Source of the DNA: a virus
IMG/VR virus record: IMGVR_UViG_3300034073_000928
Coordinates: 1-20,311 of that record
Direction: 5' to 3' (one strand)
Length of the DNA: 20,311 bases
The notes under the pieces are model-generated. The model saw nothing but the letters and a program-made list of their open reading frames with translations. It did not search any database and was not told the DNA's origin. This document shows, piece by piece, positions 1 through 20,311 of the stretch. The position numbers were made by a program, and so were the translations under genes. Numbering within the stretch: position 1 is the first letter of the stretch; each line of letters opens with the position of its first letter.

Positions 1-128
1 TTGTAACTGCCGCGTCTGTGTGCGGGTTTGGGTTTGTTGTTTTTGGTTTTGTTGTGTGCGCGTTGGCAGATGATGCATCGTGTCTGGTTGGTTAGTGTTC
101 CGCAGTTCAGGCAGGGTCGGTGGATCAC
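1..128 (-). CDS. HNH endonuclease, N-terminal fragment (runs off the left edge)
   Basis: Only the first 42 codons are inside the window. The start is taken as a GTG whose last two bases form part of the TGA stop of the ParB-like gene (GTGA overlap), a coupling used repeatedly here. The visible protein carries two CxxC pairs (Cys6/Cys9 and Cys18/Cys21), followed by a Gln-Arg-Ala and a basic Lys/Arg-rich stretch ending in RRGSY. This paired-zinc start and the 'RGSY/RGYG' element are characteristic of short phage HNH endonucleases. In HK97-like phages these usually sit just upstream of the terminase genes and assist DNA packaging. The catalytic HNH residues would lie beyond the edge and cannot be checked. 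The next gene may therefore be a terminase, but that is inference from gene order. Confidence 0.72.
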   Translation of the reverse strand, partial: MIHRPCLNCGTLTNQTRCIICQRAHNKTKNNKPKPAHRRGSY

Positions 129-583
129 GGTTCGTACTTCACTTGTGCGCCGCATTCGGGGCAGATGATTGTTGCTGGTTCTGGTGTTGGTTGTGGTTGT
201 GTGTCGTCTAGTAGTTGTTGCAGGTCTTGTTCGTCAAACAGTGTGCCATCCAATTGTTTATCGGTGGCGGCTAGTTCGCGCAGGATGTCAAGCAATGCTG
301 TTTCGTCATAGGTGGCTAGGTCTGTTGCGCGGTTGTCTGCGATCAGGATTCGTAGTGCAGTATCGTCGTCGCAATCAAATGCTTCTGCGTTGATTGTTTT
401 CCATCCCAATTGTTTTGCGGCTTTCCATGTGTGATTGCCCGCGATGATGTGTTTGGTTTTCTTTTGGTAGATGATGGGTCGGTATTGTCCGAAGGTTTCT
501 AGGCTTACGGATATTGCGCCGATGTCGCCTTGTCGGACATTGCGTGGGTGTGGTGTCAATTGATCTATGAAGATTGCCACCAT
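125..583 (-). CDS. ParB-like nuclease-domain protein with C-terminal zinc-knuckle-like CxxC
   Basis: This 152-residue protein has the ParB/sulfiredoxin-type fold signature. A strand-rich N-terminus (IDQLTPHPRNVR, residues 6-17) is followed by the PIIYQ strand (36-40) and AGNHTWKAAKQLGW (48-61), equivalent to the ParB GERRxxA box. The phage-type DNRATDLATYDE segment follows at 83-94. The tail ends with a CPEC motif (141-144). Phage ParB-like proteins of this size are DNA-binding or nicking proteins, often near methyltransferases or terminase genes; the exact role here is unknown. The start is the ATG preceded by GGGGAAAACA; an in-frame ATG four codons earlier has no ribosome binding site. The gene overlaps the upstream HTH gene by 19 nt and is coupled to the HNH gene. 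Confidence 0.8.
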   Translation of the reverse strand: MVAIFIDQLTPHPRNVRQGDIGAISVSLETFGQYRPIIYQKKTKHIIAGNHTWKAAKQLGWKTINAEAFDCDDDTALRILIADNRATDLATYDETALLDILRELAATDKQLDGTLFDEQDLQQLLDDTQPQPTPEPATIICPECGAQVKYEP

Positions 584-810
584 TGTTTTCCCCATATGTG
601 TGAAGGGTGAACGCCGATGTGACACGCTACTTCATCTGCTTGGTAGAAGGGGATTCCGTGTTTGCGCCAATAGCCGATTTTACTTCTGCGTAGCCGTAGG
701 GCTTCTGCCATTTGTGCATCGTTCAGTTCACCGTTGAACATGCTGAACAATGGTTCGGCGGGTAGGCGGCGGATCTTGTGGTGGCGTTTATAGATTTCTG
801 ATTTCCTCAT
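565..810 (-). CDS. Small helix-turn-helix DNA-binding protein
   Basis: This is an 81-residue basic protein. Residues about 30-75 form a helix-turn-helix: an acidic-leading helix (LNDAQMAEALRL), a recognition-type helix with RRSKIGYWRKHG, then YQADEVACHIGVHPSHIWG. The ending 'HPSxIWGxxW' is typical of small phage DNA-binding proteins from actinobacteriophages. The start has a good ribosome binding site (AAGGGAACAGCA) although it lies 23 nt inside the upstream gene. It lies directly before the ParB-like gene, so it may act as a local regulator or packaging factor, but no target is visible. Confidence 0.68.
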   Translation of the reverse strand: MRKSEIYKRHHKIRRLPAEPLFSMFNGELNDAQMAEALRLRRSKIGYWRKHGIPFYQADEVACHIGVHPSHIWGKQWWQSS

Positions 811-985
811 TGCTGTTCCCTTCGTTGATGGTTGTGTAGTTTGCGGCGCGTAATCCTTTGGGTGTTCCGTCTGCGTCTATGTAGCACCATTGGGGTGCGT
901 CGGGGTCGCAGTTGCATCCGATGATGCGGCGTGGTTCGTGGGTGATGATTTGTTTGCACCAATTGCAAAGTATGGATGTGGTCAT
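788..985 (-). CDS. Small Cys-rich (zinc-ribbon-like) protein
   Basis: This 65-residue protein starts at an ATG that overlaps the stop of the upstream gene as ATGA. Five cysteines lie in the first 34 residues: CNWC (7-10), CNC (24-26) and Cys34. That spacing suggests a zinc-binding knuckle. The remainder is hydrophilic and shows no recognisable domain. Codons further upstream are open in the same frame, but the region is shared with the upstream gene and has no ribosome binding site, so the short form is chosen. Function is unknown; it may be a nucleic-acid or protein-binding adaptor in the early small-gene operon. Confidence 0.6.
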   Translation of the reverse strand: MTTSILCNWCKQIITHEPRRIIGCNCDPDAPQWCYIDADGTPKGLRAANYTTINEGNSNEEIRNL

Positions 986-1275
986 GTTGGTTCTGTGATT
1001 TCTGCTTGTAGTGCTAGGTAGCCGATCAGGTCGGTCAGGCTGTCTTTGTGCAGGATGTCGCGTTGCAAGTTGGTGCGTAGGCGTGCAAGTTTTACTGATG
1101 CCATAAACATCAGGCATTGGTGCAGGTCTAGTTGGATTCCTGTTAGAGCGTGGAAGATGTCGCGAACTTTGTTGTAGTCATCAATGACATGCCCATAGGT
1201 TTTATTTCTGTCGTTGTTGATGATGACCGATGCGTTCACTAGCACTTCGGTTGCGTGGCGCATTGGTTCGTTCAT
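982..1275 (-). CDS. DUF6378-like phage protein
   Basis: This 97-residue protein has the layout of the DUF6378 family common in phages. It has a long N-terminal helix, then a short 'R..YGH..DDYNKVRDIF' motif (residues about 24-41) and a helical half with conserved Lys/Arg (SVKLARL). It ends with a Leu-Ile-Gly-Tyr helix (DSLTDLIGYLALQAE) after Asp. The family has an all-helical fold that I relate only loosely to MazG-type NTP pyrophosphohydrolases, and no activity has been established. It is start-stop coupled (ATGA) to both neighbours, which supports the boundaries. The family call rests on pattern recognition of the YGH/DLxGY arrangement. Confidence 0.7.
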   Translation of the reverse strand: MNEPMRHATEVLVNASVIINNDRNKTYGHVIDDYNKVRDIFHALTGIQLDLHQCLMFMASVKLARLRTNLQRDILHKDSLTDLIGYLALQAEITEPT

Positions 1276-1502
1276 ATGCGGTCACCATAAACAGGGGGTG
1301 ACCACGACCATTGCGGTTGAAAGGTTGGGCGTGTTGCGACATGAATTGAACCGTCTGCCCACATCCAAATCAGGACATCGGTTGGTTCGTCTAGTCCGTG
1401 TGTGATGTCTGGTTGCAGGGTGACGATCCAGCGCACGCATCCATCGGTGTCGGCTTCAAGGATTGTGCGTGGTTGTTCGGGGATTGTTTCGTTGTCTGAC
1501 AT
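1272..1502 (-). CDS. Hypothetical protein, 76 aa
   Basis: The gene begins at an ATG overlapping the previous stop as TGATG and ends with an ATGA overlap into the DUF6378-like gene, so it is tightly embedded in the operon. The protein is acidic at the N-terminus (EADTDG), then strand-rich and tryptophan-rich (six Trp in the last 50 residues, including VLIWMWADG and QPQWSWSPP). No known domain is recognised. A longer in-frame extension upstream reads through the neighbouring gene and has a composition unlike a protein, so it was left out. The compact beta-like Trp-rich body suggests a small globular protein; no function is proposed. Confidence 0.6.
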   Translation of the reverse strand: MSDNETIPEQPRTILEADTDGCVRWIVTLQPDITHGLDEPTDVLIWMWADGSIHVATRPTFQPQWSWSPPVYGDRI

Positions 1503-1684
1503 CAGTATCGCCATCGTTCTTGTTGTGTTGCGTGCATCTCGCCACGCAACCCCGCTAATTCCTGAATGAGAACCTGTGTTTGTTTCGCTTCCTTGTTGTG
1601 TTTCTTTACTGCGTTTGCTTGCGAGACGATGAATCCAACGCATCCACCGATGACCATTCCCGCTAGATACATCGCCCATTTCAT
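1502..1684 (-). CDS. Small membrane protein with one N-terminal TM segment
   Basis: This 60-residue protein has a glycine-rich hydrophobic helix at residues 4-22 (MYLAGMVIGGCVGFIVSQA). A hydrophilic helical tail rich in Lys, Gln and Glu follows. The charge pattern suggests a short N-terminus on one face of the membrane and a coiled or helical domain on the other. It is coupled on both sides: its ATG overlaps the stop of the 27-residue peptide gene (ATGA) and its TGA overlaps the next ATG. The role is unknown. Position in an early small-gene operon, far from the lysis genes, makes host-envelope takeover or superinfection exclusion conceivable but unproven. Confidence 0.65.
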   Translation of the reverse strand: MKWAMYLAGMVIGGCVGFIVSQANAVKKHNKEAKQTQVLIQELAGLRGEMHATQQERWRY

Positions 1685-1764
1685 TCCGCGAACTTCCTAA
1701 GTGCGAGACCCATCAGCAATCCAGCGAGAGCAACGACAGCGATGGCTAGGAATCCGTCAAGCAT
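1681..1764 (-). CDS. 27-residue transmembrane microprotein
   Basis: The open frame begins at an ATG overlapping the stop of the coiled-coil gene as TAATG and ends in a TGA overlapping the next ATG as ATGA. Junctions on both sides therefore match the coupling used by neighbouring genes. The product reads MLDGFLAIAVVALAGLLMGL followed by a short basic end (ALRKFAE). Residues 5-22 form one uninterrupted hydrophobic helix and the Arg-Lys would sit at the cytoplasmic interface. It is too short for routine gene callers. The function is unknown; a small pore or membrane modulator is possible. The next gene also encodes a single-span membrane protein, so the two may interact. Confidence 0.6.
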   Translation of the reverse strand: MLDGFLAIAVVALAGLLMGLALRKFAE

Positions 1765-1994
1765 TACAGTTCAACGCCTTGCTGGATATGCAAACGCAAT
1801 CTGTCCACTGTTGCGGATAGTTCTTTCACCTTTTCTTCTGATTGGGTCAAGGCTTCTTCTAGGCGTTGTGCCAGCCCGCGTGCAGTTTCGCGTTGTTCAC
1901 GCAGTTGTTCGTTGGCAATGGTTAGTTCGTCGCATCGGGCTTGCCATGCTTCGGTTTCTGCAACCAGCCCATCAACTTTGTTTTCGTTTTGCAT
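1764..1994 (-). CDS. Coiled-coil protein, 76 aa
   Basis: Nearly the whole protein (residues about 8-72) is a heptad-like helix rich in Glu, Gln, Leu and Arg, for example LTIANEQLREQRETARGLAQ and VKELSATVDRLRLHIQ. No other domain is present. The ATG has a clear ribosome binding site (AAAAGGAAACAG) that lies inside the end of the upstream 51-residue gene. It probably forms an oligomeric scaffold or adaptor. It is directly followed by two membrane microproteins with overlapping junctions, so a complex with them is possible, but this is only inference from order. Confidence 0.65.
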   Translation of the reverse strand: MQNENKVDGLVAETEAWQARCDELTIANEQLREQRETARGLAQRLEEALTQSEEKVKELSATVDRLRLHIQQGVEL

Positions 1995-2127
1995 TCTGTT
2001 TCCTTTTCAGTTCCCGATGTAGTGCGTTGATTGTTTCCACCAGCCGTTGTTCATCGGCTGATCCCACGAACACTTTTTGTAGGAATTCAATTGCATCGCG
2101 CAAGTGTTGTGGTGATAGGTGTTCCAT
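1972..2127 (-). CDS. Small helical basic protein, 51 aa
   Basis: This short frame gives MEHLSPQHLRDAIEFLQKVF followed by an acidic-basic helix and a Lys/Arg-rich tail (ELKRKQNAKRKQS). The first part looks like an ordinary amphipathic helical protein. The start has an AAAGG element about nine bases upstream. The end overlaps the next gene by 23 nt, similar to other overlaps here. A different frame over the same DNA (from about 2240 to 2007) is also open but yields a Trp/His/Asn-rich sequence unlike a folded protein, so the 51-residue reading is preferred. Function unknown. Confidence 0.5.
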   Translation of the reverse strand: MEHLSPQHLRDAIEFLQKVFVGSADEQRLVETINALHRELKRKQNAKRKQS

Positions 2128-2236
2128 TGAAATCGCCTTTCGTTATGAATGATGTGGTGCGCCCGAATTGCACGGGCGAAGCGGCGCGGGGAAGGAACGA
2201 ACGCGCCTGCGCTTGCGCTTGCCACCACACATTCAT
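2128..2236 (-). other. GC-rich intergenic spacer with a hairpin
   Basis: This 109-nt gap is unusually G+C-rich compared with its surroundings. It holds a tandem GCGCAAGCGCAGGCGCG stretch and a hairpin (5-bp stem GCCCG/CGGGC with a seven-base loop, about 2160-2176). No T-run follows, so it is not a clear terminator. An ATG overlapping the upstream stop (ATGA at 2237-2240) could open a frame here, but the product does not look like a protein. Confidence 0.35.
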
Positions 2237-2443
2237 TCATCGGTTCTTGTGTTCCTTTCCTTTGCGGCGATTGTAACTGCGGGGTGCAACGCTTTCGCTG
2301 GTCATCCAACAACCCATGATGATCAGCGTTGTCAATGCGATGCTGAATGGGTGAATTGCCCAATCATCGCCAATGGTCTTGTCTGCATTTGGTGCAAACA
2401 ACGCGGTGCAGAACAATGCTTTCAGAAGGATTGCCGCTTTCAT
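2237..2443 (-). CDS. Small membrane protein with two hydrophobic segments
   Basis: This 68-residue protein begins MKAAILLKALFCTALFA, which can act as a signal anchor. A second hydrophobic stretch lies at about residues 34-48 (FSIALTTLIIMGCWM). A strongly basic tail ends in RRKGKEHKNR. The chosen ATG overlaps the stop of the zinc-ribbon gene as ATGA and has GGGAAC upstream; a start five codons earlier lacks a ribosome binding site. Two spans plus a positive tail resemble a small class II holin, but its place in the early operon argues against a lysis role. Function unknown. Confidence 0.6.
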   Translation of the reverse strand: MKAAILLKALFCTALFAPNADKTIGDDWAIHPFSIALTTLIIMGCWMTSESVAPRSYNRRKGKEHKNR

Positions 2444-2646
2444 CGGATCTGTTCCCATCGTTCATCTGTCCAACCCTTCGGTTTGCGTAGGCGACACTTT
2501 GCGCAGATGTCTTTGTTGCGGCTGTTGCCCCAACCCAATTCCATTGCTTCGCGTCGCACCGCGCCAACAGTGGTTTCGTCGCTGTGATGTTCTGCGCCGC
2601 ATTTGTCGCAGACGATACGGATGTTGTGTGATATCAAAATTGCCAT
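2440..2646 (-). CDS. Zinc-ribbon protein, 68 aa
   Basis: Two CxxC knuckles, CDKC (13-16) and CAKC (48-51), flank a helical segment ending in GWG. This is a recurrent small phage zinc ribbon in actinobacteriophages, in which the spacer carries 'A...A...GW'. It is likely to bind DNA, RNA or a host protein; no specific partner is visible. The start was placed at the ATG preceded by GAAGGGGAATAGCA, just 2 nt after the upstream stop. An upstream in-frame ATG would run through the neighbouring gene. Confidence 0.68.
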   Translation of the reverse strand: MAILISHNIRIVCDKCGAEHHSDETTVGAVRREAMELGWGNSRNKDICAKCRLRKPKGWTDERWEQIR

Positions 2647-2648
2647 TG

Positions 2649-2819
2649 CTATTCCCCTTCGTTGTTGTTGATGATTTCCAGAAGCGCGGCTTTGCGTGCC
2701 ATATGCGCTTCCACTGTCCAATGTTTGCCAAGTTCGTGCGTAACGATTTTATCTAATGTCGCCAGAATTGCGTTGCGTCTGGCGATTTCAATGTTGGTCA
2801 ATGGTTTGGTGTTCGCCAT
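2649..2819 (-). CDS. Hypothetical helical protein, 56 aa
   Basis: The product begins MANTKPLTNIEIARRNAILA and continues with a second helix around THELGKHWTVEAHMARKAAL. It is short, basic to neutral and predicted to be largely helical. The ATG follows the upstream stop by one base and has AAAAGG about 12 bases before it. A longer in-frame reading would use codons of the upstream gene in a less plausible frame. No family is recognised. Confidence 0.55.
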   Translation of the reverse strand: MANTKPLTNIEIARRNAILATLDKIVTHELGKHWTVEAHMARKAALLEIINNNEGE

Positions 2820-2820
2820 G

Positions 2821-3042
2821 TCACGCACCAACCTTTTCATCAGCAAGTGATTCAATGTTTTTTTCTGCTTGTGACCGTACGAAGGAAAGTTGGATGATGG
2901 CGTTTTGCAAATAATCCACTGCATCATCCCATTTTCCGAATTCTGCCATCACCATTGCTTGTCTCATCTGTTCGCGTGTGTAAGTGATTTGTCCACGCAT
3001 TTCTGTTTTTGACATTGGCAAGCGGGTTGTTTTCTTGGTCAT
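2821..3042 (-). CDS. Hypothetical helical protein, 73 aa
   Basis: The protein starts with a basic leader (MTKKTTRLPMSKTEMRGQIT) and continues as two probable helices, with WDDAVDYLQNAIIQLSFVRS in the middle. The start has a strong double ribosome binding region (AAAGGAACAAGGAAC). It is the first gene after the structured spacer at 3043-3147. The WDDAVDYLQNA pattern is seen in small uncharacterised phage helical proteins, but I cannot name a family. No catalytic or metal motif is visible. Confidence 0.6.
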   Translation of the reverse strand: MTKKTTRLPMSKTEMRGQITYTREQMRQAMVMAEFGKWDDAVDYLQNAIIQLSFVRSQAEKNIESLADEKVGA

Positions 3043-3095
3043 TGTTCCTTGTTCCTTTTGTGTTGTTGGTTTTGCTTCGGCATTCCTGCCTTGTT

Positions 3096-3139
3096 CCCCC
3101 GCTAGGTCTTGAACCTGCGCCGCCTTCGCGGTGCGGGGG
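3096..3139 (-). ncRNA. tRNA-like three-way-junction structure in the intergenic spacer
   Basis: A 44-nt element in the 105-nt spacer between two early genes can fold into a closed three-way junction. The outer stem of 7 bp pairs CCCCCGC with GCGGGGG. One inner hairpin is CCGC-GAAG-GCGG. The second is AGGT-TCAAG-ACCT, read on the minus strand as GGTTCAAGACC, which resembles a tRNA T-arm. No D-arm or anticodon arm is present, so it is not a complete tRNA. No T-run follows, so it is not a simple terminator. It could be an RNA processing site, a decayed tRNA, an attachment-site core or a regulatory RNA; all are open. Confidence 0.4.
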
Positions 3140-3147
3140 ATGACCGA

Positions 3148-3549
3148 TCAAAATGATGGGTCGCTGTATTGATATTGGCTATTCAGTTTCAAATAGCCGA
3201 AGTCTGTTCCCTTCTTGAAGAATTCGCCCGACTTGCGAAGTGTGTAAGTGTTGCGGTTGCGAATTCGCTCAATTGTCACATTGGCATCAAATTCATCATC
3301 GGCGTTATCAACGATGCCAGCAATCAATTCAATCCATGTATCGCGTGCGCGGATTGCGCGAACTGATTGCGGAACACTGTTCCAATCTTCAAGTGATACG
3401 CCACCAAGAACTTGCTTCGCGCTAAGTGTCAAGACGCTTCGCCCGTTGCGGGTGATGTCCACGATGATTTCATGGTATGCATCGCTTCCGATGTAATAGG
3501 TTGCCGACATCCCAATTTCGGGTGTCGTGGTTTGTGTTGCTGTTTGCAT
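3148..3549 (-). CDS. Conserved phage protein with 'YxDPSF' C-terminus, 133 aa
   Basis: Near the N-terminus is IGMSATYYIGSDAYHEIIVD (residues 11-30). The C-terminal half holds TYTLRKSGEFFKKGTDFGYL and the end reads YQYSDPSF. This combination (GxxATxxxGSDxxxxxVVxI ... LRKxGxxxxxG ... YxDPSF) recurs in small uncharacterised proteins of many phages. It is probably a beta-rich fold; the function is not known. The start is the first ATG after the leader, with two AAAGGAAC elements upstream. An upstream in-frame ATG was rejected because it lies beyond the promoter and hairpin. This is the first gene of the left transcription unit. Confidence 0.7.
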   Translation of the reverse strand: MQTATQTTTPEIGMSATYYIGSDAYHEIIVDITRNGRSVLTLSAKQVLGGVSLEDWNSVPQSVRAIRARDTWIELIAGIVDNADDEFDANVTIERIRNRNTYTLRKSGEFFKKGTDFGYLKLNSQYQYSDPSF

Positions 3550-3570
3550 TGTTCCTTTTGTTCCTTTTCT

Positions 3571-3627
3571 TCGGGCTTTCCGTATCCCGATGAATTCAGC
3601 ATAAGGGTATGTGCGACCAGATTGCAA
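3571..3627 (-). promoter_or_regulatory. Promoter with 5'-end hairpin leader, copy 2
   Basis: On the minus strand a TTGCAA -35-like box (3627-3622) lies 18 bases from a TATGCT -10 box (3603-3598). Seven bases later comes a hairpin TCGGG-ATACGGAAAG-CCCGA (3590-3571), where the transcript is expected to begin. AAAGGAAC ribosome binding sequences then lead to the ATG at 3549. The same -10/7 nt/hairpin layout occurs before the gene at 9324. The region follows a terminator and precedes a gene run, which supports promoter function. Confidence 0.6.
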
Positions 3628-3721
3628 GCATCTTTTACAAAAAATCAAAGAAATCTTCCAAAACCCTTATTCCATGCGGGTTGCCCAAAAAACCACGCAA
3701 TAGGAAGCCCGTAGAGCGTTC

Positions 3722-3754
3722 AAAAAGGTGGGGGGTGGTATCTACACCCCACCC
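3722..3754 (-). terminator. Rho-independent terminator after the transglycosylase gene
   Basis: On the minus strand a G+C-rich hairpin (GGGTGGGGTG-TAGATAC-CACC...CCACC, with a two-base bulge) is followed at once by TTTTTG. It lies 33 nt downstream of the stop of the gene at 3787 and before the copy 2 promoter, so it closes the replication transcription unit. The 3628-3721 part of this gap holds A-tracts and an ACCCTTAT repeat but no gene. Confidence 0.8.
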
Positions 3755-3786
3755 TTTGCGCCCCCGCTTAGAACGCACAGGAAGGG

Positions 3787-4317
3787 TCAATCACAGCCTT
3801 TCCAAGCCCACGCCGCCCAACCACACCCATTTTCGGCTACCCCATAGTCAAACACTGCTTTCGCGGCACGCAAATTCAAAAACGGATCAAACAAATCCTG
3901 CACACCAGAAACAATGCTGACCGTTTGCAGATATCCATTCGGATAATACTTCGTTTGCTGAACCCAAAAAACATTTATCTGCGTCAAACCAACAGAACCT
4001 TTCACACCATCAACCGTGTTGGGGTCGCTCGCATTTACCTGTGTTGCATCACATCGGCTTTCGCGAAACATCACAGCATCCAAATCACGCAAATCTTTTT
4101 CATCCCAACCAGCCGCAACAGCAACCGACCACCATTGACCACACTTCGCGTCACCATCAACGATCAACGGTGCAACCGTTGTTGTCGTCGTGGTGTTAGC
4201 CAAAGTGCTAACACTTTTGGGAACAGTTGCAGTAGGTGCAACCGCTTGCGAAGTTGCGCCAAGCGCAATCAGAAACGAAGCGGTAGTTGCGAAAAACAAA
4301 CCTGCAAGGAATTTCAT
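3787..4317 (-). CDS. Secreted lytic transglycosylase-like (SLT/lysozyme-fold) protein
   Basis: This 176-residue protein opens with a signal peptide (Lys2, hydrophobic 4-20, likely cleavage near ATSQA). A Thr-rich linker (about 30-48, six Thr in a row) and a compact domain follow. The domain holds MFRESRC (83-89) with the probable catalytic Glu86 and SVGLTQIN (108-115), the two hallmarks of soluble transglycosylase folds. Cys59, Cys89, Cys164 and Cys174 may form disulfides. It would cut peptidoglycan outside the cytoplasmic membrane. It is the last gene of the replication operon, next to the initiator and away from the lysis genes. The start has GCAGGATGAT upstream. A role in host wall remodelling, lysis or virion-linked entry cannot be settled. 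Confidence 0.75.
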   Translation of the reverse strand: MKFLAGLFFATTASFLIALGATSQAVAPTATVPKSVSTLANTTTTTTVAPLIVDGDAKCGQWWSVAVAAGWDEKDLRDLDAVMFRESRCDATQVNASDPNTVDGVKGSVGLTQINVFWVQQTKYYPNGYLQTVSIVSGVQDLFDPFLNLRAAKAVFDYGVAENGCGWAAWAWKGCD

Positions 4318-4318
4318 A

Positions 4319-5140
4319 TCATCCTGCTTTCATGTGTTCAAACCAAGCAATCGCCGCTTCCTGATATTCAGGTTCACGATGCCCGATGTCTGATTTCAAA
4401 TCATCCAAACTGCGGCGCGTATGAAAGTAAGCCGCCGCAAACGATTGTGCTTGTGCCACCGTCGGGGACACTTCCCGTTCCCTTTCGTGCTTACCATCGT
4501 AGTTGTTTTCCACTTCGTCTGACCAGCGACCTGCACGAAGCCAAGTCGCAGGATAAGCGATGTAGTTCTTGTCTTTCTGTGTGGTCTTGTATCGCTCAAC
4601 AGCCGCCATGATCGCTTCCACTGTTGGCGCATCACTTGCACGCATCACTTGTTGCCAAGCCTTATGTGCATCGCGTTTGGCTATCTTGCGTGGGTATGCG
4701 ATCCAGAATGCTTCAAATGCTTCTGGCGCAATATCTAGTTTCTTCGTATCTAGTTCTTCTAATGAAGTGCGGAAACCGAAGTTCGGTGAACCGACATTCG
4801 GAAACTGAACTTCGGTTGCGCATCCTGTCTGCGGTTCGTCATAGACAGTTGAGATTGTGCGCCACAACCCTTGCTTATCCTGAATGCGTGTGCGCACCAA
4901 ATAGCCTGCGGTTTCCAATTCCTTCAAAGCCGTAAGTATCGCCGCCCGACCTTCTGAACCTTCACGCGCAAGACTGTCAGCCGAAGTACGCCAATCATCA
5001 GGGCGAGACAACACGCAAGCCAACAGCCCACGCGCACGATATGAAAGCCGCTTGTCGCGTAACACATCGTTCCCGATGATGGTGAAATTGGTTGTCTTTC
5101 GTGCGCCACGAACGATCACGAATGTTTCCCCCTTAGCCAT
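4319..5140 (-). CDS. Phage replication initiator (winged-helix, DnaD/O-like)
   Basis: This 273-residue protein has an N-terminal winged helix (about 13-105), with [19 protein letters not shown], then [18 protein letters not shown] and a wing with [13 protein letters not shown] variable linker (106-140) is followed by a C-terminal domain starting [20 protein letters not shown] (142-161) and containing [17 protein letters not shown] (193-209). That pair is typical of phage replisome organisers that bind an origin and recruit the helicase loader or helicase. The linker coding DNA contains iterons, as in lambda O. The gene overlaps the upstream nuclease gene by 25 nt and has only a weak ribosome binding site (GAAGATTTGA), suggesting translational coupling. 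Confidence 0.82.
4732..4817 (-). other. Putative replication origin: three iterons plus AT-rich direct repeats
   Basis: Three near-identical 11-bp palindromes of the form CCGAAnTTCGG start at 4776, 4791 and 4805, about 14-15 bp apart. The first is perfect and the other two have one mismatch each. The outer pair also forms an 11-bp inverted repeat (4774-4784 with 4807-4817). Adjacent is an AT-richer stretch with two TATCTAGTT copies (4732-4740, 4747-4755), also 15 bp apart. All lie inside the initiator gene between its two domains, as in the lambda O gene. Confidence 0.6.
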
Positions 5141-5601
5141 TCAATCAAATCTTCAAACGAACGCAACACGCGCTTATCTGCAATCAAAAAATCATCATAG
5201 ATTTTTCGGTGCTTGTCATACAAATTCTGCACACACCACGAAGGCTGTGATGACACAGGCACAACAACAATCGCTTTGGTTTCCTGTGAAACCATGCAAT
5301 AGGCAATCGGCTTACGAACCTTGCTATGAAAACCGTGATAAGTGTCCACAATCAAAGTTGGCGCAGGATAATCATTTGGATCATTGGAAAAGACGCGGCT
5401 AGATGATTTGACTTCAAGCACACCAGCCGAAGTCATCACATCCTTTTCGTGCAAAGTAAATCTGCGCCTATCCGCTTCATCCTTTGCATATTCCAACGGT
5501 TGCAAATCAGCATCAACACCAACATCAATCAAACGATCGGTGACATAACTTGCATATGAATGACCCAATGCGAACGCCGCACGATAATCAAACGCGGTCA
5601 T
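5116..5601 (-). CDS. Putative PD-(D/E)XK nuclease-like protein
   Basis: This 161-residue protein contains FTLHEKDVM (48-56) followed by [12 protein letters not shown] (60-71). An Asp (54) followed by a strand with Glu63-x-Lys65 is the core of PD-(D/E)XK nucleases. The rest is alpha/beta with [20 protein letters not shown] as a core strand pair. The helical N-terminus (residues 4-25) may be the conserved helix that often carries an extra Glu or Gln, not clearly visible here. It could be a Holliday-junction or damage-processing nuclease, or an inactive relative that binds DNA. It is coupled to the upstream nuclease-like gene (ATGA) and overlaps the replication initiator gene, so a role in replication or recombination fits. 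Confidence 0.6.
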
Positions 5602-6092
5602 TCGCCCTGCCCGTAATACTCTGCGAGCGCAGGCGCAACATAATCACGCCACACAGACAAACGCACCATCACCAATCCTTCACTACCCCAATCATCAGGC
5701 ATCAACACAGCGCGACACGGTTTGCGAAGCGAACCGAAATCCGCTTCGTTGCCACGCACCTGCTTTTCAATTCGCAACCACGCTGTCACCGCAGGCTGAA
5801 TTTGTTTCCCTGACTTCACTTCGTTTGCAAAGATTGGATCGTTCCACCGTTCTTCGTTCGCGTCACCGAACTTGTGCGATGGGGCAACACCCAACGCTTT
5901 GCGTGCGTCGCGTTGCTTCTTCAATCCTTTCCTTCGTGAGCGTCTGCCACGCGCAACAGCATCACCGCATCCTTTGATGCGTCGCTGACCGTCACGCGCT
6001 GGTTTGCCTAGCGTGCCAAACAAAGGACATCCATCAACTTTGCAATTGTCGCGTCTGCCTTCGCATTCACCCTTTCTTGGATCGCCCGACAT
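5598..6092 (-). CDS. Putative nuclease with N-terminal Cys cluster (EVKSG motif)
   Basis: This is a 164-residue basic protein. Four cysteines (Cys10, Cys17, Cys22, Cys42) in the first 45 residues may bind zinc. An Arg/Lys-rich linker (48-66) leads to HKFGDANEERWND (73-85) and NEVKSGKQIQPAVTAWLRIE (90-109). The Glu91-x-Lys93 with upstream Glu80/Glu81/Asp85 matches the phage PD-(D/E)XK type that resembles Holliday-junction resolvases ('W...EVKSG...'). The ATG has AAGGTGGTGAAGA upstream and lies 26 nt inside the WhiB gene. The neighbours are the annealing protein and the exonuclease, so a junction-resolving or recombination nuclease is reasonable but unproven. Confidence 0.62.
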   Translation of the reverse strand: MSGDPRKGECEGRRDNCKVDGCPLFGTLGKPARDGQRRIKGCGDAVARGRRSRRKGLKKQRDARKALGVAPSHKFGDANEERWNDPIFANEVKSGKQIQPAVTAWLRIEKQVRGNEADFGSLRKPCRAVLMPDDWGSEGLVMVRLSVWRDYVAPALAEYYGQGE

Positions 6093-6369
6093 TCTTCACC
6101 ACCTTCACTGCGTCAGCGAGCGATTGCCCGCGTTCAATTTCGTATCGCACCAATCGTCGTTGTCGTGGGGTCATGCCGCCGAACACGCCCCACTTATCAT
6201 CAACATCATCCAAGCCGATAACCAAATTCAAACACTGATCTGTCACCGAACATTCGGAACACAATTTCAATGCGGCATCAAATCTGGTTTCCTTCAATGC
6301 GTCAGGAAAGAACACATCAGATGGAACACCAACACATCGCGCTTCGTCACGCCACGCTTGTATCGCCAT
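6067..6369 (-). CDS. whiB: WhiB-family iron-sulfur transcription regulator
   Basis: The 100-residue product has Cys12, Cys37, Cys40 and Cys46, the Cx24CxxCx5C spacing of WhiB [4Fe-4S] clusters. The turn GVFGG (61-65) leads to the basic MTPRQRR segment. Most relatives have GVWGG or GIWGG, so the Phe is a variation in the sigma-factor-contacting loop. WhiB proteins are confined to actinobacteria and their phages and mobile elements, which supports an actinobacterial host. Phage versions, such as that of mycobacteriophage TM4, alter host transcription and can block superinfection. The ATG overlaps the annealing-protein stop as TGATG. Here it belongs to the replication transcription unit. Confidence 0.92.
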   Translation of the reverse strand: MAIQAWRDEARCVGVPSDVFFPDALKETRFDAALKLCSECSVTDQCLNLVIGLDDVDDKWGVFGGMTPRQRRLVRYEIERGQSLADAVKVVKNVGRSKKG

Positions 6370-7031
6370 CAAAAAGGTTCTTCATCTGCTGGCGCAGGCG
6401 TGCGCGGTGCTGGCTGTTCACCATTCATCAAAGCACCAATCACATTTGATGCTTCCTTGCTGGTCAGATCAGACAACTTGCCACCCAAATCGCGACCAAT
6501 CAAGTTCGCAATGTATGCAAGAAGGTCATCGTTGTTCATGTTGCGTTCGCGTGTCAGTTTGCCAAGCAAACCGATTTGCTTCTGCGTGATGTAACGATTT
6601 GCATTGTTGCCACCTGCGGCAACTTCCTGCCTTGCAGATGGGAATGCTTTGATGACGGTTGCAATTTGCTGGTCGCCATCCTGACGATTGCGCACTTCAT
6701 CTGCTGATGCAATCTTGCCTGTCGTATCGCACGCAAGTGCCGCCATGATACACCTGCCCCACGCAGATGTTTCTGCGTTCATCACCATGCTGTCGCGTGT
6801 GAAGTTTGACTTTGGCACGCACGGTTCAATCGCAACCGCAACTGCTGGCATTGGATCATTGGGTGTCTTGTAGCAAGCGGCTACATACACAATGAATTCC
6901 TTGCCACCGATTTCTTTGATGGTGAATGGTTCTGCTGGATTGAATGGGCGAAGCACCGCTTCTGGATACTTCGCTTTCAATTGTGCAATCCGTTCTGCAA
7001 CGGTTAGATATCCGTCTAGTTCAAATGTCAT
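6369..7031 (-). CDS. ERF-like single-strand DNA annealing/binding protein with SSB-like tail
   Basis: The 220-residue protein starts MTFELDGYLTVAERIAQLKA, a start common among actinophage single-strand annealing/binding proteins. A strand-rich core follows (43-75), then NAETSAWGRCIMAALACDTT (85-104), the helix-rich signature of this group. A second helical domain (about 148-203, TQKQIGLLGKLT ... LSDLTSKEASNVIGAL) is often appended to such proteins. The last residues, PADEEPF, are an acidic-aromatic tip resembling bacterial SSB tails (DDIPF). It is ATGA-coupled to the YqaJ exonuclease, which suggests a Red-type exonuclease/annealase pair. The alternative is a single-strand binding protein. Confidence 0.75.
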   Translation of the reverse strand: MTFELDGYLTVAERIAQLKAKYPEAVLRPFNPAEPFTIKEIGGKEFIVYVAACYKTPNDPMPAVAVAIEPCVPKSNFTRDSMVMNAETSAWGRCIMAALACDTTGKIASADEVRNRQDGDQQIATVIKAFPSARQEVAAGGNNANRYITQKQIGLLGKLTRERNMNNDDLLAYIANLIGRDLGGKLSDLTSKEASNVIGALMNGEQPAPRTPAPADEEPF

Positions 7032-7972
7032 TTCTTTTTTCCCTTCGTTGTGCGGAACACCCTGAATGGTGATCCTTCTTTTTCATACTGTGCAACCAAG
7101 TCAGGATGACTTGCCCGCATTCGTGCAACATCAACTGTTGCGCGACCCTTCTGCTGTTTCCATGTCACAGCAACTTCACCATTGACCGTTCCCACTTCCG
7201 CATCCAACAGCATCCGTGCAAGATGGTCTTTGGCATCCTTTTCAAGTGCTTCCGCTTCTGCGCTCAACTTGCGTGCATCATTCAATGCTTCAATCCACAT
7301 CAAAGCATCGCCGCCCAATTCAACCGTTCGTGGTTCAACCTTGAAAAGCGTTGCAATCTGTTCAGCAGAAAAGTTGTCAATGTCATCAGGCATCGGTTCG
7401 CCACGCAACACCCATTCACCAAACACTTCTGCTTCCAGACGCAACGCGCTAAACGCATCCGTGTTCGTCGGGCATTCAATCACCGACAGTTTCAAATCGC
7501 GATCCAGCACCGACAAAAACACAGGGCAACCTAGAACCATTTGTTGCGCCCACATCTGCCACAGATACATCGGCGGCACATCTTCAATATCGCGGATGGC
7601 ATAGCGCGAAGTGGTCTTGCATTCCACGCATACTGCGGGTGCGGATTCATTGTCCACACCATCGGCGGTGATCAGCCATTGACCATCACGATACAGGGAT
7701 TGCGGCGTGATGAACTTCGTACCCAACTTGTCGGATGCGTATTGAAGCAACATCGCTTCGGCGTAATTGCCTGTGGTCATCGCGCTGGTGGCTGGTTGCT
7801 CATTCACTTGCATCGTTGCTTTCTCAACGAACAAGTCGCCGCGTGTGCGGAACTGTGATGCGCCCATCAAGATCGGTGCATCGCTTCCGCCGAAGGACAC
7901 CAATCCTTCGGGTGTGCGTTTGCGTTGCGCCAACCATTCGGTGCGGTCTGTTGGTTTGATAATCAATTCCAT
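7028..7972 (-). CDS. YqaJ-type recombination exonuclease
   Basis: The 314-residue protein has the PD-(D/E)XK core of the YqaJ/lambda exonuclease family. It contains an N-terminal WLAQRK and FGGSDAP (28-33), GNYAEA with Glu72, ITADG with Asp104 and VECKT with Glu117-x-Lys119. A helix with YLWQMWAQQMV (137-147) follows. A C-terminal helical part (about 215-270) is followed by a basic tail. It should degrade one strand of double-stranded ends to feed the annealing protein encoded next to it. The ATG overlaps the upstream stop as TAATG with AAAGGGGGG eight bases before; a GTG two codons earlier lies too close to that site. Confidence 0.9.
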   Translation of the reverse strand: MELIIKPTDRTEWLAQRKRTPEGLVSFGGSDAPILMGASQFRTRGDLFVEKATMQVNEQPATSAMTTGNYAEAMLLQYASDKLGTKFITPQSLYRDGQWLITADGVDNESAPAVCVECKTTSRYAIRDIEDVPPMYLWQMWAQQMVLGCPVFLSVLDRDLKLSVIECPTNTDAFSALRLEAEVFGEWVLRGEPMPDDIDNFSAEQIATLFKVEPRTVELGGDALMWIEALNDARKLSAEAEALEKDAKDHLARMLLDAEVGTVNGEVAVTWKQQKGRATVDVARMRASHPDLVAQYEKEGSPFRVFRTTKGKKK

Positions 7973-8157
7973 TACCACTGCCCCCCTTTGAATGCGATGC
8001 CGCCGAAGAAGATTGCCAATGCAAGCGCATCGGCTTTCTTGTATCGCTTTGCATCGGCATATTCACCCCATACTGCGATGCCATCTCGCGTATCGCGGTG
8101 CAACCACTTTTCTTCGGTGGCGTGTTTGATGCGCCAAGTGATATAGGTTTTTTTCAT
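7972..8157 (-). CDS. Hypothetical basic protein, 61 aa
   Basis: The product begins MKKTYITWRIKHATEEKWLH and ends with a hydrophobic IFFGGIAFKGGQW. The first two thirds look like a small beta-alpha domain (strand YITWRIKH, strand AVWGEY, helix DAKRYKKADALALAI). The ATG has AAGGGAAATAGCA upstream. Its stop overlaps the YqaJ start as TAATG, and the SprT-like gene ends two bases before its ribosome binding region. No family is recognised. The position suggests a helper in recombination, without further evidence. Confidence 0.6.
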   Translation of the reverse strand: MKKTYITWRIKHATEEKWLHRDTRDGIAVWGEYADAKRYKKADALALAIFFGGIAFKGGQW

Positions 8158-8159
8158 TG

Positions 8160-8903
8160 CTATTTCCCTTCCGTGTTGTTGTTGATTACATCTTGTGTTG
8201 GGGGTGTTACAGGGTTTGGAAGTTCAAACTGCACGAACTTCCACCCCTGCTTTTCAATGATGCGATCAACGCTGTACCCCCATCGCTTTACTTCCACAAA
8301 GTTGATTTCGCACTTCCATCGTTTCTGCCATGTATGCCGCAGGCAGTAATAGAACATTCGGTGATGTGGGTCACGGTTCTTTCCTTCCGTACGGATTGCA
8401 GGACAAGCAATGTGGGCAAGTTCATGCGCCAAGATTGCCCATGTCCATTTGCTTCGCCATTCATTCTGTGTTGGATCAATGCGAACCTGAATCCTGCCGC
8501 TTGACCACCATGCATGACCGCCTGTGCGCCCCCAATCGCGCCCGCGCACAAGTTCAATTCGTGGAAGTGGTTTGCCTTTATGCCAATCCGCCATCAACTT
8601 CCAGATGCGTTCGGCTTCGGCGTGAATGATGCGTTCGCGGATTGCGTCGCACCTTTCCTGCAACTTGGCTGGTTCGGCGCGTCTGCGTGCAACCTGACGC
8701 TTCTGGCGTACCTTCTCGCGGGTACTTGCCGCACGCTGTTCACGCTTCGCTTCCAACGCAGGTGCAATCCGTTCCACCAACCTTCCGTTCTTGGATGAAC
8801 ATGGCAGACAATATCGGCGCACATCATCCTTTCGCGGTTTCGTCGGTGCGAGAATCCCCGCATCGCATTGTGGGCATTTCCATCTTGCTTGTTTCGTTGC
8901 CAT
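8160..8903 (-). CDS. SprT-like zinc metalloprotease with N-terminal zinc ribbon
   Basis: This 247-residue protein has an N-terminal zinc ribbon (CPQC 10-13, CLPC 32-35), a basic coiled linker (about 50-95) and a SprT-like domain. The active-site helix reads WAILAHELAHIAC (155-167), an HExxH with a downstream DPHHRMF (179-184) that could supply the third zinc ligand. C-terminal residues (WKFVQFELP) are strand-rich. SprT/Spartan relatives cleave DNA-bound proteins; the phage role is not established. An upstream in-frame extension of 56 codons reads through the previous gene. The ATG at 8903 has GGAAGGAA in front, so it is chosen. It lies in the recombination operon. Confidence 0.8.
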   Translation of the reverse strand: MATKQARWKCPQCDAGILAPTKPRKDDVRRYCLPCSSKNGRLVERIAPALEAKREQRAASTREKVRQKRQVARRRAEPAKLQERCDAIRERIIHAEAERIWKLMADWHKGKPLPRIELVRGRDWGRTGGHAWWSSGRIQVRIDPTQNEWRSKWTWAILAHELAHIACPAIRTEGKNRDPHHRMFYYCLRHTWQKRWKCEINFVEVKRWGYSVDRIIEKQGWKFVQFELPNPVTPPTQDVINNNTEGK

Positions 8904-8937
8904 CGTCGTTCCTTCCGATGATGTTGTTGGTTGTTGA

Positions 8938-9324
8938 TTACTTGTCGTGCTGTCTGTCTGACTTTGGATCGCGCACTTCATACTTGCGACCTTCCGACTT
9001 TCGGAAGATGTCGCGTCTGTCATTGATGAGCGCACGCACCGTTGCTTCTGAGCATTCACCAATCGTTGCAAGTTCCTTCACGGTGACTTCTGCGAAGATG
9101 TTGTTCCTGCACCATGCAATGATTGCTTCTTTGCCACCATCAAACGGAAGCAACGACACATCATCTTGAAGTGCGTTGTGTCCGTTGCGTGCGTACCCGC
9201 GTTCACCGCCGACGATGTGTAGTGAACCGTCGCGATCAATCGTCAAGAAGGTGAACACGCCTTGTGGCATTCGCTTCCAATAAAGCGTGTCACCTTTTTT
9301 CAGGTTGCTTATTTCGTTTGTCAT
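8938..9324 (-). CDS. Winged-helix/HTH-type early protein, 128 aa
   Basis: This is the first gene of the replication transcription unit. Residues 8-45 look like a small beta-barrel (LKKGDTLYWKRMPQGVFTFL, then a Gly-Glu-Arg-Gly turn). Residues 79-118 form a helix-turn-helix with a basic wing (EVTVKELATIGECSEATVRA, then RRDIFRKSEGRKYEV). Such an arrangement suggests a DNA-binding regulator, possibly autoregulating the promoter just upstream, but this is inference. The start has an excellent ribosome binding site (AAGGGAACAAC) in the short leader behind the hairpin. Confidence 0.65.
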   Translation of the reverse strand: MTNEISNLKKGDTLYWKRMPQGVFTFLTIDRDGSLHIVGGERGYARNGHNALQDDVSLLPFDGGKEAIIAWCRNNIFAEVTVKELATIGECSEATVRALINDRRDIFRKSEGRKYEVRDPKSDRQHDK

Positions 9325-9339
9325 GTTGTTCCCTTTTCC

Positions 9340-9396
9340 ATCGGGTGTTCCTTATCCCGATGATTCAAGTATATCGGATGCCACCAAGCACACAAA
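9340..9396 (-). promoter_or_regulatory. Promoter with 5'-end hairpin leader, copy 1
   Basis: On the minus strand a TATACT -10 box (9373-9368) is preceded by a weak TTTGTG -35-like box at 17 bases. Exactly seven bases after the -10 box comes the hairpin ATCGGG-ATAAGGAACA-CCCGAT (9361-9340). The transcript probably starts at its 5' base. The hairpin loop contains AAGGAA, itself like a ribosome binding site. The layout is repeated at 3571-3603. Confidence 0.6.
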
Positions 9397-9514
9397 TCCA
9401 AAACACCCCCAAAACAGCCAGAAAAGATGCATATTCAAAAAATGTTTTCGCCAACCCCAATATCTACGCCACCAAAAAAATTTACAAAAAGTTAGTTGTG
9501 ACCAAATCAGGAAA
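9397..9514. other. A-tract-rich non-coding region upstream of the early promoter
   Basis: No convincing gene on either strand. The stretch is rich in A-runs (aaaaaaa near 9475, aaaaa near 9486) and contains TTTACAAAAA at 9481. The same 10-mer starts at 3634 upstream of the second copy of the promoter. A-tracts here could bend DNA or serve as an UP-like element. Confidence 0.35.
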
Positions 9515-9550
9515 CGGGTGCGCACGCACAAAATCTGCGTGCAACACCCG
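9515..9550 (-). terminator. Strong hairpin, probable terminator of the late unit
   Basis: Minus-strand hairpin with stems CGGGTG/CACCCG and GCACGCA/TGCGTGC around a seven-base loop, followed by TTTCCTGATTT. It lies 37 nt beyond the stop of the gene ending at 9587 and ahead of the copy 1 promoter. The T-run is weaker than in a classic intrinsic terminator, so efficiency is uncertain. Confidence 0.6.
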
Positions 9551-9586
9551 CACCCGACGCAATGCCGAAGGGGGGAACATCGCGCA

Positions 9587-9844
9587 CTAGAAACCTAACA
9601 CAACAACCTTCTGCACCATCCCAACAGGAATCGCAAGCACACTGTCCAAACTTCCATCATTCGTTATTGACTGCGCAATAACAACATGACCCTGCTTCTT
9701 ATCCGCCAACAACCAGCCAACACTTTCAACAACACACGGATCAGAATCAATATCCGCTTCATCACACCAACTACCTTCATTGATTGCGTGCGCATCATGC
9801 CACACAACAAGAACACGCGAATGCTCAATCGTCGTCATCTTCAT
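9587..9844 (-). CDS. Hypothetical protein, 85 aa
   Basis: The product begins MKMTTIEHSRVLVVWHDAHA and continues with an acidic segment (EGSWCDEADIDSDPCVVESV). A strand-rich C-terminal half follows (GWLLADKKQGHVVIAQSIT ... VLAIPVGMVQKVVVLGF). The alternation of beta strands suggests an SH3-like or Sm-like small barrel. The 'WxDAxxxxxxW' start is seen in small actinophage proteins, but I cannot name a family. The ATG has GAAGGTGCTG just before it, so it was preferred over a GTG two codons earlier. It is the last gene before the late terminator. Confidence 0.6.
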   Translation of the reverse strand: MKMTTIEHSRVLVVWHDAHAINEGSWCDEADIDSDPCVVESVGWLLADKKQGHVVIAQSITNDGSLDSVLAIPVGMVQKVVVLGF

Positions 9845-9896
9845 CAGCACCTTCGCAAGTAATAACCCACCGACGCAATTTGCATTGGCACAACAT
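9825..9896 (-). CDS. 23-residue Cys-containing microprotein
   Basis: A tiny frame starts at an ATG overlapping the stop of the phosphoesterase gene (TGATG), with GAAGG upstream. It reads MLCQCKLRRWVITCEGADED and ends in three more Asp. It has a CxC pair (3-5), Cys14, a basic-aromatic centre and a strongly acidic tail. It ends 20 nt inside the next gene. The coupling and the ordered composition suggest a real zinc-binding peptide, but its length makes the call tentative. Confidence 0.42.
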   Translation of the reverse strand: MLCQCKLRRWVITCEGADEDDDD

Positions 9897-10951
9897 CACC
9901 AGCCTTCACGCTTCCTGTCCTGACAAAAGATCGGTGCTTGCACCGTGATGTTCCGTTCAGGTGTCACGATTGCAAGTGCTTGCTGTGGTACTTCAAAACC
10001 GAAACCCATGATTGCGGCGAATTCATCCCACCCTTTCAGCGAACCATTGATGATCAGATGCGGCGTTGAAAGATAAGTGTGCCAATGACCCATCCAAAGT
10101 GTTCGGAAATTTTGACCCGTCTGCAAATACTTGTGTTCCTTCTTCGCACGCATCCGCATGATGGGCGGATAGATGCCACCGATACCGCCACCCCCATGAA
10201 CCTGATCACCATGCGTAATCAAATGACCGTGTTCATAAATCTTCAAGAACGCATCAGCCGAAGTAGGAATCAGAAACGACACCCGACTATCGGAAGCAAA
10301 ATATCTTTCAACCATCTTGGATAGCAACCAATCAAAGTTCGTCACCACCCGTTGCTTCATACGCGGCTTGCGGGTAGTGCGCCCATGATTGCCCACCACA
10401 CTGACCACTTGCACCTTCTTGAATTCGTCAGCCAACAAACCAACAGCACCCGCGATTTGTTCCGACCAATACAAACAACTTTCCAACATCGTTGCTTCAT
10501 TCGTATCCTTCAATTCTTCGTGGATGTCACCAGAAAAAATGTCGCCACCCAAAATCAAAACGATTCCGTCATACTTCACGCCAGCCAAATAGTGACGCGC
10601 CATCTTCACAACACCCTTCGCCCATCGTTCTAAGCGCATCTTCGCAATCGTTCGGTTATACGCATTCAACCCTTCCATTTCATCAGGGTTCACCACTTCA
10701 TCAAAATGGGTATCCGACAACAACGCCACAAGCATCGCCGCAGATGAACGCGGCTTCGCGGGTGACAACCAATGCGGCGGTTCAATCTCACTAGCGTTCG
10801 CAGTTTCAATGATCCGAATGATTTTGTTTGCTTCATCAACCGCTTGCGTCAAACGCTCATTCTCACGCCGCGCCAAATCGCGTTCCCGACGCAACCTGAC
10901 AATGGAAACTTCTTCCTGTGTTTCCGATTGCAATTCATCAGCGAACTTCAT
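9896..10951 (-). CDS. Calcineurin-like metallophosphoesterase (DNA exonuclease/phosphatase type)
   Basis: The 351-residue protein has an N-terminal coiled coil (about 12-50) and a metallophosphoesterase domain. All metal-binding boxes are visible: SDTH (79-82), GGDIF (135-139), VGNHGR (186-191), ITHGDQ (245-250) and GHWH (288-291). The NHGRTTRKPRMKQ stretch is typical of phage members. Such proteins are variously annotated as Mre11/SbcD-like nucleases or phosphatases; the substrate is unknown. The ATG has GGGGGGTTGTCCT upstream and lies 14 nt inside the HTH gene. It sits between the lysis genes and the terminator, so it is probably expressed with the structural genes, perhaps in DNA packaging or host DNA turnover. 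Confidence 0.85.
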   Translation of the reverse strand: MKFADELQSETQEEVSIVRLRRERDLARRENERLTQAVDEANKIIRIIETANASEIEPPHWLSPAKPRSSAAMLVALLSDTHFDEVVNPDEMEGLNAYNRTIAKMRLERWAKGVVKMARHYLAGVKYDGIVLILGGDIFSGDIHEELKDTNEATMLESCLYWSEQIAGAVGLLADEFKKVQVVSVVGNHGRTTRKPRMKQRVVTNFDWLLSKMVERYFASDSRVSFLIPTSADAFLKIYEHGHLITHGDQVHGGGGIGGIYPPIMRMRAKKEHKYLQTGQNFRTLWMGHWHTYLSTPHLIINGSLKGWDEFAAIMGFGFEVPQQALAIVTPERNITVQAPIFCQDRKREGW

Positions 10952-11183
10952 AGGACAACCCCCCACGCCTATACAGCGAAATCGTAGAACTAGAAACAAC
11001 AAAACCGCGACGCTTCAAAACCGTTGCCAAGACCTGCGCCGAAATGCTTTTGTCATGCAACGCATCCACAAAATCCTTGCGGTCATCAGCCGCAAGCGCA
11101 TCCGCGATTTCCTGCAACAAGCGCGTATTTGGTTTTCCCTTGTCCCCAATTTCATTCTGAATTTCGTTGTTCAACAACCCCAC
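10938..11183 (-). CDS. Small helix-turn-helix protein (GTG start)
   Basis: This 81-residue protein has a helical N-terminus (PNTRLLQEIADALAADDRKD) and a helix-turn-helix of the form SISAQVLATVLKRRGFVVSS followed by STISLYRRGG. The pattern is that of actinophage HTH proteins often placed upstream of metallophosphoesterase genes, or of terminase small-subunit DNA-binding domains. The start is a GTG with GAAGGGGC upstream, lying 32 nt inside the membrane-protein gene. It overlaps the phosphoesterase gene by 14 nt, so the two products may act together on DNA. Confidence 0.65.
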   Translation of the reverse strand: MGLLNNEIQNEIGDKGKPNTRLLQEIADALAADDRKDFVDALHDKSISAQVLATVLKRRGFVVSSSTISLYRRGGLSYEVR

Positions 11184-11418
11184 TAAAAGCCCCTTCGTTA
11201 TGTTCCTGAATGTGTCTATCTAGCCTGTCGGTAACACCATCAACCTTACTATCAACCCTGAAAACCGAATTCAGAATGCTCGCCAATTGACCTTGCACAA
11301 CAGCATGATCAGCCTTGTTTTCCTGACGCAAACCAACCAACTGAATAACCGCCACAACTATTCCACCGATGGCAGTAATCACACCAACCAGAACAGCCGC
11401 AACACCCGCATCCATCAT
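11152..11418 (-). CDS. Membrane protein with N-terminal TM and coiled-coil tail (DUF2746-like)
   Basis: The 88-residue protein has a hydrophobic segment at about residues 6-29 (VAAVLVGVITAIGGIVVAVI). A helical tail follows with SILNSVFRVDSKVDGVTDRL and an acidic-His end. This one-span plus coiled-coil layout resembles DUF2746-type proteins near actinophage lysins, proposed as holin-like or spanin-like helpers. The ATG is coupled to the endolysin stop (ATGA). A lysis role is likely from context; the exact mechanism is not shown. Confidence 0.65.
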   Translation of the reverse strand: MMDAGVAAVLVGVITAIGGIVVAVIQLVGLRQENKADHAVVQGQLASILNSVFRVDSKVDGVTDRLDRHIQEHNEGAFSGVVEQRNSE

Positions 11419-11924
11419 TCACCGTCATCTTCACCCAAGAACACCTTACGGAACTTGCGCTTCACTTTCTCAGCATCATCAGCAAGACGCGGCGAAATCT
11501 CAATGTGCAACCAATCCGATGCAGGATTGCCGCCGCCCGTCACCGTTGGCTTGTCATAGGTCTGCCACGCATCCCTATCGCAACGATACGCCCGACCATG
11601 CTTCCCGAATGCGTAATCAATAATCATTTCCACCCCCAACACCTGAGCGTTCTTGCTCAGAATGTCACACCAATCAGTTGCAATCTTCCTACCGTTTGGT
11701 TTGCCGCGCTTACCGTCACGCATATTCCGATAGGACACATCCATAGCGCGACCCGTCGCATGAACCGAAAGACTTTCCTTCCCCTTCATCTTCCTGACCA
11801 GAAAAGTTCCATTATTCCAAAACGCGCCATCAGAAAGAAACGCCATCTGCCGCACGAATTCTTCCGTGCCTGCCCGCTTCCCCTTCGCAATACCGTCATT
11901 CGTACCTGTATAGGGTCGGCTCAT
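11415..11924 (-). CDS. Endolysin, M15-type peptidase
   Basis: The 169-residue protein carries SVHATGRAMD (53-62), the SxHxxGxAxD zinc site of M15 peptidases (His55, Asp62). ASDWLHIEIS (135-144) then gives the downstream Asp137 and zinc ligand His140. Peptidases of this family cut D-Ala-D-Ala or L-Ala-D-Glu bonds in peptidoglycan. There is no signal peptide, so a holin would be needed for export. No separate cell-wall-binding domain is seen, though the C-terminal basic segment (KVKRKFRKVF) might contact the wall. It is ATGA-coupled to the holin-like gene upstream and to the membrane gene downstream, which makes a lysis cassette. Confidence 0.85.
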   Translation of the reverse strand: MSRPYTGTNDGIAKGKRAGTEEFVRQMAFLSDGAFWNNGTFLVRKMKGKESLSVHATGRAMDVSYRNMRDGKRGKPNGRKIATDWCDILSKNAQVLGVEMIIDYAFGKHGRAYRCDRDAWQTYDKPTVTGGGNPASDWLHIEISPRLADDAEKVKRKFRKVFLGEDDGE

Positions 11925-12187
11925 TTCGCAGATACCTTCCGTGCCTTCTTCGCCTTTACAGCCGAACCACCAAACGCCGCATCAATTTCAGCCTTCGTCA
12001 AAGTGCCATCCAAACTTGCCTTCGCCAACTGTTCGCCAACCTTGAAAACAGCGACACCACCAGCAATACAAGCCGACTTCCAAATTTCCAATTCTGGCGC
12101 AATGATCGCCGCACCCGTAATCACACCCAATGCATTCGTCAAAAACAACGCCACAATCCGTTGCCCAATCTCAACCGTCTTTGCCAT
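11921..12187 (-). CDS. Holin-like membrane protein
   Basis: The 88-residue product has two hydrophobic helices (residues 10-30, with IVALFLTNALGVITGAAIIA, and 37-52), an intervening Pro-Glu turn and a strongly basic C-terminus (VKAKKARKVSAK). This is the class II holin layout. Four potential starts are stacked: GTG followed by three ATG. AAAGG lies eight bases before the last ATG, which is chosen; a dual-start control as in lambda holin/antiholin is conceivable. It precedes the endolysin with an ATGA overlap. Confidence 0.68.
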   Translation of the reverse strand: MAKTVEIGQRIVALFLTNALGVITGAAIIAPELEIWKSACIAGGVAVFKVGEQLAKASLDGTLTKAEIDAAFGGSAVKAKKARKVSAK

Positions 12188-12353
12188 CATCATCACCTTT
12201 CAAAGTCAAAACACCATGCACCACGATAGTTATCAAAGTCACCAAAGCGGCTTGCACAAAAGTAGCACCCGACAAAGTTAGAAGAAGATAAACAGCACCC
12301 GCCCAAGTCCAAGCGTTTTCCTTTACATATTCACCGAAGTTCACAACCATCAT
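12171..12353 (-). CDS. Small two-span membrane protein, second holin candidate
   Basis: This 60-residue protein has hydrophobic residues 16-50 (TWAGAVYLLLTLSGATFVQA then ALVTLITIVVHGVLTL), forming two spans with a short turn, and an acidic tail (KGDDDGKDG). It is coupled to the preceding gene (ATGA), has AAGGGGCGAAAGCG upstream and overlaps the next holin-like gene. Actinophages often encode two adjacent membrane proteins beside the endolysin; which one triggers lysis cannot be told from sequence. Confidence 0.62.
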   Translation of the reverse strand: MMVVNFGEYVKENAWTWAGAVYLLLTLSGATFVQAALVTLITIVVHGVLTLKGDDDGKDG

Positions 12354-12583
12354 CGCTTTCGCCCCTTCGGAAACATCAACGAAGAAACTACAAGAACATT
12401 CACCGACTTGCGTTGATCATCAGAAATACGCGAACCATCCCAATCGCGTTTGCACAACCACGCATCACCAACCGAAGTATCCGCTTGGATACATTCCAAG
12501 TCATAACTTTCCGCGCTCACACGGTTAGCCCACAACACAAATAACAACGGAACAAGAATCATACAACGACGCAAAAACCACAT
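12350..12583 (-). CDS. Small secreted or membrane-anchored protein with two Cys
   Basis: The 77-residue protein starts MWFLRRCMILVPLLFVLWAN and has a cleavage-like site after VSA (about 24), so it is probably exported. The mature part contains Cys31 and Cys44 (potential disulfide), an acidic-to-basic body and a basic end (MFPKGRKR). No lipobox is evident around Cys7. It is the first gene of the lysis cluster. A role in lysis, wall binding or superinfection exclusion is possible; no family is recognised. Confidence 0.58.
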   Translation of the reverse strand: MWFLRRCMILVPLLFVLWANRVSAESYDLECIQADTSVGDAWLCKRDWDGSRISDDQRKSVNVLVVSSLMFPKGRKR

Positions 12584-12627
12584 GCATCTATTTCAACAGT
12601 TACGCAAACCGATTTCATATCGTTGCG

Positions 12628-12653
12628 TTGAATCACGCAAAGTGTGATTTCAA
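12628..12653 (-). other. Hairpin at the end of the structural genes
   Basis: Minus-strand TTGAAATCAC-ACTTTGC-GTGATTCAA forms about nine pairs with one bulged base. It starts directly after the stop codon of the gene ending at 12655. There is no T-run, so it is not a full terminator; it could be an RNA processing or stability element between tail and lysis genes. The rest of the 71-nt gap shows only weak promoter-like boxes. Confidence 0.4.
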
Positions 12654-12654
12654 T

Positions 12655-12924
12655 CTAAACAGATTCACCATTTTCTTGTGATGCGATTGGCGCAATGAAC
12701 ACATCCTTGACGGAATCATATGCATAACCGATACCAGCATAAACCGAACGGAATGAACCCGAATAACTTGTTTGCTTCCATTCACCAGCAATACCCAATG
12801 AAGCAATAAATGCCTGCCCAATAGGTTCACTTTCGGGAAAATCCGTATCACCAAGAACTGCGTTGTTGATTACATTGATTTCACGAACAATCCCGAATTC
12901 GTCAATGCGTGCGAAGTGTGCCAT
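12655..12924 (-). CDS. Virion-associated small protein, cyanophage-type 'MAHFA...WKQTSY' family
   Basis: The 89-residue product reads MAHFARIDEFGIVREINVIN, then ESEPIGQAFIASLGIAGEWKQTSY, a Ser-Phe-Arg segment, YAGIGYAYD and a final VFIAP. This is a recognisable pattern of small structural proteins in aquatic phages, including cyanophages. It ends the tail module here, next to the adhesin-like gene. The ATG overlaps the stop of the glycine-rich gene (TGATG). Its exact place in the virion is unknown. Confidence 0.72.
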   Translation of the reverse strand: MAHFARIDEFGIVREINVINNAVLGDTDFPESEPIGQAFIASLGIAGEWKQTSYSGSFRSVYAGIGYAYDSVKDVFIAPIASQENGESV

Positions 12925-13835
12925 CACTTCCACCTGATGCTTCCATTGCCCGTGAACTGATAAATGATAAAACCGCCCGAAACGGTGCGTGTTGGCGAAC
13001 CCGTTACAACCGCATCACGCTTTGTTGTCGGGAAACGAAAGATGACAACACCGCTATCTGCGGTAGTTCTACCGAAACCAGCACCACCACCAAGATTTGC
13101 ACCGTTATTGCCTAGACCGTTAGACGCAACACCACATGACTTTCCAGCGGCTTCATCGCCACATTTGCCACGACCACCACCACCACGATAAATTGCAGTT
13201 CCCGTGATAGATGACTGAACACCATTGCCACCACTACCTGCGGTATAAACATCTCCCGAAACCGTCACATTCGTTCCAGCCGCCGCCGCACCACCGCCAC
13301 CACCACCGACGCGAGCATTGTTCCCCGTGTTGATTGCATTGCCGCCCGCGAAACCTTGCCCCGTAGTTCCTGCACCACCTGCGAAGTCAGCACCATTGGC
13401 ATTTCCGCCACCAGCACCAGAACCGCCGCTTTGCCCTGTTGATTGACTTCCGTAACCACCACCAATTGAAGTAATCGTGGTCAATCCTGTTCCAGACAAA
13501 GAAGAATTTGAACCATTCGCTTCACCTGTTCCACCGCCACCCACTACTACCGTGTAAGTCACGCCAAGCGCAGGAACAAAACGACTTTCGGCAGAAGCAC
13601 CGCCACCAGAATTTTCACCGCTAATTGAAGAACGGTAGCCACCTGCACCACCACCACCGCAACGATCATTGTTGTTGCCGCCACCGCCAGCAAGCACCAG
13701 CCATTCAACTTGTGTTGGCAATGGTTTTTGACCTTGCCACAGTTCGTTGATTTGACCGCTAGAAGAACGACGCGAACGCGGGGCAAGCGTAGTTGCCAAT
13801 GATTGCCCTGATCTGTTTTTTATATAGTCAGGCAT
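12924..13835 (-). CDS. Glycine-rich tail-tip/adhesin-like protein
   Basis: The 303-residue protein begins with a short helical region, then residues about 50-255 consist of Gly/Ala/Ser/Asn-rich stretches (GGGGAGGYR, GGSGAGGGNANG, GGGGGGAAAAG). The entry is LVLAGGGG, and the C-terminus reads SGVVIFRFPTTKRD and GFIIYQFTGNGSIRWK, which are beta strands. This matches phage glycine-rich tip proteins, where Gly-rich loops often bind host receptors. The ATG follows TTAGGTTGATTG; an in-frame TTG one codon earlier is less likely. The long runs of GGN codons make it repeat-rich and a hotspot for variation. Confidence 0.72.
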   Translation of the reverse strand: MPDYIKNRSGQSLATTLAPRSRRSSSGQINELWQGQKPLPTQVEWLVLAGGGGNNNDRCGGGGAGGYRSSISGENSGGGASAESRFVPALGVTYTVVVGGGGTGEANGSNSSLSGTGLTTITSIGGGYGSQSTGQSGGSGAGGGNANGADFAGGAGTTGQGFAGGNAINTGNNARVGGGGGGAAAAGTNVTVSGDVYTAGSGGNGVQSSITGTAIYRGGGGRGKCGDEAAGKSCGVASNGLGNNGANLGGGAGFGRTTADSGVVIFRFPTTKRDAVVTGSPTRTVSGGFIIYQFTGNGSIRWK

Positions 13836-13843
13836 CAATCAAC

Positions 13844-14206
13844 CTAAGCAGTAATGCGATTGACATACCCGCCAATCATCACGACATTCGCAGTAGCCGC
13901 GAACGCACGAACAACAAGTGGTGTCGCATTCCCAACAATAATCAGACCAGCAACAACAAGAATCAAACCGCTTTCAGCCGTAATCGTTTGTTCAATCAAA
14001 TCATCAGGTGCAGATACACCACCAAATTCAATCGTCAATTTTCTATCTGTCGTGTCGCTATTGACTGCATACAGCCAAATTTCATCAATGGTTGTGGCGG
14101 TGGAAGAACCTGTGTGAATCGTCGTTCCCGCAGTAGCGGTTGCGGCAACTTTGATCAGTTTGCCATCGGTAGAACCGCTTAGTTTGATTTTGCTGTATGT
14201 TGCCAT
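13844..14206 (-). CDS. Small phage structural protein, 120 aa
   Basis: The product starts MATYSKIKLSGSTDGKLIKV and continues with AATATAGTTIHTGSS and WLYAVNSDTTDRKLTIEFGG, then a hydrophobic LILVVAGLIIVG strand pair. This is a recurring family of small beta-rich virion proteins in aquatic phages, usually near the tail fibre genes. The ATG has AGGAAGGCATC upstream. The role is likely a tail or fibre accessory; no enzymatic motif is seen. Confidence 0.72.
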   Translation of the reverse strand: MATYSKIKLSGSTDGKLIKVAATATAGTTIHTGSSTATTIDEIWLYAVNSDTTDRKLTIEFGGVSAPDDLIEQTITAESGLILVVAGLIIVGNATPLVVRAFAATANVVMIGGYVNRITA

Positions 14207-14215
14207 GATGCCTTC

Positions 14216-14500
14216 CTATGAAAAAATTGATGCCGCTAATACTAATTGGTCATCGTCATTAGTGACACCTGATGAAAACAAATTCCACGCTGAACCATCA
14301 TAGAAATAAAGTTTATTATCCGCATCAATATAAGCAAACATTCCTTCCGCAAGTGTCGGTTCACCAACACCACCAAATGCCGCATCGCGTGCCGCAGTTG
14401 TCGCAAAACGCATAATGGTTTGATCCATCAAAAAAGTGTTCACCTGCGCGGCTGTCAGCACATCGCCCGAAACAAACAACTTTGCGCCTGCACCAGCCAC
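14216..14500 (-). CDS. Small phage structural protein, 94 aa (GTG start)
   Basis: The sequence includes LTAAQVNTFLMDQTIMRF, TAARDAAFGGVGEPTLAEGM and FAYIDADNKLYFYDGSAWN, the last being a beta-hairpin 'YDGSxW' motif. This pattern is common in phage tail-fibre-neighbour proteins. The start is a GTG with AAAGGCAGGTGTGAAAA upstream, and the gene ends nine bases before the next start. It is probably part of the distal tail; exact location is unknown. Confidence 0.7.
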   Translation of the reverse strand: MAGAGAKLFVSGDVLTAAQVNTFLMDQTIMRFATTAARDAAFGGVGEPTLAEGMFAYIDADNKLYFYDGSAWNLFSSGVTNDDDQLVLAASIFS

Positions 14501-14543
14501 TTTTCACACCTGCCTTTGGGTTATCGGTCTGCAATCATAGCAA

Positions 14544-15809
14544 CTAGGCGAGCGCATTATCTGCATCCAATACGCCAAATACCGAATCCGAAAGCACGAA
14601 CGGATAGATGATGTAGGCATCCGACATAGCAATTTCCAGCCTGTGAACATTCGGTGTAATTACCCTGCTTAGCCGTTCAACGGTCTGATATTTGATGACC
14701 TGTGCGGGCGATCCTGTTTGATAGTTGCGTTCAACCGTGACGGTATCCCCAAGTTCCAACCGATTGCACGCAATCCGCGAAGGGGAACTGAATGACGAAA
14801 CCAATAGCGACATATCATCAAACCTGTATGCGGGTTGTGCGTACAGTTCCAATAGTTCATTAGCCAAATTCTGCGCGGAAGTATCATCTGCCAGCAACAA
14901 ACCAGACAAGTTCAGGGTGCTGATTCCGTATTCGGTTTGACTTCCCGCGTCATTTGCAATCTGCGGTGTGCCACCTTCACGGGTTGCGAGAACTTTGTTA
15001 TACAAAAATTCTTGTCCGTACAGCACGGAAAGTGTTTGGTATTTGATTTCATTTCCAGCGGCATCAGAAAAATCGGCTACCGAAGTAGCAAATGCTTTGC
15101 TTAGTCTGTCGGTAAAAGTTAGTTTCCCGTCGCGAGAAACAAAGAAATAGCCTTGCTCACTTTCTGCTATTGCTTGTGCATATTGCAAAGCATTTGTATT
15201 GGCATCAATTTGGTATGCACCCAATGTGGCTGTACCCGTATCAATATCCGTTGTGCCTGTGTAGGCGATCTCAGGCAACTGCAACAGGTAATCCAGACGC
15301 GCACCCGAAAGTTCCTGTGTTGGTGTTCTGTCCTGTGATGTAGAAGCATTGGCAAGCAACACGAAATCATCCGCCGCGTTGATGGTCACCGTAGAAATGT
15401 CAGATGATTTGCCTGTGTTATAGGAAAGATCAATGTCGGTAATCCGCCCAACGAACAATGTTTCATCACCAAGTTTCACAGTAACTTTGCGGCGCGGTGT
15501 CACACCAGATTGACCAAGCACCGAATCCCAATACGGTGAACTTTCATTCGTCGGGTCAAACCTTCTATCGTTATTCAGCAAAGTGACCGAACATGAACCC
15601 GCAGAAAAGTTCGCTAGTTGATCTTGCCTGCCGCGTGTAATACGAATGTCTTGAATGTATGCCGCAACATCGTCACCCAATAAAGTGCCATCCAAAAAGT
15701 CACTATTCAAAATGCCATCGGTTGCACTATCCAAAGTGAACACATTGACGGGGAAACCGATTTCCATCAATACGGTGAGCGTTTCACCCCAAGCCGTTAC
15801 TGTTGCCAT
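14544..15809 (-). CDS. Minor tail protein, tail-tip hub/baseplate
   Basis: The 421-residue protein follows the tape measure directly, where siphoviruses encode Dit and Tal-type proteins. It has an N-terminal beta domain with SAGSCSVTLLNNDRRFDP (69-86) and SPYWDS (91-96), characteristic of phage minor tail hub proteins. A second beta domain (about 105-170) holds LFVGRITDIDL. A helical/beta middle part with EQGYFFVSRDGKLTFTDR and a C-terminal domain follow. No peptidase or lysin motif is visible. Only one large hub gene is present, so it may cover the roles that other phages split between two proteins. There is no clear ribosome binding site, suggesting coupling to the tape measure gene four bases upstream. 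Confidence 0.8.
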   Translation of the reverse strand: MATVTAWGETLTVLMEIGFPVNVFTLDSATDGILNSDFLDGTLLGDDVAAYIQDIRITRGRQDQLANFSAGSCSVTLLNNDRRFDPTNESSPYWDSVLGQSGVTPRRKVTVKLGDETLFVGRITDIDLSYNTGKSSDISTVTINAADDFVLLANASTSQDRTPTQELSGARLDYLLQLPEIAYTGTTDIDTGTATLGAYQIDANTNALQYAQAIAESEQGYFFVSRDGKLTFTDRLSKAFATSVADFSDAAGNEIKYQTLSVLYGQEFLYNKVLATREGGTPQIANDAGSQTEYGISTLNLSGLLLADDTSAQNLANELLELYAQPAYRFDDMSLLVSSFSSPSRIACNRLELGDTVTVERNYQTGSPAQVIKYQTVERLSRVITPNVHRLEIAMSDAYIIYPFVLSDSVFGVLDADNALA

Positions 15810-15813
15810 AAAT

Positions 15814-18495
15814 CTAAATCGCTACAACATTCTGAACTGTTAGCGGCAGGAAACCATTGGCGCGTTCATAGCCTTTCATTACATCCAAGAAATAGCGTGC
15901 AACTTCGTCTTTGTCTGTACCCACACCAGCATTGACCGTGAAATTCATATTCGTGACATTGTTTGCGCTAGAACCAGAATCATTCAACATTGCCAACGCT
16001 GGATTCGCTGTGCTAATTCCAGCAAGTTGTTCCTGACCACGACGCACGATCCCTGCTGGTGTCTTGGCTTGCACCGTATTCAATTCATCAATCGCCTTAG
16101 CCAACGAAAGGGTTGCTTCCGCCTCAGCCAAGATTGCTTCCGCAACAGCGCGACGCGCACCTTCTTCTGATTCCTTAGCCCGCGTCAATTCATCCAACGC
16201 ATCACGGTAGGCATCCGTTCCTTCCTTCGCCCCGTACAGGATTTCGTTCAGGAATGCTTGTGCGACGATCTCATTCTTGGTTGCATCTTCCACTTCTTCC
16301 GTAGCGTCGGCAACCTGCATCTTGGCTTTCTGCAAATCCCGTTCAGCATCAGCGATTTCTTCGGCAGTTGCCTTCCGATTGACTTCATTCGCAAGTTGGG
16401 CTTCGGCATCAGCCACCGCACGAACACTGTCCTTGACAGCCAACTTTGCTTCCGCCAAATCAATTTCGGCGCGACGGATATCAATCGCAGATGCTTTCGG
16501 GTCGGCACGCAATTCAGCCAACTTCGCTTCCGCATCGGTAACTGCAAAGTTCGCTTCCTCAACCCGATACTTTGATCGTTCCAAATTGCGTTCGGCATCG
16601 GCAACATCTTCCGCATTGGCGGTGATTTGGCGTAGGCGGATAAGTTCCTTTTCTGCATCCGTCTGACTTTCTGTGGCATCACGCAAACGAATGTTCGCGT
16701 CACGCAATCTGCGGGTTGCATCTTCGTAGCGTTCTGTTGCATCAATGGCTTCCTTGCTGTCACGCGCAAACCCTTTGGATACTTTGTTGAAATAGTCCTG
16801 TGCTTTGGCGGTGCTTTGAATCGCAGACTTCAAAGCATTATCTGCTGAGATCTTGTTGCGTTGTGCGCTGGTCAGCGAGCGTTGCGCATCAAAGTTCGCA
16901 CGCAATGCGCCCGTGAATTCTTCTAACTTTTCTTTTGCTGTTTTCGTAGATTCGGCGGCTTTGGATGCCGCACCAAATGCCGCAGTCGCTTTTGAATTCC
17001 AATCTTGCAGTGCGTTTGCGGATGCTTGGCGTGCAATAAATTCGCGTTGTGTCTGACTTTCCAAACGCGCCAATGCACCCGTCAAAGGAATGACGCGGGG
17101 CGTGTTTGCGATAGCCCCATTCAATGCATCCTGTGCGCCCTTAGCCGTTCGCAGTTGTCCTTCATAGCGGGCAATCGCATCCTGCAAATCTTTATAGGCG
17201 CGGCTGGTCGGGTCGGTGATAGCCAACTGTGCCTTCATCGCATTCACAATGCTTTGCGCATATTCAGGCGAAGCATCCGCAAAACCTTTGAAGGTTTTAT
17301 CCATCACTTCAATGTCAAGTTTGATATCGCCTGCAACAAGTTGGAATTCCCTACCGAAACTTTTGAAGGTAGCGACATCACCAATAGCACCCATCGGATC
17401 AAACTTGCGAAGTTCAGCCTGCGCGGTGTTGATGAATTCGGTCAAGACTTCCTGCGATGTTCCTGTGTCCTTATTGAAATCATTGATTGCCGCACCTGTT
17501 TTCTTGAATGCGGTTTCGGCGCGACCTGTCGCACCTGTCAAATTGTTGATTAGCGGTGCAAGGGTTTGCGCAATCATCAACCCGCCAAGCGCAGTACCGA
17601 ACCCGACAGCCGTAGTACCTGCCGCTTTGAACGCCGCACTATTGGCAAGCGTTTCAATCTTCATCAATTTCTGGTAGGTGGTGTGAACCTTTACCACCGC
17701 AGACGCGGCAACGATTGCCGCAGAGAACGCCGCGATAGCACCAACGATCACAAGGAATGTGGTTTGGTTATTGCTCACCGCATCAGCCAGCGATGCGAAG
17801 ATTGGCACGATGCGTTCCACGACGGGAAGCAAAGTCATGCCGATGCTTTCCTGCAAGTCAGCCATCTGATTCTGCAATTGCTTCATCTTTCCTGCGGCTG
17901 TATCCGTAGCCGCCGCAGTAGCACCACCGAATGTGTTGGTCAGTTCTTGGAATACTTGATCAAGTGATTGACCTTCTTGAATGTTGTCTGCAATCGCAGG
18001 TGATAACGCCTTCAATGATTTGAAATTTCCGTTATACGCCTTACCCAAACTGTCGGCTACCTGCACAAGTGGGATACCTGTTGCGGTGGCGATATCCATA
18101 GCCAACTGCAAATCTTCTTGCGAGCGTGCCAAATTGCCGCTTGCCTGAACCAGCGAAGCCAACGCAGGGCGCATATCGCTATCGCTGTAAATCGTTGCCC
18201 GTTGCATAGACGCAAGGAACTTTTCGTTTGCATCAATCGTTGCCTGTGATGCACCCGTTACCTGTCGCAAGGTGGATGCAAGCACCGTCATTTCTTGCTG
18301 TTCTTGCATCGCCGCCTGTGTTGCTTTTACAGCCGCGAACCCCAAACCAGCCAATGCCGCCGCCGCAGGCAACGCGGCTTTCTGCAACGCGAACTGTGCG
18401 CGTTGTCCTGTTGTTTCAAGTTTCGCAAATTCTTTGAGAGCCTTTTCAATACCGCGACCATCAAAGCCCGAAACAATGTTGATGCCTAATGCCAT
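15814..18495 (-). CDS. Tail tape measure protein
   Basis: The 893-residue protein is the longest gene and lies between the tail chaperones and hub, as expected for the tape measure that sets tail length. The N-terminal half has the phage-tail tape measure core (RATIYSDSDMRPALASLVQA around 99-118, AMDIATATGIPLVQVADSLG at 132-151). Two hydrophobic segments follow (247-268, 296-316), possibly inserted in the host membrane during DNA entry. Residues about 589-797 form five degenerate helical repeats of about 41-50 residues. The TTG four bases from the upstream stop could start it, but the ATG two codons later is preferred. Confidence 0.93.
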   Translation of the reverse strand: MALGINIVSGFDGRGIEKALKEFAKLETTGQRAQFALQKAALPAAAALAGLGFAAVKATQAAMQEQQEMTVLASTLRQVTGASQATIDANEKFLASMQRATIYSDSDMRPALASLVQASGNLARSQEDLQLAMDIATATGIPLVQVADSLGKAYNGNFKSLKALSPAIADNIQEGQSLDQVFQELTNTFGGATAAATDTAAGKMKQLQNQMADLQESIGMTLLPVVERIVPIFASLADAVSNNQTTFLVIVGAIAAFSAAIVAASAVVKVHTTYQKLMKIETLANSAAFKAAGTTAVGFGTALGGLMIAQTLAPLINNLTGATGRAETAFKKTGAAINDFNKDTGTSQEVLTEFINTAQAELRKFDPMGAIGDVATFKSFGREFQLVAGDIKLDIEVMDKTFKGFADASPEYAQSIVNAMKAQLAITDPTSRAYKDLQDAIARYEGQLRTAKGAQDALNGAIANTPRVIPLTGALARLESQTQREFIARQASANALQDWNSKATAAFGAASKAAESTKTAKEKLEEFTGALRANFDAQRSLTSAQRNKISADNALKSAIQSTAKAQDYFNKVSKGFARDSKEAIDATERYEDATRRLRDANIRLRDATESQTDAEKELIRLRQITANAEDVADAERNLERSKYRVEEANFAVTDAEAKLAELRADPKASAIDIRRAEIDLAEAKLAVKDSVRAVADAEAQLANEVNRKATAEEIADAERDLQKAKMQVADATEEVEDATKNEIVAQAFLNEILYGAKEGTDAYRDALDELTRAKESEEGARRAVAEAILAEAEATLSLAKAIDELNTVQAKTPAGIVRRGQEQLAGISTANPALAMLNDSGSSANNVTNMNFTVNAGVGTDKDEVARYFLDVMKGYERANGFLPLTVQNVVAI

Positions 18496-18497
18496 TG

Positions 18498-19076
18498 TCA
18501 ATACCCGCTTACAATTCGTGCCACAACAATCGTATTCAAATTCTCAATGGCTTTATTGATGGCATCTTCAATCTGTGGCAAGCCGCGCTTCGTTGCACCG
18601 TACATCACACGCGAACGAAAACCGCCACCCGCCGACTTCACTGCACGATGCTTGTCCAAGTTCTGCACCATGCCTGCACGCGGCGATTGCGATCCAGCAC
18701 CATCAAAGACCTGCCCGCCCGCATCCATCTGTTGCAAACGCAGGATGCCAACATTCTTCCCAACAAAACGGTTTCCTGTGTAAACAATCGGCTTCACGCC
18801 ACGCGCCGCAGTAGAAGGGTTATATGGTGGCATTCGTGATTTGCCGCGACGCTCGCCTTCAATGTGCCAGCGTTGCAACGGGGAAACCATTGGAAATGAA
18901 CGCCCGACTTCTGCCGCCAAAGGCTGAGCGATTCCCTTCAATTCATCGGCTACCTTCTTGTAAAGTTCCTTATCATATTTGCGCAATTCGGCAAGGGTGT
19001 CTTTCAATCCCGTAACATCAATACGCACATCGTGCTGAAAGAAGTTGCGCTTTGATGGGTTGAAATTTTCTGCCAT
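18498..19076 (-). CDS. HK97 gp10-like tail-completion / head-tail joining protein
   Basis: The 192-residue protein has the pattern of HK97-gp10-like proteins: a first helix-strand unit with DVRIDVTGLKDTLAELRKYD, a helix with KELYKKVADELKGI, then a Ser-Phe-Pro loop and an Arg-rich stretch (GERRGKSRMPPYN). A long C-terminal helix GLPQIEDAINKAIENLN completes it. This position, between the chaperone and the tape measure genes, is less usual than upstream of the major tail protein. The alternative is a minor tail protein with a similar fold. The start has GATGGGCGCACT, a weak ribosome binding site. Confidence 0.6.
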   Translation of the reverse strand: MAENFNPSKRNFFQHDVRIDVTGLKDTLAELRKYDKELYKKVADELKGIAQPLAAEVGRSFPMVSPLQRWHIEGERRGKSRMPPYNPSTAARGVKPIVYTGNRFVGKNVGILRLQQMDAGGQVFDGAGSQSPRAGMVQNLDKHRAVKSAGGGFRSRVMYGATKRGLPQIEDAINKAIENLNTIVVARIVSGY

Positions 19077-19091
19077 AGTGCGCCCATCGTA

Positions 19092-19519
19092 CTACCTTCG
19101 TTGTCGTTGCTTTTCCGCACGATGCTTCAAATAATCAAACATCGCATCAATCATCAGATCGCCAGCATCAATCAAATGCTGTGGTGCAATTCCTGTTTCG
19201 CAAGCAAGCGCGGCAATCTGCCAATGCGCAGAATTCTTGTCGCTTACTTGCTGTCCAAAGGGATTTCACCTGCATCATTCGCACGCACTTCCACGCTTTT
19301 TACAGTAGAAACCCAATCAGGTTCAAACTTCAAAGTGGTTTTCCCCATGCGCTTTTCAGCGTGCCAAGCCAACCATGCGAGATCGGTTAGTTGCATATCG
19401 GCATCCAAGCGCACGACGCTACGCCTGCGTTCTTTTTCAAACGCAATAAAGTCGGCAAACACAGCATCAACATCTGTGGATTGACCGTTGATAAACGAAA
19501 CACGCAAATCAATTTGCAT
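19092..19519 (-). CDS. Tail assembly chaperone fusion (G-T), made by -1 frameshift
   Basis: After 88 codons of the upstream chaperone frame, a -1 shift at CCCTTTG (19262-19256) continues into a frame of 54 residues ending at 19092. That extension reads GQQVSDKNSAHWQIAALACE then TGIAPQHLID and AMFDYLKHRAEKQ, matching the second chaperone of siphophage tail operons. The 142-residue fusion is expected to bind the tape measure while the shorter form helps tail-tube assembly. The extension has no start of its own. The coordinates are for the whole shifted product. Confidence 0.82.
19244..19519 (-). CDS. Tail assembly chaperone G (unshifted product)
   Basis: The 91-residue product begins MQIDLRVSFINGQSTDVDAV and contains DFIAFEKERRRSVVRLDADM and LAWLAWHAEKRMGKTTLKFE, features of siphophage tail assembly chaperones (LAWLAWHA helix, Lys-Phe-Glu-Trp end). 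It stops shortly after the slippery site. It lies between the major tail protein and the tape measure, the usual location. The start has a good AAGGGAATTGAA ribosome binding site. Confidence 0.85.
   Translation of the reverse strand: MQIDLRVSFINGQSTDVDAVFADFIAFEKERRRSVVRLDADMQLTDLAWLAWHAEKRMGKTTLKFEPDWVSTVKSVEVRANDAGEIPLDSK
19256..19262 (-). promoter_or_regulatory. Programmed -1 frameshift slippery heptamer CCCTTTG
   Basis: The heptamer fits X XXY YYZ (C CCT TTG) in the zero frame of the chaperone gene. It allows the P- and A-site tRNAs to re-pair after a one-base backward slip. The zero frame ends at TAA four codons later, while the -1 frame stays open for 54 codons. Confidence 0.82.
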
Positions 19520-19552
19520 TTCAATTCCCTTCTAGTTTTGAATGTAAATCAA

Positions 19553-19960
19553 TCAGGAAGTGGTCTTGACCAAAGTGCCGCCCGTGAAGGTCAGCGTAAT
19601 TGGCGAAGTTGCACCAACATCGCTTGCCGCAATCGGCGTATGCGAAGCCAAATACGCACCTGAGATTGTATAGAGCGGATTATCTGCGGCAGTTGCCTGC
19701 GAACCTGCGCGAAGCGTCACGGTGGTGGTAGTTCCAACCAACGGGAAAATTGTGGCTTCCACTTCGTTCGCGGCGAAATCCTGATACAAAGTCACTTCCA
19801 AAGTGTTGTTCTGAATACCGCCGACGAATGCGCGGTTGCCACCCATCACGGTTGCATCCTGCTGTTCAATCTCATAAGTGAGCGTTGCCGCATTCATGCG
19901 GTCACTAAGGTTCACACCATTCACGGTGAAATCCACATTCTTGAAAGCGATGATTGCCAT
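19553..19960 (-). CDS. Major tail (tube) protein
   Basis: The 135-residue protein opens MAIIAFKNVDFTVNGVNLSD and includes LTYEIEQQDATVMGGN, EVTLYQDFAANEVEATIFPL, TTTTVTLRAGS and a final ITLTFTGGTLVKTTS. This all-beta pattern with LYQDFAANEVE is characteristic of actinophage and aquatic siphophage major tail proteins. Its place before the chaperones and tape measure is the standard one. It would form the tail tube as hexameric rings. Confidence 0.88.
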   Translation of the reverse strand: MAIIAFKNVDFTVNGVNLSDRMNAATLTYEIEQQDATVMGGNRAFVGGIQNNTLEVTLYQDFAANEVEATIFPLVGTTTTVTLRAGSQATAADNPLYTISGAYLASHTPIAASDVGATSPITLTFTGGTLVKTTS

Positions 19961-19962
19961 GA

Positions 19963-20133
19963 TTATTCCTGTTCTTTTGTGTCTTTGGATTTGGAAGGCT
20001 TGCTACCGATTTCAGCAATATGACCTGCTTCAATCAGCGCGGCAATGTTAGCACCGTCAAGTTGTGCTTCGCTCACAAGTGAACCCTGAGCGTGACCAAC
20101 AAGACGGGATGAAACAACTTTGAACTGTGCCAT
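19963..20133 (-). CDS. Small conserved tail-region protein, 56 aa
   Basis: The product starts MAQFKVVSSRLVGHAQGSLV and contains LDGANIAALIEAGHIAEIGS, followed by a basic/acidic tail (KPSKSKDTKEQE). The 'xVxxRLVGHxxGxxV' and 'LxGxNIxALIEAGHI' pattern is a small domain often found in phage head-tail regions. Its position upstream of the major tail protein suggests a role near the neck or early tail assembly. The ATG was preferred to an in-frame upstream start because it lies in a normal ribosome binding position after the previous stop. Confidence 0.65.
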   Translation of the reverse strand: MAQFKVVSSRLVGHAQGSLVSEAQLDGANIAALIEAGHIAEIGSKPSKSKDTKEQE

Positions 20134-20143
20134 GCCCACCATC

Positions 20144-20311
20144 TTACCCATTCACCGTTACTTGTAAAGCGACCTGCAAAAAATCTTGATCAGCCACATT
20201 TACCGAAGAAATGTTTGCGGCACTAGCAACCGTCAAAGATTGGGTTGTGCCACCCAAAGTTTCATCGCCTTCAATTGCCGCACGAATTGACTTCGCGCCA
20301 GAGTAGGCAAG
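20144..20311 (-). CDS. Probable tail terminator, C-terminal part (runs off the right edge)
   Basis: The last 55 codons are visible and read LAYSGAKSIRAAIEGDETLG followed by GTTQSLTV, then DQDFLQVALQVTVNG at the end. The pattern of Arg-Ala-x-Ile-Glu-Gly-Asp-x-x-Leu-Gly-Gly, with a closing strand of alternating Val, is typical of tail terminator proteins, the ring that caps the tail. The N-terminal part lies beyond position 20311. The assignment also rests on location just before the major tail protein. Confidence 0.6.
   Translation of the reverse strand, partial: LAYSGAKSIRAAIEGDETLGGTTQSLTVASAANISSVNVADQDFLQVALQVTVNG

Follow-up and report, generated by a model that had tools for sequence, protein, structure and literature searches.

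The probable replication origin of uncultivated freshwater actinobacterial viruses can be placed to within about 90 bp, inside the coding sequence of their own replication initiator. In the window (the whole 20,311-nucleotide stretch that was analyzed), the initiator gene combines spaced dyads, an adjoining stretch of low duplex stability, codons for a disordered linker, and a synonymous freeze over those codons. From this combination, we infer with a probability of about 86% that the linker DNA is the virus's replication origin. The initiator would bind the dyads, the A-rich stretch beside them would melt, and replication would start at the linker. The initial annotation had read the repeats as an origin, and judging from the comparisons below, that reading is most likely right.

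The initiator and its linker

The initiator gene (4319-5140, minus strand) encodes a 273-amino-acid protein of the HTH_36/phrog_270 type. Its match to phrog_270, “replication initiation protein” (E value of 6e-28, 99 bits), confirmed the earlier assignment of the gene as a replication initiator, and further replication-initiation and primosomal PHROGs were matched over both halves of the protein. HTH_36 was the only Pfam family found at an E value of ≤0.1 in the window protein, with no family of the lambda O type. This match covered residues 31-81 and scored 24.2 bits, 0.8 below the Pfam cutoff of 25, and HTH_36 was matched at an E value of ≤0.1 by all 30 aligned homologues (the window protein and 29 others). 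RepA_N (PF06970) had no match in the window protein or the 29 homologues.

We used AlphaFold2 with a 30-sequence alignment to model the protein (overall pTM, only 0.38). The model has a winged-helix DNA-binding domain (codons 5-100; 4841-5128, minus strand) with pLDDT values mostly of 74-91, followed by a predicted disordered linker (codons 107-137; 4730-4822, minus strand) and a helical C-domain, presumed to bind a partner (codons 140-202; 4535-4723, minus strand). Helices in the C-domain were predicted at residues 140-148, 155-167, 174-187, and 197-202, and this domain matched PHROGs 9327/9474, “primosomal/replication initiation.” The pLDDT fell below 50 exactly over residues 107-137. The repeats had been said to encode a linker between two domains, and the model agrees: the predicted linker DNA matches the span first noted, 4732-4817, almost to the base and holds all of the putative origin elements.

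Against the viral structure library, the best match was the “RepA-like replication initiator” of Gordonia phage VanLee (3e-13). Foldseek against the PDB returned Geobacillus primosomal DnaB (5wtn) as a weak best match (E value of 1.4e-3) and, lower in the list, a GlpD-DnaD model, with TM values of 0.18-0.28 and no match at an E value of ≤0.001. A sequence search of solved structures found nothing significant. Bacterial genomes searched with the window protein gave no match, and searching with an alignment gave only distant matches to the N-domain.

Neighboring genes

All of the neighbors described here lie on the minus strand. One base past the initiator stop codon begins a gene for a secreted-looking lysozyme/transglycosylase-like protein (3787-4317; Pfam SLT_3, 1.6e-6), an unusual neighbor for a replication gene. 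A WhiB transcription factor (6067-6372; PF02467, 2.4e-14) points to an actinobacterial host. A RecE-like/YqaJ exonuclease (6369-7978; phrog_434, 2e-47) lies beside a conserved phrog_23738 protein of unknown function, which may be its annealing partner. Within 8160-11002, beside the recombination genes, we noted a SprT-like metalloprotease candidate that scored below the cutoff and an exonuclease of phrog_284 that weakly resembles metallophosphoesterases. A ParB N-terminal-like protein is encoded at 125-625 (PF02195, 1e-6; phrog_723). Neither a helicase nor a loader gene turned up in the window genes that were scanned.

Iterons and an A-rich element in the linker codons

Three 11-bp units of the form CCGAAnTTCGG can be read directly in the linker DNA, as first described. 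Iteron C (CCGAAGTTCGG; coding strand, CCGAACTTCGG) at 4776-4786 is a perfect palindrome, while iterons B (CCGACATTCGG; coding strand, CCGAATGTCGG; 4791-4801, codon phase 1) and A (CTGAACTTCGG; coding strand, CCGAAGTTCAG; 4805-4815, codon phase 2) each carry one mismatch. A degenerate fourth unit, iteron D (ATGAAGTGCGG; coding strand, CCGCACTTCAT), matches at 8 of 11 positions and lies at 4762-4772. The spacing is 14 bp from D to C, 15 bp from C to B, and 14 bp from B to A, and the spacers between the palindromes are A/T-rich (TGAA and AAA on the plus strand). Next to the iterons is a putative DNA unwinding element, A-rich on the coding strand (4730-4762, minus strand), with two AACTAGATA repeats and an AGAAGAAC motif (AAGAAC, 4753-4758). 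The two plus-strand TATCTAGTT repeats noted earlier beside the palindromes are present at 4732-4740 and 4747-4755, 15 bp apart, with no other copy in the window. The least stable 40-bp stretch of the initiator gene adjoins the iterons and begins 46 codons after GYL, the motif that ends the HTH.

The 20-kb window holds five CCGAAnTTCGG sites with at most one mismatch, compared to 0.74 expected, and none of 100 shuffles reached five. A triple cluster of similar dyads occurs in the window only at 4776-4815, and a 32-kb relative (L008, G001) has one at this position and nowhere else. When the codons of the initiator gene were shuffled synonymously with the protein kept, at least three sites arose in 8 of 5,000 shuffles and such a cluster in none. 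A search of viral contigs for the exact double-palindrome pattern gave no matches, as expected given that the copies are degenerate.

DNA-level constraint in homologues

Homologues were drawn from IMG/VR. In a near set of 13 sequences (the window and relatives of about 65 to 93% identity), synonymous difference in same-residue comparisons was 0.107 over codons 109-136 versus 0.316 elsewhere (permutation P of 5e-5), so that synonymous change in the linker is about 3-fold below that in the rest of the gene. The lowest 28-codon synonymous window of the gene was codons 116-143. The CCGCACTTC core of iteron D was kept in 13 of 13 homologues, with the CC of the first codon pair present as CCGC or ACCGC. 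In L042 to L044, a 15-bp insertion adds a whole unit, which results in four good copies. Residues between the copies have changed in L006 (S to L) and L007 (F to N) while the copies themselves were kept, the sole exception being one synonymous C/T change in copy B of L007.

We then compared 59 pairs with ≤60% protein identity from a far set of 15 relatives. Same-residue codon difference was 0.686 in the HTH and 0.652 in the C-domain, versus 0.292 in the iterons and 0.142 in the A-rich stretch. By synonymous divergence, the A-rich stretch is the best-conserved DNA of the gene, although it codes for a disordered linker. In the freshwater clade, this stretch usually reads TTTAGAAGAACTATCTAAGAAGAACTTAGATA, and the window carries the variant with two AACTAGATA repeats. 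Alignment, the check proposed at the outset, thus found the palindromes kept at synonymous positions in both sets. An antisense overlapping gene was considered as a cause of the freeze and rejected, as no antisense frame is open across the linker in all homologues.

The alignments also differed at the gene start. The first eight codons of the initiators of L005, L006, and L008 read VAWGGGRM or FAFGGAQM, compared to MAKGETFV in the window, and their true start is probably different from that of the window. In L004, codon 3 counted from the aligned start is an in-frame TAG (MA*GETF) and the gene is otherwise intact; a different start codon or a sequencing error is the probable explanation.

The layout across the initiator family

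We assembled 54 nonredundant initiators, including lambda O, from named phages and viral contigs; some counts are on 53 genes, and all pooled counts treat related genes as independent. The best 13- to 16-bp self-match lay 10 to 75 codons after GYL in 44 of the 54, and the linker self-match was above 95% of synonymous shuffles in 23 of the 54 examined. By this one-period score, the window gene is not among the 23 because its spacing alternates between 14 and 15 bp; its own test is the palindrome cluster. There were no clear 13- to 16-bp iterons in the linkers of REQ2, RedFox, Attoomi, and L110.

Both halves of the layout exceeded what synonymous shuffling produced. CCGA-N1-3-TCGG sites numbered 77 in the linkers of 53 genes versus 44.5 (maximum, 57) in shuffles. 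For AAG(A/G)AC (AAGRAC), there were 63 sites versus 24.5 (maximum, 33), with pairs 12 to 16 bp apart in 22 genes versus 2.8 (maximum, 7). This second motif was picked after viewing the data; as a control, an unbiased ranking of 2,987 hexamers was run and gave the same two elements, iteron and A-rich. AAG(A/G)AC uses all three frames, even inside one gene (offsets 2, 0, and 1 in Lactobacillus phage phiEF-1.1). The least stable 40 bp fell inside the linker zone in 51 of 53 genes versus 31.4 (maximum, 42) in shuffles, and two plasmid replicons had the same element order, judged by eye. Two DnaA signals were tried for the A-rich element and rejected, neither being enriched: coding-strand DnaA-trio runs, made up of [T/A]A[G/A] triplets (2.30 versus 2.11 in shuffles; maximum, 2.32), and coding-strand DnaA-like boxes (50 versus 43.4; maximum, 55).

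In a further group of relatives (L082, L087, L089, and L094 to L105), similarity to the window protein mostly stops at residues 112-146, just past the A-rich element, and in L095 it stops at residue 182. A break at 112-146 suggests exchange of the C-domain behind a cassette of N-domain and putative origin. Judging from these alignments, the winged helix, the iterons, and the A-rich element seem to form a single unit, to which different C-domains are attached.

Other explanations for the repeats

The repeats could be a by-product of a functional repetitive peptide linker, with DNA likeness following from protein likeness. Copies B and C do encode PNVG/PNFG, and most family iterons share a frame (63 of the 77 sites are in phase 0), so that the peptide is repetitive too. 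However, copy A encodes TEVQ: with 14- and then 15-bp spacing, it is out of frame with B and C, and the DNA repeat is therefore not simply a peptide repeat. The initial suggestion that a repetitive peptide is the price of keeping binding sites in coding DNA accordingly holds for copies B and C but not for copy A, which adds nothing to the peptide repeat. In addition, synonymous codons are frozen in the linker and the A-rich stretch, the sites are seldom recreated by synonymous shuffling, the A-rich repeats fall in all three frames, and the linker is predicted to be disordered. We consider a peptide-level cause very unlikely. Hardly credible, in our judgment, is the idea that the palindromes fold into a hairpin in the initiator mRNA and so regulate its translation or stability. 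The linker RNA of the window folds at −25.5 kcal/mol (z of −5.35), but any palindrome cluster folds, and of 53 family members, only 27 had a z below −2, whereas the direct repeats are retained. Insertion of a whole unit alters hairpin geometry without disturbing the period, DNA constraint peaks in the A-rich stretch, which the hairpin does not include, and there was no Rfam match.

The sites might also bind the initiator for copy control or autoregulation, or bind another protein such as one like ParB, with the working origin elsewhere. Since the window is a linear fragment of 20 kb, a further origin could lie outside it, and a ParB_N-like protein is encoded within it. Nevertheless, the sites are mid-gene, and no similar cluster occurs near the gene start or at any other place in the window or the 32-kb relative. 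The adjoining low-stability element, which is more strongly conserved, is what an origin needs, and the layout recurs in dozens of initiator genes. Purely regulatory sites are thus improbable to a high degree. Cumulative GC skew was uninformative about origin position: it tracked gene orientation and did not clearly switch at the initiator, in the window as well as in six relatives, three of them with end repeats and three lacking them.

A model for initiation

For an origin in the linker codons, we propose that the winged-helix N-domain would bind the four dyad-symmetric iterons at their 14- to 15-bp spacing (4762-4815). The assembled complex would strain the adjoining A-rich element (4730-4762), which would open, and the C-domain would bring host helicase/primosome machinery to the opened element. 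The winged-helix Rep proteins TrfA and RepE bind one strand of the DNA unwinding element (DUE) in a sequence-specific manner (PMC4081077), which offers a possible mechanism for the A-rich repeats. Since the linker peptide is free to vary, selection at the DNA level may set much of its sequence.

The layout is common to some 50 related initiator genes, which implies that part of the linker is written to suit the DNA. The linker would be a clear example of a protein segment in which DNA function largely decides the residues. It also yields a comparative rule, that a synonymous freeze plus repeats in an initiator linker can point to origins, usable on many genomes of phages and plasmids in which the only annotation is “helix-turn-helix protein.” The less expected outcome was the highly conserved A-rich element, which makes the reader of phage unwinding elements a directly testable question. 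Tentatively, and with less than even confidence, we suggest that a bipartite intragenic origin is common to the HTH_36-type initiators of phages and plasmids, both actinobacterial and Firmicute. The A-rich half of this origin (in the freshwater clade, about TTTAGAAGAACTATCTAAGAAGAACTTAGATA; more widely, AAG(A/G)AC repeats 12 to 16 bp apart) would be sequence specific, more constrained than the iterons, and placed in all three frames. The factor that reads it, probably as single-stranded DNA, might be better conserved than the helix that binds the iterons, and a cassette of N-domain, iterons, and A-rich element may be transferred whole and combined with different C-domains.

Comparison with known systems

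The lambda origin lies in O, in the linker between the DNA-binding and P-binding domains, and O still complements after in-frame deletions in the AT-rich part (PMC6022878). The lambda record annotates four iterons inside O. As proposed for the window, four dyad-symmetric iterons come first in the direction of transcription and an A-rich unwinding stretch next, all in codons of a flexible linker. The likeness to lambda O that was first proposed thus stands for layout but not for family: in Pfam, the window protein has a match to HTH_36 and none to a lambda O family, and lambda iterons start 20 to 24 bp apart versus 14 to 15 bp in the window. SPP1 oriL has direct repeats and an AT-rich DUE within gene 38, the replisome organizer (PMC6316719). 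We liken it to the window by layout, with repeats and an AT-rich stretch inside an initiator gene; SPP1 has a second origin, oriR.

Among plasmids, the pSK41 origin lies in rep, in a dispensable linker, and pPR9 is a working replicon whose N-domain, of the pfam13730 (HTH_36) type, is similar to a phage replication protein (PMC5703833). RepA_N iterons are semipalindromic direct repeats converging on an A tract (PMC7145576), and the window resembles them in the A/T-rich spacers between its palindromes. The RepA_N replicons pSK41 and pTZ2162 have an origin in linker codons in the central part of rep, as proposed for the window, and likewise a winged-helix N-domain (PMC5703833, PMC7145576), although the window protein lacks a RepA_N match and its C-domain is not of the pSK41 type by the searches made. 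Among actinobacteriophages, “RepA-like replication initiator” or HTH DNA-binding proteins (for example, those of Gordonia phage VanLee, Arthrobacter phage Tank, and Rhodococcus phage Whack) have homologous N-domains at 31 to 56% identity. Several members of this group have linker repeats plus A-rich repeats of the window's kind, while their iteron sequences, and often their C-domains, differ. Taken together, an intragenic origin with iterons and an unwinding element is a known arrangement (lambda O, SPP1 oriL, and RepA_N plasmids), to which the window probably adds a case. Two points go beyond the known cases: the winged helix, iterons, and A-rich element seem to form one unit with varying C-domains attached, and, as judged from codon differences between relatives with ≤60% protein identity, DNA-level constraint is stronger on the A-rich element than on the iterons.
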